Positions 1 through 64,000 of a DNA stretch of 64,000 nt are shown here, in pieces. Under the pieces are notes generated by a model. The model saw only the letters and a list, made by a program, of their open reading frames with translations. It had not been told where the DNA came from and did not search any database. The translations under genes were made by a program, and so were the position numbers. The DNA is from Candidatus Eremiobacteraceae bacterium (lineage in GTDB: Bacteria; Vulcanimicrobiota; Vulcanimicrobiia; Eremiobacterales; Eremiobacteraceae), in contig DATFYX010000072.1 of NCBI GenBank assembly GCA_035314825.1, forward strand, positions 1-64,000. The letters are read 5' to 3'. Position 1 is the first letter of the stretch. Every line of letters begins with the position of its first letter.

Positions 1-1223
1 GCGTGGCCGAGCGCGTCGCGCGCGCGTGTGAGCGACTCGAGCTGGCGCGCGTTCGCGACGAGCGCGGTGTTCGCGGCGATCGCACCGCCTCCCCAGCCCA
101 GCCGCGCGATCGCACGCCGGACCGTTTCGACCGTCACCGGCCGGCGGACGCTGCCCACGATGTGCTCGACGCTCGGCAATTCGCGCGCGAACTCGCGCGC
201 GCCGGCGTCGCCGAGATCGAGCTTGTTGAGCAGCACGATGCGCGGGCGCCCGTCGCTCGCGCGCATGACCTCGCGCGCCTCGGCGCGCAGCGGCGACGAC
301 GCATCGAGCACGACGACGATCAGTTCGGCGTCGCCGATCGCGCGCCGTGCGCGCGTCACGCCCTCGGCCTCGATCGCATCCGACGTGGCGCGCAGCCCGG
401 CCGTGTCGCGCAGGCGCAAGACCACGCCGTCGACCGCGACGCGATCCTCGACGATGTCGCGCGTCGTGCCCGGCGTCTCCGACACGATGGCGCGTTCGGC
501 CTCGACCAGCGCGTTGAGCAATGATGACTTGCCGGCGTTGGGCGGCCCGGCGATCACGCAGTCGAGGCCGTCGCGCAATGCGCGCGCGGGACCCGCGCCC
601 GCGAGCAGGCCATCGACGCGAGCGCACTGCTCGCGGATGACGGACTCTAGGCGCGTCGCATCCGGCGCCGGCACCTCATCGGGATAGTCGACGTGCGCTT
701 CGATCTCGACCAGGCGGGCAGTCAGCTGCGCGCGCAGTTCGCGCAGACTCCGGCCGAGCGCTCCTTCAAGCCGGGCTGCGGCCGCCGCCGCGGCTTGGCG
801 CGACTGCGCGTCGATGAGATCCGCCACCGCTTCGGCTTGCGCGAGGTCGAGCTTGCCGTTGACGAACGCGCGCCGCGTGAATTCTCCGGGCGCCGCCAGA
901 CGCGCGCCTGCGGCGACCACGTGCGCCAGCACCGCTGCGACCACGCCCGCTCCGCCATGCACCTGCAGCTCGACCACGTCCTCGCCGGTGTATGACTGCG
1001 GCGCTGCGAACAGCAGCGCGAGCGAATCGTCAAGACGCTGGCCCGTGTGCGGATCGCGCACCCAGCCGCGCCGCGCGTGCGCATTGCGCAGCGCTCCGCC
1101 GCGCGCGGGCTCAAAACATGCGGCGGCGATCGCTCGTGCCTGTGGACCGGAGATGCGCACGATCGCGACCGCCGAGACGCCGGGAGGCGTGGCGATGGCT
1201 GCGATCGTGTCGTCGTGTTGCAT
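1..1223 (-). CDS. mnmE: tRNA uridine-5-carboxymethylaminomethyl GTPase MnmE, C-terminus cut by window edge
   Basis: MnmE is a G protein that, with MnmG, modifies the wobble uridine of certain tRNAs. Translation from the ATG at 1223 begins MQHDDTIAAIATPPGVSAVA, the typical formyl-THF-binding N-terminus. The G domain lies between about 550 and 210: a GPPNAGKSS P-loop, TTRD (G2), DTAGLR (G3) and NKLD (G4) are all readable. At the window edge the frame still reads RDALGH, matching the helix before the C-terminal GTPase-domain end, so only about 30-50 residues, including the usual FCIGK end with its catalytic Cys, are missing. It is the last visible gene of the leftward rpmH-rnpA-yidD-yidC-jag-mnmE series, a common order near oriC. 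Identity is secure; completeness cannot be judged. Confidence 0.93.
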   Translation of the reverse strand, partial: MQHDDTIAAIATPPGVSAVAIVRISGPQARAIAAACFEPARGGALRNAHARRGWVRDPHTGQRLDDSLALLFAAPQSYTGEDVVELQVHGGAGVVAAVLAHVVAAGARLAAPGEFTRRAFVNGKLDLAQAEAVADLIDAQSRQAAAAAAARLEGALGRSLRELRAQLTARLVEIEAHVDYPDEVPAPDATRLESVIREQCARVDGLLAGAGPARALRDGLDCVIAGPPNAGKSSLLNALVEAERAIVSETPGTTRDIVEDRVAVDGVVLRLRDTAGLRATSDAIEAEGVTRARRAIGDAELIVVVLDASSPLRAEAREVMRASDGRPRIVLLNKLDLGDAGAREFARELPSVEHIVGSVRRPVTVETVRRAIARLGWGGGAIAANTALVANARQLESLTRARDALGH

Positions 1224-1294
1224 GGTCACGTCGTCGTGGAATTGCGACGCGCGCCAAAGCAGCGCCTTGGCGCTCGCGCCTGCCGCGCACAATG

Positions 1295-1320
1295 ACGACG
1301 CGCCCGTGCAGGCGCGTCGT
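1295..1320. repeat. Perfect inverted repeat between jag and mnmE
   Basis: ACGACGCGCC and GGCGCGTCGT form a perfect 10-bp stem around a 6-nt loop in the 127-bp gap between the jag stop and the mnmE start. In the leftward direction it is followed by CATTG, not a T-run, so it is a weak candidate for an intrinsic terminator. It could instead be an mRNA-processing or stabilising hairpin that tunes mnmE relative to the upstream genes. Confidence 0.5.
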
Positions 1321-1350
1321 TGGGTCCTCGTGTGTCGTACGTCGGGCGCG

Positions 1351-2145
1351 TCAGTACGCGGGCTCCTCGTCGTACTCCGGCGGACGCTCCGGGGGCGCGT
1401 CGCGCGGCACGATCACGACGCGCCGGTTCGAGCCGCTGCCGGTCGATTCGGTCGCAAGCGCGGGATGCGCCGCCAGCGTCAGATGGATGATGCGGCGTTC
1501 CGACGGCGGCATCGGCGAGAGCTCGATCGCCACGCCCTCGCGCAGCGCGCGATCCGCGCTGCGTTGCGCGATCGAGCGAAGCGTCGCGACGCGGCGCGAG
1601 CGGTATCCCTCGACGTCCACCGCGAAGAACAGCCCCTCGGATTCGCCGCGATGCATGACCGCGTTGACGATCGCCGTGAGCGCATCGAGCATCGCACCGT
1701 GCTTGCCGATGAGAATCGCGAGATCGTCATCGGAGCTGTCGTCGTCGCGGCGGAAGCGATCGGGCGGTCCGGCGGGCGCGATCCCGCGGATGTCGATCAT
1801 CACCTGCTGTCCGTCGCGCGCCGGTTCGACGCCCCCGTACGACAGGCGTGCGGGCAGGCCCAGCGCCGCGATCAAGCCGGCGAGGAAATCGCGCGCCTCC
1901 TTGAACGGCTCGACCAGCTCAGGCGGACAGGTCTTGCGCGGCGCCGGACGGCCGCGGCCGCCGTCGCGCCGGTAGCCGCCACCGCGCTCGTTTCTGCCGC
2001 CGTTGCGGCTGTCGGAGGGGCGGCCTCCGAAGCCGCGGCCACCAGAACCGGAACCTGAGCCTGGGCCGCGACCGTAGCGCGGCGCACCGCCGCGATTGCC
2101 GTGCGGCCGATCGCCGCGCCCGTGAGGGGATCCGTAATCGTTCAT
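1351..2145 (-). CDS. jag: Jag/KhpB-type RNA-binding protein (KH + R3H)
   Basis: This 264-residue protein belongs to the Jag (SpoIIIJ-associated, KhpB) family of RNA-binding proteins encoded beside yidC. Residues 1-70 are a Gly/Arg-rich, probably disordered tract rather than the usual Jag-N domain. A KH domain with GKHG at 147-150 follows. The R3H domain is at about 181-248, with the RxxxH signature RRIIH at 217-221. The last residues are acidic and proline-rich. The ATG at 2145 overlaps the yidC stop by 4 nt (ATGA), which decides the start; a longer in-frame extension into yidC is Arg-rich and unlikely. KhpB proteins bind many mRNAs and sRNAs in other bacteria; here the role is inferred from the family. 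Confidence 0.88.
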   Translation of the reverse strand: MNDYGSPHGRGDRPHGNRGGAPRYGRGPGSGSGSGGRGFGGRPSDSRNGGRNERGGGYRRDGGRGRPAPRKTCPPELVEPFKEARDFLAGLIAALGLPARLSYGGVEPARDGQQVMIDIRGIAPAGPPDRFRRDDDSSDDDLAILIGKHGAMLDALTAIVNAVMHRGESEGLFFAVDVEGYRSRRVATLRSIAQRSADRALREGVAIELSPMPPSERRIIHLTLAAHPALATESTGSGSNRRVVIVPRDAPPERPPEYDEEPAY

Positions 2146-3080
2146 GAGCCTTGTTTTGCGCCTCCACCGGACGGATTGATGGCGGCCGGCGCGTTGGCCG
2201 CGCCGTTGCCGCTGGGCTGGACTTTGCGCACCTTGGCGCCACATTTCTCGCACTTGCTACCCTTGACCACGACCAGACGCTCGTTGCACGACGGGCAATC
2301 GAGCGGATAGCCGGCCAGCGTCGCCGGCGTCTCGGCCGGCGGCGCGCCGATGCGCGACGGCGAACGCATGATGATCCATTGCTGCGTCATGCTGATCACG
2401 TTGAAGCCGAGCCAATACAGGATGAACGCCGACGGATAGCCGCGCAAGAAGAAGAAGAGCGCGACCGGCATGATGAGCGAGTTGATCTTCATCATCTGCG
2501 CCTGCTGCGGGTCGATGTTCGGCGTCGGCGTCAAGCGCACCGAGAAGTACAGCGAGACGGCGTAGAGCAGCAGCAGCACTTGGTCGGGCTGGGCCAGATT
2601 GACGGCGAGGATGTGGGGGAATTTGAGCGAGAGCGGCGAGCCGATCCATGCCCACGTCGCCGCTTTGAACTGTTCGTTGTGATCCTTGATGGCGAAATAC
2701 ACCGCCGAGAGGATCGGCAGTTGCACGAGCAACGGCAGGCAGCCGCCGAGCGGATTGACGCCGTGCTCCCGATACAGCGCCAGCGTCTCCTCTTGGAGCT
2801 TCTGCTTGTTGTCCTTGTACTTGGTCTGAAGCCGCTTGAGGTATGGCGCGAGCGCCTGCATCTCTTTGGCGGACTTGAACTGCTGCACGTACAGCGGGAT
2901 GAGTGCGACGCGCACGACAAGCGCGAGCACGAGCATCGACCAGCCGTAATTGTGCGTCACGCCGTTGATGTAGTCGATGACCGAGCCGAAGAAATGCCAG
3001 AGCGGATCGAATATCGGCGCGAACGGGTTGGCGAACCCGAACACCAGGGCGGACACGTGAACCAGGATGGCGATCGTCAT
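2142..3080 (-). CDS. yidC: Membrane protein insertase YidC with C-terminal zinc-ribbon
   Basis: YidC/Oxa1 inserts and folds inner-membrane proteins, alone or with SecYEG. The 312-residue protein has a short N-terminal hydrophobic segment and five core membrane segments. The conserved groove arginine (R57 in LALVVRVALIPLYVQQ) and the charged hairpin at 70-105 are present. It lacks the big periplasmic domain of proteobacterial YidC, as in Gram-positive and cyanobacterial forms. Unusually, after the last membrane segment there is a cytoplasmic CPSC-x11-CEKC motif (Cys 262, 265, 277, 280), a small zinc-ribbon, then a Gly/Ala/Asn-rich tail. The gene lies 22 nt after yidD and overlaps jag, so it is co-transcribed with both. 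Confidence 0.94.
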   Translation of the reverse strand: MTIAILVHVSALVFGFANPFAPIFDPLWHFFGSVIDYINGVTHNYGWSMLVLALVVRVALIPLYVQQFKSAKEMQALAPYLKRLQTKYKDNKQKLQEETLALYREHGVNPLGGCLPLLVQLPILSAVYFAIKDHNEQFKAATWAWIGSPLSLKFPHILAVNLAQPDQVLLLLYAVSLYFSVRLTPTPNIDPQQAQMMKINSLIMPVALFFFLRGYPSAFILYWLGFNVISMTQQWIIMRSPSRIGAPPAETPATLAGYPLDCPSCNERLVVVKGSKCEKCGAKVRKVQPSGNGAANAPAAINPSGGGAKQGS

Positions 3081-3102
3081 GCTCTCTTCTTATAGATGAA
3101 GT

Positions 3103-3309
3103 CTACGGAACCGGGTCGTGGCCACCGGGATGCCACGGATGGCAACGCAGCAGCCGTTTGGCGGCCAGAGCCGACCCGCGCGCCCCGCCGTACCGCTCGA
3201 TCGCCTGCGCCGCATACTCAGAACATGTGGGCGTGAAGCGGCACGCCGGCGGCAGCAGTTTCGAGATCGTCCGCTGATAGGCGCGGATGGCGACGACCAG
3301 CGGGTTCAT
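3103..3309 (-). CDS. yidD: Membrane protein insertion efficiency factor YidD
   Basis: YidD is a small membrane-associated protein that assists YidC-dependent insertion. The 68-residue product starts [20 protein letters not shown] and contains the family signature [11 protein letters not shown] followed by [17 protein letters not shown], which is diagnostic (DUF37). Its ATG at 3309 overlaps the rnpA TGA by 4 nt, so this start is chosen over a longer in-frame Arg-rich extension. Length is typical for the family (65-90 aa). The gene sits between rnpA and yidC, the classic location. Confidence 0.95.
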
Positions 3310-3665
3310 GCGCGCTTCCGAGGCGGCCGAGCCTCGGCGTCGCGCGCGCGCGCAAGCGCGCTCGTCAGGTTGCGTCGTAGTTCGACGAATGTCAGGCCCG
3401 CGGCACCCGGCCGGCACGAGATGACGTACCAGCGGTGTGGCGCGCGCAAACCCTCGGCGTCGAGGATGGCTTTGCAGCGTCGGCGCAGCCGATTGCGATG
3501 CACCGCCTTGCCCACCGTCTTGGGGATCACGACGCCGACCTTAGTCGTCGTCGCCCCGCGCGGCTCGTACCCGTACAGAGTGAAAGCCTCGCGTTTCACC
3601 GGTGCGCCCCGACGGATCACAAGCGTGAACTCCCGCCGGCCGCGCAGGCTGTCGAAGGTGCGCAT
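3306..3665 (-). CDS. rnpA: Ribonuclease P protein component
   Basis: RnpA is the basic protein subunit of RNase P; it helps the catalytic RNA process the 5' ends of pre-tRNAs. The 119-residue product begins [20 protein letters not shown] and has the RNR signature in [15 protein letters not shown], followed by an Arg-rich C-terminus. Length is normal. It starts 24 nt after the rpmH stop and overlaps yidD by 4 nt, so the three form one transcription unit driven from the promoter upstream of rpmH. The RNase P RNA gene is not in this window. Confidence 0.95.
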
Positions 3666-3689
3666 GGTGCGCTGTCCGTCGGCGCCGTC

Positions 3690-3827
3690 CTAGTCCGGCG
3701 TGAGGCGTTTGCGGCCCTTGCGGCGGCGCGTGGCCAACACGCGACGGCCGTTCTTTGTGGCCATCCGCGCGCGAAACCCGTGCGTCCGCTTGCGCCGGCG
3801 GTTGTGCGGCTGAAAAGTGCGTTTCAC
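3690..3827 (-). CDS. rpmH: 50S ribosomal protein L34
   Basis: The 45-residue product reads [20 protein letters not shown] and continues with the strongly basic [16 protein letters not shown] end, which is unmistakable L34. It begins with GTG at 3827, about a dozen nt after a TAGGAG Shine-Dalgarno sequence. It is the first gene of the leftward operon rpmH-rnpA-yidD-yidC-jag. A perfect 11-bp hairpin lies in its 5' leader and a strong promoter lies behind that. Confidence 0.96.
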
Positions 3828-3850
3828 GTTGTATCGGGGCTCCTACATAC

Positions 3851-3875
3851 CAAGTGCCGCCCGCGGCGGCACTTG
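3851..3875. repeat. 11-bp perfect palindrome in the rpmH leader
   Basis: CAAGTGCCGCC and GGCGGCACTTG pair perfectly around a CGC loop. In the leftward transcript this hairpin lies between the predicted start (about 3894) and the rpmH ribosome-binding site, so it could fold in the 5' UTR of the L34 mRNA. No T-run follows on either strand, so it is not a standard terminator. A role in L34 leader regulation or as a DNA palindrome at the origin edge is possible but unproven. Confidence 0.7.
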
Positions 3876-3900
3876 CGACAATGGCGATTGGAGAAGCTTC

Positions 3901-3930
3901 ATTATAGATGCGGGCCTGCAATACCGTCAA
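3901..3930 (-). promoter_or_regulatory. Sigma70-type promoter for rpmH-rnpA operon
   Basis: On the minus strand TTGACG (plus 3925-3930) and a perfect TATAAT (plus 3901-3906) are separated by 18 bp, an almost consensus housekeeping promoter. Transcription would start near 3894 and reach rpmH after about 65 nt. This is the best promoter match found in the window and fits the high expression expected for L34 and RNase P protein. Confidence 0.75.
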
Positions 3931-4105
3931 GAAAGGCGCTGCAGTGACGTTTGCGGGACGTAGGCACTCCCGCGCCGCGCACGGAAGGCCGTGGACCTCT
4001 CCGTGGACAGGCGGTGTATGGCGAAGCGACGCGCGTGGATCGGAAAACCGCGCAAACACCTGGCGCACAAGGGCCCTATCGCTTGCCGCGATGCTCGCGG
4101 CCTCC

Positions 4106-4137
4106 TTATTCACACCTGTGGATAACATTGTGGATAC
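4106..4137. promoter_or_regulatory. DnaA-box cluster 1
   Basis: TTATTCACA at 4106-4114 (plus) and TGTGGATAA at 4117-4125 (minus-strand TTATCCACA) both match the consensus TTATNCACA exactly. TGTGGATAC at 4129-4137 has one mismatch. The three sites are packed within 32 bp, the spacing expected for cooperative DnaA binding. Confidence 0.85.
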
Positions 4138-4305
4138 GTTCGCGGGGAGGCGCAAGGGCTTATGGGGTGGGGCATTGCGCCGTTTCGCGCGCGAAAAACT
4201 CGTAAATCTTGTTTGCGGGCGCGGGCGAACGATCGGAAGTTCGCGCGGCTCGGGTGCGAACGCGCGCTCCCATCGCGCAAGCCCTTGCGCCATGCGCGAG
4301 AAATC

Positions 4306-4347
4306 GTATCCACATGCACATCGCTTTTGCTGTGGATATGTGCATAG
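4306..4347. promoter_or_regulatory. DnaA-box cluster 2
   Basis: GTATCCACA at 4306-4314 (plus), TGTGGATAT at 4331-4339 (minus) and the weaker TGTGCATAG at 4339-4347 (minus) each differ from the DnaA-box consensus by one base. They lie about 120 bp upstream of dnaA beside an A-rich tract, a plausible site for unwinding and/or dnaA autoregulation. Confidence 0.7.
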
Positions 4348-4465
4348 AAAAAACGCGCAAACCCTGAAGGAATAAGGATTTCCGCTCACTAAAGCGCGGA
4401 GCCCGTCCGAATTGCGGCTCACGACTCGGACAGCGATTTCCTTTACGAACGAATAGAAAGAAGTG

Positions 4466-5851
4466 ATGGAAGTGGCGACTGTTCTCGGTACCAATGAAGA
4501 ATATCTGTGGCAGAGCTGTTTGAGCGCGCTGGAAAACCGTTTCACAAAACCGATCTTCGAGACGTGGATCAAACCGATGCGCGTCCAGCGCATGACCACG
4601 GACGAGATCACCCTCGCCGTGCAGAACGCCTTTGCCAAAGATTGGGCCGAGAACCGTCTCAAGGTGACTATCCTTGGGACGCTGACCGAGATCATGGGAG
4701 CCCCCATGAACGTCCGCTTCGTCGTCGACGACGCGGTCGTGGACCCCTCACCGGGACAACAGGGGCAGGCCACGCCGACGGACGCGGCGCCGCAGATGGC
4801 CACGGTCACCGACGATTTCAGACACACCGGCCTTACGGACCGCTACACGTTTGAACAATTCGTCGTCGGCGCGACCAACCGGTTCGCGCACGCGGCAGCC
4901 CAAGCGGTGGCCGACTCGCCCGCACGTGCGTACAATCCCCTCTTCATCTACGGCGCGGTCGGTCTGGGCAAGACGCACTTGATGCACGCGATCGGGCATC
5001 GGGTCCTTGTCTCCGACCCGAAGGCGCGCGTCGTGTACGTCTCGTCCGAGACGTTCACCAACGAGTTCATCACCGCGATCAAGAACAACCAGACCGTCGA
5101 GTTCCGCAACCGCTACCGGACGGTCGACGTGCTGCTCATCGACGACATCCAGTTCTTGGAAGGCAAGGAGCAGACGCAAGAAGAGTTCTTCCACACGTTC
5201 AACACGCTGCACGAGGCGTCCAAGCAGCTCGTGATCTCGAGCGACCGGCCGCCCAAGGACATCCAAACGCTGGAGAACCGGCTGCGCTCGCGATTCGAGT
5301 GGGGCCTGCTGACCGACATCCAACAGCCTGACCTCGAGACGCGCGAGGCGATCCTGCGCAAGAAGGCGGAGAGCGATCACATCGACGTGCCGCACGAAGT
5401 GACGTCATACATCGCCAAGATCATCCCGTCCAACATCCGGCAGCTCGAGGGCGCGCTCATCAAATTGACCGCCTACGCCTCCTTGTATAAGAAGCCGATC
5501 ACCGTCGAGCTGGCCACCGAGGTGCTGCGCAACGAGATCCAAGAGGTGCCGTTGCGAAAGGTCACCATCGCGCTCATCAAAGAGAAAGTGGCCCGCTTCC
5601 ACGGCATCACCCTCAAGGAGCTCGAGGGCCAGCGCCGCGACCACCGCCTGACCGTGCCGCGCCAGATCGCGATGTACTTGGCATGCGACCTCACCAACGC
5701 GTCGCTGCCCCAGATCGCCCGCGAATTCGGCAAGAAGGACCACACGACCGTGATGTACGCGCGCAATAAGGTCAAGGACCAGACCGAGCGCGATCCGGAG
5801 TTCCGCAGCAAGCTCAAATCGGTCGTCGCGACCATCAACCAAGACGGCTGA
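4466..5851 (+). CDS. dnaA: Chromosomal replication initiator DnaA
   Basis: DnaA binds the boxes just upstream, melts oriC and recruits the helicase. From the ATG at 4466 the product is 461 aa (a GTG at 4463 would add one residue). Domain I is at the N-terminus with the typical W-x(3)-L motif. Domain II is a short Pro/Gln linker (about 93-115). The AAA+ domain has Walker A GAVGLGKT at about 163-170, Walker B LLIDDIQF near 223-230 and the SSDRPP sensor region. Domain IV carries the DnaA signature, including DHTTVMYARNKV near 425-436, which reads boxes of the TTATNCACA type found here. Length is standard. Confidence 0.98.
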   Translation: MEVATVLGTNEEYLWQSCLSALENRFTKPIFETWIKPMRVQRMTTDEITLAVQNAFAKDWAENRLKVTILGTLTEIMGAPMNVRFVVDDAVVDPSPGQQGQATPTDAAPQMATVTDDFRHTGLTDRYTFEQFVVGATNRFAHAAAQAVADSPARAYNPLFIYGAVGLGKTHLMHAIGHRVLVSDPKARVVYVSSETFTNEFITAIKNNQTVEFRNRYRTVDVLLIDDIQFLEGKEQTQEEFFHTFNTLHEASKQLVISSDRPPKDIQTLENRLRSRFEWGLLTDIQQPDLETREAILRKKAESDHIDVPHEVTSYIAKIIPSNIRQLEGALIKLTAYASLYKKPITVELATEVLRNEIQEVPLRKVTIALIKEKVARFHGITLKELEGQRRDHRLTVPRQIAMYLACDLTNASLPQIAREFGKKDHTTVMYARNKVKDQTERDPEFRSKLKSVVATINQDG

Positions 5852-6136
5852 ACGCGTTCATCCTAAAGTCCGTGGATACGCTGCGGATGGGGTGGATAGC
5901 CGGATGCGCGAGGCGCGCGCCGGCGGCCCGATGTGCAAGCGGTGCATGGGGCGGCCCGCGCTCCACAGCCGACACCGGGGCGCGAACGCAACAACCACCG
6001 ACGACGCCGACGTCATCCTCGCTATACACCGCCCTATTACGGAGATGACGACATAAAGAAAACTAGATAGGCTACGGAATGAACTGAGCGGCGTTGCGAA
6101 TAACTACGCACAGCACAAACGCTACGAGGGAAGACG
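5852..6136. other. dnaA-dnaN spacer
   Basis: 285 bp with no gene. One degenerate DnaA-box-like site (CGTGGATAC at 5871-5879, two mismatches) and an AT-richer stretch at about 6048-6075 are visible. A separate dnaN promoter is likely in the latter but no clear -35/-10 pair could be assigned. Confidence 0.5.
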
Positions 6137-7249
6137 ATGAAGTTCAGTTGCAACGCGAAGGATGTCGCGGGGGCGGTCGCCGCTGCCAGCAAGGTGGTCA
6201 ACGCCCACAGCACCATGCCGATCTTGGGGAACGTCTTGCTGACGGCCAGGAAGGGACGCGTCAGCGTCCGCGCCACCGACCTTGAGCTCACGCTTGAGAA
6301 CGCGTTCAACGCCGAGGTGACCGAGGAAGGCCGCTGCACCGTGCCGGCGCGCCTGTTCTCCGGCTACCTCGCAAACCTGCCGGCCGCCACGCTCGAGATG
6401 ACGGGCACCGCGAGCCGGGCGACGCTCAAATGCGAGCGATCGAACTACGAGTTCTTCGCCTTGCCCGCCGATGAATATCCGCCGTTGCCCGAAGGCACGT
6501 CGTCGGATGAGTTCCGGATCGATGCCAAAGCGTTCCGCGAAGCCGCGACCGCGGTCACCTTCGCCGCCTCGAGCGAAGAGGCGCGCGGCCCGGTGCTCAT
6601 GGGCACGCTGCTCGAACTTGACGGCGCATCGCTCACCATGGTGGCCACTGACGGTTATCGCCTCGCGCGCTATCAGCTTGCGCTGACCGAACCCGTCAAG
6701 CAATCCGCGCGCCTCATCGTGCCGGCGCGGGCGCTGGGCGAAGTCGTGCGCGTCGCGTCGGGCGGCACGATCGAAGCGACCGTGCTGGGCGGGCAAGCCA
6801 ACCAGCTCGTATTCAACACCGGCGATGTGAAGGTGATCGCCCGCCTCATCGACGGGCAGTATCCCAACTATCAGCAAGTCATCCCCAAAGAGTTCGACAA
6901 GCGCGTCATCGCAAGCACCGAGAAGCTGCTGGCGAGCCTGCGCCGCGCCGAAGTGGTCGCCGGCGACCGCGCCAGCATGGTCAAGCTCGCGATGGACGGC
7001 ACGAGCCTCGTGATCACCGCTAGCTCCGACACCGCCGGCACCGCGTACGAGGAGATCGACGTCGAGCGCAGCGGTGATCCGCTCACCATCGCCTTCAACG
7101 CGAAATACTTGGTCGAGATCCTCAACCACGTCGGCGCGGACACCGTCGCGATGAGCTTCCAAGGCGCGCTCAATCCCGGCGCGATGCGCCCGGCGTCAGG
7201 CGAGCTCGCCGAGCGCCAGCTATACATCCTCATGCCGCTGCGGCAGTAG
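6137..7249 (+). CDS. dnaN: DNA polymerase III beta sliding clamp
   Basis: DnaN forms the ring-shaped clamp that tethers DNA polymerase III to DNA. The 370-aa product begins MKFSCNAKDVAGAVAAASKV and shows the three repeated clamp folds, including NTMPIL-like HSTMPILGNVLL near residue 30, ATDGYRLA in the middle domain and a C-terminal LYILMPLR that matches the conserved YVIMPMRL-type end lining the hydrophobic cleft. Length is standard. It is preceded by a GGGAAG-type ribosome-binding site and followed 3 nt later by recF. Confidence 0.97.
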   Translation: MKFSCNAKDVAGAVAAASKVVNAHSTMPILGNVLLTARKGRVSVRATDLELTLENAFNAEVTEEGRCTVPARLFSGYLANLPAATLEMTGTASRATLKCERSNYEFFALPADEYPPLPEGTSSDEFRIDAKAFREAATAVTFAASSEEARGPVLMGTLLELDGASLTMVATDGYRLARYQLALTEPVKQSARLIVPARALGEVVRVASGGTIEATVLGGQANQLVFNTGDVKVIARLIDGQYPNYQQVIPKEFDKRVIASTEKLLASLRRAEVVAGDRASMVKLAMDGTSLVITASSDTAGTAYEEIDVERSGDPLTIAFNAKYLVEILNHVGADTVAMSFQGALNPGAMRPASGELAERQLYILMPLRQ

Positions 7250-7252
7250 ACA

Positions 7253-8380
7253 GTGCGCGTCGACTCGCTCGAACTCGCGAATTTCCGCAACTATGCCGCC
7301 CTCCGCTTTGACCCGCCGGAGGGCGCGTGCATCTTGGTGGGTGCCAACGCGCAGGGCAAGTCCAACGTGCTCGAAGCGCTCGCCCTGTTGGCGCTGGGGA
7401 AATCGTTCCGCACGGTACGCGAATCGGATCTGATCCGTTTCGACGCCCCCGCCGCGAGCGTGGCGGCGCAGGTCCACACGCGCTCGGGCGTCGCGTCGGC
7501 CGGCTGTGTGATCACCCGCGCGGGCGAAGGCGCGCGCAAGCGCTTCTTGCGCAACGGCCGCGGCGTCTCGTATGGCAGCTTTCTCGGCGGCATCACTGCG
7601 GTGACGTTCGCGCCCGCGGATCTGGGCTTGATCACCGGTCCCGCCAGCCTGCGGCGGCGCCTCCTCAATGCGGCGCTCTCGCAGCTCGATCGCGGCTACT
7701 ACCACGACTTGGCCGCGTACATCAAAGTGCTGGCGCAGAAGAACGCCTTCTTGCGCTCGCCGGATGCGGGCGATCGCACGTTGCTCGCGACGTACAACGC
7801 GCAAGTGACCGACATCGGCACGCGCCTGGTGAGCGCTCGAGCCGCCTACGTGCGCCGTCTCGGACACGAAGCCGAGACCGCGCACGCGCGCTGGGTGGGC
7901 AGCCGCGACGCATTGGAGGTGGCATACGCTCCGTCCCCGGCGCAGGACGCGTACACACCCGATGCGATATCCGGGCGCCTTGCCGAAGCGCTCGCGCTGG
8001 GCGCGCGCGCCGAAGCGGCGCGTAAGGTGTCACTGTTCGGGCCGCACCGCGACGACATCTCGATCGGTTTGGGCGGACGTGCGCTGGCGCGCTACGGATC
8101 GCAAGGCCAGCAGCGCACCGCCGTGCTGGCGATCAAAGCGGCCGAATACGCACTGGCGCATGCGGCAGCCGGCGAAGCGCCGCTGCTGTTGCTCGACGAC
8201 GTGCTCTCCGAACTCGACGAACAGCGCCGCCACGCGTTCATGTCCAGCATCGCCGGCTTCGAGCAGGCCTTCATCACCGCCACCGATCTGTCCGACGTCG
8301 CGTTCGAGACGCCGCATCACGTGGTGCACGTCAAGAACGGCACGCTGGTGCAGGACGTGCGGCGCGCCGCAAGCGCATGA
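7253..8380 (+). CDS. recF: DNA replication/repair protein RecF
   Basis: RecF is an SMC-like ATPase that helps load RecA at gapped DNA with RecO and RecR (recR is at 49.3 kb). The 375-aa product has the N-terminal LELANFRNY motif, Walker A GANAQGKS at 30-37, the RecF signature FGPHRDDI around residue 263, and Walker B LLLDDVLSELDEQRR near 320. It starts with GTG three nt after the dnaN stop and overlaps the next gene by 4 nt (ATGA), consistent with one operon. Confidence 0.96.
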   Translation: MRVDSLELANFRNYAALRFDPPEGACILVGANAQGKSNVLEALALLALGKSFRTVRESDLIRFDAPAASVAAQVHTRSGVASAGCVITRAGEGARKRFLRNGRGVSYGSFLGGITAVTFAPADLGLITGPASLRRRLLNAALSQLDRGYYHDLAAYIKVLAQKNAFLRSPDAGDRTLLATYNAQVTDIGTRLVSARAAYVRRLGHEAETAHARWVGSRDALEVAYAPSPAQDAYTPDAISGRLAEALALGARAEAARKVSLFGPHRDDISIGLGGRALARYGSQGQQRTAVLAIKAAEYALAHAAAGEAPLLLLDDVLSELDEQRRHAFMSSIAGFEQAFITATDLSDVAFETPHHVVHVKNGTLVQDVRRAASA

Positions 8381-9309
8381 CCGGGCCGAAAACGCTGCGC
8401 ACGCTGCTGGCAGCATACCGGCCGGCGGGCGAACGCGTCGCCGCAGGCGGCGAAGCAGGCGCGCTGTCCGCGGCGTGGCCCGACGCGGTCGGCGTCGACG
8501 TTGCCCGGCGCACGCGGGCGGGAGCGTTCCGTGACGGCGCGCTCACCGTGCTCACGCCGAGCAGCGCGTGGAGCCATCAGCTCACGTTTCTGGCGCCGAC
8601 GATCATCGAGCGGTTGCGCGAGCGCTGCCCGGGCGTGGATCTGCGGCGATTGAAGTTCGCGGTGGCCAGCGGCCGCAGCCGCGCGTTGCTCGCGGGCAAC
8701 GTGGGAGCCCGCTCTTCGAAAGCGCCGGGGCCGGCGGCTGCGGATCGGGCGAGCGCCGTGCGGCCGGGGCCGGGGCTTGACGAGGCGCCGGCAGCGGGGG
8801 ATGACCTCGAAATGGTCCTTGCCCGCCTGCGGCGCGCACAAACTCAGCTCGACGAGCGCCGCGCGCAGGCCGGCTGGCAGCGCTGCAGCACGTGCTCATG
8901 TTGGTGCACGTCGCCGCCCCTGTGCGGCGTCTGTCGCGAACAAGCGCGCCGCGCCGCCGATGGCGCGATCGGCGGCGTGCTCGCAAACGCTCCCTGGCTG
9001 AAGCACGCCGAGCTGCGGCGCGAATTGCCGGCTGCCGACGCGCGCAGCTACGAGCGCGTTCGGCGTGCCCTCATGACGCAGTGCGAGCTGCAGATGTTCA
9101 ACGCGCGCGCTCGCTTGCGACGGGACGCTCTTGACGCCGCCGACCGCGTCGCGGCGTGGAGCTTCGTCATGCTCGCGACGCAGCAGCGCAAGGAGGAGTT
9201 GAGCGGCGCCGTGCTCGCAAGCGTTCTCGGACGGCAATGGGCCGATGCGCTCCTTCGCGACGGGCAACGAAAGGCGCCGCGGCCGGTTCGCGAGAAACCA
9301 GATAAGTAG
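8377..9309 (+). CDS. DUF721/DciA-like protein with cysteine cluster and C-terminal extension
   Basis: The N-terminal 110 residues match the DUF721 (DciA) family: an SxxWPxAVG-like segment (ALSAAWPDAVGVDVARRT), then GALTVLTPSSAWSHQLTFLAPTI. DciA loads the replicative helicase in most bacteria that lack DnaC. The position between recF and gyrB is the usual one for this family. At 310 aa it is about twice the normal length. A Pro/Ala linker is followed by six cysteines packed at 170-186 (CSTCSCWCTSPPLCGVC), probably metal-binding, and a helical C-terminal region of about 120 aa I do not recognise. The ATG overlaps the recF stop. Family assignment is good; helicase loading is inferred. Confidence 0.8.
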   Translation: MTGPKTLRTLLAAYRPAGERVAAGGEAGALSAAWPDAVGVDVARRTRAGAFRDGALTVLTPSSAWSHQLTFLAPTIIERLRERCPGVDLRRLKFAVASGRSRALLAGNVGARSSKAPGPAAADRASAVRPGPGLDEAPAAGDDLEMVLARLRRAQTQLDERRAQAGWQRCSTCSCWCTSPPLCGVCREQARRAADGAIGGVLANAPWLKHAELRRELPAADARSYERVRRALMTQCELQMFNARARLRRDALDAADRVAAWSFVMLATQQRKEELSGAVLASVLGRQWADALLRDGQRKAPRPVREKPDK

Positions 9310-9329
9310 CGATTCTGACGAATGTATGA

Positions 9330-12162
<2,833 letters not shown>

Positions 12163-12163
<1 letters not shown>

Positions 12164-13320
12164 TGCTACGCGAAACGCTCGCCGCCGCGTTCGGGCTGAT
12201 CAGCCTGGCAGCGCTGGGCTACGCGTCCGTGGCGCTGTGGCGCCTGCTCGCGTTCAATGAATGGCTGACTCGCTACGAACGCAGTGCGCCGCCGTCCGGG
12301 CCGTCGCCCGGCATCACGATCCTCAAGCCGGTCGCGGAGGCATCGCCGGACTTGCGTGCAGACCTGCGTTCGTTCTGCGCGCAAGACTATCCGCAATTCC
12401 AGGTCGTGTTCGGCGTGCCGGACCCCGACAGTCCAGCGGTCGGGGTCATCGATGCGCTTGCCGCGGAGTTCGCACACGGCCAGGTCGTTCGCGTCAGCGG
12501 CGGCCCGCACACGGCGCCGAACCCAAAAATCGCGCAGCTGATGAACATGGTGGGCTCCGCGACATACGACGTTGTGGTCGTCGCCGATGCCGACACGCGC
12601 GTCGGGCCGACATATCTGCATGCGCTGGCGTCCGCGTTCGCGGGCGAGCGCGTCGGCGCGGTCACGTGTGCGTACCGTGGCGTGCCGCAGGAAGGACTCG
12701 CATCGGCACTGGGCGCGCTGATGATCAACGATCAGTTCATCCCGTCGGTCTTGGTCGCGGCGCTCGGGCGCGTGCGCTTCTGCCTTGGCGCGACGATGGG
12801 CGTCACGCGCGCGGCGCTGAACGCGATCGGAGGCTTCGCAGCGCTCGCGCCATACCTCGCCGACGATCAGATGCTCGGCGAACTGGTCGGTCGCCAGGGC
12901 TTTCGGGTCGCGCTGGCTCCGTACGTCGTCGAGCACGCCGTCGCCGAACCCGGTCTCGCTTCGCTGTGGTCGCACGAGCTGCGCTGGGCGCGCACCAGCC
13001 GCGCAGCGCGTCCGGCCGGATACGCCGGTTACTTTCTCACCTTCGCCTGGCCGCCGGCGCTGATCTTCCTTCTTCTCAGCGCCCGGCCGGCACTCGGAGC
13101 GGTGCTGCTCGCGCTGGCACTCGTGCTGCGCCTCGCCGTGCATTACGCGGCTCGCGCGGCGCTGCGCGTGCGCACGCGCGACGCGCTGTGGCTCCTGCCG
13201 CTGCGCGATCTCATGGGGCTGTGCGAGTGGGCGGTCACGTTTTGCGGGCGCCGCGTGCGCTGGGGCGACCGGCACATGCGCATCGACGCGCAGGGCCGCA
13301 TCATCGAGCCCACGCCGTAG
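12163..13320 (+). CDS. hpnI: Hopanoid-associated glycosyltransferase HpnI
   Basis: HpnI is a GT2-family, ceramide-glucosyltransferase-like enzyme that attaches N-acetylglucosamine to bacteriohopanetetrol; HpnK next door would deacetylate the product. The 385-aa protein has an N-terminal membrane segment (about 5-27), the GT2 start SPGITILKPV, the metal-binding VVVADADTRVGP, an acidic LADDQMLGE motif, the HELRWARTSR (Q/RxxRW-type) acceptor motif, and two C-terminal membrane segments. The order is deacetylase first, glycosyltransferase second, with a 1-nt overlap (TGATG). HpnJ and squalene-hopene cyclase are not in the window. Confidence 0.88.
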
Positions 13321-13339
13321 AGGCGCGCGGCGCGCGCGC

Positions 13340-14992
13340 ATGAAAGCCGTCGCGATGAACCGCAGCGGCATCGCTCTCATGGTGGCGGTGTGTCTTGCCG
13401 TCAGCGCGTGCAGCAAGGTGAGCACGGAGTCCGCGCCCGCGTCGGGTCACGCATGGACGCATCATGGCGTGCTGCGCATGGGCGAGAACCTCGACCCCTC
13501 GACGCTGAACACGGAGCTGACGACCGACCAGACGACCATCGACCTGTCGATGTTCTGGGCCGGCTATCTGTTCAACTGGAGCGACGAGAACCAATGGGTC
13601 CCCGAGCTCGCCACGGTCGTGCCGACGATCGAGAACGGCGGCATCAGCAAGGACGGCTTACGCATCACGTATCGCCTGCGGCGCGGCGTGAAGTGGCAGG
13701 ACGGCGCGCCGTTCGGCGCCGACGACGTCATCTTCACCTGGCACGCGGTGATGAACCCGAACAACAACGTCGGCTCGCGCCTCGGCTACGACATCATCAG
13801 CCGCATCGACAAGATCGACGACCATACGATCACCGTGCATATCAAACGCCCATACGCGCCGTTCGTCGCCACCTTCTTCACGATGAGCAGCACGCCGTAT
13901 GCGATCCTGCCCGTGCATCTGCTCGGGGCGCTTCCCGACATAAACCGTGCGGCGTACAACAACCTGCCGGTCGGCACCGGGCCGTTCAAAGTCGTCGAGT
14001 GGCATAAAGGCAGCCTGATCAAGTTCGCCGCGAACCCGGACTATTGGCGCGGACCGCCCAAGCTCAAGGTCATCGAGTATCACATCATCCCAAGCGACGA
14101 CACGATCCTCACACAGCTGCGCACGCACGAGATCGACATGGAGTACGCAGCATCGCAGTCGCAGTTGCCCAGCCTGCGGGGAATAGAAGGGATGCGTGTG
14201 ATCCTCAATCCGTTCACCGCGTTCGCGATGCTCGCATACAATCTGTCGGGACCGATCCTGCACGACGTGCGGGTGCGCCAAGCGCTCGCGTATGCGACCG
14301 ACCGCGACACCATCATCAACAAAGCGGCGCACGGAGTTCCCCTGGCCAATCTGACCGATCAGCCCAGCTTTCTATGGGCCCACAACCCCAACGTCATGAA
14401 CTATCCGTACGATCCCGCGCGCGCGGGGGCGCTGCTCGACTCGGCGGGCTGGAAGATGGGGCCTGACGGCTACCGGTACAAAGAGGGGAAAAAGCTTGAG
14501 CTGATAGCCGCCGGAACCGCGGGCTCGGCGATCGACGAAGTCGTCTTCGGCGTGCTGCAGCAGAATTGGAAAGCCGCGGGCGTCGATATGACCGAAAAGC
14601 GCTATAGCACGTCTATTGAAGGCGCTAACTACGCGTCGGGCGGCATCCTGCAGACCGGCAAGTTCGACGTCGCCTTCTTCTCGTGGCTCAACGGCGTCGA
14701 TCCCGACGATTCCGCGTTCACGATGTGCGACCAGTGGCCGCCGAACGGTCAGAACGTCTATCATTACTGCAACCCGCGGCTCGATGCGGCCGAGCGCGTG
14801 GCGTTGCGCGTCTACGGCCTGGCCGAACGCAAGAAGCAATACGACCAGATCCAGCAGATGCTCGTCGTCGACCAACCGTTTCTGGTGATCTGGTTCAACC
14901 GCAGAGTCAACGTTTTCAGCACCGACCTGAGAGGCTTCAAGCCGGCCCACGCCGTGACCGAGTTCTGGAACCCCTGGGAGTGGTCGATCTAG
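13340..14992 (+). CDS. Oligopeptide/dipeptide-type ABC transporter solute-binding lipoprotein
   Basis: The 550-aa product belongs to the SBP_bac_5 family of peptide (or nickel/oligosaccharide) binding proteins. A signal peptide ends in a lipobox with Cys24 (AVSAC), so it should be a lipoprotein. Family motifs include DPSTLNTELT, GLRITYRLRRGVKWQDGAPF, GTGPFKVVEW, DVRVRQALAYATDRDTII and a C-terminal NRRVNVFSTDLRGF. No permease or ATPase gene adjoins it, so it is an orphan component here. It starts 19 nt after hpnI; a second ATG at 13355 is also possible. The ligand cannot be predicted. Confidence 0.88.
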   Translation: MKAVAMNRSGIALMVAVCLAVSACSKVSTESAPASGHAWTHHGVLRMGENLDPSTLNTELTTDQTTIDLSMFWAGYLFNWSDENQWVPELATVVPTIENGGISKDGLRITYRLRRGVKWQDGAPFGADDVIFTWHAVMNPNNNVGSRLGYDIISRIDKIDDHTITVHIKRPYAPFVATFFTMSSTPYAILPVHLLGALPDINRAAYNNLPVGTGPFKVVEWHKGSLIKFAANPDYWRGPPKLKVIEYHIIPSDDTILTQLRTHEIDMEYAASQSQLPSLRGIEGMRVILNPFTAFAMLAYNLSGPILHDVRVRQALAYATDRDTIINKAAHGVPLANLTDQPSFLWAHNPNVMNYPYDPARAGALLDSAGWKMGPDGYRYKEGKKLELIAAGTAGSAIDEVVFGVLQQNWKAAGVDMTEKRYSTSIEGANYASGGILQTGKFDVAFFSWLNGVDPDDSAFTMCDQWPPNGQNVYHYCNPRLDAAERVALRVYGLAERKKQYDQIQQMLVVDQPFLVIWFNRRVNVFSTDLRGFKPAHAVTEFWNPWEWSI

Positions 14993-15064
14993 AATCTTCC
15001 TTATAGTACGTATTACGGCGGCCAGCCATGGGCGGGGCGGCGCGTGAGGGAATAAGGTCATCAG

Positions 15065-18000
15065 ATGCTTTCCCTTCGAGCGGTCGCGCGCGGGGTCGTG
15101 CTCGTGGTCGGGCTCGCCGCGGCATGCGTGCTTGTCGGGGTGAGTTTCCAGGGCCCTCGCTCGGTGCTCGCGCGCTTCGCGTTCGGGGCATTCCTCGCGG
15201 CGCACGGGATGCACGTTTCGGGCGGCGACCTGCGCCTCGGAACGGCGCGTTTCGAAGCGTCTGATCTCGAGATCGACGATGATACCGGGCGCGTCCTTTC
15301 GATCAAGCACGTGACGATCGACTACGATTGGCGCGCGCTCATCGGCCGCAGCGATCACCGCTACGGTGTGCGCGCGATCGACGTCGAGCAGCCGGCGCTG
15401 CGCCTCGTCGTGCTGCCGGACGGCTCGACCAATCTCTCGACGTTCGTGTCTGGGGCGCCGCCGTCCGCCGGCGCGACTCACGCAGGCCTCTCACAAGCGC
15501 CGCTCACGCTGACGCTGCGCATCGCCGGCGGCAGGCTCGACGTCGAGAACCCCAGCGCGTACGCGCGGCCGGGCCGATGGTTCTCCGTCACCGGCATCGA
15601 GATCGACGCTGCGCTGACCGGCGGAGTCGGACGCGGCGACCTGCGCGCGACCTACACAGCCCAGGGGGCGACGTCGCACATCCGCGGCGCGCTCTCGGAG
15701 AACGATCCCGTCGGCTTCGCGCAGCTGACGCTGGACGCTCCATCTGTCGCGTTCGCGCCGCCACTCGACGCGTTGATCTCCTCGCCGCAGTTCGTGACCG
15801 AACGCGGCACGGCTGACGTGGTCGCGCGCGCGTACGATGCCGGCTTCGCAAGCGGCGCCGGTCCGTCGTGGCGTTTCAGCGCCAGCGCGCGCGTGCACGG
15901 CGGCAGTATCCACGTCGTGCCGCTGGACGTGCCGGTGCGCGATCTCGCGGGCACGCTCGCGTACAGCGGGGGTTATCTCGGCTTTGACGACGTGCGCGGA
16001 GATGCGGCCGGCCTGCCGGTGCAGGCGCGCGGCAGCATCCGTTTGGCCGACGGCGTACGCTTGGGGTTCGTCGCGCGCACGCACGGCGATCTGCACCTCG
16101 CACGGCGATTGCTCGCCTTCTCGCGCGCACAAGCGGTTGATGGCGCGTTCGAGGCGCGTCTGCGCTTCGATGGGCCGCTGCACGACGTGCACGTCGCGGG
16201 CGATGTAGAGGGAAGCACCGGAACCGAGCACGTGGACGGCATTCCGCTGGCCGCTGCACGCGCTCGCTTCTATTATCATGACGCTCACCTCACGCTGCCG
16301 CAGGTCGAGGCCTCGTATGACGGCGGCCGACTATCGGGCGGCGGCGATATCACGCTGGCAGACGAGCCTGCGTTCCAGGCGATCGCGACCGCGGTCGCGC
16401 CGGCGCGCGCCGTGCCGGTCATCGCCAACCTCAATCGCGGCGGCATAGTGCAAGCGCTGGCGTCGATCGACGGTCCCGGGAGCAGCGCGCGCTATTACGT
16501 GTTTGGGCGCACGCTCGGAGGGAGCGGTGCGAACGCAGCGATCACCGTCGCGGGAATCGTCGGCTCGTCGGCGTTCGGCGCCCTCCGGATCGCCTGGCGG
16601 CGCGGCGACATCACCGCGCGAACGGCATACGATAGCTCGGACCCCGAGAAGCGCGCATTCTTCGCCAGCGTCGTCGCGTCGCACGCACCGGTCCACATCT
16701 TCGCGGGAAGCGCGGGTCTGCCGGGGATCCTGCCGCTCATCTCGCTGCCCGAGATCGACGGAACGTTTGACGGTGTCGCGCGTAGCGGCGGCTCCGACGT
16801 CGGCGATGGCGCGCTGGCCACCGTGGTGGATCTGCGCGGCAGCGACGTGGTCGTGCACGGCGAGCGCGTCGACAGCGTGATGATGCGCGCCAGCGGCAGC
16901 GGTCCCCGCGTCGCGCTTCAGTTGCTCGAACTACGCGGCCGCGATGTCGCGGTGCGCGCGGCCGGCGAGGCGCGCGTGGATCCGCGCACGTTGCAGGTCG
17001 CCGGCGACGTTCGCGGTACGGGCGCTCTCGCGCTCGCCCCGCTAGCCCGGGCGGCCGGCATTCCCGCAAGCGGCGAGGTGCGCGGCGATTTCGAGACGCT
17101 GTTCAGCGCCAGCGGTTGGGCGGCGACCATCGCCGCGCGCGACGGCGACGCGATATTCGACGGATTGCCGCTGAGCGGCCTGACGCTTGAGGCGGCCGCG
17201 GGTCCCGCCGCCCCGCTGCGCTACGCGGTTCGGGCCAGCGCGCTGCGCGGCAGCATCGGCGCGTTCGGAACGTCGAGCGGCGCGAGCATTTTCGCCAGCG
17301 GCATCGACATGGCTGCGCTGCGCCAGGCCGGCCTGCCCTTCGATGCGGGGACCGCAGTGCTGATCGGCGACGTGAAGCCGGCTGCGAACGGCGCAGCCAT
17401 CTCAGCGTCCGTTTCGGTGGCGCATGGCCGCATGCACGGCACGCCGGTAGAAGGATCGGGCGACATCGCATACGCAGGGCGCGATCTGCGGGCGTCGGGC
17501 GACGTCGACGTCGCCGGCACGCGCATGCGCGTGCGCGGCAGCGCGCGCGGCGTCGCGCCGGGAGCCGCGCTCTCCGACGTGACGATTGACGCATCCGCAT
17601 CCGTGCGCGACGGCGACCTCGGCGCCGTGCTCGCTCACGTGCTGCCGCCCGAGTGGCCGGTCGCCGGCGCGTTCAGCGCAGACGTCGCGTTGCGCGGCCG
17701 CGCGTCCGACCCGCAGCTCGCCGGCACGCTGGACAGCGGCGCGGCGACGCTGCGCGGCGTCACGTTGCTCGGCAACCAGAGCACGTTCTCGTACGAGGAC
17801 GGCGCTTTCACGCTGCGCGACGGCGCGACGCAGCTCGGCGACAGCGCGCTCGCGTTCGGCGGACGGTACTCGCGCGACCGTCTTGCGCTGCGCGCAAGCA
17901 GCGCACACGTGGACCTGTCGGACGTCAACAGCTTCTTCGAAGGGCGCGACGTGCTCGAAGGGATCGGCACCGCGGACATCTCGCTGTCGCTCGCGCCTGG

Positions 18001-20257
18001 CGGCGCGCGCGCGCACGGAGCTATCGCGCTCGCCGACGCCTACGTGGCCGGCGTGCCGCTCGGCTCGGTCAGCGCCGTCATGCGCGAATCGGGCGCCAAC
18101 GGTCTGCATGTCGACGTGGCCCAGAACGGCGAGCTCGGCGCAAGCGATGTCTCGGGCGACCTTGCCTTGAGCGACCAGGCGTCCGCCATCCCAGATCTTC
18201 ACCGTTCGACCTATCGCGTCGACGCGCAGGCGTCGGACCTGGACCTTGGTTTGCTCGGCCGGCTCACGGGGCTTGAGGACTGGGGACTGCGCGGCACCAT
18301 CGACGCGAACGGCACGCTGCACGGCACCTTCGCCGGACCGGCCGTCGACGTCGCGTTCGCCGTGCACGACGGATACGTGCGCAAGCTGCAGCTGTTGGGC
18401 GCGAGCGGCCATATCACCAGCGACGGAACCCAGGTGCAATTGCGCGACGCCGTCGTCGACGTCTCGTTCGGACACGCCGTCGCCGATGCGCGACTGCGCC
18501 GCAACGGCGCGCTGTCAGGCGACGCACAGCTGGCGGTGAGCGATCTGCGCGGGCTGGCCCGGCTCCTCGGTTCGAACATCGACGTCAACGGCGCCGCGCA
18601 GACGCAGCTGGCGCTCTCGGGCACGGTGCGCAAGCCGGTGATCGTGGGTAGCCTCACGGCCACGCCGGGCGAAGTGCTCGGCATCGGCTACGACCAGCTC
18701 GCAGCGCACGCCACCTACTCTGCGAACGAGGTCGCGATCGGCGACACGCTGGCGCGCCTCTCGAATGGTCGGGGGCTGCTGACGCTGTCCGGGTCGCTGC
18801 CGCTCGAGCTCGTGCCGTTCGCGCTCGGTCCGCCGAGCCGGCCGGTCGATCTGCGCCTGGATGCCGCGGGCATCGACATCGCCGCATTCGATCCGCTTCT
18901 CAAAGGTGCGGGCGCGCTGGCGGGCACGCTTGACGCGAACGCGGCGGCGAGCGGCACCGCCGGCAAACCGGAACTGCAGGGGTCGGCCCGTCTGCGCGGC
19001 GGCGAGCTGACGTCGCGCTACCAGACGGTACCGCTGCGCTCGATCAACGCGGACCTCGTCTTCTCGCACGACTCGATCACGCTGACGGATCTTGCGGGCA
19101 AAGCGGGCAGCGGGTCGTTCAGCGGCAGCGGCCGCGCCTACGTCGTGCCCGCGGTCGGCTTGCGCAACACGCCCGGTCTCGCGTATTACGCGACCCTGCA
19201 TGCGGTCGGCGTGCCCCTCGACGCGCCCAATTGGGTCTCCGGCACCTTCAACGTCGACCTCGGTCTGACGCAATCGGGTTCGACGCCGTTGCTCGCCGGC
19301 ACGGTCACGCTGCGCGACGGCACGATTCCCGTCTCCGCCATCTATCAGCTGGCCACGACGCTGGGCGATACCACGGGACCGCCGCCCACCTCGGACATCC
19401 CCGGCGTGCCGGCGCTCCTGCCAGGCCACACCATCGTATACGGCGGCGGCGTCTATCCGCCGGGCCAGCACGTGCTCACGCCGGCCGCGCTCGCGACGCC
19501 CGCGCCGACGTTCTTCGACCTGCCATCGCTCAATATGCAACTGGCGGCCGACGCGCGCAACGTGCGCGTGCGCGGCGGTCCGGTCGATCTCACGACCGAC
19601 GGCAATCTCGCGATCGGCGGCAGCGTGCGCGACCCGCAGCTGGCGGGCGAGTTCACCACCAAACGCGGCACCATCGGCGCGTATGGCGTGACCTTCCGCG
19701 TCGAGCGCGGCGTGCTCTCGTTCGAACCGGACCAAGGCGTCTTGCCGTCGCTTGACGCGACGGCGTCGACGGTCGTCAACGGGGATCGCGTCACGCTCGA
19801 CATCAGCGGGCGCGTCGATCACCTGAATACGGTCATCTCGTCGAGCAGCGGTCAGACGCCCGAGCAGATCCTCGCCGGCATCATCGGCGGATCCGACGTC
19901 GGTGCGCTGACCGGCGGCGTGACGCAGCAGACGCTGTCGGTCGGCGCGCAACGCCTGCTCAGCGCGGAGCTTTCGCGCAGCATCCTCTCGCCGTTCTCCA
20001 CCGCGCTCGCGCAATCGCTCAATATCGAAGAGGTCTCGCTCGAATTCAACCAACTGGGCCAGATCGTCGTCGAAGTGCGCAAGTTCGTCTCGCCGACGGT
20101 CGCAGTGATCTACGGCTCGACGACCTCGCAGCCGGTGACGCAGTATTACGGAGCGTCATACAGCGTACGTGACTACGCGGCGCTCGAGTTCACGTCGACC
20201 ACCGCTCCTTCAGGATTCATCACGTACCGGGTCGGCATGCGAGTGACGTTTAAGTGA
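15065..20257 (+). CDS. tamB: TamB-like AsmA-family envelope protein
   Basis: TamB-type proteins span the periplasm as a long beta-taco groove and are implicated in outer-membrane protein assembly and phospholipid transport. This 1730-aa protein has an N-terminal membrane anchor (about 5-27), an AsmA-like start, then many repeated beta-strand segments rich in GDL, GxxxARG and SGT motifs. It ends in a DUF490/TamB domain with GTIGAYGVTFRVERGVLSF, TPEQILAGIIGG and a C-terminal beta-rich YRVGMRVTFK. It lies directly upstream of bamA, as is common for tam genes. It is longer than E. coli TamB (about 1260 aa). Low identity is typical; the family call is firm. Confidence 0.88.
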   Translation: MLSLRAVARGVVLVVGLAAACVLVGVSFQGPRSVLARFAFGAFLAAHGMHVSGGDLRLGTARFEASDLEIDDDTGRVLSIKHVTIDYDWRALIGRSDHRYGVRAIDVEQPALRLVVLPDGSTNLSTFVSGAPPSAGATHAGLSQAPLTLTLRIAGGRLDVENPSAYARPGRWFSVTGIEIDAALTGGVGRGDLRATYTAQGATSHIRGALSENDPVGFAQLTLDAPSVAFAPPLDALISSPQFVTERGTADVVARAYDAGFASGAGPSWRFSASARVHGGSIHVVPLDVPVRDLAGTLAYSGGYLGFDDVRGDAAGLPVQARGSIRLADGVRLGFVARTHGDLHLARRLLAFSRAQAVDGAFEARLRFDGPLHDVHVAGDVEGSTGTEHVDGIPLAAARARFYYHDAHLTLPQVEASYDGGRLSGGGDITLADEPAFQAIATAVAPARAVPVIANLNRGGIVQALASIDGPGSSARYYVFGRTLGGSGANAAITVAGIVGSSAFGALRIAWRRGDITARTAYDSSDPEKRAFFASVVASHAPVHIFAGSAGLPGILPLISLPEIDGTFDGVARSGGSDVGDGALATVVDLRGSDVVVHGERVDSVMMRASGSGPRVALQLLELRGRDVAVRAAGEARVDPRTLQVAGDVRGTGALALAPLARAAGIPASGEVRGDFETLFSASGWAATIAARDGDAIFDGLPLSGLTLEAAAGPAAPLRYAVRASALRGSIGAFGTSSGASIFASGIDMAALRQAGLPFDAGTAVLIGDVKPAANGAAISASVSVAHGRMHGTPVEGSGDIAYAGRDLRASGDVDVAGTRMRVRGSARGVAPGAALSDVTIDASASVRDGDLGAVLAHVLPPEWPVAGAFSADVALRGRASDPQLAGTLDSGAATLRGVTLLGNQSTFSYEDGAFTLRDGATQLGDSALAFGGRYSRDRLALRASSAHVDLSDVNSFFEGRDVLEGIGTADISLSLAPGGARAHGAIALADAYVAGVPLGSVSAVMRESGANGLHVDVAQNGELGASDVSGDLALSDQASAIPDLHRSTYRVDAQASDLDLGLLGRLTGLEDWGLRGTIDANGTLHGTFAGPAVDVAFAVHDGYVRKLQLLGASGHITSDGTQVQLRDAVVDVSFGHAVADARLRRNGALSGDAQLAVSDLRGLARLLGSNIDVNGAAQTQLALSGTVRKPVIVGSLTATPGEVLGIGYDQLAAHATYSANEVAIGDTLARLSNGRGLLTLSGSLPLELVPFALGPPSRPVDLRLDAAGIDIAAFDPLLKGAGALAGTLDANAAASGTAGKPELQGSARLRGGELTSRYQTVPLRSINADLVFSHDSITLTDLAGKAGSGSFSGSGRAYVVPAVGLRNTPGLAYYATLHAVGVPLDAPNWVSGTFNVDLGLTQSGSTPLLAGTVTLRDGTIPVSAIYQLATTLGDTTGPPPTSDIPGVPALLPGHTIVYGGGVYPPGQHVLTPAALATPAPTFFDLPSLNMQLAADARNVRVRGGPVDLTTDGNLAIGGSVRDPQLAGEFTTKRGTIGAYGVTFRVERGVLSFEPDQGVLPSLDATASTVVNGDRVTLDISGRVDHLNTVISSSSGQTPEQILAGIIGGSDVGALTGGVTQQTLSVGAQRLLSAELSRSILSPFSTALAQSLNIEEVSLEFNQLGQIVVEVRKFVSPTVAVIYGSTTSQPVTQYYGASYSVRDYAALEFTSTTAPSGFITYRVGMRVTFK

Positions 20258-20429
20258 CGTCGCGGGCGCCTGCGCGGGCAGGAATGTGCCGGAAAACGTG
20301 GGAAGCCAAGTCGCTCAAACCTACGCCAACGCGGCCCACAGAAGCTCTCGCGGGCGGCGGCAAAGACCGGGCCGCCGTCCGCTCGGTTGTCTGCCCGACC
20401 CGAAGGGCGCCGGCCAGCCGGCACGTTTG

Positions 20430-22676
20430 ATGAGGAGTCCCCGACTGTTGCGTCTTGTCATCCGAAGTGCGGCTGTGGTGCTCGCCGCAGCGGCTCTCGT
20501 GGTGGCCTTCGTGCCCCAGGCGACGCCTGCCGCGCCGACGCCCATCGTCACCGCGGTGAACATCAAGGGCAACACCCACGTCCCCACCGACAAGATCGCA
20601 GCGGTGATCAAGACGCGGCCCGGCACGCCGCTCGACACCAAGCAGATCGCAGCGGATCAGAACGCCATCCTCGGCCTGGGCTATTTCTCAGACGTCAAGA
20701 CCGATCTGCGCGCGGCGCCGGGCGGCGTCGCGGTGACCTATATCGTCATCGAAAACCCGGTCGTCACCAAGATCACCTTCGACGGCAACACGCACGTCTC
20801 GAGCGACATCCTCACCGCGCTCATGGACACCTCGACTGGTTCGGTGCTCGACACCAACACGCTGCGCGATGACGTCGCCAAGATCAACTCGTATTACGAC
20901 AAGCTCGGCTACACCGGCACGCGCCACGTCAAGAACATCCACATCGATGCCGACGGCCACCTGCTGATCGACGTCAAGGAAGGCGTCACGGTCGCGAAGA
21001 TCGACGTCACCGGCAACCACATCATCAACACGCAGGCGATCCTCGCGGTCATGAAGACCAAACCCGGTTCGACGTTCTCGCAGCAGCAGTTCAGCGACGA
21101 CCTGCAGGCCATCCAAAACCTGTACAAAGACCTCGGCTTCTCGGCGATCGTCGACGGCAGCGTCGACCCGAACAGCGCGGGTGTGGTCGACGTGAGCGTG
21201 TGCGAATCCAAGGTGGGCGCGGTCGAGATCGTCGGCAATTCGAAGACCAAGGACTACGTGATCCGGCGCTTGCTGCTGCTCGGACCCGGCGATCTCATCA
21301 CCGACAACCGCCTGCGCCGCGATTACGAGGCGATCAACAACACGCAGTTCTTCAAGACCGTCGATCTCTCGATCAAGCCGTTCGGCGACAAGTGCGGCTA
21401 TGTCACGCTGGTGTGGACGGTGCAAGAACAGCGCACCGGCACCGCCAGCGTCGGTCTCTCGTACGGCGGCGGCGGCACGTACGGCCAAGGCCTGTCGGGC
21501 AACATCTCGTATTCGGAGAGCAACGTCGACGGCACCGGCAACGGCGCGTCGATCGCGGCCTCGCGCGGCCAATACACGTCGGCCGTCAATTTCGGCATCA
21601 CGGTCCCGTATCTGCACAGGTTCAAGGCGACCTCGCTGGCGGTCAACATCTTCAACAACGTGACCACCAACCAGCCGTACCCGGTGTATAAAGAGGCGGG
21701 CAACAATCCGTTCTATTCGCTGTCGCCGCCCGGCGGCAGCGTCTCGAGCGGGCCGCTGACCGCGACGCCTACGCCCGGCACCAACACCGTGTGCCAGCCG
21801 AGCTCGACGCCGTGCTCGGGCCAATTCGCCGATTTCTCGTCGCGCCAAGCGGGCATCTCGATCACGACCGGCCACCCGGTCGCGGAGTACACGCGCCTGT
21901 ACTACGGCTTGTCGGCGACGCGGCTGTACCAGCAATTCACCGCGCAAGGGTTCCCGAACTCGCTGCTTGACCAGACCTCCATCGGCGTCACCACGCCGGG
22001 TGCCGGCGTGACGGTCGGCGGCACCCAGCCCAGCCAGGCGCTGCGCTCGCTCAACGCAAGCCTGGTGCGCGACAATCGCGATGACGTGCAGAACCCGCGC
22101 TACGGCGGCGTGACCTCGATCTACGACGAAGCCGCGCTGAGGTTCCTCGGATCGGACTACAAATACGACAAAGGCATTTTCCAGCTCACGCGCTTCTATC
22201 CCGTCAAACGGCATTCGACGTTCGGCTTCAACTTCGTCTGGGGATTCTCGAGCGGCGGCACCACGCTGCCGTACAACGAGCTGTTCAGCTTGTCGGACCA
22301 GCAGCTGCGCGGGACCAAGTACGTGTACTACGGCGACCGCGAACTGCTCGGACAAGCCGAGCTGCGCATTCCCGTGACGGCCGACCGCAAGCTGGAAGTC
22401 GTGTTCTTCACGGATTCCGGCAGCGCGCCGTACATCCAAGCGGTGGCTGGTCCGACGCCGGCACCGACGCCGGTACCGCCGTCAGGACCGCACGCGCCGG
22501 TCGTGCTGGGACCGCGCCAGACCTTCACCTATAAGCAGCTGCCGTACAGCTTCTTGACGGACGTCGGCTTCGGCATCCGTTTGACCACACCGATTCTGCC
22601 GCAGCAGATCCGCATCGATCTGGCCACAAGCTCGCAGGGAAGTCATATCTCATTCGGCTTCGGCCAAGCATTCTAG
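20430..22676 (+). CDS. bamA: Outer-membrane protein assembly factor BamA
   Basis: BamA inserts beta-barrels into the outer membrane. From the ATG at 20430 the product is 748 aa with a signal peptide (about 1-36), four readable POTRA repeats (each beginning like VTAVNIKGNTHV, VTKITFDGNTHV, VAKIDVTGNHII, VGAVEIVGNSKT), and a 16-strand barrel. Near the end LRGTKYVYYGDRELLGQAEL corresponds to the loop-6 VRGF region, with RGT rather than RGF/RGY. The chain ends in Phe, as usual for barrels. A TTG one codon upstream and a longer GTG-initiated form with an Arg-rich, non-signal N-terminus are less likely. It is followed by three OmpH-like chaperone genes. Confidence 0.94.
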   Translation: MRSPRLLRLVIRSAAVVLAAAALVVAFVPQATPAAPTPIVTAVNIKGNTHVPTDKIAAVIKTRPGTPLDTKQIAADQNAILGLGYFSDVKTDLRAAPGGVAVTYIVIENPVVTKITFDGNTHVSSDILTALMDTSTGSVLDTNTLRDDVAKINSYYDKLGYTGTRHVKNIHIDADGHLLIDVKEGVTVAKIDVTGNHIINTQAILAVMKTKPGSTFSQQQFSDDLQAIQNLYKDLGFSAIVDGSVDPNSAGVVDVSVCESKVGAVEIVGNSKTKDYVIRRLLLLGPGDLITDNRLRRDYEAINNTQFFKTVDLSIKPFGDKCGYVTLVWTVQEQRTGTASVGLSYGGGGTYGQGLSGNISYSESNVDGTGNGASIAASRGQYTSAVNFGITVPYLHRFKATSLAVNIFNNVTTNQPYPVYKEAGNNPFYSLSPPGGSVSSGPLTATPTPGTNTVCQPSSTPCSGQFADFSSRQAGISITTGHPVAEYTRLYYGLSATRLYQQFTAQGFPNSLLDQTSIGVTTPGAGVTVGGTQPSQALRSLNASLVRDNRDDVQNPRYGGVTSIYDEAALRFLGSDYKYDKGIFQLTRFYPVKRHSTFGFNFVWGFSSGGTTLPYNELFSLSDQQLRGTKYVYYGDRELLGQAELRIPVTADRKLEVVFFTDSGSAPYIQAVAGPTPAPTPVPPSGPHAPVVLGPRQTFTYKQLPYSFLTDVGFGIRLTTPILPQQIRIDLATSSQGSHISFGFGQAF

Positions 22677-22691
22677 GAGAACCATAAGACA

Positions 22692-23486
22692 ATGCACATA
22701 CGATTCGTTTCGGCGATCGCGTTCGCGATCGTCGCCGCACTAGCGCTCGCGCCGCAAGCGCTGGCGACCGACATCAACGACATCGGCTTCGTCGACCAAG
22801 GCGCGATCGGGGGCCTGCCCGCGTTCGCCGCGGTGCAGCAGCAATTCGCGCAGTATCGCGATCAGACCGCGCGCGATTTCCAAGCGGCGATCAAAGGCAA
22901 GAGCCAAGCGGACCAGCAGCGCATCTACGGCGAGTTCAACCAGAGGCTCGCCGCCAAGCAGCACGAGTTGTTCGACCCGCTGCTCAGCCGCGCCCAGACG
23001 GCGATCGCCTTGGTGGCCGCGCAGCACAGCCTGAGCGTCGTCGTCGACAAGCAGATCGTCATCTACGGCGGCCTGGACATCACAAAGGAAGTGGTATCCA
23101 CCATCGGCCAGCCCGGCATCATCGTGCCGCCGGTGCAGACGCCGCCGCCGTCCGAGGTGGGCTATGTCGATCAGGCCCAGATCGACCAACTGCCCAAGGC
23201 CAAGGCCGCCGCGGATGCGTTTCAGGCGGCGCGCCAACGGCTCGGGCAGGATCTCAACAAGCAGCTCGCGGGCAAGAGCCAAGCCGAGCAGCTGACGATT
23301 GTGCAGTCGTTCAACCAGCAGCTCAAAGACGAGCAGAAGAAAGACATCCAACCGCTCAACGACGAGATCCAAAAAGCGATCTCGGATGTCGCCAAGAAAC
23401 AGAAGCTGCTGCTCGTCGTCGACCAGGCCGATCGCGTCTACGGCGGAACCGACGTCACCGCCGACGTGCTGGCAGCACTGAAGTAA
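22692..23486 (+). CDS. OmpH/Skp-like periplasmic chaperone with duplicated module
   Basis: The 264-aa protein has a cleavable signal (about 1-25, ending ALA). It consists of two copies of the same OmpH-like unit, at about 31-138 and 156-264. Each starts like GFVDQGAI or GYVDQAQI followed by LPxxxAA, has a helical arm rich in Gln/Ala/Lys with a shared KSQAxQ motif, and ends in VVxDxxxxxYGGxDIT. A Pro-rich linker separates them. Skp holds unfolded barrel proteins; normally one unit per chain forms a trimer. The gene starts 15 nt after bamA with an AGGAGAA ribosome-binding site, so the products are made together. Confidence 0.85.
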   Translation: MHIRFVSAIAFAIVAALALAPQALATDINDIGFVDQGAIGGLPAFAAVQQQFAQYRDQTARDFQAAIKGKSQADQQRIYGEFNQRLAAKQHELFDPLLSRAQTAIALVAAQHSLSVVVDKQIVIYGGLDITKEVVSTIGQPGIIVPPVQTPPPSEVGYVDQAQIDQLPKAKAAADAFQAARQRLGQDLNKQLAGKSQAEQLTIVQSFNQQLKDEQKKDIQPLNDEIQKAISDVAKKQKLLLVVDQADRVYGGTDVTADVLAALK

Positions 23487-24857
23487 TTGAAGCACCACAA
23501 GGCACTCGTCGCCGCGGCGCTCGTCGTCGCGCTGGCGGGGTGCGCGAAGGGAGGCGCTCCGTTCTCACATGGCAGCGGCGCCGGCTACGTCGACATCGAC
23601 AAGGTCATCGCCGCGCATCCGCTGCACGTGGAGCTCGACACGCTGGAATCGCAGATCACGTTGCTCAACGGTCAGGCGCAGAACGCGCCTGCGCCGCAGA
23701 CGGCGGCGCAGCAGCAGGCGCTGACGCAGATGGAAACCGACCTGGCCGCGGCGGACGCGCAGTTCCAAGCGCAGATCAACGCGCGGCGCGCCTATTACCA
23801 GCAGCGCGAAGCGGCGGCTATGGCGGCGTTGCAAACCCAGGTCACCGGCGCATCCGCTCCGATCGGCCAGCAGCTCGGCGCCCAAGCGCAGAAGGTCCAA
23901 CAAGATGCGCTCAAGGCATTCACCGACTACCAGAAGCAGCTCTATCAGGCGGATGGCCAGCATCTGCAGCAAGTGGCCAGGCAGCTCCAGCAAGAGGTGG
24001 GTCTGAAGATCGGTGCGCGGCGCGCGCAGCTCGAGAAGCAGGAGACCGATTACCAGATCGACCTGGCGAAACAGAGCCAAAGCCAGCGTCTCAACCTCAA
24101 AGCCAAGCTCGAAGACCTCAATCTCAGCCAAGACGAGCGCCAGCAGGCGGAGAGCCAGCTCGCGAACATCGAGACGCGCGAAGAGTCGATGATCAACCAG
24201 CTCAAGTCGCGCGACAACGCGGACCTCAAGACCTACGAGGACTCCTTGCAGCGCGACGCGGCCGCGCGTTTCAACGCGGCGCGCACGGCGTCGATGAACG
24301 CGACCAACGACAAGCTCAAGGCCCGGCAGAAGCAGATGAACGACCAGCTGCACGTGCAGCTCTCGGGCCTGGGCACGCAATACCAGCAGCAGGTCGCCAA
24401 CGCCAACGCGCAGCTCGAGAAAGATCCAAAGGCGCGCGCGCAGATGGACAAGATCCACAGCGAGAACCAAGCGCAGTACGCCGCCGAATTCTCCAAGGCG
24501 CTGGCCGCCTATCAGCAGACGCGCAAGCAGCTCGTCGCCAAGTACAGCGCGATCGGGCACATGCAGTTCATCGACGACGTCGCGATCCAGAACGAGTCGC
24601 AAGATCTCGCCGCCCAGCGGCGCGACCTCTACGGCAAGATCCTGACGCAGGTCCAGACCCAGGTCGGTGACGTCGCGCGCCAGCGAGGCATCGCCATCGT
24701 GTTCACCAACATCCGCGGAGCCGGCTCGGCAGTCGACATCACCGATCAAGTCATCAAAGCCATCGCCGCGCTGCCGGCGTCGCCGTCGCCTTCAGACTCG
24801 TCACCCGCGACCTCATCTCCACCGTCACCACCCACGCCATCCGGGAGCAAAACGTGA
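23487..24857 (+). CDS. Large OmpH-like coiled-coil lipoprotein
   Basis: The 456-aa product starts with TTG directly after the previous stop. Residues 1-18 are a signal with lipobox Cys19 (ALAGC), so the mature protein is lipid-anchored. It begins GYVDIDKVIAAHPL like OmpH. The middle, about 45-380, is almost all helical and charged with heptad character (Gln/Ala/Lys/Asp), a long coiled coil. The end, GIAIVFTNIRGAGSAVDITDQVIKA, matches the module ends of its neighbours with YGG altered. The Pro/Ser tail is disordered. It is probably a chaperone or spacer in the periplasm; the specific role is unknown. Confidence 0.78.
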   Translation: MKHHKALVAAALVVALAGCAKGGAPFSHGSGAGYVDIDKVIAAHPLHVELDTLESQITLLNGQAQNAPAPQTAAQQQALTQMETDLAAADAQFQAQINARRAYYQQREAAAMAALQTQVTGASAPIGQQLGAQAQKVQQDALKAFTDYQKQLYQADGQHLQQVARQLQQEVGLKIGARRAQLEKQETDYQIDLAKQSQSQRLNLKAKLEDLNLSQDERQQAESQLANIETREESMINQLKSRDNADLKTYEDSLQRDAAARFNAARTASMNATNDKLKARQKQMNDQLHVQLSGLGTQYQQQVANANAQLEKDPKARAQMDKIHSENQAQYAAEFSKALAAYQQTRKQLVAKYSAIGHMQFIDDVAIQNESQDLAAQRRDLYGKILTQVQTQVGDVARQRGIAIVFTNIRGAGSAVDITDQVIKAIAALPASPSPSDSSPATSSPPSPPTPSGSKT

Positions 24858-25273
24858 AACAGACACACTCACATCGAGCGCTTGCGGCCGTCGCGCTGGC
24901 CGCGGCCGTCGCGGCCGGCGGCTGCGCGCAGGCGCACTCGCGCATCGCCGTCGTGCGCGTGACCGAACTGGAAGCCAACTGGCCGAAGTTCCAGAACTAC
25001 TACAACCAGCTGCAAGCGAACTACCAAGCGATTTCGCAGAGCAAAGTGAGCCCGGCCGAGAAGCGCAAGGCGCTGGCCCAGTTCCAAGACCAGGAGAAAC
25101 GTTGGAACGACGAGGTCACGACCGAGGTGCGCGCCGCCGTCACCGACATCGCCAAGCAGCGCAACTACCAGGTCGTGGTGACCAAAGAGGGCACGGCGTA
25201 CGGCGGCGACGATATCACCCCTGACGTCGAAAAGGCGCTGAACATCACGCCGCCCTCGCCGACGCCCAAATAG
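24854..25273 (+). CDS. Small OmpH-like lipoprotein
   Basis: The 139-aa product starts with GTG 24854, overlapping the previous stop by 4 nt. A signal ends in lipobox Cys24 (AAGGC). The body is one OmpH-like unit: IAVVRVTELEANWPKF, a helical arm with AEKRKALAQFQDQEKRW, then YQVVVTKEGTAYGGDDITPDV. It is the third consecutive OmpH-like gene, followed 10 nt later by lpxD. In many diderms a single skp gene sits between bamA and lpxD; here that slot is tripled. Confidence 0.82.
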   Translation: MKQTHSHRALAAVALAAAVAAGGCAQAHSRIAVVRVTELEANWPKFQNYYNQLQANYQAISQSKVSPAEKRKALAQFQDQEKRWNDEVTTEVRAAVTDIAKQRNYQVVVTKEGTAYGGDDITPDVEKALNITPPSPTPK

Positions 25274-25283
25274 AGCGCGCGCC

Positions 25284-26324
25284 GTGACCGCGCCGCGCCC
25301 CTTGAGCGACTTGGCGGCGATTGCCGGCGCAACGCTGGTGGGCGACGCGCGCGTCTCCATCGAGCGCGTGTCGTCGGTGGACGAGGCCGCGCCGGGCGCG
25401 CTCACCTTCGCCGTCGACGAGCGTTGGATCGAGCGTGCGCTCGCCTCGCGCGCATCAGCCGTTATCGTGCCGCGCGCGGCCGCCGATCTCCCACGCGGCG
25501 AGAAGTCGCTGCTGGTCGCCGACGACGTGCGCGCCGCGCTTGCCGCCATTCTCGCCTCGTTCGCACCGCCGCTGCCACGCGGCCCGTTCACGCATCCGAG
25601 CGCGGTGATCGACGACCGCGTGAAGCGCGGCGCCGACGTGTTCATCGGCGCGGGCGTCGTCGTCGGCTCGGGCGCGCACCTAGGCGACGGCGCGATCCTC
25701 ATGGCCGGCGCATACGTCGGGCGCAACGCATCGATCGGCAAGCGCACGCTGCTGCATCCGCGCGCCTGCGTGCTCGACGATTGCGTGGTCGGCGACGATT
25801 GCATCCTGCACGCCAACTGCGTCATCGGCGCCGACGGCTTCGGCTTCGTGCGCGTCGGCGCGGAGCAGATCAAGATACCGCAGATCGGCAACGTCGTCGT
25901 CGGCGATCGGGTGGAGATCGGCGCATGCAGCGCGATCGATCGCGCCGTCACCGGCTCGACCACCATCGGCGCCGGCACCAAGATCGACAATCTCGTGCAG
26001 ATCGGGCACAATTGCACGATCGGTCCCGACAGCACGCTGTGCGCGCAAGTGGGCATCGCCGGCTCGACGGACGTCGGCGCATTGGTCACGCTCGCCGGAC
26101 AGGTCGGGGTGAACGGTCACATCACCATCGGCGACATGACGATCGCCGGCGGACAGACCGGCATCACGTCGGACCTGCCGCCGAAATCCAAAGTGTGGGG
26201 AACGCCTGCGCTGCCGATCCGCGAGGAGATGGCGCAGAAGGTCATGTTCAGAAAACTGCCTAAACTATTCGAACAAGTGCGCGAACTCATAGACGCAGTG
26301 GCGGAACTGCGCAAACGCCGGTAG
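25284..26324 (+). CDS. lpxD: UDP-3-O-(3-hydroxyacyl)glucosamine N-acyltransferase LpxD
   Basis: LpxD adds the second hydroxyacyl chain in lipid A synthesis. The 346-aa product has the N-terminal uridine-binding domain (PRPLSDLAAIAGATLVGD; LTFAVDER) and a left-handed beta-helix of hexapeptide repeats from about residue 105. The segment GADGFGFVRVG, and QIGHNCTIG with the catalytic His, are conserved LpxD features. The C-terminal helix KLFEQVRELIDAVAELRKRR is typical. It starts with GTG 25284 and is followed 15 nt later by lpxC. Confidence 0.96.
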   Translation: MTAPRPLSDLAAIAGATLVGDARVSIERVSSVDEAAPGALTFAVDERWIERALASRASAVIVPRAAADLPRGEKSLLVADDVRAALAAILASFAPPLPRGPFTHPSAVIDDRVKRGADVFIGAGVVVGSGAHLGDGAILMAGAYVGRNASIGKRTLLHPRACVLDDCVVGDDCILHANCVIGADGFGFVRVGAEQIKIPQIGNVVVGDRVEIGACSAIDRAVTGSTTIGAGTKIDNLVQIGHNCTIGPDSTLCAQVGIAGSTDVGALVTLAGQVGVNGHITIGDMTIAGGQTGITSDLPPKSKVWGTPALPIREEMAQKVMFRKLPKLFEQVRELIDAVAELRKRR

Positions 26325-26339
26325 CGCCGACGTGCCGCC

Positions 26340-27173
26340 GTGAACTTCGATAAGCAGCATACGCTGGCGCGCGACTTCACGCTGCGCGGCGTCGGCTTGC
26401 ACACCGGCCACGCCGGGGCGGTGACAGTAGCCCCGGCACCGGCGAACGCCGGTTTTTCATTTGTCCTTGCCGGCGGCCAGCGCGTCGCGGCCACTCCTGA
26501 CAATGTCCGCTCGACGGTGCGCTGCACCACGCTGGGCTCGGGCTCGGGCGTCGTGCACACGGTCGAGCACGTCCTCGCCGCGCTCGCAGGGATGGCGGTC
26601 GACAACGCCACCCTCGCGATGGAGGGCGACGAGGTGCCGATCCTCGACGGCAGCGCGCTGCCTTTCGCGCGCGCGATCGCCGACGCCGGCATCGTCGAAC
26701 AACCGGCTGCGCGGCGCGTGCTCGAGCTGCGCGAACCGGCGTGGTTCGAAGAGGACGGCAAACTGCTGGCCGTGCTGCCGGCCGACGCGTTCTCGATCAG
26801 CTTCTTCGTCGCGTTTCCCGAACCGGTCGGCCAGCAGTTCTTGGCCACGCCCGAGATCACGCCCGACTACTTCCTGCGCGAGATCGCACCGAACCGCACC
26901 TTCGGGTTCCGGCACGAGATCGAGGCGCTCGCCGCGCAGGGCCTCGCGCTCGGCGGTTCGCTCGACAACGCGGTCGTCGTCGACACCGACGGCTACATGG
27001 GCGAACTGCGCTTTCCCGACGAGATCGTGCGTCACAAGGCGCTGGACCTGATCGGCGACTTCGCATTGCTGGGCATGTACCCGCGCGTGCGCGTCGTCGC
27101 GATCAAGTCCGGCCACGCCTTGCACGTCGCCGCCGCGCGCGCGCTGCGCGCGCTGCTGGCGCCGGCGGGCTGA
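26340..27173 (+). CDS. lpxC: UDP-3-O-acyl-N-acetylglucosamine deacetylase LpxC
   Basis: LpxC is the zinc deacetylase that commits precursors to lipid A. The 277-aa product starts with GTG and reads KQHTLARDFTLRGVGLHTG. The zinc site is visible in HTVEHVLAALAGM, in RHKALDLIGDFALLG (His, Lys, Asp as in characterised LpxC) and in the C-terminal SGHALHVAAAR. EGDEVPILDGSALPF is also conserved. It stands alone rather than fused to FabZ as in Bacteroidota. It is slightly shorter than E. coli LpxC (305 aa), mainly at the C-terminus. Confidence 0.96.
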   Translation: MNFDKQHTLARDFTLRGVGLHTGHAGAVTVAPAPANAGFSFVLAGGQRVAATPDNVRSTVRCTTLGSGSGVVHTVEHVLAALAGMAVDNATLAMEGDEVPILDGSALPFARAIADAGIVEQPAARRVLELREPAWFEEDGKLLAVLPADAFSISFFVAFPEPVGQQFLATPEITPDYFLREIAPNRTFGFRHEIEALAAQGLALGGSLDNAVVVDTDGYMGELRFPDEIVRHKALDLIGDFALLGMYPRVRVVAIKSGHALHVAAARALRALLAPAG

Positions 27174-27184
27174 CGGGCGGCGCT

Positions 27185-27658
27185 GTGGCTGACATCGACA
27201 TCCGCCGCATCATGGAGACGCTGCCGCATCGCTACCCGATGCTGCTGCTCGATCGCATCACCGAGCTCGAGCCGCTCAAGCGCGCCGCGGGTTACAAGAA
27301 CGTGACGATCAACGAGCCGTTCTTCCAAGGCCATTTCCCGAACAACCCGGTGATGCCGGGCGTCCTCATCATCGAGGCGATGGCGCAGCTGGGCGGCACC
27401 GTCATCCTCGAGCCCAAAGCCGCGACGACCTCCGTGCCGTATCTCGCGGGCGTCGACAAGGTCCGCTTCCGGCGGCCCGTGCTGCCGGGCGATCGCCTCA
27501 TGATGGACGTGCGCGTCGAATGGCTGCGCAAGTCGTACGGCTGCTTGCAGGCCGAGTCGCAAGTAGACGGCCAGGTCGTGTGCACCGCGCAGCTGATGTT
27601 CTCGGTCGTCGCCGACACGCGTCTGTTCCAGCTCGACGCCGCTATCCTCGACATGTGA
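27185..27658 (+). CDS. fabZ: 3-hydroxyacyl-ACP dehydratase FabZ
   Basis: FabZ dehydrates hydroxyacyl-ACPs in fatty-acid elongation and so competes with the lpx enzymes for hydroxyacyl-ACP. The 157-aa hot-dog protein begins (GTG) MADIDIRRIMETLPHRYPML, with the catalytic His in LPHRYPMLLLDR and the catalytic Glu in PVMPGVLIIEAMAQLGG. KVRFRRPVLPGD is a family motif. The GTG at 27185, 11 nt after lpxC, is chosen; the frame stays open far upstream but that part is lpxC shadow. Its stop overlaps the lpxA start. Confidence 0.95.
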   Translation: MADIDIRRIMETLPHRYPMLLLDRITELEPLKRAAGYKNVTINEPFFQGHFPNNPVMPGVLIIEAMAQLGGTVILEPKAATTSVPYLAGVDKVRFRRPVLPGDRLMMDVRVEWLRKSYGCLQAESQVDGQVVCTAQLMFSVVADTRLFQLDAAILDM

Positions 27659-28530
27659 GCGCGGTGATCAGACCAGGCGGCGACGGCCCCAGCGTCCACA
27701 CGCTGAACATCCACCCGACCGCGGTCGTGCATCCCGGCGCGCGCATCGGGCGTGACGTCGAGATCGGGCCGTATTGCATCATCGGCAAGAACGTCGAGAT
27801 CGGCGACGGCAGCAAGCTGCTGGCCAACGTCGTCGTCCACGGCCATACGCACCTCGGGTCGGAGAACGTGGTCTATCCGTTCGCGGTGATCGGCGGCACG
27901 TCACAGGACAAGAAGTTCCGCGGCGAGGTCTCGTACGTGCGCATCGGCGACCGCAACCAGATCCGCGAGTACGTGACGGTCAACCGCGGCACGGACGCTG
28001 GCTCGTCGACCACGATCGGATCGGACTGCCACTTGCTCGCCTACGTGCATATCGCGCACGACTGCCACGTCGGCGATCGCGTCGTGATGTCGAATCTGAC
28101 GCAGTTGGCGGGCCATTGCATCGTCGGCGACGGGGCGAACATCTCGGGCATGGTGGGCGTGCATCAATTCGTGCGCATCGGACGGCTGGCGTTCATCGGC
28201 GGCCGCAGCAAGATCCTCAAGGATTGCCCGCCCTTCATGCTGGTCGAAGGCAACCCGGCGTGGGTGCGCGGCCTCAACCGCGTCGGCCTTAAGCGGCAAG
28301 GCGTTTCCAACGCGGCGCAGACCGAGCTCAAAGAGGCATATCGGGCGCTCTACCTGGGCGACGGCACGCTCTCAGGCGCGGTCGAGCAATTGCGCGATCG
28401 CGTGACGACGGACGAAGGCAAGGAGCTGGTGGCGTTCTTCCTGGACGAGTCGCAGCGCGGCTTCACCACGCGAGAGATACGCCGCGGCCGCGCCGTCGCG
28501 CCGACGGAAGACGAAGCCGGATTCGACTGA
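27655..28530 (+). CDS. lpxA: UDP-N-acetylglucosamine O-acyltransferase LpxA
   Basis: LpxA performs the first acylation of lipid A synthesis. The 291-aa product has an N-terminal extension of about 15 aa, then the beta-helix starting NIHPTAVVHPGARIGRDVEI, with YVHIAHDCHVGD (catalytic His), NLTQLAGHCIVGD and GMVGVHQFVRIG, and a helical C-terminal domain (LNRVGLKRQGVS). The GTG at 27655 overlaps the fabZ stop as GTGA; a second GTG at 27664 is possible. Length is a little above the usual 262 aa, owing to extra residues at both ends. Confidence 0.95.
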   Translation: MSAVIRPGGDGPSVHTLNIHPTAVVHPGARIGRDVEIGPYCIIGKNVEIGDGSKLLANVVVHGHTHLGSENVVYPFAVIGGTSQDKKFRGEVSYVRIGDRNQIREYVTVNRGTDAGSSTTIGSDCHLLAYVHIAHDCHVGDRVVMSNLTQLAGHCIVGDGANISGMVGVHQFVRIGRLAFIGGRSKILKDCPPFMLVEGNPAWVRGLNRVGLKRQGVSNAAQTELKEAYRALYLGDGTLSGAVEQLRDRVTTDEGKELVAFFLDESQRGFTTREIRRGRAVAPTEDEAGFD

Positions 28531-28546
28531 TAGGCAGGCGCCTGCC

Positions 28547-29719
28547 GTGACGTCCGACATCTTCATGAGCGCGGGCGAGGCCTCGGGCGATCTCGAGGCC
28601 GCTCTGCTGCTCGACCAGATCCGCGCGCTGCGCCCCGGCACCACGTGCGCTGCCATCGGATCGGAGCGCCTGCGGGCCGCAGGTGCGCGCATCACCGTCG
28701 ACTCGTGCGATTGGGCCAGCATCGGTCCGGTGTCGGCGTTCGCGAAGATCCCGAGGTTGTACGTCATCATGCGCCAGCACGACGCGATGCTGCGCCGCGA
28801 ACCGCCGCGGGCCGTCATCCCTGTCGACTTCGGCGCGTTCAACCTGCGGTTGGTCGAACAGATGCGCCACGGCGGCTATCGCGGCCCCATCATCTACTAT
28901 TTCCCGCCGGGTGCGTGGCTCGATGACGAACGCCAAGCGCGCGCAGTGGCAGCGGGGGCGATCCCGTTGACGGCACTCGCGCGCCAGCGCGATTTCTATC
29001 ACCGGCTCGGTCTGCGCTGCGAGTACTTCGGACATCCGCTGGTATCGGCGATCGCGCCGCGCGCCGCGCAGGATGCGCAGTGGCCGGCGCAGCTCGCCGT
29101 GCCTGCCGGCGCCGGACCGCGCATCGTCGTCTTCCCCGGGAGCCGCGCCGAGGAGATCGCGCTCATGACCGACCGGCTGTCGGCAGCGGCGGCTATGCTG
29201 GCGAGCGCCGACGAGGCGACGTTCGTCGTCGCCGCCGCCTCGCAGGTGCGTGCCCGGCAGATCGAGCGGCAATGGCCGCGCGCCTCGAGCGGCATGCGAC
29301 CGGTCATCGCCGGCGGTGAAGATATCCAACTCGCGCTGCGGGCGGCCGACCTCGCGTGGGTCGCGTCGGGCACCGCGGTGCTCGAGACCGCCTTGCGTGA
29401 GATCCCTCAGGTCGCGTTCTACGCCATCAGCCGCACGCAGTACCGCATCGCGCAGCGGCGCGTGCCGCAATTCGTAAGCGGCCCGCTGACTTTGCCGAAT
29501 CTCCTCTTGGGGCGCACGATCGTGCCCGAGCTGCTGCAGGACGATCTGACGCCGCAGGCGCTGGTCGACGCGACGCGGCGCTTGCTGTCGGACGCCGGTG
29601 CGCGCGACGAGCAGCTGCAGGGCTATCGCGAACTGCGCGCCGCGCTCGGTCCGCCTGATACGCTCACGCGGATCGCGCGCTTCGTCGTCGAGACCATGGA
29701 CGCGGGCGCGCCGACATGA
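28547..29719 (+). CDS. lpxB: Lipid-A-disaccharide synthase LpxB
   Basis: LpxB joins lipid X to UDP-diacylglucosamine to make the lipid A disaccharide. The 390-aa GT19 product has the N-terminal FMSAGEASGDLEAALL, the YYFPPGAWLDDERQ segment, YFGHPLVSAI, the nucleotide-binding VVFPGSRAEEIAL, and the donor-site WVASGTAVLETAL. It starts with GTG 28547. The 3' end overlaps the phosphoesterase gene by 4 nt. All catalytic landmarks are present, so it should be active; compare the divergent relative at 30450. Confidence 0.93.
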   Translation: MTSDIFMSAGEASGDLEAALLLDQIRALRPGTTCAAIGSERLRAAGARITVDSCDWASIGPVSAFAKIPRLYVIMRQHDAMLRREPPRAVIPVDFGAFNLRLVEQMRHGGYRGPIIYYFPPGAWLDDERQARAVAAGAIPLTALARQRDFYHRLGLRCEYFGHPLVSAIAPRAAQDAQWPAQLAVPAGAGPRIVVFPGSRAEEIALMTDRLSAAAAMLASADEATFVVAAASQVRARQIERQWPRASSGMRPVIAGGEDIQLALRAADLAWVASGTAVLETALREIPQVAFYAISRTQYRIAQRRVPQFVSGPLTLPNLLLGRTIVPELLQDDLTPQALVDATRRLLSDAGARDEQLQGYRELRAALGPPDTLTRIARFVVETMDAGAPT

Positions 29720-30453
29720 GCGCCGCCTCGCTCACGATCTACCATACGGCAGACGTGCACGGCCGCACCGGATTCGGCGCTCCGCTCGCCGCGCTGGTGG
29801 AACCGTCGGCCCTGCTGGTCGATTGCGGTGACAGCCTGCTCGGATCGTCGACGATCTATCGGCGCGACGAGCCGGTCATCGCCGATTTCGCCGCGGCACC
29901 GTATCGCGCGCAGGCGGTCGGCAACCGCGAATTCCATTACGTCCATGCCTGGTTCGCCGCGCGCGCACGCGCGATGCCGATGCCGATGATCTGTTCGAAT
30001 CTGCTCGACCTGCGCGAGCGACCGGCTCCGTTCCGGCGCTCGCTCGTCGTCGAAGCGGGCGGCGCGCGCGTGCGCCTGCTCGCTTTGCTCGCGCCCCAAT
30101 ATCGCACCGGCAGCGGCTGGGAGGCCGTGTTCGGGTGGCGCTTCCTCTCCGTGCAGGCCGCCATGGACGAGATGTTCGCGGCACCGCAGGAGGCCGACGT
30201 CACCATCGTGCTTTCGCATCTCGGCCTGCGGTCGGATCGCGAGCTTGCGAGCGCCTACGCAGGCATCGGGGCGATCATCGGCGGCCATAGCCATGACACG
30301 CTCGCGCAGCCGGAGATCGTGAACGGCGTGCCGATCGTGCACGCGGGAGCGTATGCGGAAAACGCAGGCCGGCTCGAGCTTACGCTCGGCGGCGCGCGGC
30401 CGCGGGTGGCCTCGTTCCGGCTGGTGCCGCTCCTGTCTCGGACGGGCGGATGA
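29716..30453 (+). CDS. UshA-like metallophosphoesterase, candidate UDP-2,3-diacylglucosamine hydrolase
   Basis: This 245-aa calcineurin-like phosphoesterase resembles the N-terminal catalytic domain of UshA/5'-nucleotidases but lacks the C-terminal nucleotide-specificity domain and any signal peptide, so it is cytoplasmic. Metal ligands are visible: D13 and H15 (TADVHG), D39 (VDCGDS), N70 (GNRE, 69-72), H168 (LSHLG), H191 and H193 (GGHSH). Position 71 is Arg where UshA-like enzymes have the GNHE His; LpxH enzymes share this His-to-Arg change (GNRD). It lies inside the lpx operon between lpxB and an lpxB-like gene, overlapping both by 4 nt, and no lpxH, lpxI or lpxG is visible. I infer, without proof, that it hydrolyses UDP-diacylglucosamine to lipid X. 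Confidence 0.78.
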   Translation: MSAASLTIYHTADVHGRTGFGAPLAALVEPSALLVDCGDSLLGSSTIYRRDEPVIADFAAAPYRAQAVGNREFHYVHAWFAARARAMPMPMICSNLLDLRERPAPFRRSLVVEAGGARVRLLALLAPQYRTGSGWEAVFGWRFLSVQAAMDEMFAAPQEADVTIVLSHLGLRSDRELASAYAGIGAIIGGHSHDTLAQPEIVNGVPIVHAGAYAENAGRLELTLGGARPRVASFRLVPLLSRTGG

Positions 30454-31643
30454 GCGTGAGCGCGCCCAACGTCTTGCTCGTCAGCAACGGCTACGGCGAG
30501 ATGGCCATCGCCGGCTATCTCGCGTCGGCGATCGCGGCGCGCGCGCCCGAGGCCATCATCGAGCATTTTCCGATGGTCGGCGGTGCGGCCGCAGCGGACG
30601 CGGATGCCGCGCCGGCTCGCGTCGTCGGACCGGCTGCGCGCATGCCGAGCGGCGGTTTGATCGCGTACTGGAACGTCCGCAACCTCGTGCGCGACGTCGG
30701 CGCAGGCCTGCTCTCGCTCACTGCGCGGCAGTTCTCCTTTCTACGCCGCCAAGGTTCGCGCGATGCGATCGTCGCCGTCGGCGACGTCTATTGCGCAGCG
30801 GCTTGTCTGGTCTTCGCACGACGTCCGACCGTGTTCGTCGCGACCGCAAAGTCGGAATACGTCGCTTCGCACTCGGGCCTCGAACGCGCCGTCGCGCGGC
30901 GCGCCCGCATCGTGTTCGCCCGCGACGCCGCTACAGCGGTCGCGCTTGCCGCGGACGGCGTGCCCGCTCGCTATGCCGGCAATCTCATGATGGACGGCGT
31001 GCGGGTCACGGGCGTCGATCTGCGCGAGCCGCCGAACTCCGTCAACGTCGCGGTGCTGCCTGGCAGCCGCGATGATGCGCCCGCCAATGCGGCCGCGGCC
31101 ATTCGCCGCCTCGTCCTCGTCGCGCACGCGCTCGCGCCGGCATCGGTCCACGCGTTCATCTCGCTCGCGCCCGGCATGGACCGGGCCCCGCTGTTGGCCG
31201 CCTGCGCGGGGGCAGGCGCGGTCTTGACGCCCACGGGCGCGCAGTCGGGGGTTATCGCGAGCGGTGCGGCCGGTCCGCTCACCATCGGCGTCATCTCCGG
31301 CGCATTCGGCGACATGCTGTCGCGCAGCGTCATGGCGCTAGGTCAAGCCGGCACAGCGAACGAGCAAGCGGCCGGGCTCGGACTGCCGGTGATCGCGTCC
31401 TCGCCCGGCGGCGATCCGGCCAGAGTGGGCTGGTATCGGATGCGCCAGCAGCGGCTGCTCGGCGACGCGCTCTTGGTCTTGCCTGATGAGGACCACGCAT
31501 TCGCGCGTGGCGTCGTGAGCTTGCTGGGCGACACTTCGAGGATGCGCGCGATGGGCGAGACGGGACGAGCCCGCATGGGCGGTCCCGGCGGAGCCGACGC
31601 CGTTGCACAGGCTGTGCTGGCGCTCGCGTCGCACCACCCGTAG
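30450..31643 (+). CDS. Lipid-A-disaccharide synthase-related protein
   Basis: The 397-aa product resembles LpxB-related proteins known from Cyanobacteria and Deinococcus (the TIGR03492-type family). It has a GT-B layout: VLLVSNGYGEMAIAGYLASAI at the start, VGDVYCAAACLVF, VAVLPGSRDDAP as the nucleotide-binding turn, and a C-terminal AGTANEQAAGLGLPVIASSPGG donor-site region. It lacks the LpxB GEASGD and SGTAxLE motifs, so it is unlikely to be a second true LpxB. It follows the phosphoesterase with a 4-nt overlap and abuts the ligase-LptC gene. A glycolipid sugar-transfer role is plausible but unknown. Confidence 0.78.
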   Translation: MSVSAPNVLLVSNGYGEMAIAGYLASAIAARAPEAIIEHFPMVGGAAAADADAAPARVVGPAARMPSGGLIAYWNVRNLVRDVGAGLLSLTARQFSFLRRQGSRDAIVAVGDVYCAAACLVFARRPTVFVATAKSEYVASHSGLERAVARRARIVFARDAATAVALAADGVPARYAGNLMMDGVRVTGVDLREPPNSVNVAVLPGSRDDAPANAAAAIRRLVLVAHALAPASVHAFISLAPGMDRAPLLAACAGAGAVLTPTGAQSGVIASGAAGPLTIGVISGAFGDMLSRSVMALGQAGTANEQAAGLGLPVIASSPGGDPARVGWYRMRQQRLLGDALLVLPDEDHAFARGVVSLLGDTSRMRAMGETGRARMGGPGGADAVAQAVLALASHHP

Positions 31644-33491
31644 ATGACGGCACCCATGACGCGCGGACAGCGCGCCGAACTCGCGCTCCCATTCGCGCTC
31701 TTCGTGCTGATGCCGGCCTTGCCGATGCTCGTGCTGCTCGCCGACGTGCTGCCGCGCGGCGTCGCGATCGGCGGCAAAGGCTACGCGGTCGCGCTGCTGG
31801 TCATCGTCGCCATCGCCGCGCTGGTCACGTTGGTCGCGCTGGTCGTGCGCCGCGGCTGGCGCGGTCTCATCCAGCCTCCGCTCACCGCGCCGCTGCTGGC
31901 GATGATCGCGACCGCGACGCTGGCAGGTGCGGTCGGCGTGTCGCTGCGGGCAAGCATGTTCGAGATCATCTGCGAGGCAGGCAACTTCATCGCGTTCGTG
32001 GCGATCGTGTGGAATGCGGCTGACGAACGCGTCCGTCGCGCGCTGCTCACCTGCTACTTCGCGACCGGCATCGCGGCGACCGTGTTCGGCGTCAGCCTCA
32101 CCCTCACGCGCCATCCGCCCGAGATGTTCGCGTATCAGCACGGCCGCGCCGCCGGCACGTTCTTGCAGCCCAACGAATTCGGCGGCTATCTGCTGTTCTT
32201 CATCGCGCTCGGCCTCGCCCAAGCAGCGGCGCCGCCGCTGCTGCGCAGGCTCGGCGCCACGTCAGCCGTCGTCGGCATCATCGCGCTGGCCTTGTCGGTG
32301 TCGCGCGCGGCGTGGCTCGGTCTGCTCATCGGCCTGCCGGTGCTGATCTGGCGTTTCGGACGCACGGCCAAGGTCGCGTACGTCTGCGCCGCGGTCATCG
32401 CGCTGGTGCTCGGCACGACGACGTTCCGCGACGTGGCGCACGATCCGAGCGAGAATCCTTCGCGCATCGCCGTCTGGCAGGGCGCGGCGCGGATGGCCGT
32501 GAGGTTCGCGCTCACCGGCGTCGGCCCGCTCGGCTTCTCGAAGGTGTACCCCGCGCTCAAGCAGCCCGATGCCGCCGTCGACGAGGTGCACGCGCACGAT
32601 CTGCCGCTCAACGTGCTCATCGAGAACGGCCTGCTCGGCCTGGCGGCGTTCGTCTGGGCGGTCGTCGCGGGCGTGCGCGAGGCGCGCCGCACGCTCCGGC
32701 GCATACCGCCCGACGACCGCGAACGGGTGCTGCTCTTCTACGCTTTGGTCGCCGCCTTCATCGCGTCGGCGCTGCAGAACGTCGTCGACGTGGTGTCGAC
32801 GTTCGTCTTCCTCTTGTGGTGGCCGATGCTCGGACTGATGATCGCGCTCGGCAGAGCGCCGCAGCCCGCGTCGGACACGCCGGCCGCCGAGCGCGTCATC
32901 GCCCGGCCGTCGAGCGCGCCCGTCCATGCCGCTCTCGCCGCACTCGTGCTCGCCGCCGCAGTGCTTATCTCGGGCTGCGCGTCGACACCGCGCGCCGCAT
33001 CGACGCCGACGCCCTCTCCGACTCCTGGCGCGCAGGCGCCCTATTACATCATCGCCTCGTCGCAAAACGGAAAGCCGGTCGAACTCAAAGAGATCCATAA
33101 CGGCCAGCTCGAGTATCTGCTGCGCGCTACGCAGATCGCATATGCGACGGTGGATTCCCAGGGTACGTTGAGCGACGTCGCGTTAAGCTTCTATAAAGGA
33201 AGGACGCTGCGCTTGAGGGTAACGGCCCCGACGGCAGCAGTGCGGCCGAACGACCGCAACGTTTCGCTGCGCGGCGGGGTGCGGGCCGCTGGCGCAAACG
33301 GCGCGTCCATGTCGGCCGACTCCATGGAATACGACGGCAACCGCCACATCCTGGTCGCGGAGGGCGCCGTCAAGGCGCATGACGACCGCGGCAACTCCAT
33401 CGCCGGCGACCGCGCCGAGGCCGACCTCGACCTGCAGCGCGTGCACGTCTGGGGGCCGGACGGCGAGCAGACCATGACCTTCGGGAAGTAG
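31644..33491 (+). CDS. O-antigen ligase-like membrane protein fused to LptC-like lipoprotein domain
   Basis: The 615-aa product has two parts. Residues 1-402 are an O-antigen ligase/polymerase (Wzy/WaaL) with about 11 membrane segments; GTFLQPNEFGGYL (172-184), SVSRAAWLGL and VHAHDLPLNVLIENGLLG (315-332) are the family landmarks. Residues about 427-445 form a further hydrophobic segment ending in a lipobox LISGC (Cys445), then a Pro/Thr linker and a beta-jellyroll of LptC/OstA type (about 467-615). lptB follows 3 nt later, supporting the LptC call. No good start codon lies before the lipobox except an ATG in the last membrane segment, so a true fusion is favoured. LptC passes LPS from LptBFG to LptA. 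Confidence 0.78.
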   Translation: MTAPMTRGQRAELALPFALFVLMPALPMLVLLADVLPRGVAIGGKGYAVALLVIVAIAALVTLVALVVRRGWRGLIQPPLTAPLLAMIATATLAGAVGVSLRASMFEIICEAGNFIAFVAIVWNAADERVRRALLTCYFATGIAATVFGVSLTLTRHPPEMFAYQHGRAAGTFLQPNEFGGYLLFFIALGLAQAAAPPLLRRLGATSAVVGIIALALSVSRAAWLGLLIGLPVLIWRFGRTAKVAYVCAAVIALVLGTTTFRDVAHDPSENPSRIAVWQGAARMAVRFALTGVGPLGFSKVYPALKQPDAAVDEVHAHDLPLNVLIENGLLGLAAFVWAVVAGVREARRTLRRIPPDDRERVLLFYALVAAFIASALQNVVDVVSTFVFLLWWPMLGLMIALGRAPQPASDTPAAERVIARPSSAPVHAALAALVLAAAVLISGCASTPRAASTPTPSPTPGAQAPYYIIASSQNGKPVELKEIHNGQLEYLLRATQIAYATVDSQGTLSDVALSFYKGRTLRLRVTAPTAAVRPNDRNVSLRGGVRAAGANGASMSADSMEYDGNRHILVAEGAVKAHDDRGNSIAGDRAEADLDLQRVHVWGPDGEQTMTFGK

Positions 33492-33494
33492 GAC

Positions 33495-34250
33495 GTGCAA
33501 GCGACAGGAACGCCCATCGAGATCGACGTCAGAGGTCTGACCAAGAGCTACGGCCCGCGGACCGTGGTCGACCAGGTCAGCCTCAACGTGCGTGGTGGAG
33601 AAGTCGTCGGATTGCTCGGCCCCAACGGCGCCGGCAAGACGACCACGTTCTATATGGTGGTCGGTCTGGTGCGGCCCAATGACGGCGCGGTGCTGCTCGT
33701 GACCGACAACGGCAGCACCATCGACATCACCCATCAGCCCATGCACATGCGCGCACGCGAAGGCCTTGGTTATCTCGCGCAAGAGTCGTCGGTCTTCCGG
33801 CGGCTGACGATCGAAGACAACATCCGGCTTATCTGGCAACAGCGCGGCGTGCCGCGTCAGGAGCAGGACGAGCGCCTGCCCAAGCTGCTAGGCGAGTTCG
33901 GGCTCGAGGGGCTCATCCACGCGCGCACCGAGACGCTGTCCGGCGGCGAGCGCCGGCGCGTCGAGATCGCGCGCGCGATCGCAACCGACCCGGCCTTCTT
34001 GCTGCTCGACGAGCCGTTCACCGGGATCGACCCGATCGCCGTCGCGGATATCCAAGAGATCATCCGTTTGCTCAAGGCCAAGGGATTGGGCGTGCTGATC
34101 ACCGATCACTCAGTGCGTGAGACCCTGGCCATCGTCGATCGCGCCTACATCCTCAACCGCGGGCGCATCGAGGTGTCGGGCAGCGCGCAAGACGTCGCAA
34201 GCTCGCCGACCGCGCGCAAATTCTACCTGGGAGAGAGCTTTCGTCTGTGA
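33495..34250 (+). CDS. lptB: LPS export ABC transporter ATP-binding protein LptB
   Basis: LptB powers extraction of LPS from the inner membrane with LptFG. The 251-aa ATPase starts with GTG and has Walker A GPNGAGKTTT (about 39-48), the LptB-typical YLAQESSVFRRLTIEDNI, signature LSGGERRRVEIARA, Walker B FLLLDEPFTGIDPIAV, and ITDHSVRETL with the H-loop. A short insert (VTDNGSTIDIT) lies after the Walker A region. The gene sits between the LptC domain and the permease, overlapping the latter by 4 nt. Confidence 0.96.
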   Translation: MQATGTPIEIDVRGLTKSYGPRTVVDQVSLNVRGGEVVGLLGPNGAGKTTTFYMVVGLVRPNDGAVLLVTDNGSTIDITHQPMHMRAREGLGYLAQESSVFRRLTIEDNIRLIWQQRGVPRQEQDERLPKLLGEFGLEGLIHARTETLSGGERRRVEIARAIATDPAFLLLDEPFTGIDPIAVADIQEIIRLLKAKGLGVLITDHSVRETLAIVDRAYILNRGRIEVSGSAQDVASSPTARKFYLGESFRL

Positions 34251-35332
34251 AGCTTCTCGACCGCTACATGGTCACCGAGCTTGGCGGCCCGTTCCTGTTC
34301 GGACTGGCCGCATTCACGCTGCTCTTCGTGGCGGGCGAGCTGCTCAACGTCGCGCGCCTGGTGTCGGAAGAGCACGCCAGCCTCCTCGCGGCGGCCAAAT
34401 ACTTCATCTACACGCTGCCGCAGACGCTCGTCCTGACGTTTCCGATGTCGATGCTGCTCTCGGTGCTGCTCGCGATGAGCCGCCTGTCGGGCGATTCCGA
34501 GATCACCGGCATGCGCGCCGGCGGCATCAGCCTATATCGCATCGCCGCGCCGGTGGCCGCGGTGGGCCTGCTCGCCTCGCTCGTAGGACTGGGATTCCAG
34601 GAGTACGTCGTGCCCGGAGCCACCGCCAGGGCGAACGAGATCCTGACCAGCGAGATCCAGTCGGGCAATGTCAACATCCTTTCAAATGAGGTCGTGCGCA
34701 GTGCGCTGCCGAACGGCGACGCGCAGGTGACATACGCCGCCGGATTCGACACCTCGACGCAATCGCTCGAAGAGATCACGGTGCAGGTGTATCGCGGCGA
34801 GACGCTGCTCTCGCTGCTGGTCGCGCCGCGCGCGCGCTACCAGAACTCGACCTGGGTGCTGCACGACGCGATCTCGTATCGCCTGGCTCCCGTGTGCTGC
34901 ACGCTCGGCACCTTGCCGCTCACCAGCGTGAACATCGGCGCCAGTCCGACCCAGCTCATCGAGCTCTCCAAACGTCCGGAGGACCTGTCGCGCAATCAGC
35001 TGCGGCCGCTGCTGCACTCCGCGATCGCGTCGGGCGACCAGTCGCGCTACGCATTGCTGCTCGTGACCTACGACAGCAAACTCGCCCGTCCGTTCGCGAG
35101 CCTCGTCTTCACGCTGCTGGCGATACCGCTTGGCATCCGGCGCCAGCGCTCGACCTCGGGCGCGGGCTTCGGCATCAGCATCGCGATCGTGTTCGCGTTC
35201 TACGTCGTCACCACGATCTGTCTGGCGATCGGCCGCACCGCCCCCGAGCTGAGCTTGGCGATGGCGTGGCTGCCCAACATCATCTTCGGCGCTATCGGGG
35301 TGTGGCTGTTGCAGTTGGCGGCCAAGGTATGA
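34247..35332 (+). CDS. LPS export permease of the LptF/LptG (YjgP/YjgQ) family
   Basis: The 361-aa product starts with GTG overlapping lptB. It begins MKLLDRYMVTELGGPFLFGL, the typical YjgP/YjgQ start, with three N-terminal membrane segments, the SDSEITGMRAGGIS-like coupling-helix motif (SGDSEITGMRAGGISLYRI), a periplasmic beta-jellyroll, and three C-terminal segments ending WLPNIIFGAIGVWLLQ. Only one such permease gene is present here; the partner may be elsewhere or this one may act as a homodimer. F and G cannot be told apart from sequence alone. Confidence 0.92.
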   Translation: MKLLDRYMVTELGGPFLFGLAAFTLLFVAGELLNVARLVSEEHASLLAAAKYFIYTLPQTLVLTFPMSMLLSVLLAMSRLSGDSEITGMRAGGISLYRIAAPVAAVGLLASLVGLGFQEYVVPGATARANEILTSEIQSGNVNILSNEVVRSALPNGDAQVTYAAGFDTSTQSLEEITVQVYRGETLLSLLVAPRARYQNSTWVLHDAISYRLAPVCCTLGTLPLTSVNIGASPTQLIELSKRPEDLSRNQLRPLLHSAIASGDQSRYALLLVTYDSKLARPFASLVFTLLAIPLGIRRQRSTSGAGFGISIAIVFAFYVVTTICLAIGRTAPELSLAMAWLPNIIFGAIGVWLLQLAAKV

Positions 35333-36276
35333 TGGCGCTGCACGGCATGCTGGTGCTGCTGGCGTTCGACATACGCCCCGTCATCACGGTCGCGGGCATC
35401 GTGGTGCTGGCCGGCCTGATCGCGTTCGTCGGCGACCGCGTCGGCCATCAGGTCGGACGGCGGCGCATGACGCTGTTCGGCCTGCGGCCGCGATACACGA
35501 GCACGATTTTCGCCGTCGGCTTCGGCATGCTCATCGCCCTGTTCGCGGTCGGCTTCGTCGCGGCGGTGAACCAGGAAGCGCGCCAGGCGCTGTTCTCGAT
35601 CAACACGCTGCGCGACGAGATCAAGACGCTGACCGCGCAGCGCGATCAGCTCTTGCTGTTCGTGCGCGAGGCGCCGCTGGTCTTCCGCAACGGCGAACCG
35701 ATCTCGCGCCCGGTGCTCGTCGACACGACGGATGACGAAGCCAGCATCGAGCGGAACTTGACGGCGTTGTTCCGGGTGGTCGCCGAGCACTACAGCACCA
35801 TCCCGGACGTGCAGCCATATCCGCAGGAGCTCACGCCTGCCGCGCGCGCGAAGATCGCCGCGCTCGCGCGCCAGATCAAGACGTACGCGCCCGACGATGC
35901 GATCGTCGTGCCGGTCGCCGGCGAGAACATCTTCCGCCACGGCGCTATGTCGATCTCGTTCAACGTGTTCAGGGATGGCCTGATCTACCGCAAGGGCGAC
36001 GCGATCGCGGCGGTGAGCATCGCCGATGGACGCGATCCGCAGCTCGCCAGCGCCGGCCTGCAGCAATTGCGCATCGCGATCACCGATAACGCCATCGCAC
36101 ACGGCATGCCGCCGACGATCGCCGACACGCCGGAGGCGAATGTCGCCACCTTCGACCAGGCGTACAAGCAGCTGCGCTCGATCCACGGTCCGGCGGTGTT
36201 GCGCGCGATCGCGATGAGCGACGTCAAGGCCAGCGGCCCGCTCACGACCGAGCTGATCGTCGCGCCCGGCCGCTGA
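35329..36276 (+). CDS. DUF3084-like membrane protein
   Basis: The 315-aa product starts at ATG 35329, overlapping the permease stop (ATGATG). Two N-terminal membrane segments (about 10-30 and 55-78) flank the motif FVGDRVGHQVGRRRMTLFGL, which matches the conserved start of DUF3084 proteins of Cyanobacteria and Deinococcus. A short coiled coil follows (RDEIKTLTAQRDQLL) and then a periplasmic or cytoplasmic alpha/beta region. Its function is unknown in all lineages. As in Cyanobacteria, a YqgF-like gene comes next. The place at the end of the LPS export operon suggests an envelope role, which is inference. Confidence 0.75.
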   Translation: MMALHGMLVLLAFDIRPVITVAGIVVLAGLIAFVGDRVGHQVGRRRMTLFGLRPRYTSTIFAVGFGMLIALFAVGFVAAVNQEARQALFSINTLRDEIKTLTAQRDQLLLFVREAPLVFRNGEPISRPVLVDTTDDEASIERNLTALFRVVAEHYSTIPDVQPYPQELTPAARAKIAALARQIKTYAPDDAIVVPVAGENIFRHGAMSISFNVFRDGLIYRKGDAIAAVSIADGRDPQLASAGLQQLRIAITDNAIAHGMPPTIADTPEANVATFDQAYKQLRSIHGPAVLRAIAMSDVKASGPLTTELIVAPGR

Positions 36277-36692
36277 TGCGCACGGCGCGCCGGCGCTATA
36301 TCGGCGTCGATCCGGGGCGCACCAAGTGCGGCGTCGCGATCGCCTACGAAGATGGCGAGCGCGCGGATCTGCGGGTCGTGCCGACCCCCGAGCTGGAGGC
36401 ATATCTCACCGCGCACGCGCCGGCTCCGGACATCGCCGGCATCTGCGTCGGCCATGCGACCACGTCGAGCGCGGTCGTGGCATTGTGTCGAACCGCCTTC
36501 CCGGGCGTGCCGGTCAGCATCGTCGACGAGAGCCGTACGACGTTGGAGGCGCGCCAGCGTTACTATCAGGATCATCCGCCGCGCGGGCTTGCGCGCCTTA
36601 TACCACGCGGGTTGCTGGTTCCCGACGAGCCGCTCGACGGGTATGCCGCGCTGCTCATCATCGAGCGATTCCTAAGCCGTGACAAGCCGTGA
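36276..36692 (+). CDS. YqgF/RuvX-like RNase H-fold nuclease
   Basis: The 138-aa product begins RRRYIGVDPGRTKCGVAIAY, the first beta-strand and catalytic Asp of the YqgF (RuvX) resolvase-like fold. It continues with ICVGHATTSS and VSIVDESRTTLEARQRYY, which fits the conserved DExxTTxxA motif, and ends DGYAALLIIERFL. YqgF proteins process the 5' end of pre-16S rRNA in E. coli. This one belongs to the divergent version found beside DUF3084 in Cyanobacteria, so rRNA processing is not assured. The start overlaps the previous stop (TGATG). Confidence 0.78.
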   Translation: MRTARRRYIGVDPGRTKCGVAIAYEDGERADLRVVPTPELEAYLTAHAPAPDIAGICVGHATTSSAVVALCRTAFPGVPVSIVDESRTTLEARQRYYQDHPPRGLARLIPRGLLVPDEPLDGYAALLIIERFLSRDKP

Positions 36693-36981
36693 TTTTGGGG
36701 TTCCACCTTTCGGGAACGGCCCCGCCTCCCGGCCAGCGGCCAAGGGCAGGAATGGGCAATTTTAGCGGCCAACCCAGCCCGTGCAGGTTGCCGGTGCAGT
36801 GCTTCGCCTTTGTCCTCATGGGCGATACGGCGCCGAATATTTGTGCCGCTGGACGACATGGTCGCCCAGCGCCTTCGGGACCCATCGGAACTGGATTCGC
36901 AAAGCAGGGAACGAAGATTCTGCGCGCGTCAAGGTTCGAAACGGCCCCCGACGTCTGTGCCTCTCGCTAAGGAGGACCGCT
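36693..36981. other. Leader region before the SLH porin
   Basis: This 289-bp gap has no convincing gene. An imperfect hairpin, GGGGTTCC paired with GGAACGGCCCC, lies around 36702-36725 near the end of the LPS operon but has no T-run. The rest should contain the porin promoter and a 5' leader; no clear -35/-10 pair or known riboswitch motif could be assigned. An open frame in phase with the porin extends back to 36781 but lacks a signal peptide and is rejected. Confidence 0.5.
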
Positions 36982-36984
36982 TTG
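36968..36984 (+). promoter_or_regulatory. Strong Shine-Dalgarno deciding a TTG start
   Basis: TAAGGAGG at 36968-36975 lies 6 nt before TTG at 36982-36984. It is the strongest ribosome-binding site seen in the window and places the porin start exactly at the beginning of a signal peptide. Confidence 0.85.
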
Positions 36985-39672
36985 AAGAGATTCGCCTACC
37001 TCGCGGTAAGCGCGTTCGTCGCCGCTTCTGTTCTGTGCGTCCGGCCGGCGTTTGCGACGCCGTTCAACGACGTACCGGCGAACAGCTGGGCGGCGGACTA
37101 CATCCAGACGCTCGCTGCAGACGGCATTCTTGCCGGCTATCCGAACGGAAAATTCCTCGGCAACCGGCCGATGACGCGCAACGAGGTCGCGGTCGCTCTC
37201 GCGCGCGCCATCGCCAAAGTGGAAGCCGAAGGCGGCGCCAGCAAGGCCGACCTGCAAAAACTCGCCAGATTGATGGACGCATATAAGGACGAGCTCGACG
37301 GCATGGGCGTCCGCGTCACGCAGATCGAGGACAGGCTCGCGGCGCTCGACAAAGCGACGAAGTTCGCACAAGGCTTCACCGTGCACGGCACGCTGTGGTC
37401 CGGCTACTCGCAGCGCGAGCAGATCCAAAACCCGACCGTGCTCACCGGTGCGCCGTCATGCGCGACCACCAACCCGCTGCCGGCCAACGCCTGCTTGGCG
37501 CGCTCCGATTCGGTCTTCAACTTCACCGACCAATTCATCGAAAACGACCAGAGCAACGACCCGTACTACGGACGCGTCGGCCCCGGCATCCTGCTGCCGC
37601 GCGCGCAATGGGAGTTCACGCCCTCGTATGCGGTCAACCAGAACCTGATCATCTCGCTGCCCATCAACATCGTCGACTACTACTCGGGCGGCTACCGGCA
37701 ACAGCAGACCGGCGTCGGCATCAACCCGACGCTCGAGGTCAACGTGCCGAACATGAACGGCGTCACGGGTCTGAACATCCGCGTCGGGCAGTTGCAGAAC
37801 ATCAAAGGCTCGCTCACCGGCTTGACCTACAGCCCGGCCGACAATTTCCACATCAACTACACCGACCCGTTCCGTCCGTATCCCAACGGCGTTGACGTGA
37901 CGGCGACGATCGAGAAATACCTGGACGTACAGGCGTACGGCACGCGCTTGGACCCGGTCGGGGTGTTGAGCGGCGCGCCGACGTTCCCGCCGAACACGGG
38001 CTGGATCCAGTCGAACACGTATCTCGGCCCGTACTACTTCCAGCAGACGACCAACGTCTACGGCTCGGCGCCGACGACCGATACGTTCACCTCGGGCACC
38101 GGCACGCTGACGTCCGTCACGCTGAGCGCGCTCGCGCAGCCGGGCACGGTCTTCGTGTCGTACTACCTCGGCCCGCCAGCGTGCTTCACCGGCTGCTTCT
38201 TCACGGCTGCTAATCAGCCGAACGAGCCCAGCTTCAACTTCGTGCAGACCCCCAACATGGTCGTGTTCACGTCGCCGAGCCCCATCCCGGCCGGCGTGAC
38301 CGTCTCGATCACGTATCAATCGTACAGCGTGTCCAACAACACGTTCCCGCAGCGCTACGACGTCGGCGGCCGCGCGGTGTACCGCATCCCCGGCATCCCC
38401 AGCGCGCAGATCGGCTTCTCGTTGAACCGCCTGTTCGATCTCAACGGCGGCAACAGCGCGTCCGGCAACACGGTCTACCTGCAATCCGCGTCGGTGCCGA
38501 ACACCATCGTCAGCGACACGGTCTTCGGGTTCGACTTCGTGATGCCGCTGGCACGCGAGTGGGGCAGCGGCCAGTGGGGCGTCGTCACGCCGGCCTTGTA
38601 CGGCGAAGTCGCGACCAGCAAGTATACGCCTGACTTCCAGCGCATTCCGGCGCAAAGCGATACCGCAGGCGTCATCGGGCTGAAGTTCAAGTTCCTGGGC
38701 GGCGACCAGACGCTGTCGTATCAGAGCGTCGGCCCGTACTACATCGACGGCGCGTCCTTCATGTGGGCAGGCCAGTCGCCGGCGCTGTTCTCGTTCTGGA
38801 ACATGCCGCAGCTGCCGACCGGCTTCGGAATCGGCAACACGCTGGGTATCAACCAGCAAGTCGACGCCGTCGCTCTGGCCAACGGCTATGCGGGTCCGCT
38901 GCTGGCGAACACCGGGCAGTTCCCGGGCGGGACGTTTGACTTCCCGCTGTTCAACCAGTTCAAGGCGCAAGGCCCGTACTTCTACAGCACGTTCGCGCCG
39001 AACACGCGCGGACCGTCAGTGCAGCTCAACTTCCCGATCCGTATCGGCGGCGTGAATCTGAAGATCCGCCTCGGCGGCCAACAGCTGCAAGAGATCCGTC
39101 CGAACTCGCTGTCGGCGGCGATCTTCGGCCCGCAGTACGTCACCGGCGTCGGTGGCAAGTACCAGACCTACGGCGGCGGCTTCACGCTCGGCCTGCCGAT
39201 CTGGGATCGCACGGCGACGTTGAACTTCGATGCTCTGTACGAGCGCATCCAGCGGCTCGACCAGACGCCGTTCGTCTACGCCGCCGACCCGCTGCTCGGC
39301 GTGCCCGGCGCGTACAACGCGCTTGGCAGCACCGAGTTGACGGGCACCGGCCAGATCGTGTACTTCTATCCGAACTACCAGAACGTGCGCCACTTGGCGG
39401 GCAGCGGCTCGCTGGCGTTGCCCATCACGGCCGCCCTCACGGCGAACGTGACCTACGTCAACCAGGCGTGGGGCGGTGAGGCGCTCAACACGCTGAACCA
39501 GAGCATCAGCCAGACGAAGACTGCCCTCAACGCGGGCGTCCTCTACAACATACCGAACACCAACTCGTCGATCAACTTCTTCTTCACGAACTACCAATGG
39601 AAAGACAACCAGCTGCCGACCTACAACTGGACCCAGAATCGGCAGAACATCTACTTCACGGTCAAGTTCTAG
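36982..39672 (+). CDS. SLH-domain outer-membrane porin
   Basis: The 896-aa protein starts at TTG 36982 after a strong ribosome-binding site. A signal peptide (1-26, ending AFA) is followed by one S-layer homology domain (27-80; FNDVPANSWAADYIQTLAADGILAGYPNGKF), a coiled coil (about 88-128), and a large beta-barrel to the C-terminal Phe (YFTVKF). This is the layout of cyanobacterial and Deinococcus SLH porins and OmpM of Negativicutes: SLH grips peptidoglycan-linked polymer and the barrel sits in the outer membrane, tethering the two. It is probably a very abundant protein, given the strong leader and its own terminator. Pore selectivity is unknown. Confidence 0.9.
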   Translation: MKRFAYLAVSAFVAASVLCVRPAFATPFNDVPANSWAADYIQTLAADGILAGYPNGKFLGNRPMTRNEVAVALARAIAKVEAEGGASKADLQKLARLMDAYKDELDGMGVRVTQIEDRLAALDKATKFAQGFTVHGTLWSGYSQREQIQNPTVLTGAPSCATTNPLPANACLARSDSVFNFTDQFIENDQSNDPYYGRVGPGILLPRAQWEFTPSYAVNQNLIISLPINIVDYYSGGYRQQQTGVGINPTLEVNVPNMNGVTGLNIRVGQLQNIKGSLTGLTYSPADNFHINYTDPFRPYPNGVDVTATIEKYLDVQAYGTRLDPVGVLSGAPTFPPNTGWIQSNTYLGPYYFQQTTNVYGSAPTTDTFTSGTGTLTSVTLSALAQPGTVFVSYYLGPPACFTGCFFTAANQPNEPSFNFVQTPNMVVFTSPSPIPAGVTVSITYQSYSVSNNTFPQRYDVGGRAVYRIPGIPSAQIGFSLNRLFDLNGGNSASGNTVYLQSASVPNTIVSDTVFGFDFVMPLAREWGSGQWGVVTPALYGEVATSKYTPDFQRIPAQSDTAGVIGLKFKFLGGDQTLSYQSVGPYYIDGASFMWAGQSPALFSFWNMPQLPTGFGIGNTLGINQQVDAVALANGYAGPLLANTGQFPGGTFDFPLFNQFKAQGPYFYSTFAPNTRGPSVQLNFPIRIGGVNLKIRLGGQQLQEIRPNSLSAAIFGPQYVTGVGGKYQTYGGGFTLGLPIWDRTATLNFDALYERIQRLDQTPFVYAADPLLGVPGAYNALGSTELTGTGQIVYFYPNYQNVRHLAGSGSLALPITAALTANVTYVNQAWGGEALNTLNQSISQTKTALNAGVLYNIPNTNSSINFFFTNYQWKDNQLPTYNWTQNRQNIYFTVKF

Positions 39673-39682
39673 CGTGATGTAG

Positions 39683-39704
39683 TCCCGCGATCTCGATCGC
39701 GGGA
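39683..39704. repeat. 9-bp hairpin after the porin
   Basis: TCCCGCGAT-CTCG-ATCGCGGGA is a perfect 9-bp stem with a 4-nt loop, 11 nt after the porin stop. It lacks a T-run. With the second hairpin just downstream it probably protects the 3' end or helps stop transcription. Confidence 0.65.
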
Positions 39705-39718
39705 AAGCGACAGCGAAA

Positions 39719-39751
39719 GGGGGTCAGGCAATGCCTGGCCCCCAATCTTTT
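39719..39751 (+). terminator. Rho-independent terminator of the porin gene
   Basis: GGGGGTCAGG pairs with CCTGGCCCCC (10 bp with one G-U) around a 5-nt loop, followed by AATCTTTT. It lies 46 nt after the porin stop. The loop contains the first ATG of the following TPR gene. Confidence 0.75.
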
Positions 39752-40525
39752 CGGGTGCGCAAAGAATTGATCGGCGCGGGAATCGTCGCGCTGGCGTTGC
39801 TCGCGGCGGTCGCATGGCGTCCGCTGGCGGCGTGGTGGTGCGACGACCTCGGCAACCTGGCGCTGGCCAAAGGCGATGCCGCGGCGGCGGCCTCATGGTT
39901 CGGCCGCGGGCTGGCGCTCACGCCGCACTCCCGACTGTTGCTCGAAGACCGCGGCCGCGCGCTGCTCGACAGCGATCCGGCTGCGGCGCTGCGCGACTTC
40001 GAAGCCTCGGCCTGCGGCGCGGCCTGCGTCGCGGAGATGGGCGATGCGCAAGCGCGCCTCGGCAATGCGGACGCCGCCGTGGCAGACTATCTGCAGGCGG
40101 ACGCGGCAGTGCGCTTGGCTGCGATGGAGGATCGCATCGCGGCGACGGGCCGCTACGACGAGGCGATCGCGCTTGAAACGGCGCTCGTGCAACGTCTGGG
40201 CGGCGATCTGCTGCTGCGCGCCGACTTGGCGGCGGCCTATGCGAAGATCGGCAGGCTCGCCGCCGCCGCGAGTTACGCGAAGCCGCAGGCCGCGGACGGA
40301 TATCGTCGTCGCGCCATCGCCTCGTTCAGGCGAGCGACCGAGATCGCGCCGTTCAACGAGGGCTACTTGCTCTCGTACGCATCCGCGCAAAAGGATTGGG
40401 GCGACAAGAACGCCGCGCGTGAGGCCTACGCACGCGTCCTCTCGCTGCATCCGCATCAAGCCGACGCAGAGCAGGCGCTGGCCGAGCTTGGCGCCTCACC
40501 GTCGGCGACCCCCCGCGTGCGCTGA
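39731..40525 (+). CDS. Membrane-anchored TPR-repeat protein
   Basis: The 264-aa product (from ATG 39731) has one N-terminal membrane segment (about residues 13-33) and then TPR-like helical pairs: LALAKGDAAAAASWFGRGLAL, DPAAALRDFEASAC, NADAAVADYLQADAAV, GRYDEAIALETALVQ, and a last pair ending LSLHPHQADAEQALAEL. It is probably an anchored scaffold; no enzyme motif is seen. The start is uncertain, since the ATG lies in the loop of a terminator hairpin. GTG 39755 or TTG 39767, both just before the membrane segment, would lie outside it. It overlaps the next gene by 1 nt (TGATG). Confidence 0.72.
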   Translation: MPGPQSFRVRKELIGAGIVALALLAAVAWRPLAAWWCDDLGNLALAKGDAAAAASWFGRGLALTPHSRLLLEDRGRALLDSDPAAALRDFEASACGAACVAEMGDAQARLGNADAAVADYLQADAAVRLAAMEDRIAATGRYDEAIALETALVQRLGGDLLLRADLAAAYAKIGRLAAAASYAKPQAADGYRRRAIASFRRATEIAPFNEGYLLSYASAQKDWGDKNAAREAYARVLSLHPHQADAEQALAELGASPSATPRVR

Positions 40526-41580
40526 TGCGTGTCGCGATCGAGACCCAGTTCGCGCGCGGCACTGCGACGGGTCTGGGCGTGTACGCGAGCTCGCTCGCGG
40601 CGGCGCTGCGCGCGCGCTCCGACGTCGAGGTCGTCGAGCTGCGCGACGACAGCTTCGACTTGTGGCGTTTCGACCGCCGCGCGTACTGGGATCAGCTGCG
40701 CGTGAGGCGCCTCGCGAGGGAGGCGCATGCCGACGTGATCCATTTCACCGGCGGCACGCTGCCGTGGCGCCCGCCGCATCCGTGCGTGTTGACGCTTCAC
40801 GATCTGACCTGGCTGCGCGCCGCGAACCGCGGCCGCGCCTACGTGCGCTGGTATTTCGGTTCGTTGCAGCCTCGTTTGGCGCGCGCGGCCGACGCGATCG
40901 TCGTGGACACGCATGCCGCGCGCACTGACGTCGCCGACGGCTTGGGAATATCGCCGGATTTCATCACGGTGGCGGGCGCAGGCGTCGACCAGCGTTACTT
41001 CACGCTTGCGCGTAAGCCCGCGCAGCCGCCCTTCGTGCTGACCGTCGGCACCGTCGAGGAGCGCAAGGATCTAATCACCGCAGTGCGGGCCATCGCACCC
41101 ATGGACCGTATCCGACTGGTCTGCGCCGGTCCCTTCACGCCGTACGCAGACGAGGTCCGAAGGGAAGCGGCGCGCCTCGGGGCCGGCGATCGTGTCGAAT
41201 TGCTCGGGTTTGTGCATGACGACCGGCTGCTCGACCTGTACTCGCGTGCGGCCGCGTTCATCTTTCCTTCGCGCTACGAGGGGTTCGGCTTACCGCCGCT
41301 GCAGGCGCTGGCCGCGGGTTTGCCCGTCGTGTCGTCCGACATCCCAGTGCTGCGCGAAGTACTTGACGATGGGACCGTCTATTGTCCGCCTGGCGATGCT
41401 CGCGCGTTCTCGGATGCGCTTGCGCACGTGCTGAGCGGAGGAAGCGCGCTCGACGAGCGCGTCGCACGCGGCCGCGACCGCGCGCGCACATTCAGCTGGC
41501 CGGCAGTGGCGCAGACGATGGTATCGGTGTACGCGCGCCTGACGTCCGTCGCCGAGCCGGGTAGGGCGCGATCGCGCTAG
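40525..41580 (+). CDS. GT4-family glycosyltransferase
   Basis: The 351-aa product is a GT-B glycosyltransferase of family GT1/GT4. It begins MRVAIETQFARGTATGLGVY with the glycine-rich acceptor loop, has LHDLTWLRAANRG, the hinge VLTVGTVEERKDL, the ELLGFVHDDRLLDLYSRAAAFIFPS segment and the donor motif SRYEGFGLPPLQALAAGLPVVSSDIPVLREV with the E-x7-E pattern. Such enzymes often act on polysaccharide or glycolipid. It is cotranscribed with the TPR gene. Its stop TAG shares CTAG with the stop of the opposing gene. Confidence 0.9.
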   Translation: MRVAIETQFARGTATGLGVYASSLAAALRARSDVEVVELRDDSFDLWRFDRRAYWDQLRVRRLAREAHADVIHFTGGTLPWRPPHPCVLTLHDLTWLRAANRGRAYVRWYFGSLQPRLARAADAIVVDTHAARTDVADGLGISPDFITVAGAGVDQRYFTLARKPAQPPFVLTVGTVEERKDLITAVRAIAPMDRIRLVCAGPFTPYADEVRREAARLGAGDRVELLGFVHDDRLLDLYSRAAAFIFPSRYEGFGLPPLQALAAGLPVVSSDIPVLREVLDDGTVYCPPGDARAFSDALAHVLSGGSALDERVARGRDRARTFSWPAVAQTMVSVYARLTSVAEPGRARSR

Positions 41581-42386
41581 AGGGTCGCGCTGAGCAGCGC
41601 CTGGACTTTGTAGCGCCACAGCAGATTCTGGCTGTTGGCGCCCAGGCCCCAGATGTCGAAAGCCGACACCGAGAATCTGCGCCCGATCCTGCCGACAACG
41701 CTCGGCCCCAGGGCCGATACGTACACGCCGCCCAGCGCGAGGTTGACGCGAGCCTCGTAGAACAGCGAGAGCGATCCGCTGGTCTTGCTCTCGACGTACG
41801 GCTGCGCCTTGAGGTCGTAGTAGCTCGACCACGATGAGCCGGGCGGCACGCTGATGCTCTGCACGAACGTGTTCTGCAGCAGCACGCCGCCGCGCTCGGA
41901 GTACAGCCGGAAATCGTAGTGCGGCCGAAGCTGCGTGTCGTTGCTCTTGACGTCGTTGGTCACGGTCGGCAGTTCTATTTCGGCCGAGAGCGTGTGATCC
42001 GAACGCCTTCCCACCCGCGGGAAGGCATACACGATGCTCACGTTCCCGAGACCGGATTTCGGCGCAAGGCCCGATTGGTAGCTGGTCACGAGCGGGACGT
42101 TGACGCTCAGCTGCTGGCCCCCACTCAGCTTCGTGCCTAACGTGATGCGGTATTGCGCGCGCGCTTTGCCCCCGGCCATCGCCTGGAAATAGTAGCGCGG
42201 CCGCACCGAAGCCCCCAAGGTGAACAAGAAGCTGCCCGGCGCATCGTCCGCATCGCCCGACGCAGGCGTCGACGCAGGAACCGGCGTCGACGCAGGGGCC
42301 GAAGCGGCATCGTCGGCGACGGCAACAACGGGCGCCCCGAGCGCTGCCAGCGCCGCGGCGAACAGGACAATCGCGCGCATACGCAT
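41577..42386 (-). CDS. Exported beta-rich protein of unknown function
   Basis: The 269-aa product has a signal peptide (about 1-25, ending AVADD) and a Pro/Ala/Ser linker (26-48). About ten alternating beta-strands follow, with aromatic and glycine pairs (GASVRPRYYFQAMAGG, QYRITLGTKLSGG, HYDFRLYSERGGV, FYEARVNLALGGVY). The pattern resembles a small outer-membrane barrel or transporter-like porin, though the chain ends in Leu, not Phe. I do not recognise a family. It is the third gene of a leftward block after recQ and the 578-aa exported protein, with a hairpin in between, and converges with the glycosyltransferase. Confidence 0.7.
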   Translation of the reverse strand: MRMRAIVLFAAALAALGAPVVAVADDAASAPASTPVPASTPASGDADDAPGSFLFTLGASVRPRYYFQAMAGGKARAQYRITLGTKLSGGQQLSVNVPLVTSYQSGLAPKSGLGNVSIVYAFPRVGRRSDHTLSAEIELPTVTNDVKSNDTQLRPHYDFRLYSERGGVLLQNTFVQSISVPPGSSWSSYYDLKAQPYVESKTSGSLSLFYEARVNLALGGVYVSALGPSVVGRIGRRFSVSAFDIWGLGANSQNLLWRYKVQALLSATL

Positions 42387-42403
42387 TCCGGTCCGCTACT
42401 TAC

Positions 42404-42437
42404 GAGCGAGCCACGCCGATTCCCGGCGAGCTCGCTC
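42404..42437. repeat. Two-tier hairpin between exported-protein genes
   Basis: GAGCGAGC pairs with GCTCGCTC as an outer 8-bp stem; CGCCG pairs with CGGCG inside it around ATTCC. It lies between the ends of two leftward genes (42387-42481). Without a T-run it is at best a weak terminator, and it may separate expression of the two genes. Confidence 0.6.
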
Positions 42438-42481
42438 TAGGGTCGAAGCGGGCAGCTCGACGCAGCGCCGCCGGCGGCTCC

Positions 42482-44218
42482 TTAGTGGACCGCCGCGGAG
42501 AGATTCCAGCCCGCACCGGCCGGCGGATCGGACGCGAACAGCAGATTGACCGGATATGACGACCCGCCTTCGGGCATCGTGACGACGCTGACGTGCACGA
42601 AGCCTCGCGCCGGCACCGTGAACCGGCGCACGAGCGCGGGTTTCATCGCGTCGACCGGATGCAGCTGCACGACGTCATCGTCGATGAGCAGCGTGCCCGT
42701 CGCTCGGCCGCCGCGCGGTTCGAACCACAGCCCGACATCAGCGGGGCGATCGGTGGGGTTCAGCAGGTTGACGTCCGCGCTCTGTTTGACGCCGTAGTCG
42801 CCGCCGAGCACGTCGCCTTCGACGAGATTCGGCAGCGGCAGCTTGCCGATCGCCAGCGTCGTGGGCGCGTCACCGACCGTGTACGACTCGTCGTAGAAGA
42901 ACTCCGGGATCTGGTAGATGCCGCGCGCGTGCTTGATCGCGCTCGAGAGCAGCGTATCGGAGATAGGCTCGATCGGCGACGCGTCGGCGGCTTGGACGAC
43001 CACGGCCACGCGCAATCCTGGCCCGGTGATGACGCGCATCTGCATGATGCCGGCCACCAGGTTGCCCGCGGGCAGCTGCTGGTCCACGACGTTGATCGTC
43101 GCGCGCGGCGGCACCTCGAAGACCTCGCCCTCGCCCGCGGCCTCGCGCTGCAAGAAACGCATCGTCGAACCGTGGCCGACGCCGAGGATGTCCGTGTACG
43201 GACCGCCGATGCCCGCGATCATCTCCAGCAGGCTCGCGTCGGCGCCGGTGTTCTCCACCTTGACGAGCACGCGCCGCAATGGCGCGCCCGGCGGCGCGTA
43301 GTGGTAATAGAGCAGGCGCGCCGGCTTGTCGAAGGTGACGTCGCTGTAGAACAGCGTGCCGTCTTCGGTGATCGTCTCCGGATAATCCGAGACGAGGAGC
43401 AAGCGCGGAGCGAGCTGAGGCTGTGCGAGATTGGTCAGACGCACGGCCACGACGGTGTGGTAAGAGAAGTAGTTGTCGCCGCTCACGTCGATCGGCACGT
43501 GCACGATTCCGGTGTCATCGGGCTCCAGCTCGCGTGAGTCCTCGACCGCACCCGACGTGATGTGCGCGCCCGGTTGCGCATAGGTCACTTGGGTGGCCGC
43601 CTGCGCCGCCATGTCGGCGACGAACTGCGACGATGCCGGGTGCCCGGTGATGTTGATCGAGGTGAACGCGTCGGATCTGCCGGCCGAGATCTGCACCGCC
43701 ACCTCGAGCGTCGCGGTCGTGCCGCCTTGGCTGGTCACCGTCACTTTCGTCGCGCCCGGATGCAACCCCCAAAGGTCGATGGTGCGCGCGACCGGGTTGA
43801 AGATCGCGCGCACGACGTTGTCGTCGAAGCCCGACAGCATGACGATGCCGCTCGGCGGCGAGAGCAGCCGGGCGGATGCGCTGTGGCCGAGCAGCACGCG
43901 CACGCTTGCGGGATTCACGCTGACGGGCGGCGGCGGGGGCGGCTGCGTCGACATGTACGTGCCCTGCGGCAACGGACTGCAGTCGACTGCGCCCGTTGCG
44001 CAGGGGCTGGGCGGATAGATGGGTTGCGGCCCGGCATTCGTCGCGCTGCCGGCAGGCGTGGGCGTCCCTATGACGCTGGAGCCGGGCTGTGGTGTCGGGG
44101 GCAGCGTCTGATCGCCGCGGGCACCACCCGGGCCGAGCGCGGCCACGGCCATCGCAAGCGCGAACGCGCCGCCGATAACGGCGGCGCGGAACGTCTGCGC
44201 GTGCGGCGCGCGGGTCAC
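42482..44218 (-). CDS. Large exported protein of unknown function
   Basis: The 578-aa product starts with GTG directly after the recQ stop (TAA then GTG). It has a signal peptide (about 1-35), a Pro/Thr/Gly-rich linker (36-97) and an Ig-like/BON-type segment (VSVNPASVRVLLGHSASARL to ATKVTVTSQGGTTATLEV, about 98-175) resembling the N-terminal domain of pilus-secretin proteins. A beta-rich body of about 390 aa follows. No catalytic motif is evident. It may be a periplasmic or surface protein. Translational coupling to recQ is curious, since no functional tie is obvious. Confidence 0.75.
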   Translation of the reverse strand: MTRAPHAQTFRAAVIGGAFALAMAVAALGPGGARGDQTLPPTPQPGSSVIGTPTPAGSATNAGPQPIYPPSPCATGAVDCSPLPQGTYMSTQPPPPPPVSVNPASVRVLLGHSASARLLSPPSGIVMLSGFDDNVVRAIFNPVARTIDLWGLHPGATKVTVTSQGGTTATLEVAVQISAGRSDAFTSINITGHPASSQFVADMAAQAATQVTYAQPGAHITSGAVEDSRELEPDDTGIVHVPIDVSGDNYFSYHTVVAVRLTNLAQPQLAPRLLLVSDYPETITEDGTLFYSDVTFDKPARLLYYHYAPPGAPLRRVLVKVENTGADASLLEMIAGIGGPYTDILGVGHGSTMRFLQREAAGEGEVFEVPPRATINVVDQQLPAGNLVAGIMQMRVITGPGLRVAVVVQAADASPIEPISDTLLSSAIKHARGIYQIPEFFYDESYTVGDAPTTLAIGKLPLPNLVEGDVLGGDYGVKQSADVNLLNPTDRPADVGLWFEPRGGRATGTLLIDDDVVQLHPVDAMKPALVRRFTVPARGFVHVSVVTMPEGGSSYPVNLLFASDPPAGAGWNLSAAVH

Positions 44219-45874
44219 TTACGCGATTTGCTGGCGGGCCACCGCCGTGGCGAGCAGCGTCTTGTATCCGTGCGCCGGGAACAGCACCGTCACAAGATCG
44301 CGCTCGGCGCGCTCGACCGTGCCTTCACCGAACTTGGGATGCTGCACGATGTCTCCGATGCGGAATTCGCTGGCCGTGCGCGGCGTGTCGAACAGCTCGA
44401 CGGTGCCGCCTTTGGCGAGCCGCGCGCGGCAATTGTCGCACGCGCCGCAGTTAGGCAGATCGTAGTCCTCCCCGAAATAATTGAGGATGAACTTGCGCCG
44501 GCAGCTGCGCGTCTCGCAGTACTGCAGGATCATCTGCAGCTTGCTCTGGTCGTACGAGCGCTTGGTCTCGTAGCTGGCGAGGTTGAGCGCCAGCCCCTTG
44601 CTCTGCTTGAGCAGCGGTGCCAGCCCGTACGTGGACTTCGTGACGTTCTGGATGAAGCCGCCCTTCTTGAGCAGCGCGAGGATCACTTTGAGCTTGGTCA
44701 GCGGCAGCTGCGAGATCTTGCGCAGGTCCGAGAGCGAAACGCCGTTGTCCTGGCTCTCGAAGTACTGCAGCGTGCCGAAGACCTTCTGCACCTCCTCGAC
44801 GTCCGGATACTTGCCGGTGAGGAAATAGTTCTGCACGCGCGTGTCGCTTTGCCGGTATAGCAGCAGGCAGGTCGACTCCATGCCGTCGCGCCCCGCCCGG
44901 CCTGCCTCTTGCGTGTACGCTTCGACGCTGCCCGGCAGATCGTAGTGGATGACGAAGCGGATGTTGGGCTTATCGATGCCCAACCCGAACGCGTTGGTGG
45001 CCACCACGATCTTGACGTCCTCGTTCATGAAGCGGTCGTGGACGCGCTCGCGCTCGGCTTTTTGCAGTTTGCTGTGATAGACGTCGGCTTCGATGCCGAG
45101 CTCGGTTTTGCAGTACTCGGCGACCGCGTATGTGTTCTTGATCGTCGCGGTGTAGATGATGCCGAGCGCGCCGGCCAGCGGGCCGGTGAACTTGGCCTTG
45201 AGCACGCGCAGCTTGTCTGCTTCTGTGGCCGTACGCGCGACTTCGTACACGAGATTGGGGCGATCGAACCCGCGCACGATCGGCTTGGTGTGCGGTATGC
45301 CAAGCTGCGTGACGATGTCTTCGCGCACGGCGGGCGTGGCCGTCGCGGTGAGCGCGAGCACCGGCGGCTTGCCGAGCGCCGCGATCACCCGCCCTAAGTT
45401 CAGATACGCGGGCCGGAAATCGTGGCCCCACTGCGAGATGCAATGCGCCTCATCCACGACGAAGAGCGGAACGTGCAGGCGCTCGAGCACCTCGACAAAG
45501 CTCTCGTCCTCGAGCCGTTCGGGCGTCACGTAGATCAGCTTGAGGTTGCCTCGCGCGACGCGCTCGAGATGCGAGATCTCCTCTTCGTCGGAGAGCGTGC
45601 TGTTCAGGGCGATGGTGCTGCTGATGCCGGCCTCGGCCAGCATGTCGATCTGGTCCTTCATGAGCGCGATGAGCGGCGACACGACGACCGTCGTACCCGG
45701 CAGCAGCAGCGCCGGCAGCTGATAGCACAGCGATTTGCCCGCGCCGGTCGCCAAAATGGCAAGCGTATCCTTGCCCTCCAGCACGCGCCGGATGACTTCT
45801 TCTTGTCCAGGTTGGAAACGCTCGTAGCCGAAGTGCGTACGGAGCGCTTCGTGCAGGTCGAGATCGACCTTCAT
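44219..45874 (-). CDS. recQ: RecQ-family DNA helicase with C-terminal DUF3553-like domain
   Basis: RecQ unwinds DNA 3' to 5' in recombination and repair. The 551-aa product has Walker A LATGAGKSLCYQLP (K47), the DEAH box VVDEAHCISQWGHDFRPAYL (from 139), ALTATAT, the motif VI region QEAGRAGRDG and the four-Cys zinc site (CETRSCRR, CGACDNC). The RQC winged helix is short and no HRDC domain is present. Residues about 500-548 (GDIVQHPKFGEGTVERAERDLVTVLFPAHGYKTL) match the SH3-like DUF3553 normally found at the C-terminus of UvrD/PcrA helicases. It is first in a leftward operon. Confidence 0.94.
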   Translation of the reverse strand: MKVDLDLHEALRTHFGYERFQPGQEEVIRRVLEGKDTLAILATGAGKSLCYQLPALLLPGTTVVVSPLIALMKDQIDMLAEAGISSTIALNSTLSDEEEISHLERVARGNLKLIYVTPERLEDESFVEVLERLHVPLFVVDEAHCISQWGHDFRPAYLNLGRVIAALGKPPVLALTATATPAVREDIVTQLGIPHTKPIVRGFDRPNLVYEVARTATEADKLRVLKAKFTGPLAGALGIIYTATIKNTYAVAEYCKTELGIEADVYHSKLQKAERERVHDRFMNEDVKIVVATNAFGLGIDKPNIRFVIHYDLPGSVEAYTQEAGRAGRDGMESTCLLLYRQSDTRVQNYFLTGKYPDVEEVQKVFGTLQYFESQDNGVSLSDLRKISQLPLTKLKVILALLKKGGFIQNVTKSTYGLAPLLKQSKGLALNLASYETKRSYDQSKLQMILQYCETRSCRRKFILNYFGEDYDLPNCGACDNCRARLAKGGTVELFDTPRTASEFRIGDIVQHPKFGEGTVERAERDLVTVLFPAHGYKTLLATAVARQQIA

Positions 45875-46000
45875 AAATCTGTGCCTCTGGAGCGGCCGGA
45901 GCGCCGGCCGTCGTCGCCGTGGGTGTCGCCGTGGATGACGAACTCCGGCCTCTTCTATATTGTTCGAGGTCCGGCGTGTCGGCGGATGTGCCGCCGAACC

Positions 46001-46028
46001 ATTATATACCCGGATACCCGGGGACCAA
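46001..46028 (-). promoter_or_regulatory. Possible recQ promoter
   Basis: On the minus strand a perfect TATAAT (plus 46001-46006) lies 16 bp downstream of TTGGTC (plus 46023-46028). Only the TTG of the -35 matches consensus. Transcription would reach recQ after about 120 nt. The site overlaps the tandem ATACCCGG repeat in the recQ/sigma-factor divergent region. Confidence 0.4.
46006..46021. repeat. Tandem ATACCCGG repeat in divergent promoter region
   Basis: ATACCCGG occurs twice in tandem (46006-46013 and 46014-46021) between divergently read recQ and the ECF sigma gene. It overlaps the candidate recQ -10 and could be an operator or part of a sigma-specific promoter. No other copy was searched for. 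Confidence 0.45.
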
Positions 46029-46071
46029 AACTACTGTTTCAACAGCCGGCGCGGGACGTCCCGGCCCGTAG

Positions 46072-46689
46072 GTGAACCGCGGGCATGCCAGCGGCATATC
46101 GTCTAGTGTGGCCGCCTCAACAATACCATATGTGTCAAGGGAAATCGCGGAGAACGTGGACCAAGAACTCGTCCGGCGCTTGGCCGCTGACGACGCAGCG
46201 GCGCTCGAAGAAGTCTATCAGCGCTACGCGCCGAGGTGCAAGGGGATAGCGTTTCGCCTTCTGCGCGATGACGCGCGCGCCGAGGACGCCGTCCAGGAGG
46301 CGTTCCTCGCCCTCTGGCGCCATCGCCAGGGCTTGGTCGTCAGGACCGGAGGGATCAGCCCATGGCTGTACACGGTGACCCGCAACGCGGCGCTGGCGAT
46401 CATGCGTTCCGAGTCGCGCCGAACCGCGCGCGAGGAGCGCGTTGAGGCTCCCGATCAGGCGCCGGATCCGCTCGCGGACGTCGTCTCCGCCGAGGACGCG
46501 CGCGGGGTGCGCGCCGCGCTCGCCGAGCTGCCGCCCGAACAGCGGACAGTGATCTCATGCGCGTACTTCGGGGCGATGACGCTTGCGCAGATCGCGCAGC
46601 GGACGGGCGCCCCCTTGGGAACCGTGAAGCGCCGCGCGCAGCTCGGTTTGTCGCGCCTGGGCCGAGCACTGAGGCCGCAAGCATCATGA
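46072..46689 (+). CDS. ECF-type RNA polymerase sigma factor
   Basis: The 205-aa product has sigma region 2 (LVRRLAADDAAALEEVYQRY; AEDAVQEAFLALWRH) and region 4 (ALAELPPEQRTVISCAYFGA; TLAQIAQRTGAPLGTVKRRA), with nothing between them but a short linker, so it is an extracytoplasmic-function sigma. The start is uncertain: GTG codons at 46072, 46132 and 46156 are all in frame, and the last two fit the usual ECF N-terminus better. The longest form is listed. Its stop overlaps the anti-sigma start by 4 nt, so the two are translationally coupled. The regulon is unknown. Confidence 0.9.
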   Translation: MNRGHASGISSSVAASTIPYVSREIAENVDQELVRRLAADDAAALEEVYQRYAPRCKGIAFRLLRDDARAEDAVQEAFLALWRHRQGLVVRTGGISPWLYTVTRNAALAIMRSESRRTAREERVEAPDQAPDPLADVVSAEDARGVRAALAELPPEQRTVISCAYFGAMTLAQIAQRTGAPLGTVKRRAQLGLSRLGRALRPQAS

Positions 46690-47321
46690 TCCAGCACCCA
46701 CACGATCAGATAGAAGCATTTGCGCTGGGCAGCCTCGATGAGGACGATCAGCGCACCGTCTTGGAACATGCGGATGCCTGCCCGACCTGCGCCGTCCTGC
46801 TGGCCGATGCGATGGCCGGCGTCGGCGCGCTCGCCACGCTCGAATCGCCCCGGCCGGTGGACCGCGCGCTTGCGCGTCCGCTGGCTGCGCCGGTCGCGAG
46901 GCGGCGGATCGGCGCGCCGGCGTGGGTCGCCACCGCTGCGCTCGCGGCCTGTCTTGCGCTGCTGTTCTGGAACGTGCGGCTGCGCGACGACGCGCTCACC
47001 GTGCCGGTCGGCGCGCTCGTCCACAGCCACTTCGTCCACCATCCGATGGCCGGCGGCCCGCAAAGCGCCGGCAGCGCCAAGGTCTTGCAAGCGCCGGACG
47101 GTCATTGGATCTACGTCGTCGCCGACGGGCTGACGCCGCACGGCCGTTACGCGTTGTGGGAGACGCGCAGCGGTGCGACGCAAAAGGTCGCCGAGCTGAC
47201 GGCCGATGACCGTGGGCAGGCTGCTCGCTATGTCGAACAGCCGCAGGGCGCGATCGAGGCAGTCGTCCTCTCGCCCGGCGACAAGCCGTTTACGGACGCG
47301 GGCGCACTTCGCTGGCCATGA
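46686..47321 (+). CDS. Membrane anti-sigma factor, RskA-like with ZAS motif
   Basis: The 211-aa product starts at ATG 46686 inside the sigma stop. The N-terminus has the zinc anti-sigma motif H-x3-C-x2-C (H28, C32, C35 in HADACPTC). A single membrane segment at about 77-96 is followed by a periplasmic domain resembling the RskA C-terminal domain (WIYVVADGLTPHGRYALWETRSG; VVLSPGDKPF). It would hold the sigma factor at the membrane until a signal, possibly proteolysis, releases it. A longer in-frame start overlapping the sigma gene is shadow sequence. Confidence 0.87.
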   Translation: MIQHPHDQIEAFALGSLDEDDQRTVLEHADACPTCAVLLADAMAGVGALATLESPRPVDRALARPLAAPVARRRIGAPAWVATAALAACLALLFWNVRLRDDALTVPVGALVHSHFVHHPMAGGPQSAGSAKVLQAPDGHWIYVVADGLTPHGRYALWETRSGATQKVAELTADDRGQAARYVEQPQGAIEAVVLSPGDKPFTDAGALRWP

Positions 47322-47362
47322 CGGTCTAGGAATGCGCGAACAGCCGAACGAAAGCGGCTGAT

Positions 47363-49030
47363 GTGCCCGACACCGCCTCTCCCGCACCCCTGACGCTGTA
47401 TCGCAAACATCGTCCCGCGGCCTTCGACGAACTCGTCGGGCAGCCGGCCGTGGTACAGGGCCTGACCGCCGCGGTCAAATCCGGCCGCGTCGCGCACGCC
47501 TATCTGTTCTCGGGTCCGCGGGGCACCGGCAAGACCTCGGCCGCGCGCATCCTCGCCAAGTGTCTCAATTGCCTGACCAACGGCCCGCGGCCGGACCCGT
47601 GCGGAGTCTGCGAAGCCTGCACCTCGATCGCGGCTGGAACGGCCTTTGACGTCGTCGAGATCGACGCTGCCAGCAATCGCGGCATCAACGAGATCCGCGA
47701 GCTTCGGGACCGCGTCCAGTTCGCGCCTTCGCAGTTCCGCAAGAAGGTCTACATCATCGACGAGGTCCACATGCTGACCTCCGAAGCGTTCAACGCGCTG
47801 CTCAAGACGTTGGAGGAACCGCCGGAGTACGTCGTCTTCGTGCTGGCGACGACCGAACTGCATCGCGTTCCGGCGACGATTCTTTCGCGCTGCCAGCGCT
47901 ACGAGTTCCGGCGCATGACCCCGCCGGTCATCGCCGCGCGCCTCCAAGAGGTCGCCAAGCGCGAAAAGATCGCGCTCGACGAGATCGCGGCGCGACGCAT
48001 CGCCCACCTCGCAGACGGCGCGCTGCGCGATGCGCTTGTCATGCTCGAGCAGGCGCGCGGTTTCGCCGGTGGACAGGCGATCGACGCTCGCGTGCTCGAT
48101 GCGGCCTTCGGCGAGTCGCACAAAGACGTCATCGACCGGCTGGTGGACGCGATCATCGCTTCCGACGCCGCGGCGGCGCTGCAGACGATCGCCGATGCGA
48201 GCGCCCAGGGGGTGGACCCGGGCTGGCTTTCCAGAGAGCTGCTGCATTGGTTCAGATTGGCGCTCTTGGCCCGCACTAGCCGCGAGGTGCTCGAACAAGA
48301 AGCCCCGCCGGATGAAGCGCAGGCGGTGGCCGCGCGCGCGCAGGAGCTGACCAAGACCAGGATCATGACCGCGTTGCGCGTGCTCTCGGATACAGTCGCA
48401 CAACGCTGGTCGACGCAGCCGCGCATCGATCTGGAACTCGCGCTCGCGCGCATCATCATGCCGGCCGACGAGATGACGCTGCAAAGCCTCTCCGACCGCC
48501 TGCGCGCGCTCGAGGAGCGCGCCGGGGGTGCCGGACCCGCACCGGGCGGCGCTCCCGCGCCCGCTGGTGCGGCTCGTAAACCGCGTGCGGCGGCAACCGC
48601 GTCAAAAGCGCTTGAAAACGAAGCGCAGGCGCCGCCGCTCTCTTCGGCGCCCGCGTCTGCGGCCGTCGCCTCGGCGCCGGCAGCGACCGGTTCGCTCACG
48701 CCCACTCGGCTCGCGGCGATGTGGCATCTGGTCATGACCGCGGTGCGTGAAAGGTCGAACACCGTCTTCGCATACCTGCAGCACGCGGCCGTCGCGGACG
48801 CGAACGACGAAACCGTCACGCTGTCCGTGACGAAGAAGCATTTCCTCGAAAGCCTCAGCGACCCGCCGACGAGCGCGCTGATCGCGAGCGCGATCGAACA
48901 CGTCAGCGGGATACGGCCGCGCATCGCGCTGGTGCTGGGCAGCGCTCCGGCGCGCCAAGCGCAGCAAAAAGCCGAGAGCAGCACGGGCTTCGCGCTCGCT
49001 GAATCCGTCCTCGGCGGAGAACTGATCTAG
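47363..49030 (+). CDS. dnaX: DNA polymerase III subunit gamma/tau
   Basis: DnaX is the clamp-loader ATPase. The 555-aa product starts with GTG and reads LYRKHRPAAFDELVGQPAVV. It has Walker A GPRGTGKTSAARILAK, the four-Cys zinc module (CLNC...CGVCEAC), DEVHML, and the sensor LSRCQRYEFRRM. After about residue 375 comes an Ala/Pro-rich linker and a C-terminal domain (LAAMWHLVMTAVRERSNTVFAYLQHA) of the tau type. It heads the operon dnaX-ybaB-recR, a widely conserved trio. I saw no slippery A-run or frameshift hairpin for making a separate gamma form. Confidence 0.96.
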   Translation: MPDTASPAPLTLYRKHRPAAFDELVGQPAVVQGLTAAVKSGRVAHAYLFSGPRGTGKTSAARILAKCLNCLTNGPRPDPCGVCEACTSIAAGTAFDVVEIDAASNRGINEIRELRDRVQFAPSQFRKKVYIIDEVHMLTSEAFNALLKTLEEPPEYVVFVLATTELHRVPATILSRCQRYEFRRMTPPVIAARLQEVAKREKIALDEIAARRIAHLADGALRDALVMLEQARGFAGGQAIDARVLDAAFGESHKDVIDRLVDAIIASDAAAALQTIADASAQGVDPGWLSRELLHWFRLALLARTSREVLEQEAPPDEAQAVAARAQELTKTRIMTALRVLSDTVAQRWSTQPRIDLELALARIIMPADEMTLQSLSDRLRALEERAGGAGPAPGGAPAPAGAARKPRAAATASKALENEAQAPPLSSAPASAAVASAPAATGSLTPTRLAAMWHLVMTAVRERSNTVFAYLQHAAVADANDETVTLSVTKKHFLESLSDPPTSALIASAIEHVSGIRPRIALVLGSAPARQAQQKAESSTGFALAESVLGGELI

Positions 49031-49031
49031 C

Positions 49032-49334
49032 ATGAACCCCAATCTGCTCAAACAGGCGCGCCAGCTGCAGCAGCAGCTCGCCAAGATCCAAGAAGAGCTC
49101 GGCAACGAGACCGTCACCGGCAGCGCCGGCTCGGGCGCGGTGCTCGTGACGTTGGACGGCCACGGCCAGCTGCGCAGCGTGAAGATCGACAAGGCGGCGG
49201 TCGATCCGCAGGACGTGGAGACGCTCGAAGACCTGGTCGGCATCGCGTTCAAAGACGCGCAGGCCAAAGTGAGCGAGCTCTCGCGCACCCGCATGGGCCC
49301 GCTGGCCGGCGGCCTGGGCATTCCCGGGTTCTGA
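49032..49334 (+). CDS. YbaB/EbfC family nucleoid-associated protein
   Basis: The 100-aa product starts one nt after the dnaX stop. It begins MNPNLLKQARQLQQQLAKIQ, a helical N-terminus, then the conserved beta-sheet VTGSAGSGAVLVTLDGHGQL and KVSELSRTRMGPLAGGLGIPGF. This is the YbaB/EbfC family of small dimeric DNA-binding proteins, which is almost always between dnaX and recR. Role in nucleoid structure or RecR-linked repair follows from the family and context. Confidence 0.95.
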   Translation: MNPNLLKQARQLQQQLAKIQEELGNETVTGSAGSGAVLVTLDGHGQLRSVKIDKAAVDPQDVETLEDLVGIAFKDAQAKVSELSRTRMGPLAGGLGIPGF

Positions 49335-49344
49335 CCCCACGGCA

Positions 49345-49944
49345 TTGGATCATCTCGCTGGACCGCTCTCCACGCTGATCGGTGAGCTTGAGAAGCTTCC
49401 GACCGTCGGTCCGAAGACCGCGGCGCGCTTGGCGTTCTACCTGTTATCGTCGAGCCGGCAAGACGCGCAAGCCTTGGCGGACGCGATCGTCGCGGTCAAG
49501 GACAAGGTCAAGTTCTGCAAGCGCTGTTTCAGCTTGACCGAGAGCGACGAGTGCTCGATCTGCGCCGACCCGCGGCGCGATACGTCGCTTATATGCGTCG
49601 TCGGCGAGGCCAAGGACGTCTATGCGGTCGAGCGCGCGATGACGTTCAACGGCCGCTATCACGTGCTGGGCGGACTCATCTCGCCGATGGAGGGCATCGG
49701 CGTCGGACAACTCCACGTCAAGGAACTGCTCGACCGGCTCGGCCCCGAAGGCGTCAAGGAAGTCATCATTGCGACCAATCCTAACGCCGAAGGAGAGTCC
49801 ACGGCGCTGTATCTGCATAGGCTCATCGAGCCCGCAGGCGTCAAGGTGACACGCCTGGCGTACGGGTTGCCGATCGGCGGCGAACTGGATTATGCGGATG
49901 AGACGACCTTAGCGCGCGCGCTGGAGGGACGCCGCACGCTCTAG
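49345..49944 (+). CDS. recR: Recombination mediator RecR
   Basis: RecR forms a ring clamp on DNA and, with RecF and RecO, loads RecA at gaps. The 199-aa product starts at TTG 49345 and has the helix-hairpin-helix LEKLPTVGPKTAARLAFYLL, the zinc finger CKRCFSLTESDECSIC, the TOPRIM domain ICVVGEAKDVYAVERA, and the C-terminal Walker-like ATNPNAEGESTALYL with TRLAYGLPIGGELDYADE. Length is exactly standard. The partner RecF is at 7.2 kb. Confidence 0.97.
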   Translation: MDHLAGPLSTLIGELEKLPTVGPKTAARLAFYLLSSSRQDAQALADAIVAVKDKVKFCKRCFSLTESDECSICADPRRDTSLICVVGEAKDVYAVERAMTFNGRYHVLGGLISPMEGIGVGQLHVKELLDRLGPEGVKEVIIATNPNAEGESTALYLHRLIEPAGVKVTRLAYGLPIGGELDYADETTLARALEGRRTL

Positions 49945-49967
49945 GCTCAGCTCGGCAGGGCGCTATC

Positions 49968-50999
49968 TTATGACGATGGCTTCTTGCGCAGGCGTTCGAT
50001 GAAATCGACCGCGACGTTCTTCGCCCGTTCGACCGCCTCGCGATAGAGCGCGCCGATCTTCTCGGGCGCCATCCGGTTGCCGGTCTCGTAGTAGAAGGTA
50101 GCCGCCTGGCCGATGACCAGCGTCCCCGCGTACGCGATGCCCGCTTTGATGACCGGCCCGGCGAACGGGATGAAGCCAGACGCCTCGCGCGCCAACGCTC
50201 GCCAGCCGTACCCGCCGCCGATGACCGGCATAAGCTCGGCGATGCGCGCGAACTCCGCTTTCTTGCCGAACGCCGCCGCGATGCGCAGCAGCATGTTGAC
50301 CTGCATGCCCGTGATCACGATCGTGTCCCCGGCCGAAGCGATGCTGCCGAGGAGCAGTCCCAACACGGGGATGTGGTCGACGAGCGCGGATGCGCCGGCC
50401 ACCTGAAGGCTTTGCAGCGCGCAGTCGACGGTGATCTTGGCCGCGACGCTCGGCCGGAAGATCGGCAGCTTGGCGGCGAGCGAGATCTCGACGTCGCGGC
50501 ATGCGGTGACGATATCGGGGAGCACGTGTCTGCCGAGTTCGAGCGCGTCGAGCGCGCTGACGTAGTAGCGAGCCGGCCTGCCCGGAGCGGGCTTGTGCGC
50601 AGGCGATCCGGTCGTCCGGCTTTGAGGCGCCCCCGCGCCCAGCAGCGGCCGGTCGATGACGAACACCGGCAGCGACGAGGACTCGAAATGTGCGAGCGCC
50701 TCTTCGGGCACGCTGCCGCTGCTCGGGCAGAACACGATCGCCCGGCTCGCACTGTCGGCGACCATCCAGCCGGGCGCCTCGTCGAGCGGCGCAAGCACCG
50801 AACCGCGTGCCGTCCGTTCTGGATCCAAGACGTCGGCCAGCTCGCCCGCCCCGTCGCCGGCAAGCAGCAGCCGCACCGGGCGGGCCGCCTGCGCATCGAG
50901 CACGCTGAGGTTGATGCGGTCGCGGAACTGGCTCACCCAGGCGGCGAGTTGGGCGCCGGGCGTGTCCGAACCGGGGATCGCGGGGACGTCGGAAGGCAT
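49968..50999 (-). CDS. DUF697-like membrane-associated protein
   Basis: The 343-aa product (ATG 50999) has no signal peptide. The N-terminal half is a poorly conserved alpha/beta segment (PVRLLLAGDGAGELADVLD; AIVFCPSSGSVPEEALAHF), without a readable P-loop. The C-terminal half (about 180-335) resembles DUF697: paired hydrophobic helices (ALVDHIPVLGLLLGSIASAGDT; GYGWRALAREASGFIPFAGP; AGIAYAGTLVIGQAATFYYE). DUF697 is often joined to a GTPase, and this N-terminus may be a decayed GTPase-like domain. A longer TTG start at 51041 lies in the T-run of a terminator and is rejected. Function unknown. Confidence 0.72.
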   Translation of the reverse strand: MPSDVPAIPGSDTPGAQLAAWVSQFRDRINLSVLDAQAARPVRLLLAGDGAGELADVLDPERTARGSVLAPLDEAPGWMVADSASRAIVFCPSSGSVPEEALAHFESSSLPVFVIDRPLLGAGAPQSRTTGSPAHKPAPGRPARYYVSALDALELGRHVLPDIVTACRDVEISLAAKLPIFRPSVAAKITVDCALQSLQVAGASALVDHIPVLGLLLGSIASAGDTIVITGMQVNMLLRIAAAFGKKAEFARIAELMPVIGGGYGWRALAREASGFIPFAGPVIKAGIAYAGTLVIGQAATFYYETGNRMAPEKIGALYREAVERAKNVAVDFIERLRKKPSS

Positions 51000-51037
51000 A
51001 CGCGTATCTACCGTACCCACGACGGCGCGACCTTGTG

Positions 51038-51073
51038 ACAAAAGAAAAGCCCCGGCCTCAAGAGGCCGGGGCT
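51038..51073 (-). terminator. Strong Rho-independent terminator of the M48 peptidase gene
   Basis: AGCCCCGGCCTC and GAGGCCGGGGCT form a perfect 12-bp stem with a 2-nt loop at 51048-51073. On the minus strand it is followed by TTTCTTTTG. It lies 20 nt after the stop of the peptidase gene and ends that transcript before the DUF697-like gene, which therefore needs its own promoter. Confidence 0.9.
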
Positions 51074-51092
51074 ACGAGATCGGTGCTCGCAC

Positions 51093-53066
51093 CTACTCCG
51101 TCGGTTTTTCCGCGTACCCCTCGTACCATAGACCGAGGGTCACTTCAAGCGACTCGGGCGCGAACTGCTTCGACAAGGCGAGGTCGATGAACGCCTTGTT
51201 CGCCTGGCGCTGCTCGTTGATGACGTTGGTGACCGGCACGCGCTCTTCGGCGGCGAGCCACGATGCGACGGCGACGTCGCCGGCCGACATGCCGAGCTGC
51301 TGCGTCTGGTTGAAGGTGGGCGCGTCGATGCCTAAGCGCGCGTGGATGGCCTGCGCGAAGCTGTCGTAGCGCACCTCCGGGTAGGAAGTGCCCAGCATCG
51401 TGATCTGCGCCTGTTCCTGGCGCGACTGAGCAGCGAAGTACAGCGCATGCGCCTTCTCGGAGGCATCGGCCGCGACGTCGAGCTGGGCGATCGCCGCCGC
51501 CGCCAGCGGTTTGAGCTCTGCCGCGGTGCTCGGCGAGATGTCGCCGCCGAAGTCGAGCTGGGCGCGCGAGAGCTTCTTGAAATACGCATCCAGCGCGGGC
51601 ACGCCTTGCCATGCGAGCGCCGTCGCCCCGCGGCTCGCGGTGACCGCGGTGAGCGAGTCGTTGGACGACTGGTTGAGCTGCGCGATCAGACTATTGTAGT
51701 AGGGGAAGTTGCGCAGCGCCTCGCCGGTCGGCGCGGTCTGGTGCAAGGGCGCGTCCATCTCGTTGAGCGTGCTGACGATGTCCCTCGACAGATCCGAAGC
51801 GTTCTGCGTGATGTACTCGCCCTTGGCGAGGACAAGATCGATATCTTTGCCCATGTGCTCGAGGTCGAACAGCACGCCTTCAAGCCGGCTGCCCGGACGG
51901 ATATCGATGCCCGACAGATCGGGGATCTCGTAGGACAGCTCTTCGAGCCGCTGGTCGTAGTTGTGCAGATCGATGCGCTCCAGCCGCGCACGCTCGAGAA
52001 TCGCTTGTTGGTTGTTGTGCACGTTGATCTGAGCGTTGCCGATGGCAGCGCGCAGCGGGTCAAGATTCTTCGTGAGCAGAGGCTTGGGCGGCACGTCCGC
52101 GGCCATCATCGCCAGTTCGTGCTGCGCCGCAGCGGTGCCGGCTTCGGTCTGATGGTTCTTGGCGACCTGGGTCAACGCGCTCTGGCTCTGATCGAAGCTG
52201 CCCAACGCCAATTCGTCCTGGCCCTTGTTCAGCAGCGCGAGGTCGTTGTTCGGATCGGCTTTGAGCACGTCATTGAACTTGCCCAGCGAATAGGCGTAGC
52301 GGCCTTCGCCCTCGTCGTGGATCGCCTCAGCGAGCGTCTGTTGCGTGTCGCTCTTCGCGAGCTGCGGATAGCCTTGGAGATGCGCGACGCGTGCTTCCGA
52401 CTCGGGATGATCCTCGAAATACTTGTTGAGGACGTCGGTGTCCCCGCCCTCTTCCTTGCCGAGCCTATCCATGAACGACACCATCGCGTTCGGATCGTAA
52501 CCGGCGCGGCTCATGAGCATGAGGCCGTATTGGTCGGCCTGCAGCTCGTCTTGACGCGAGATCTTCTCGATCGCGGCTTCGCCGATCAGCCCCCCGAAGC
52601 GATACGCGACCACCGAGAAGATCGAGAGGATGCCGACCAGCAGGTTGATCGCCTGCGCCTTCGCGGGCAGCGTGACGACGTGGCGGCGCTCGACGTGGCC
52701 CATCTCGTGGCCCATGACGCCGGCGAGTTCGTCGTCGGAGTTGACGAAGTTGAGCAGTCCGAAGTTGACGTAGATGAAGCCGCCGGGCAGCGAGAACGCG
52801 TTGATGTCATCGGTGTCGATGATCTTGAACGTGTAGTCGATATCGGGCCGGGCGCGCTCGCGCTTGAGGTTGTCCGCGATCGTCTGGACCCAGTTGTTGA
52901 GCACCGGATCGTTGACGATGGCGTTCTCGGCGTCGATATGCTTGACTTCGTCCTGGCCTTGCCGGATCTCGGCCTGCGTCGAAACCGCGGCCGCCGGGAG
53001 GGGGACGCTCGTCAGCGACAGGACCGCCAGCATTGTGCCGGCAAAGGCGCGCTTCCAAATCTTCAT
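51093..53066 (-). CDS. M48-family zinc metallopeptidase, BepA-like, with long C-terminal region
   Basis: The 657-aa protein has a signal peptide (about 1-27). The peptidase domain has HEMGH at 120-124, the third zinc ligand E174 (in DELQADQYG), and FSLPGGFIYV upstream, as in BepA/Oma1 proteases. TPR-like helices follow (about 260-330; GRYAYSLGKFNDVLKADPNN). The remaining 320 residues are mostly helical, with no known domain. BepA handles mis-assembled outer-membrane proteins such as LptD, which fits the BamA/LPS machinery encoded here. Start ATG 53066 follows a GGAG ribosome-binding site. It is divergent from minC. Confidence 0.9.
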   Translation of the reverse strand: MKIWKRAFAGTMLAVLSLTSVPLPAAAVSTQAEIRQGQDEVKHIDAENAIVNDPVLNNWVQTIADNLKRERARPDIDYTFKIIDTDDINAFSLPGGFIYVNFGLLNFVNSDDELAGVMGHEMGHVERRHVVTLPAKAQAINLLVGILSIFSVVAYRFGGLIGEAAIEKISRQDELQADQYGLMLMSRAGYDPNAMVSFMDRLGKEEGGDTDVLNKYFEDHPESEARVAHLQGYPQLAKSDTQQTLAEAIHDEGEGRYAYSLGKFNDVLKADPNNDLALLNKGQDELALGSFDQSQSALTQVAKNHQTEAGTAAAQHELAMMAADVPPKPLLTKNLDPLRAAIGNAQINVHNNQQAILERARLERIDLHNYDQRLEELSYEIPDLSGIDIRPGSRLEGVLFDLEHMGKDIDLVLAKGEYITQNASDLSRDIVSTLNEMDAPLHQTAPTGEALRNFPYYNSLIAQLNQSSNDSLTAVTASRGATALAWQGVPALDAYFKKLSRAQLDFGGDISPSTAAELKPLAAAAIAQLDVAADASEKAHALYFAAQSRQEQAQITMLGTSYPEVRYDSFAQAIHARLGIDAPTFNQTQQLGMSAGDVAVASWLAAEERVPVTNVINEQRQANKAFIDLALSKQFAPESLEVTLGLWYEGYAEKPTE

Positions 53067-53291
53067 GGACTAAGCTCCGTAAGAGGGGTACGCTACTTTG
53101 CGACGGGCCGCGGTCGGGCACCTTCGGGCCGACGCGTCCGACCGCGGCGCGCCGTCCACAAAGCGTTCACAGTCCCTTCACAGTGTTGTCCACAAGGGAA
53201 TCGCATCGTGCCAAGTAACGTAGAGCCGCAAGCGGCTCGGGACGCTTTTCAGGTTGGCCGGAGCGGCATTATCCGGCCGGAGTGACGGCTT
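53067..53291. promoter_or_regulatory. Divergent region between M48 peptidase and min operon
   Basis: This 225-bp gap must hold promoters for both directions. It contains TTCACAGT twice (53166-53173 and 53177-53184, 11 bp apart, one helical turn) directly followed by TTGTCCACA (53186-53194), a one-mismatch DnaA box. I could not assign -35/-10 elements. Confidence 0.5.
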
Positions 53292-54029
53292 TTGCAGATC
53301 AAGGGCACGAAATCGGGGTTGCTGCTGCACCTCAACGAGCGGCCGCTTTCGGCCGCCGTGTCGCAGTTGCGCGACCGCTTGCTCGCCCAACCCGGTTTCT
53401 ACCAGGGAAGCCGCGCCGTGCTCATGCTCGGTTCGCTGCCGGCCGAAAGCGCCGAGCTTGCGGCCATCATCGCTACCCTTGAGCAGTTCGGAATCGTCGC
53501 CGACGGCGCCGTGTGCGACACGGACGAGGTGGCCCGGCTGGCCAAATCGGCGGGCTTGCGGTTGGTGGGTGCGAGCATAGCGGCGTCGCCACGTGCGCGC
53601 GACGACCGCACCGAGCACAAGGCCAGCGAGCGCGGCTCGGCCGAACGCGCGTCGAAAAAGGCCCGCAACGGCCAGGCCACCGAGGCCGGCGAGACGCTGT
53701 ATCATAAAGGCACCGTGCGCTCGGGGCAAAACATATCGTCGCGCGGCAATATCGTGATCATCGGCGACGTCAACGCGGGCGGCGAGCTCGTCGCCGCGGG
53801 CGACATCGTCGTGTGGGGCGCGTTGCGCGGCATGGCGCATGCCGGTGCGGAAGGCGACGAAACCGCAAAGGTCTTCGCCTTGCGCCTCGAACCGATGCAA
53901 CTGCGCATCGCGACCAAGGTGGCGGTCGCGCCGGACGAACGGCGCAAGAAGTCCGCGTCGCCGGAGATCGCCCGGCTGCGCGAGGGCGGCATCGTGACCG
54001 AGGCCGCGCTGGAGCCGGGGAGGGGATAG
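53292..54029 (+). CDS. minC: Septum site-determining protein MinC
   Basis: MinC inhibits FtsZ ring formation away from mid-cell. The 245-aa product starts with TTG. The N-terminal domain is at about 1-95 (LLLHLNERPLSAAVSQLRDRL), a charged linker at 98-130, and the C-terminal beta-helix (VRSGQNISSRGNIVIIGDVNAGGELVAAGDIVVWGALRGMAHAG) carries the RSGQ motif and the G-D-VN-GGE signature for MinD binding. The last 30 residues are a basic extension. It heads minC-minD-minD-minE-rodA. Confidence 0.94.
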   Translation: MQIKGTKSGLLLHLNERPLSAAVSQLRDRLLAQPGFYQGSRAVLMLGSLPAESAELAAIIATLEQFGIVADGAVCDTDEVARLAKSAGLRLVGASIAASPRARDDRTEHKASERGSAERASKKARNGQATEAGETLYHKGTVRSGQNISSRGNIVIIGDVNAGGELVAAGDIVVWGALRGMAHAGAEGDETAKVFALRLEPMQLRIATKVAVAPDERRKKSASPEIARLREGGIVTEAALEPGRG

Positions 54030-54033
54030 GGGA

Positions 54034-54819
54034 TTGGCTGGAACCGTTTACGTGGTCACCTCGGGCAAAGGCGGCGTGGGCAAGACGACCACCACCGCAA
54101 ACCTTGGCGGCGCCTTTGCCAAGCTCGGGCTCAAAGTAGCGCTCGTCGACGCGGACATCGGCCTGCGCAATCTCGACCTCGTGCTCGGGCTCGAGAAACG
54201 CATCGTCTACGATTTGGTCGATCTCGTCGAAGGGCGTTGCCAATCGCGCCAAGCCCTCATCAAGGACCGGCGTTTCGACGATCTGTATTTGCTGCCGGCG
54301 TCACAGGTCAAAGACAAAGAATCGGTCAGCGAGGATCAGATGCGCATCGCGATGCGCAAGCTCGCGGTCGACTTCGACGTCGTGCTCGTCGACTGCCCGG
54401 CCGGCATCGAGCACGGCTTCCGCAACGCGGTCGCCGGCGCGGATCAAGCGCTCGTGGTGACCACGCCCGAGGTCTCCGCGATCCGCGACGCGGATCGCAT
54501 CCTGGGGATGCTGGGCAGCCGTCGTGCGCGCCTGATCGTCAATCGCGTGCGGCCGGAGATGGTGCGCAGCGGCGACATGCTCAGCATCGATGACGTCAAG
54601 GAGATCCTCGGCCGCGAGATCGTCGGCGTCGTCCCCGACGACGAGGAGATCATCGACACGACCAACCGCGGCGAGCCGGTCGTGCTCGACGGCGCGCGCA
54701 GGCTCGGGCGCATCTATACCGCCATCGCCCGGCGCCTGCTGGGCGAGGACGTGCCGTTCACGAACCTCGCCGACGACGGGCTGCTCGTGCGGCTGCGCCG
54801 GCTCATGATCGGATCGTGA
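54034..54819 (+). CDS. minD: Septum site-determining ATPase MinD (copy 1)
   Basis: MinD is the ATPase that brings MinC to the membrane and is released by MinE. The 261-aa product (TTG start) has the deviant Walker A SGKGGVGKTTTTANLG (GKGGVGKT 11-18), switch I DADIGLRNLDLVLGLE, switch II VLVDCPAGIEHGF, and ends in the amphipathic membrane-targeting helix LLVRLRRLMIGS. All catalytic residues are intact and the length is standard. It overlaps the second minD by 4 nt. Confidence 0.95.
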   Translation: MAGTVYVVTSGKGGVGKTTTTANLGGAFAKLGLKVALVDADIGLRNLDLVLGLEKRIVYDLVDLVEGRCQSRQALIKDRRFDDLYLLPASQVKDKESVSEDQMRIAMRKLAVDFDVVLVDCPAGIEHGFRNAVAGADQALVVTTPEVSAIRDADRILGMLGSRRARLIVNRVRPEMVRSGDMLSIDDVKEILGREIVGVVPDDEEIIDTTNRGEPVVLDGARRLGRIYTAIARRLLGEDVPFTNLADDGLLVRLRRLMIGS

Positions 54820-55763
54820 GGACGATGGACACGCAAGAGAACGACGCCAGCCGCCCGAGCGCCGCATTGACGGTGGAAGAGGCGATCGCCGCCGCGGCCA
54901 TGCCCGCCGCTGCGACCGACAGCGCCAGCGCAGTCGCCGCGCGCAGTCCGGGCAAGCCGCCCCAGGCGCTGGGACGCACGATCGTGATCACCTCCGGCAA
55001 GGGCGGCGTCGGCAAGACGACGACGACCGCGAACTTAGGCACCGGTCTCGCGGAAGCCGGAAAGAATGTCGTGGTCGTCGACGCCGACGTCGGCTTGCGC
55101 AACCTTGACGTGGTGCTCGGGCTCGAGAACCGCGTGCATAAGCATCTGCTCGACGTCATCGAGGACAAGTGCTCGCTCGACGATGCGTTGGTGCGCGATC
55201 GCGTGCGCCGCAGCTTGTACCTGCTGCCGGCGGCGCAAAACCGTGAGAAGGACGACGTGCCGACCGAGGCGATGGCCGCGCTCATGCAGACATTGGCTGC
55301 GCGCTTCGACTTCGTGCTGATCGACAGCCCGGCCGGCATCGAGAAGGGCTTTCGCAACGCCGTCGTCGGCGCGAAGGAAGCGATCATCGTGACGACGCCT
55401 GAGGTGTCGGCGGTGCGCGATGCGGACCGCATCATCGGCCTGCTGCCGCCCGACGTCGAGGCGCGGCTCATCGTCAATCGCGTGCGCCCGGCGCTGGTCA
55501 AGAAGGGCACGATGATGAGCGTCAACGATGTGGTGGACATCTTGCGCCTCGAGCTCGTCGGCGTCGTCCCCGACGAGAAAGAGATCATCATCGCGACCAA
55601 CCGGGGGACGCCGGTCATCGACATCGACGGATCTCAGACGGGCGCGGCGTTTCGACGCATCGTCCGGCGGCTGCTGGGAGATACGGTCGCCATCCCATCA
55701 TTCCAAGCGCCCGAGGGATTCGTCTCGCGCTTGAAGTCGACGCTCGGCTTGGGCAAGCCATAG
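54816..55763 (+). CDS. MinD paralogue (copy 2) with N-terminal extension
   Basis: The 315-aa product is a second full MinD. The P-loop GKGGVGKT is at 61-68, switch I DADVGLRNLDVVLGLE, switch II VLIDSPAGIEKGF, and the C-terminal amphipathic helix FVSRLKSTLGLGKP are present. It differs by an Ala-rich N-terminal tail of about 53 residues with acidic and Ser/Thr positions. The start is GTG 54816 in the previous stop, or ATG 54825. Conserved motifs in both copies argue that each is functional, perhaps forming heterodimers. Copy 1 may bind MinC and copy 2 something else; this is inference. Confidence 0.93.
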   Translation: MRTMDTQENDASRPSAALTVEEAIAAAAMPAAATDSASAVAARSPGKPPQALGRTIVITSGKGGVGKTTTTANLGTGLAEAGKNVVVVDADVGLRNLDVVLGLENRVHKHLLDVIEDKCSLDDALVRDRVRRSLYLLPAAQNREKDDVPTEAMAALMQTLAARFDFVLIDSPAGIEKGFRNAVVGAKEAIIVTTPEVSAVRDADRIIGLLPPDVEARLIVNRVRPALVKKGTMMSVNDVVDILRLELVGVVPDEKEIIIATNRGTPVIDIDGSQTGAAFRRIVRRLLGDTVAIPSFQAPEGFVSRLKSTLGLGKP

Positions 55764-55783
55764 GCCGCGGGGGAAAAACGGCA

Positions 55784-56218
55784 ATGTTGGACTTTATCAA
55801 CAAGTTCTTCCGGCGAGAAGAGGCGAGCAAGACGCAAGCCAAGGAGCGGTTGCGTCTGGTGCTCATGTCGGATCGCGTGTCGCTGGCGCCCGATGTCTTC
55901 GACTCGATGAAGACCGAGATGCTGGGCGTGGTGCGCCGCTATCTCGACATCGACGAGCGTGGCCTCGACGTCCATTTCGAGAACGCCGAGCGCCAGTTCA
56001 TGCTGCTCGCCAACATCCCGGTGCTCAAGGTGCGCCCGCTCGCGGAGAGCGGCAACGGCGCAGCCGCCGCCGATGGCACCAACGGCGCAAACGGAGCCAA
56101 TGGCGGGTTCCTGTTCGAGGCCTCGGGCACGCCGCCGCGCTCACGCCGGCGCAAACGCCGGCGCAAACACCATCCTCAAGACCAAGGCCCGCAGCCGCCC
56201 GGAGAACCGCCGCAGTAG
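55784..56218 (+). CDS. minE: MinE topological specificity factor with basic C-terminal tail
   Basis: MinE stimulates MinD ATPase and positions the Min system. The 144-aa product begins MLDFINKFFRREEASKTQAK with the membrane-binding helix, then RLRLVLMSDRVSLAPDVFDS (anti-MinCD region) and the dimer sheet GLDVHFENAERQFMLLANIPV. The usual protein ends near residue 88. Here there is an extra tail of about 55 aa: an Ala/Gly/Asn linker, then RSRRRKRRRKHH and a Pro-rich end. The tail might bind nucleic acid or membrane; unknown. Confidence 0.9.
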   Translation: MLDFINKFFRREEASKTQAKERLRLVLMSDRVSLAPDVFDSMKTEMLGVVRRYLDIDERGLDVHFENAERQFMLLANIPVLKVRPLAESGNGAAAADGTNGANGANGGFLFEASGTPPRSRRRKRRRKHHPQDQGPQPPGEPPQ

Positions 56219-56250
56219 CGCGCTCACGGCTCATCGAAGGCTCGGCTCCC

Positions 56251-57360
56251 ATGCTCGAGCGTCCGTGGTATCTATCCTTTAACTATCCGCTCGCCGCGTC
56301 CGCGATCGCGCTCGGCGCCTTCGGCTTGGTCGTCATCAAGAGCGCCACGCTGCACGAGCAGGGCGGCCACAGCGACTTCATGCACCAGGCGGTCTACCTG
56401 GCGCTCGGCGTCATCGCCATGCTGGCGCTCGCGTTCATCGACTATCACATCTGGCAGCGGCTCGCCTGGCCCATCTACATCGTCGACATCCTGATGCTCG
56501 CGGCCGTCGCGTTGGCGGGCCATCAGGCGCTCGGCGCGCAGCGCTGGATCGGGGTCGGACCATTCGTGTTCCAACCGTCCGAGCCGGCCAAGCTGTTCAC
56601 TATCCTCGCGCTGGGCGCAGTGCTCGCCGATCCGCGCCGCAGCTGGTCGCGCCTGCGCGATCTGTGGCTGCCGCTCGTGATCGTCGCCATCCCAGCCGCG
56701 CTCGTGATGAAGCAGCCGGACCTCGGCACCGCGCTCGTCCTCATGGCGATCTTGAGCGCGATGCTGTTCTTCGCATTGCCGAATCTGCTGCACTTCGCGG
56801 CGTATGCGGCGACCGTCACCGCGGCGGGCGCGATCGCCGTGATGACGCCTTACTTCTTAAGAGGCTACCAGCGCCAGCGGCTGTTGGTGTTCTTGGACCC
56901 CAAGCATGATCCGCAAGGAGCGGGCTGGAGCCTCATCCAGTCCAAGATCGCGGTCGGTTCAGGCGAGCTGACCGGCAAGGGGTTGTATCACGGAACGCAG
57001 ACCCAGCTCGGCTTCGTGCCCGAGCATGCGACCGATTTCATCTTCGCGGTGATCGGCGAAGAGCTGGGGTTTCTCGGTGCGATGCTCTTGCTCGGGCTCT
57101 ACGCTGTGCTGCTGGGTACGGGAACGCTCGCGGTGAGCGCCGCGCGCGACAAGTTCGGCGTGCTGGTCGCCGCCGGGATCATCGCGATGTTCGCCTTCCA
57201 TATCCTGGTGAACATCGGCATGACGGTGGGCATCATGCCGGTCACCGGCATCCCGCTGCCCTTTATCTCCTACGGCGGCTCCAGCCTGATCACGTGCTTC
57301 ATGGCGGTGGGCATCCTGCTCAACATCCACCTGCAGCGCGACAAGATGCAGTTCGACTAG
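56251..57360 (+). CDS. rodA: Rod-shape-determining peptidoglycan polymerase RodA
   Basis: RodA is a SEDS glycosyltransferase that builds the sidewall with PBP2. The 369-aa membrane protein has about ten transmembrane segments. GAQRWIGVGPFVFQPSEPAKL, KQPDLGTALVLMAI with the conserved Asp, GTQTQLGFVPEHATDFIFAVIGEELGF, and GIPLPFISYGGSSLITCF are SEDS hallmarks. The short, direct form and PLPFISYGG favour RodA over FtsW. It starts 32 nt after minE. Linking rodA to the min genes is common. Its end is 6 bp from a leftward fragment. Confidence 0.93.
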   Translation: MLERPWYLSFNYPLAASAIALGAFGLVVIKSATLHEQGGHSDFMHQAVYLALGVIAMLALAFIDYHIWQRLAWPIYIVDILMLAAVALAGHQALGAQRWIGVGPFVFQPSEPAKLFTILALGAVLADPRRSWSRLRDLWLPLVIVAIPAALVMKQPDLGTALVLMAILSAMLFFALPNLLHFAAYAATVTAAGAIAVMTPYFLRGYQRQRLLVFLDPKHDPQGAGWSLIQSKIAVGSGELTGKGLYHGTQTQLGFVPEHATDFIFAVIGEELGFLGAMLLLGLYAVLLGTGTLAVSAARDKFGVLVAAGIIAMFAFHILVNIGMTVGIMPVTGIPLPFISYGGSSLITCFMAVGILLNIHLQRDKMQFD

Positions 57361-57366
57361 TCCTCG

Positions 57367-58062
57367 CTACGGACCGAACGCGACGCCTGTCGCTGCCCCA
57401 GTCCCGCCGACCAGAGGCACGCTCACCGCAACCGCTGAGGCGGCCGAAAACGGCGGCGAATACTCGTTCACGTGCTGGTTGAAATCGGGCACCCATAGGT
57501 TGCCGCTCGAATCGAACGCCGGGAACGCCCCGATGGCGCTGCCGAACGAGAACGCGGGCGTTTCGCCGTTGGTGAACGGCGGGTGGAAAACTGCGATGCC
57601 GCCCGGCGCCTGCTCGATCGCAGCGTAGAGGTTGCCGGCGCTGTCAAAAGCGACGCCTTGGCCAGGACCCGCGAGCGGGATCGTCGCGAACGGCATGCTG
57701 GTGATGGTCAGCGGCGTGTTGTAGACGAGCACGTTATGCGAGGCCTCCTGACCGACCGCCATGTGTCCTGCTCCGTCGAAAGCTGTGCCGGTCGCGTCGG
57801 TCAAGCCGTTGGCGTTGGTCAGCGTGAGGGCGGGGACGGACGAGCTCGTGAACGGCGCGGAATATTCGTACAGGTGACTGGCTGCTCCGCTCCGGTCGCC
57901 GATCCAGATGTCGCCAGCTGGGTCGAGCGAGAGCGTGTACGGGTTCTCCAGCGGGCCTGTCCCGCCGAGAGGCATCTGTTGGACCGCCACAGAAATACAC
58001 CGTAAGCCGGGCCATAATGCCGGAGGCCCAAAGCGCGACCCGTTGCACACCTGGCGCCGCAC
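57367..58062 (-). pseudogene. Beta-propeller (NHL-like) protein fragment, probably 5'-truncated
   Basis: The frame encodes up to 231 aa. From about residue 27 it has about four repeats of a propeller blade (YTLSLDPAGDIWIGDR, GTAFDGAGHMAVGQE, GVAFDSAGNLYAAIE, FPAFDSSGNLWVPDF), each followed by a YxxPF segment (YSAPF, YNTPL, FHPPF, YSPPF). No signal peptide exists, the first 25 residues are Arg/Cys-rich and unlike propeller, and nothing resembling earlier blades is found upstream in any frame. A whole propeller needs five or more blades plus a signal, so this is likely a truncated remnant. It may also be a short intact gene; I favour the remnant. Confidence 0.55.
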
Positions 58063-58388
58063 AGTCCCAATGTTAGAGGACGCCGCCAGAGAGAAAAGTT
58101 TTCGAAGCCCTCTCGCACACGCAACGACTCACCGCGACGAAGCTCCTCCGGCCGCTCCCACGATGTGGAGCGCCCAGCCGCGGACACGCACCGCTTGAGC
58201 CGGCTGCAGGAAACGCAGCCAGCCGCTCGCGGGCCAACGCCGCACTGACCGGTTTTGGAGCGATACATTTCACGATCGACGACCGCGGGCAGACGGCCCG
58301 CGCTCACACTCAACCACACCGGATTCCGCCGCGTCCGATCTTCGATCGGCACGCGCTTTTCACTTTGCTTCTCTAAAGGTAGACTTTT
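58063..58388. other. Gene-free region upstream of RNase E/G
   Basis: 326 bp without a supported gene. It should contain the promoter and 5' leader of the RNase gene and perhaps debris of the propeller gene. AAAGGT at 58374-58379 is a plausible ribosome-binding site for the TTG at 58389, and a T-rich stretch (TTTTCACTTTGCTTCTC) precedes it. No tRNA, riboswitch or good promoter match was seen. Confidence 0.5.
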
Positions 58389-61300
58389 TTGAAAACCGAG
58401 ATCCTCATCTCAACCGACGACTGGGAGAACCGCGTCGCCGTCCTGGAAGAAGGCGCGCTTGCTGAGATCTACTTCGAACGCGAAGAAAAGGTCATCGGCT
58501 CGATCTACAAAGGCCGGATCGAGAACGTCCTGCCCGGCATGGGCGCGTGCTTCGTCAATATCGGCCTCGGCCGCAACGCCTTTCTCTACGTAGACGACAT
58601 CCGCCGCGACCCGATCAACATCGGGGAAGAGGAGATGACCGAGCGCCGCCGCGGGCATACCGTCGGCGAGCTGCTCAAGGTCGGCGACGAGATCCTCGTC
58701 CAGATCGTCAAAGAGCCGCGCGGCCTCAAGGGCGCGCGCGTCTCGACCAACATCTCCCTGCCGGGCCGCTATCTCGTGCTCATGCCGACCGGGCGCTATT
58801 CGGGCGTCTCCTCGCGCATCGAGGACGAGAAGGAGCGCGAACGCCTCAAGCTGGTCATGCGCCGCCTGCGCCCCGAAGGCATGGCGACCATCGTGCGCAC
58901 CGCGGCTGCGGGCGTCAGCGAGGCCGAGCTGCTGGCCGACATCGGCGTGCAAGTGCGCCTATGGCATAGCATCCTCGAATCGTATCGCCGCGCCAGCGCG
59001 CCGGCGCTGCTGCACAAAGACCTGAACCTCGTGTTCAAGGCGGTGCGCGACTTCCTCACCAGCGACGTCGAGAGCGTCATCATCGACTCCAAAGAGCAGT
59101 ACGAAGAGATCCGCTCGACCATGTCGCTGTTCGGCCCGCAGTATCTGAACCGCCTCAAGCTCTGGCAGGGCCCGGGCAATCTGTTCGAGGTGCGCGGCAT
59201 CGACGAAGAACTGCAGAAACTGCTCAAGCCGAAGATCTTCCTGCCGTCGGGCGGCCACCTGGTCATCGAATCCACCGAAGCGCTGACCGTCGTCGACGTC
59301 AACACCGGCAAATTCACCGGCGGGCGCAATCTCGAAGACACTATCGTGCGCACGAACATCGAGGCCGCGGCCGAGATCGCGCGCCAGGTGCGCCTGCGCG
59401 ACATCGGCGGCATCATCGTCGTCGACTTCATCGACATGGCGCACGAGCGCAGCCGCGAGCAGGTCATCGCGACGCTGTCGGAAGCGCTGCGGCGCGACCG
59501 CACGCGCAGCACCATCCAGATGTTCTCCAACCTCGGACTGCTCGAGTTCACGCGCAAGCGCGTCGGCAAGGACCTCGCCGGCCAGCTGCGCTCCGAGTGC
59601 CCCTACTGCGGCGGCATGGGCGATGTGATGTCGTCCGAGACGCTCGCCATCGGCCTGCTGCGCCAGATCCGCCAGAACGGCATCGATCAGGGCAGCGGCA
59701 AGAATTGGGATATCGTGACCGATCCATCGGTCGCGACGCAGCTCATGGGCTGGTATCGCGAAGAGTTCGAGAAGCTCGGCAAGTCGCTCGACTCGGATCT
59801 GCGCCTGTACGTGCAGCCGCAGCGCCACCGCGAACAAGTCCTGGTCGAACCGGCGCAGCGCCAGCGGCGCCCGATCGGCGCCGGCAAGGAAGTCGAAACG
59901 GATCTGCTGCCGGTGCGCATGCCGGACCCTGCGTCAGGCGTCGCCGTGGTCGATAACTGGCTAGTCGAAGTCAAGGATGCGGCCAACGGCGTCGGACAGA
60001 CGGTCAAGCTTCGCATCACCGCAACGGACGGCGACTTGGTGCGCGCAGAGCTCGCCGAGCCGCTGCAAGTGGCCAAGCGCCGCCGGCGCCGTCGCGGCAA
60101 AGCCGCGGCAGAGTCGGAAGCGGCGGCTAAGCCCTTGCCGCCGGCGCAGCCCGCGCGTCTCGATCGCATCTCGGTGCCCGCCAACGTGTTCGGACTGGAT
60201 GAAGACGAGGAAGAAGATTACACGATGCGTGGCCGGCCTGCCGGCAGCACGCGCGGGGTCAGCGCCTCGACCTCGGGGCGTACACCTGCTGGACGTGCGC
60301 CCGCTGGACGCACGCCGTCGCGTGCCGCCGATAGCCGGACGTCGCGCGGCGGACGCGGTCAACCGCGCGGCCGGCGCAGCCGCAGCGTCGCAGAAGACCG
60401 CGGCTTCAAGCCGCTGGTCGTCGGCGGCGAATCGGACATCGATTACGAGGATGATGACGAATCGTCGGTGGTGGTCGTGCCGGACAAGACCAAACCGGTA
60501 GCTCCCGTCGTGCCGCTGGTTCGCGAAGCTGCGCCAGACGACGCCGAGGGCGACGCTCCGCGGCGCCGCCGCCGTCGCGGCCGCGGTGGCCGCAAGCCTG
60601 CAGATGCTCGCGAGCTCGCACCGGCGCACGCCGAGGGCGAGATCGTCGCCGCTGCGGACGTCGACGAAGGCAACGGCGAGCCTGCGACCCACACCGAGCA
60701 CGAACGCCGACCGCGGCGTTTCTCGGGGCCCATCCGCCAGCTCTACGGCGCGCCCGTCGAGCTCGGTCGCGAAACGCCGGAGCGCCCAGTCCGCGAGCGC
60801 GAAGAGCGCCATGGCCGCGAAGCCGATGAGCGGCGCGGTCACGGACGTGAAACGCCGCGCGAAAGAGAGCGAGATGAAACACGCGCGCCGCGCGAGGCGC
60901 GACCGCCGCGCGAGCCGCGACCCGTGGAACCAAAGGCGCCTCGCCCAGCCGAGGACATCGACGTAGACGACGAACTCGAAGCGGTCGTCGCACCGGCCCG
61001 TCCGGCCGCGATCGACATCGAGTTCCTGCCCGCGGGCAGCGTGCGTCCTCGTCGCGTCGACGAAGACCACGAGCGGCACCAAGACGGCCATGCGCACCGC
61101 GAACGCGATGAACGTGCACCGCGCGAACGCGATGAACGTGCACCGCGCGAGCGAGACGATCGCGCACCCCGTGAACGAGGCGGACGCGGCGGCGATCGCG
61201 ATCGAGGCGGACGCGGAGGACGCGGCGGAGATCGCGACCGTTCAGGTCGCGGCGACCGAGCCGGGGCACGGGCGCCGCGCACCGGCCCGACGATGAAACA

Positions 61301-61769
61301 GCTCTATCCGCCGCCGGACGTGGAACCCGAAGCGCAGCCGCCCGACGACGGCAGCCCGGCGGTCAAGCCGGCTCCGTTCGGCAAACGCAGACCTTCGCAC
61401 GGGGCGCTTTTCGGCGGCCCGGGGCACGCGCCGCCGAAAGGCAAAGTGCGCCAGCTCTATCCGCCCTCATTCGACGACGCAGAGACCGTCGTGGTCGATC
61501 GCGGCTTCGACCAGACCGGCGCGCCGTTCGAAGCGCAGATCGTGACCGCGCCTGAGCTTGAGCCGCCGGCATGGACCCGCAGCGGATTCGATGCCGACGA
61601 TGAGAGCACGCGCGACGGCGGCTTGTTCGTCTCGGGAGAGCAAGAGCTCGAGGAGCGGCGTCGCCGCGCCCGCGAGCGCGCCGAACAGCGGCGGCTCGAC
61701 GACGTGCACAAACCGGAACCCGAGGTCAACCCTCCGTACCACCTCGGCTTGGACGATCACGAGGAATAG
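58389..61769 (+). CDS. rne: Ribonuclease E/G with long disordered tail
   Basis: RNase E/G cleaves single-stranded RNA in mRNA decay and rRNA/tRNA maturation. The 1126-aa product starts at TTG 58389. The S1 domain is at about 35-120, the 5'-sensor region near 121-170, and the catalytic Asp residues are D303 (VVDVNTG) and D346 (VVDFIDM), with zinc-link Cys404 and Cys407 (CPYC), at the same positions as in E. coli RNase E. Beyond about 490 come a small basic domain and about 600 residues of low-complexity Arg/Glu/Asp/Gly sequence. It holds three QLY motifs at 784, 971 and 1022 and RERDERAP repeats. The tail may scaffold a degradosome; partners are unknown. Confidence 0.93.
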   Translation: MKTEILISTDDWENRVAVLEEGALAEIYFEREEKVIGSIYKGRIENVLPGMGACFVNIGLGRNAFLYVDDIRRDPINIGEEEMTERRRGHTVGELLKVGDEILVQIVKEPRGLKGARVSTNISLPGRYLVLMPTGRYSGVSSRIEDEKERERLKLVMRRLRPEGMATIVRTAAAGVSEAELLADIGVQVRLWHSILESYRRASAPALLHKDLNLVFKAVRDFLTSDVESVIIDSKEQYEEIRSTMSLFGPQYLNRLKLWQGPGNLFEVRGIDEELQKLLKPKIFLPSGGHLVIESTEALTVVDVNTGKFTGGRNLEDTIVRTNIEAAAEIARQVRLRDIGGIIVVDFIDMAHERSREQVIATLSEALRRDRTRSTIQMFSNLGLLEFTRKRVGKDLAGQLRSECPYCGGMGDVMSSETLAIGLLRQIRQNGIDQGSGKNWDIVTDPSVATQLMGWYREEFEKLGKSLDSDLRLYVQPQRHREQVLVEPAQRQRRPIGAGKEVETDLLPVRMPDPASGVAVVDNWLVEVKDAANGVGQTVKLRITATDGDLVRAELAEPLQVAKRRRRRRGKAAAESEAAAKPLPPAQPARLDRISVPANVFGLDEDEEEDYTMRGRPAGSTRGVSASTSGRTPAGRAPAGRTPSRAADSRTSRGGRGQPRGRRSRSVAEDRGFKPLVVGGESDIDYEDDDESSVVVVPDKTKPVAPVVPLVREAAPDDAEGDAPRRRRRRGRGGRKPADARELAPAHAEGEIVAAADVDEGNGEPATHTEHERRPRRFSGPIRQLYGAPVELGRETPERPVREREERHGREADERRGHGRETPRERERDETRAPREARPPREPRPVEPKAPRPAEDIDVDDELEAVVAPARPAAIDIEFLPAGSVRPRRVDEDHERHQDGHAHRERDERAPRERDERAPRERDDRAPRERGGRGGDRDRGGRGGRGGDRDRSGRGDRAGARAPRTGPTMKQLYPPPDVEPEAQPPDDGSPAVKPAPFGKRRPSHGALFGGPGHAPPKGKVRQLYPPSFDDAETVVVDRGFDQTGAPFEAQIVTAPELEPPAWTRSGFDADDESTRDGGLFVSGEQELEERRRRARERAEQRRLDDVHKPEPEVNPPYHLGLDDHEE
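61090..61260 (+). repeat. Intragenic repeat encoding RERDERAP/RGG units in RNase E/G tail
   Basis: Two near-identical copies of a unit containing GCGAACGCGATGAACGTGC lie at about 61098-61140, followed by degenerate copies and then GGCGGAxxCGCGGCGG-type units. Translated, they give RERDERAP repeats and an RGGRGGDRDRGGRGG tract. The pattern suggests slippage or recombination expansion within the disordered tail, and copy number may vary between strains. Confidence 0.7.
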
Positions 61770-61771
61770 CG

Positions 61772-62320
61772 ATGGCGTGCATCGTCACGTTCAACGGCAA
61801 GACGCCGCGCATCGGCAAGGGCGCGTTCATCGCGCCCACCGCCGCGCTGATCGGTGATGTCGAGATCGGCGACGGGGCGAGCGTGTGGTTCGGTGCGGTC
61901 CTGCGCGGAGACGAGGCGGCGATCCGCATCGGCGCGCACACATCCGTGCAAGACAACGTCGTCATCCACGTCTATGAAGGCTTCGACACGGTGATCGAGG
62001 ATCACGTCACGATCGGTCACGGCGCGATCCTCGAAGCGTGCCACGTCGGCAGCTACGCGCTCATCGGCATGAACGCCGTGGTGCTGGACCGGGCGAAGAT
62101 CGGGGCGCACAGCCTCATCGCAGCAGGTTCAGTGGTGCTTGAGGATCAGGAGATCCCGAGCGGCCATCTCGCGGCCGGCGCGCCTGCGAAAGTGAAGAAG
62201 CCGATCGAGGGTGCTGCCGCCGGATGGCTCGAGGTGGCGTCCGATGCCTACAGCCGCCTGACGCGGCAGTATCGTGCGCAGGGACTCGGAATCGTCGACG
62301 AGCAGCTCGTCGAAGACTGA
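61772..62320 (+). CDS. Gamma-carbonic anhydrase-family hexapeptide protein
   Basis: The 182-aa product is a left-handed beta-helix of the gamma-carbonic anhydrase (YrdA/PaaY-like) family. ALIGDVEIGDGASVWFGAVLRGDEA and SVQDNVVIHVYEG are family motifs. Zinc-binding His residues are visible in VIHVYEG and TIGHGAIL, though the second pair is spaced TIGHGAI rather than the usual GHxxxxH. The C-terminal helix is present. It starts 2 nt after the RNase gene stop. Whether it is an active carbonic anhydrase or another metal-dependent enzyme is open. Confidence 0.87.
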   Translation: MACIVTFNGKTPRIGKGAFIAPTAALIGDVEIGDGASVWFGAVLRGDEAAIRIGAHTSVQDNVVIHVYEGFDTVIEDHVTIGHGAILEACHVGSYALIGMNAVVLDRAKIGAHSLIAAGSVVLEDQEIPSGHLAAGAPAKVKKPIEGAAAGWLEVASDAYSRLTRQYRAQGLGIVDEQLVED

Positions 62321-62334
62321 TCCCCGAGGGAAGA

Positions 62335-63936
62335 CTAGTAGTACGTGACCACGAGCGAGATCGATTGCAGCTGCGTCAGGCAGACGTGGTTCGCGTTGCC
62401 GTGCCACTGATCGTTCTCGTCATCGCCTCGTAGAACGAAACCGAAATTCGGCGGGGGTGCGGTGTTGCCCGTCCATTTCGCGACCGCGCTTGTGACGTCG
62501 ATGCCGAAGTCGGGTCCCATGAAATCGCCCGGGGAGATGTAGCTCACCGAGCTGCTGAGGTCATTGTTCTGCCACCAGTGGTCCGTGGCGAGATCGACGA
62601 TGGAGACGCAGGCCATCGGGCTCTGCGAGGACAGATGCCAGTGGCAATCCCAACTAGCGCAATCGTAGTCATGCCAAGATGACAACGCCGAAAGCTTGAG
62701 GATCGCTTTGCTGATCGGGTGGCCGGCAAGAGAAGAGAGATCGAAGAGCACGCCCGTGCGGTTCACCTGGTCTTCGTAGATGTCACCAAACGGGTTCTCG
62801 CCGTAGTGATCCGCGTATCCGACGTCGGCCGTGCCGTCGTAGAAGTCCTTCGGCGGGTCGGTATAGCCGATGGTGCCGGTCCGCAAGTCCCGCTCGCGCA
62901 TCCAATGCAGGAGGTTGGTGGGTGAGAGCGTGACGGTCGTCGCCGTGCTGCTCGAACCTGCGCACGCCCAGTTGCTCAGCGCCGACTCGTTCGAGCCTTT
63001 GTAGGCGGTGGCCGCGTAGCATTTGCCGTTGAATCCGTCGCTTGGCGGGCTGAGCAATGCCAGCGTGACGGTCGCATCGTTCCCGTACGCTCCGTTCGAA
63101 GGCTGCAAGTCGTGGCGGCCGCCGTCGACGCGATAGAGCCGGTAGCCGTCGACCTTACAGCTCGGACAATTCCAGACCAATGCGAGCAGCCCGGCTTGCA
63201 GACCCGCGGTGCACGCCAAGCCGCCGCCGAACCCGCCGTGCGCGGAACACGTCGGCGTATCGTGCGTGATGCCCATGCCGCTCGGCGCCGGTACGAAGTT
63301 GGGATTGACGATCGTCGTGTGGCTCAGCCCGGTGTTCGCTCCGCCCATCGCCGGGTTGCTCTGTGTGCTTGCCGATTGGGCGGTAGTTGGGCCGATCGGA
63401 CCGGCTGGAGCGACCGGCCCCACCGGCGCAACGGCGCGCGCGGTGAGCGCAGAAGACAGACACGCGGTGTTGCTCGTCGCGTTTTGCGCCGGATTCGCCG
63501 GGTTGTAGGTCCGGATCGCGACGCAATCCGATGGCTGGAATTGACCCTGCCGTACGCTCAATGCCAGCAGCTTCGACGGCGCCAAGGTCATGTCGCCTCG
63601 GCCTGCTACGTTGTAACTGGGAGTTGCGACGCCATTGATCACGAACTCGACTGACCACCCTGGGTTGCAGCCGGTGCAGGTCCACGCGAACAGCACCAGA
63701 CCATGAGACAGTGCGTCAGCGCACGTCGGCAACCCGGGATGTTGCGCGCAGGCGCTTGGCGCGGTGAACGCTCGCAGGTTTGCAAGCGTCGGCACCGGCG
63801 CGAGCACCGGTTGCGCATTGGTGGTAGTCGTCGTGCCGGTGGTGGTCGAAACTGCCACCAACGCCGATGCCGACGCGCGATGGCACGCGAACGATAGGAT
63901 CGCGATCAGACCACATGCGAGCAAATGCCGGCGCAT
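62335..63936 (-). CDS. Secreted Cys-rich protein with DNRLRE-like C-terminal domain
   Basis: The 533-aa product starts at ATG 63936 behind a GGAGGA ribosome-binding site. It has a signal peptide (about 1-24) and a Thr-rich linker. Two Fn3-like or lectin-like segments carry Cys pairs (FAWTCTGCNPGWSVEF; LVWNCPSCKVDGYRLYRVDG), separated by a short collagen-like GPV/GPI tract. The last 190 residues (ISKAILKLSALSSW; IDVTSAVAKWTG; NFGFVLRGDDEND; LQSISLVVTYY) match the DNRLRE type of extracellular beta-sandwich. It is probably a surface or secreted binding protein; the ligand is unknown. It converges with the carbonic anhydrase-like gene. Confidence 0.75.
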   Translation of the reverse strand: MRRHLLACGLIAILSFACHRASASALVAVSTTTGTTTTTNAQPVLAPVPTLANLRAFTAPSACAQHPGLPTCADALSHGLVLFAWTCTGCNPGWSVEFVINGVATPSYNVAGRGDMTLAPSKLLALSVRQGQFQPSDCVAIRTYNPANPAQNATSNTACLSSALTARAVAPVGPVAPAGPIGPTTAQSASTQSNPAMGGANTGLSHTTIVNPNFVPAPSGMGITHDTPTCSAHGGFGGGLACTAGLQAGLLALVWNCPSCKVDGYRLYRVDGGRHDLQPSNGAYGNDATVTLALLSPPSDGFNGKCYAATAYKGSNESALSNWACAGSSSTATTVTLSPTNLLHWMRERDLRTGTIGYTDPPKDFYDGTADVGYADHYGENPFGDIYEDQVNRTGVLFDLSSLAGHPISKAILKLSALSSWHDYDCASWDCHWHLSSQSPMACVSIVDLATDHWWQNNDLSSSVSYISPGDFMGPDFGIDVTSAVAKWTGNTAPPPNFGFVLRGDDENDQWHGNANHVCLTQLQSISLVVTYY

Positions 63937-64000
63937 ACGTCCTCCAGTCTGTTTCCATTAGAACGCTTCGCCGCTGCATAGCGTTTCGGCTTCATGCTTT

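Follow-up and report, generated by a model that had tools for sequence, protein, structure and literature searches.

Background

Lipid A is the anchor of the outer membrane, and lipid X is formed during its synthesis by hydrolysis of UDP-2,3-diacylglucosamine. According to a 2025 review, the known enzymes for this step are LpxH, LpxI and LpxG only (PMC12444477). LpxH is a calcineurin-like enzyme with the motif GNRD and a helical insertion, the acyl cap, between its H114 and GHxH motifs. Arg80 of PaLpxH binds the beta-phosphate, and this arginine was described as unique to LpxH among the metallophosphoesterases (PMC5016852). LpxI, which is encoded in lpx operons, attacks the beta-phosphate (PMC6286764). 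LpxG of Chlamydia is another calcineurin-like enzyme with this activity that is not LpxH; it has an N-terminal membrane helix and the motif GNHD, and its described orthologues come from Chlamydiaceae (PMC4807358).

In this study, we analyzed a window of 64,000 nucleotides (the whole stretch of contig DATFYX010000072.1 from position 1 to 64,000) of a Candidatus Eremiobacteraceae bacterium, which belongs to the phylum Eremiobacterota (WPS-2). We believe that one gene in this window probably codes for a UDP-2,3-diacylglucosamine hydrolase of a fourth, so far undescribed class, one that would act as LpxH does and would be derived from the UshA/5'-nucleotidase branch of the calcineurin-like phosphoesterases.

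Candidate gene and operon

The candidate gene is an open reading frame of 245 codons with an ATG start, and it was confirmed as real. The order of the operon is Omp85/BamA, three OmpH-like genes, lpxD, lpxC, fabZ, lpxA, lpxB, the candidate and an LpxB-related gene, with the following positions:

25284 to 26324, + strand: lpxD (PF04613 and hexapeptide repeats)
26340 to 27173, + strand: lpxC (PF03331, 295 bits)
26741 to 27658, + strand: fabZ, in the 3' half of the open reading frame (FabA-like domain PF07977, residues 161-283); the gene itself probably begins near 27180
27520 to 28530, + strand: lpxA (PF13720 and hexapeptide repeats); translation probably begins downstream of 27520
28547 to 29719, + strand: lpxB (PF02684, 181.6 bits; TIGR00215, 166.8 bits, below its cut-off of 190)
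29716 to 30453, + strand: candidate UDP-2,3-diacylglucosamine hydrolase, a standalone UshA-type metallophosphoesterase domain (245 aa)
30450 to 31643, + strand: LpxB-related gene (TIGR03492, 225.8 bits, above the cut-off of 219.2)

The candidate overlaps lpxB upstream and the LpxB-related gene downstream by 4 nt each, and these coordinates agree with the gene order given in the earlier note on this DNA. On the 3' side of the LpxB-related gene lie an O-antigen-ligase-like/LptC open reading frame, an lptB-like gene and lptF/G-like genes. These neighbors are the set expected of a lipid A/LPS export operon, and the position next to lpxB fits a hand-over of lipid X to LpxB.

Some other features of the region were recorded. 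At 31644-33491, a single open reading frame of 615 aa encodes both an O-antigen ligase-like domain (PF04932) and an LptC domain (PF06835), and these two parts are mostly separate open reading frames in related genomes. Three OmpH/Skp-like genes stand in a row at 22692-25273, the second of which is a weak match and unusually long (456 aa). A large open reading frame with an SLH domain at 36781-39672 resembles the SLH-domain porins, which link the outer membrane with the cell wall.

Search for a known hydrolase

No match to LpxH (NF003743, TIGR01854) or LpxI was found in the genome of the window (2.55 Mb, 97% complete), and 149 Eremiobacterota genomes were searched to rule out assembly gaps. LpxI (LpxI_C, PF06230) was found in 0/149 genomes and LpxH over the cut-off in 0/149, with one trivial match of 16 bits; Caulobacter and E. 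coli, used as positive controls in the LpxI and LpxH searches, were both detected. LpxB was present in 142 of the 149. An lpxH or lpxI gene hidden elsewhere in the genome, which the earlier note had named as the finding that would speak against its reading, was thus not found over the cut-off in this genome or in those of the phylum.

LpxG appears unlikely here, judged by its published description (the range of its orthologues) and by the kinds of the other metallophosphoesterases in the genome. The eight others detected resemble CpdA, a YfcE/MJ0936 type, SbcD, TIGR00282, two secreted acid-phosphatase-like proteins, one exported protein and one Ser/Thr-type protein. A hidden hydrolase was looked for among these eight, and all were of other kinds by appearance, several being judged by eye; the list missed the candidate itself, so it may miss other distant members. 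LpxJ, which the earlier note had counted among the hydrolases by mistake, is a late acyltransferase (PMC6286764) and was rejected as an alternative.

The first isolate of Eremiobacterota was described with an outer membrane covered by LPS (PMC9758169). In our search, LpxK passed the cut-off in only 1/149 genomes, as a weak match; its absence has also been reported for cyanobacteria. LpxK is the lipid A 4'-kinase. Because it is nearly absent from the phylum, the lipid A of Eremiobacterota probably lacks the usual 4'-phosphate; it differs from the E. coli type, and the later steps of its synthesis are uncertain, which counts against the hydrolase reading of the candidate.

Protein family and fold

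The candidate matched the Metallophos model PF00149 with 21.8 bits, just over the cut-off of 21.5, and matched the SoxB/UshA-type models far below their cut-offs (SoxB, 77.2 bits against a curated 550). Its nearest solved relatives are 5'-nucleotidases, by sequence too. The AlphaFold2 model, which was built on an alignment of 101 sequences, had a pLDDT of 97.0 and a pTM of 0.93 and contained the catalytic domain only. A Foldseek search of this model against the PDB returned nucleotidases, UshA and CD73 among them, at query TM scores of about 0.74-0.79. The protein therefore has the N-terminal metallophosphoesterase domain of the UshA/5'-nucleotidase family (which includes SoxB and CD73), and this domain of the family gave the best matches in both structure and sequence.

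The candidate differs from that family in several ways: it is a standalone protein of 245 aa without the C-terminal substrate-binding domain, it has no evident signal peptide, it carries Arg for the catalytic His and His or Asn for its Asp partner, and it lies in LPS gene clusters. The N-terminus reads MSAASLTIYHTADVH, and no N-terminal transmembrane helix of the LpxG type was found in it. The earlier note had called the protein cytoplasmic and UshA-like. The likeness to UshA is borne out by the structure and sequence matches; for the cytoplasmic location, the one indication is the lack of an evident signal peptide.

If only the closest folds and sequences, all 5'-nucleotidases, were considered, the candidate could be an ordinary nucleotidase or UDP-sugar hydrolase that chance or a role in nucleotide recycling brought into the operon. 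We regard this as very improbable, because the C-terminal domain is absent, no member has the catalytic His, and the gene is linked to LPS genes in two phyla.

With LpxH, the candidate shares the calcineurin-like fold class, the dinuclear metal ligands and a GNR[D/E] motif with Arg in place of His. It differs from LpxH in its UshA-type core, in having GNRE in nearly all members of the family instead of GNRD, and in lacking the helical insertion. The protein matched neither curated LpxH model, and direct homology to LpxH was rejected as undetectable: the E. coli protein gave an E value of 23 in BLASTP and a probability of 0.6% (E 0.096, not significant) in hhalign. Because this profile comparison was not significant, the functional likeness to LpxH, judged from the sequences, would be convergent or very ancient. 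LpxI, which carries out the step proposed for the candidate, has an unrelated fold, and the candidate gave no match to its domain PF06230; LpxG is set apart from the GNRE protein by its membrane helix and its GNHD motif.

No inserted cap domain is present in the AlphaFold2 model, and H168 and H191 are separated by only 22 residues. An LpxH-like acyl-binding cap, which the earlier note had proposed to look for, is therefore unsupported by this confident model of a catalytic domain only, and acyl-chain binding is left unexplained because the LpxH-type helical insertion is missing. As a guess, a conserved hydrophobic and aromatic stretch at residues of about 129-143 or the helix 77-86 could contact the acyl chains or the membrane.

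Active-site residues

The residues expected at the active site are encoded at these positions:

29752 to 29760, + strand: metal-site motif DVH (D13, H15), invariant in 101/101
29830 to 29832, + strand: D39 in the GD motif, a metal ligand expected to be the bridging one, invariant in 101/101
29920 to 29931, + strand: GNRE motif, residues 69-72, with N70 as metal ligand and R71 where nucleotidases have their catalytic His
29962 to 29964, + strand: R83, second family-specific basic position, R/K in 98/101 and mostly L/V in nucleotidases
30217 to 30219, + strand: H168, metal ligand, invariant
30286 to 30294, + strand: HSH of the GGHSH motif, with H191 and H193 as metal ligands, invariant

The translation of the open reading frame confirmed the GNRE motif at 69-72 that had been noticed earlier. 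D13, H15, D36, G38, D39, G69, N70, R71, N95, H168, G170, H191 and H193 were invariant in the 101 family sequences, so that all candidate metal ligands are conserved across the family and the metal site is intact. All 101 family members have Arg at position 71, where all 18 of the related two-domain nucleotidases compared have His, but the 101 sequences had been chosen for GNR[ED], and the fair test of the Arg is given by unfiltered counts. Among the standalone Armatimonadota proteins taken unfiltered from a profile search (n=70), 68 had GNRE and 2 had GNRD, and GNRE was kept in 68/68 Eremiobacterota sequences aligned without a motif filter, whereas the long nucleotidases from the same profile had GNH[ED] in 18/20. 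The two exceptions to GNH[ED], L279 and L285, whose open frames are intermediate, fall among the Arg proteins in the tree. At position 74, the family has mostly His or Asn (H74 in the candidate), and the 18 long nucleotidases have mostly Asp. In a quick tree, a branch with 99% SH-aLRT support split off the long His group. Two Armatimonadota members, L238 and L246, were seen to carry GNRD, exactly the motif of LpxH, instead of GNRE.

A His-Asp pair is typical of the phosphomonoesterases of this fold. This bears on the possibility that the candidate acts after LpxB as a lipid A 1-phosphatase, or as a phosphatase of another cytoplasmic LPS intermediate, in bacteria with a phosphate-poor lipid A. 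The near-absence of LpxK from the phylum, the position of the gene after lpxB, and the phosphate-free LPS made by cyanobacteria that have only lpxA, lpxC, lpxD and lpxB of the pathway (PMC3087551) are in favor of such a phosphatase. We nevertheless consider it quite unlikely, since the pair is replaced by Arg and His/Asn, the Arg matches an enzyme that cleaves a pyrophosphate (PMC5016852), and the lipid X step would stay unfilled.

Distribution and linkage in Eremiobacterota

A homologue of the candidate was found in 142/149 Eremiobacterota genomes and in 84 of the 85 of good quality, although, outside the class, a few weaker matches may represent other relatives of a nucleotidase-like kind. 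In the same class, the candidate was immediately downstream of lpxB in 107/107 genomes in which both genes were located. Over the phylum, it was on the same strand and downstream of lpxB within 4.5 kb in 132/133 genomes with both genes on one contig, and the order lpxD-lpxC-fabZ-lpxA-lpxB-candidate was found across the phylum. The conservation of the gene and of its GNRE motif and the linkage to lpxB are far beyond chance.

In deeper families, lpxB and the candidate are separated by one to several genes, and the most constant neighbor is the LpxB-related gene, which is kept as the downstream partner in most of the phylum. This pair stays together even when it is inverted relative to lpxB (L096 and L097). 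The intervening genes in deeper families include a small unassigned gene, a gene for a PEMT-type methyltransferase and a divergent second LpxB-like gene. In L086, the intervening genes are at the following positions:

L086:3842-5080
L086:3265-3849
L086:2768-3343

In three genomes of one family, LpxB was also seen within an open reading frame of 805-816 aa, about twice the usual length; in that of L097, the one scanned, Pfam recognizes the first half only. These frames are:

L096:4622-7045
L097:4521-6971
L098:5529-7946

The tighter link of the deep lineages to the LpxB-related gene than to lpxB counts against the hydrolase reading. It suggests that the candidate could work together with the LpxB-related protein (TIGR03492) in some other glycolipid step, where it would hydrolyze another nucleotide-sugar or trim the product of that glycosyltransferase, while another protein makes lipid X. 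The evidence for such a partnership is this linkage, the tightest found in the deep lineages, together with its persistence in inverted loci. It is set against the Armatimonadota loci described below, and two phyla would then have no enzyme for the essential lipid X step; we therefore think it unlikely.

Armatimonadota and other lineages

Armatimonadota relatives were reached by a scan of named genomes. The profile matched in 136 of 151 Armatimonadota genomes, some of the matches being long nucleotidases. LpxI was found in 0/151 genomes and LpxH over the cut-off in 0/151, with 15 weak matches. In several loci, the relative of the candidate directly follows kdsD and kdsC, which are Kdo-synthesis genes, and a KdsC signature was present in 26 of the examined loci. 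The loci in which the relative follows kdsD-kdsC yielded no LpxB-related gene. The relatives in this phylum are not beside lpxB, which also counts against the hydrolase reading. LpxC was present in 46/46 tested genomes outside Eremiobacterota that have the gene, which is supportive rather than discriminating.

In a UBP13 lineage, a relative was clustered with an MsbA-like transporter and an LpxB-related gene. In a lineage labeled as Deltaproteobacteria or uncultured (L183:2558-8765, L181), LpxB and a divergent GNRE phosphoesterase on a long branch were observed about 4 kb apart.

Proposed function

In the mechanism that we infer for the hydrolase, D13, H15, D39, N70, H168, H191 and H193 would hold two metals, probably Mn2+, and a metal-bound hydroxide would attack the alpha-phosphate of UDP-2,3-diacylglucosamine. 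R71 would hold or neutralize the beta-phosphate in the manner of Arg80 of LpxH. UMP and lipid X would be formed, as in the reaction of LpxH, and the neighboring LpxB would join lipid X to a second UDP-2,3-diacylglucosamine. The match of the Arg to LpxH is the strongest mechanistic clue but is not proof, because LpxG performs the reaction with GNHD (PMC4807358) and the Arg is thus not required for it.

The earlier note had read the gene as an undescribed enzyme of the lipid X step with Arg in the His position as in LpxH. Our results support this reading: LpxI is absent, LpxH is absent over the cut-off, and the Arg is found throughout the family. The nucleotidase, the phosphatase and the partner of the LpxB-related protein are all ranked lower, because lipid X formation would then be without a candidate enzyme in two phyla. 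We consider it rather likely that the hydrolase, a convergent fourth class of the UshA type with a His-to-Arg change, no C-terminal domain and no LpxH-type cap, is the standard lipid X-forming enzyme of Eremiobacterota and Armatimonadota.

Significance

No earlier description of the family was found in a literature search of open-licence papers, preprints being outside its scope. Three classes of this enzyme are known, and the family is a candidate for a fourth; if this is true, a change to Arg would have occurred twice at this catalytic position. In 2010, only lpxA, lpxC, lpxD and lpxB were reported for cyanobacteria and Dictyoglomi (PMC3087551), and how lipid X is formed in bacteria with these four genes but no hydrolase is a gap in knowledge. 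The candidate family, if the reading is true, would fill this gap for two other phyla, and it offers a single gene to test for the step. Eremiobacterota and Armatimonadota are large, little-studied groups that appear to make lipid A without the known enzymes of the fourth step, and the finding guards against taking the absence of LpxH and LpxI as the absence of lipid A in genome surveys.
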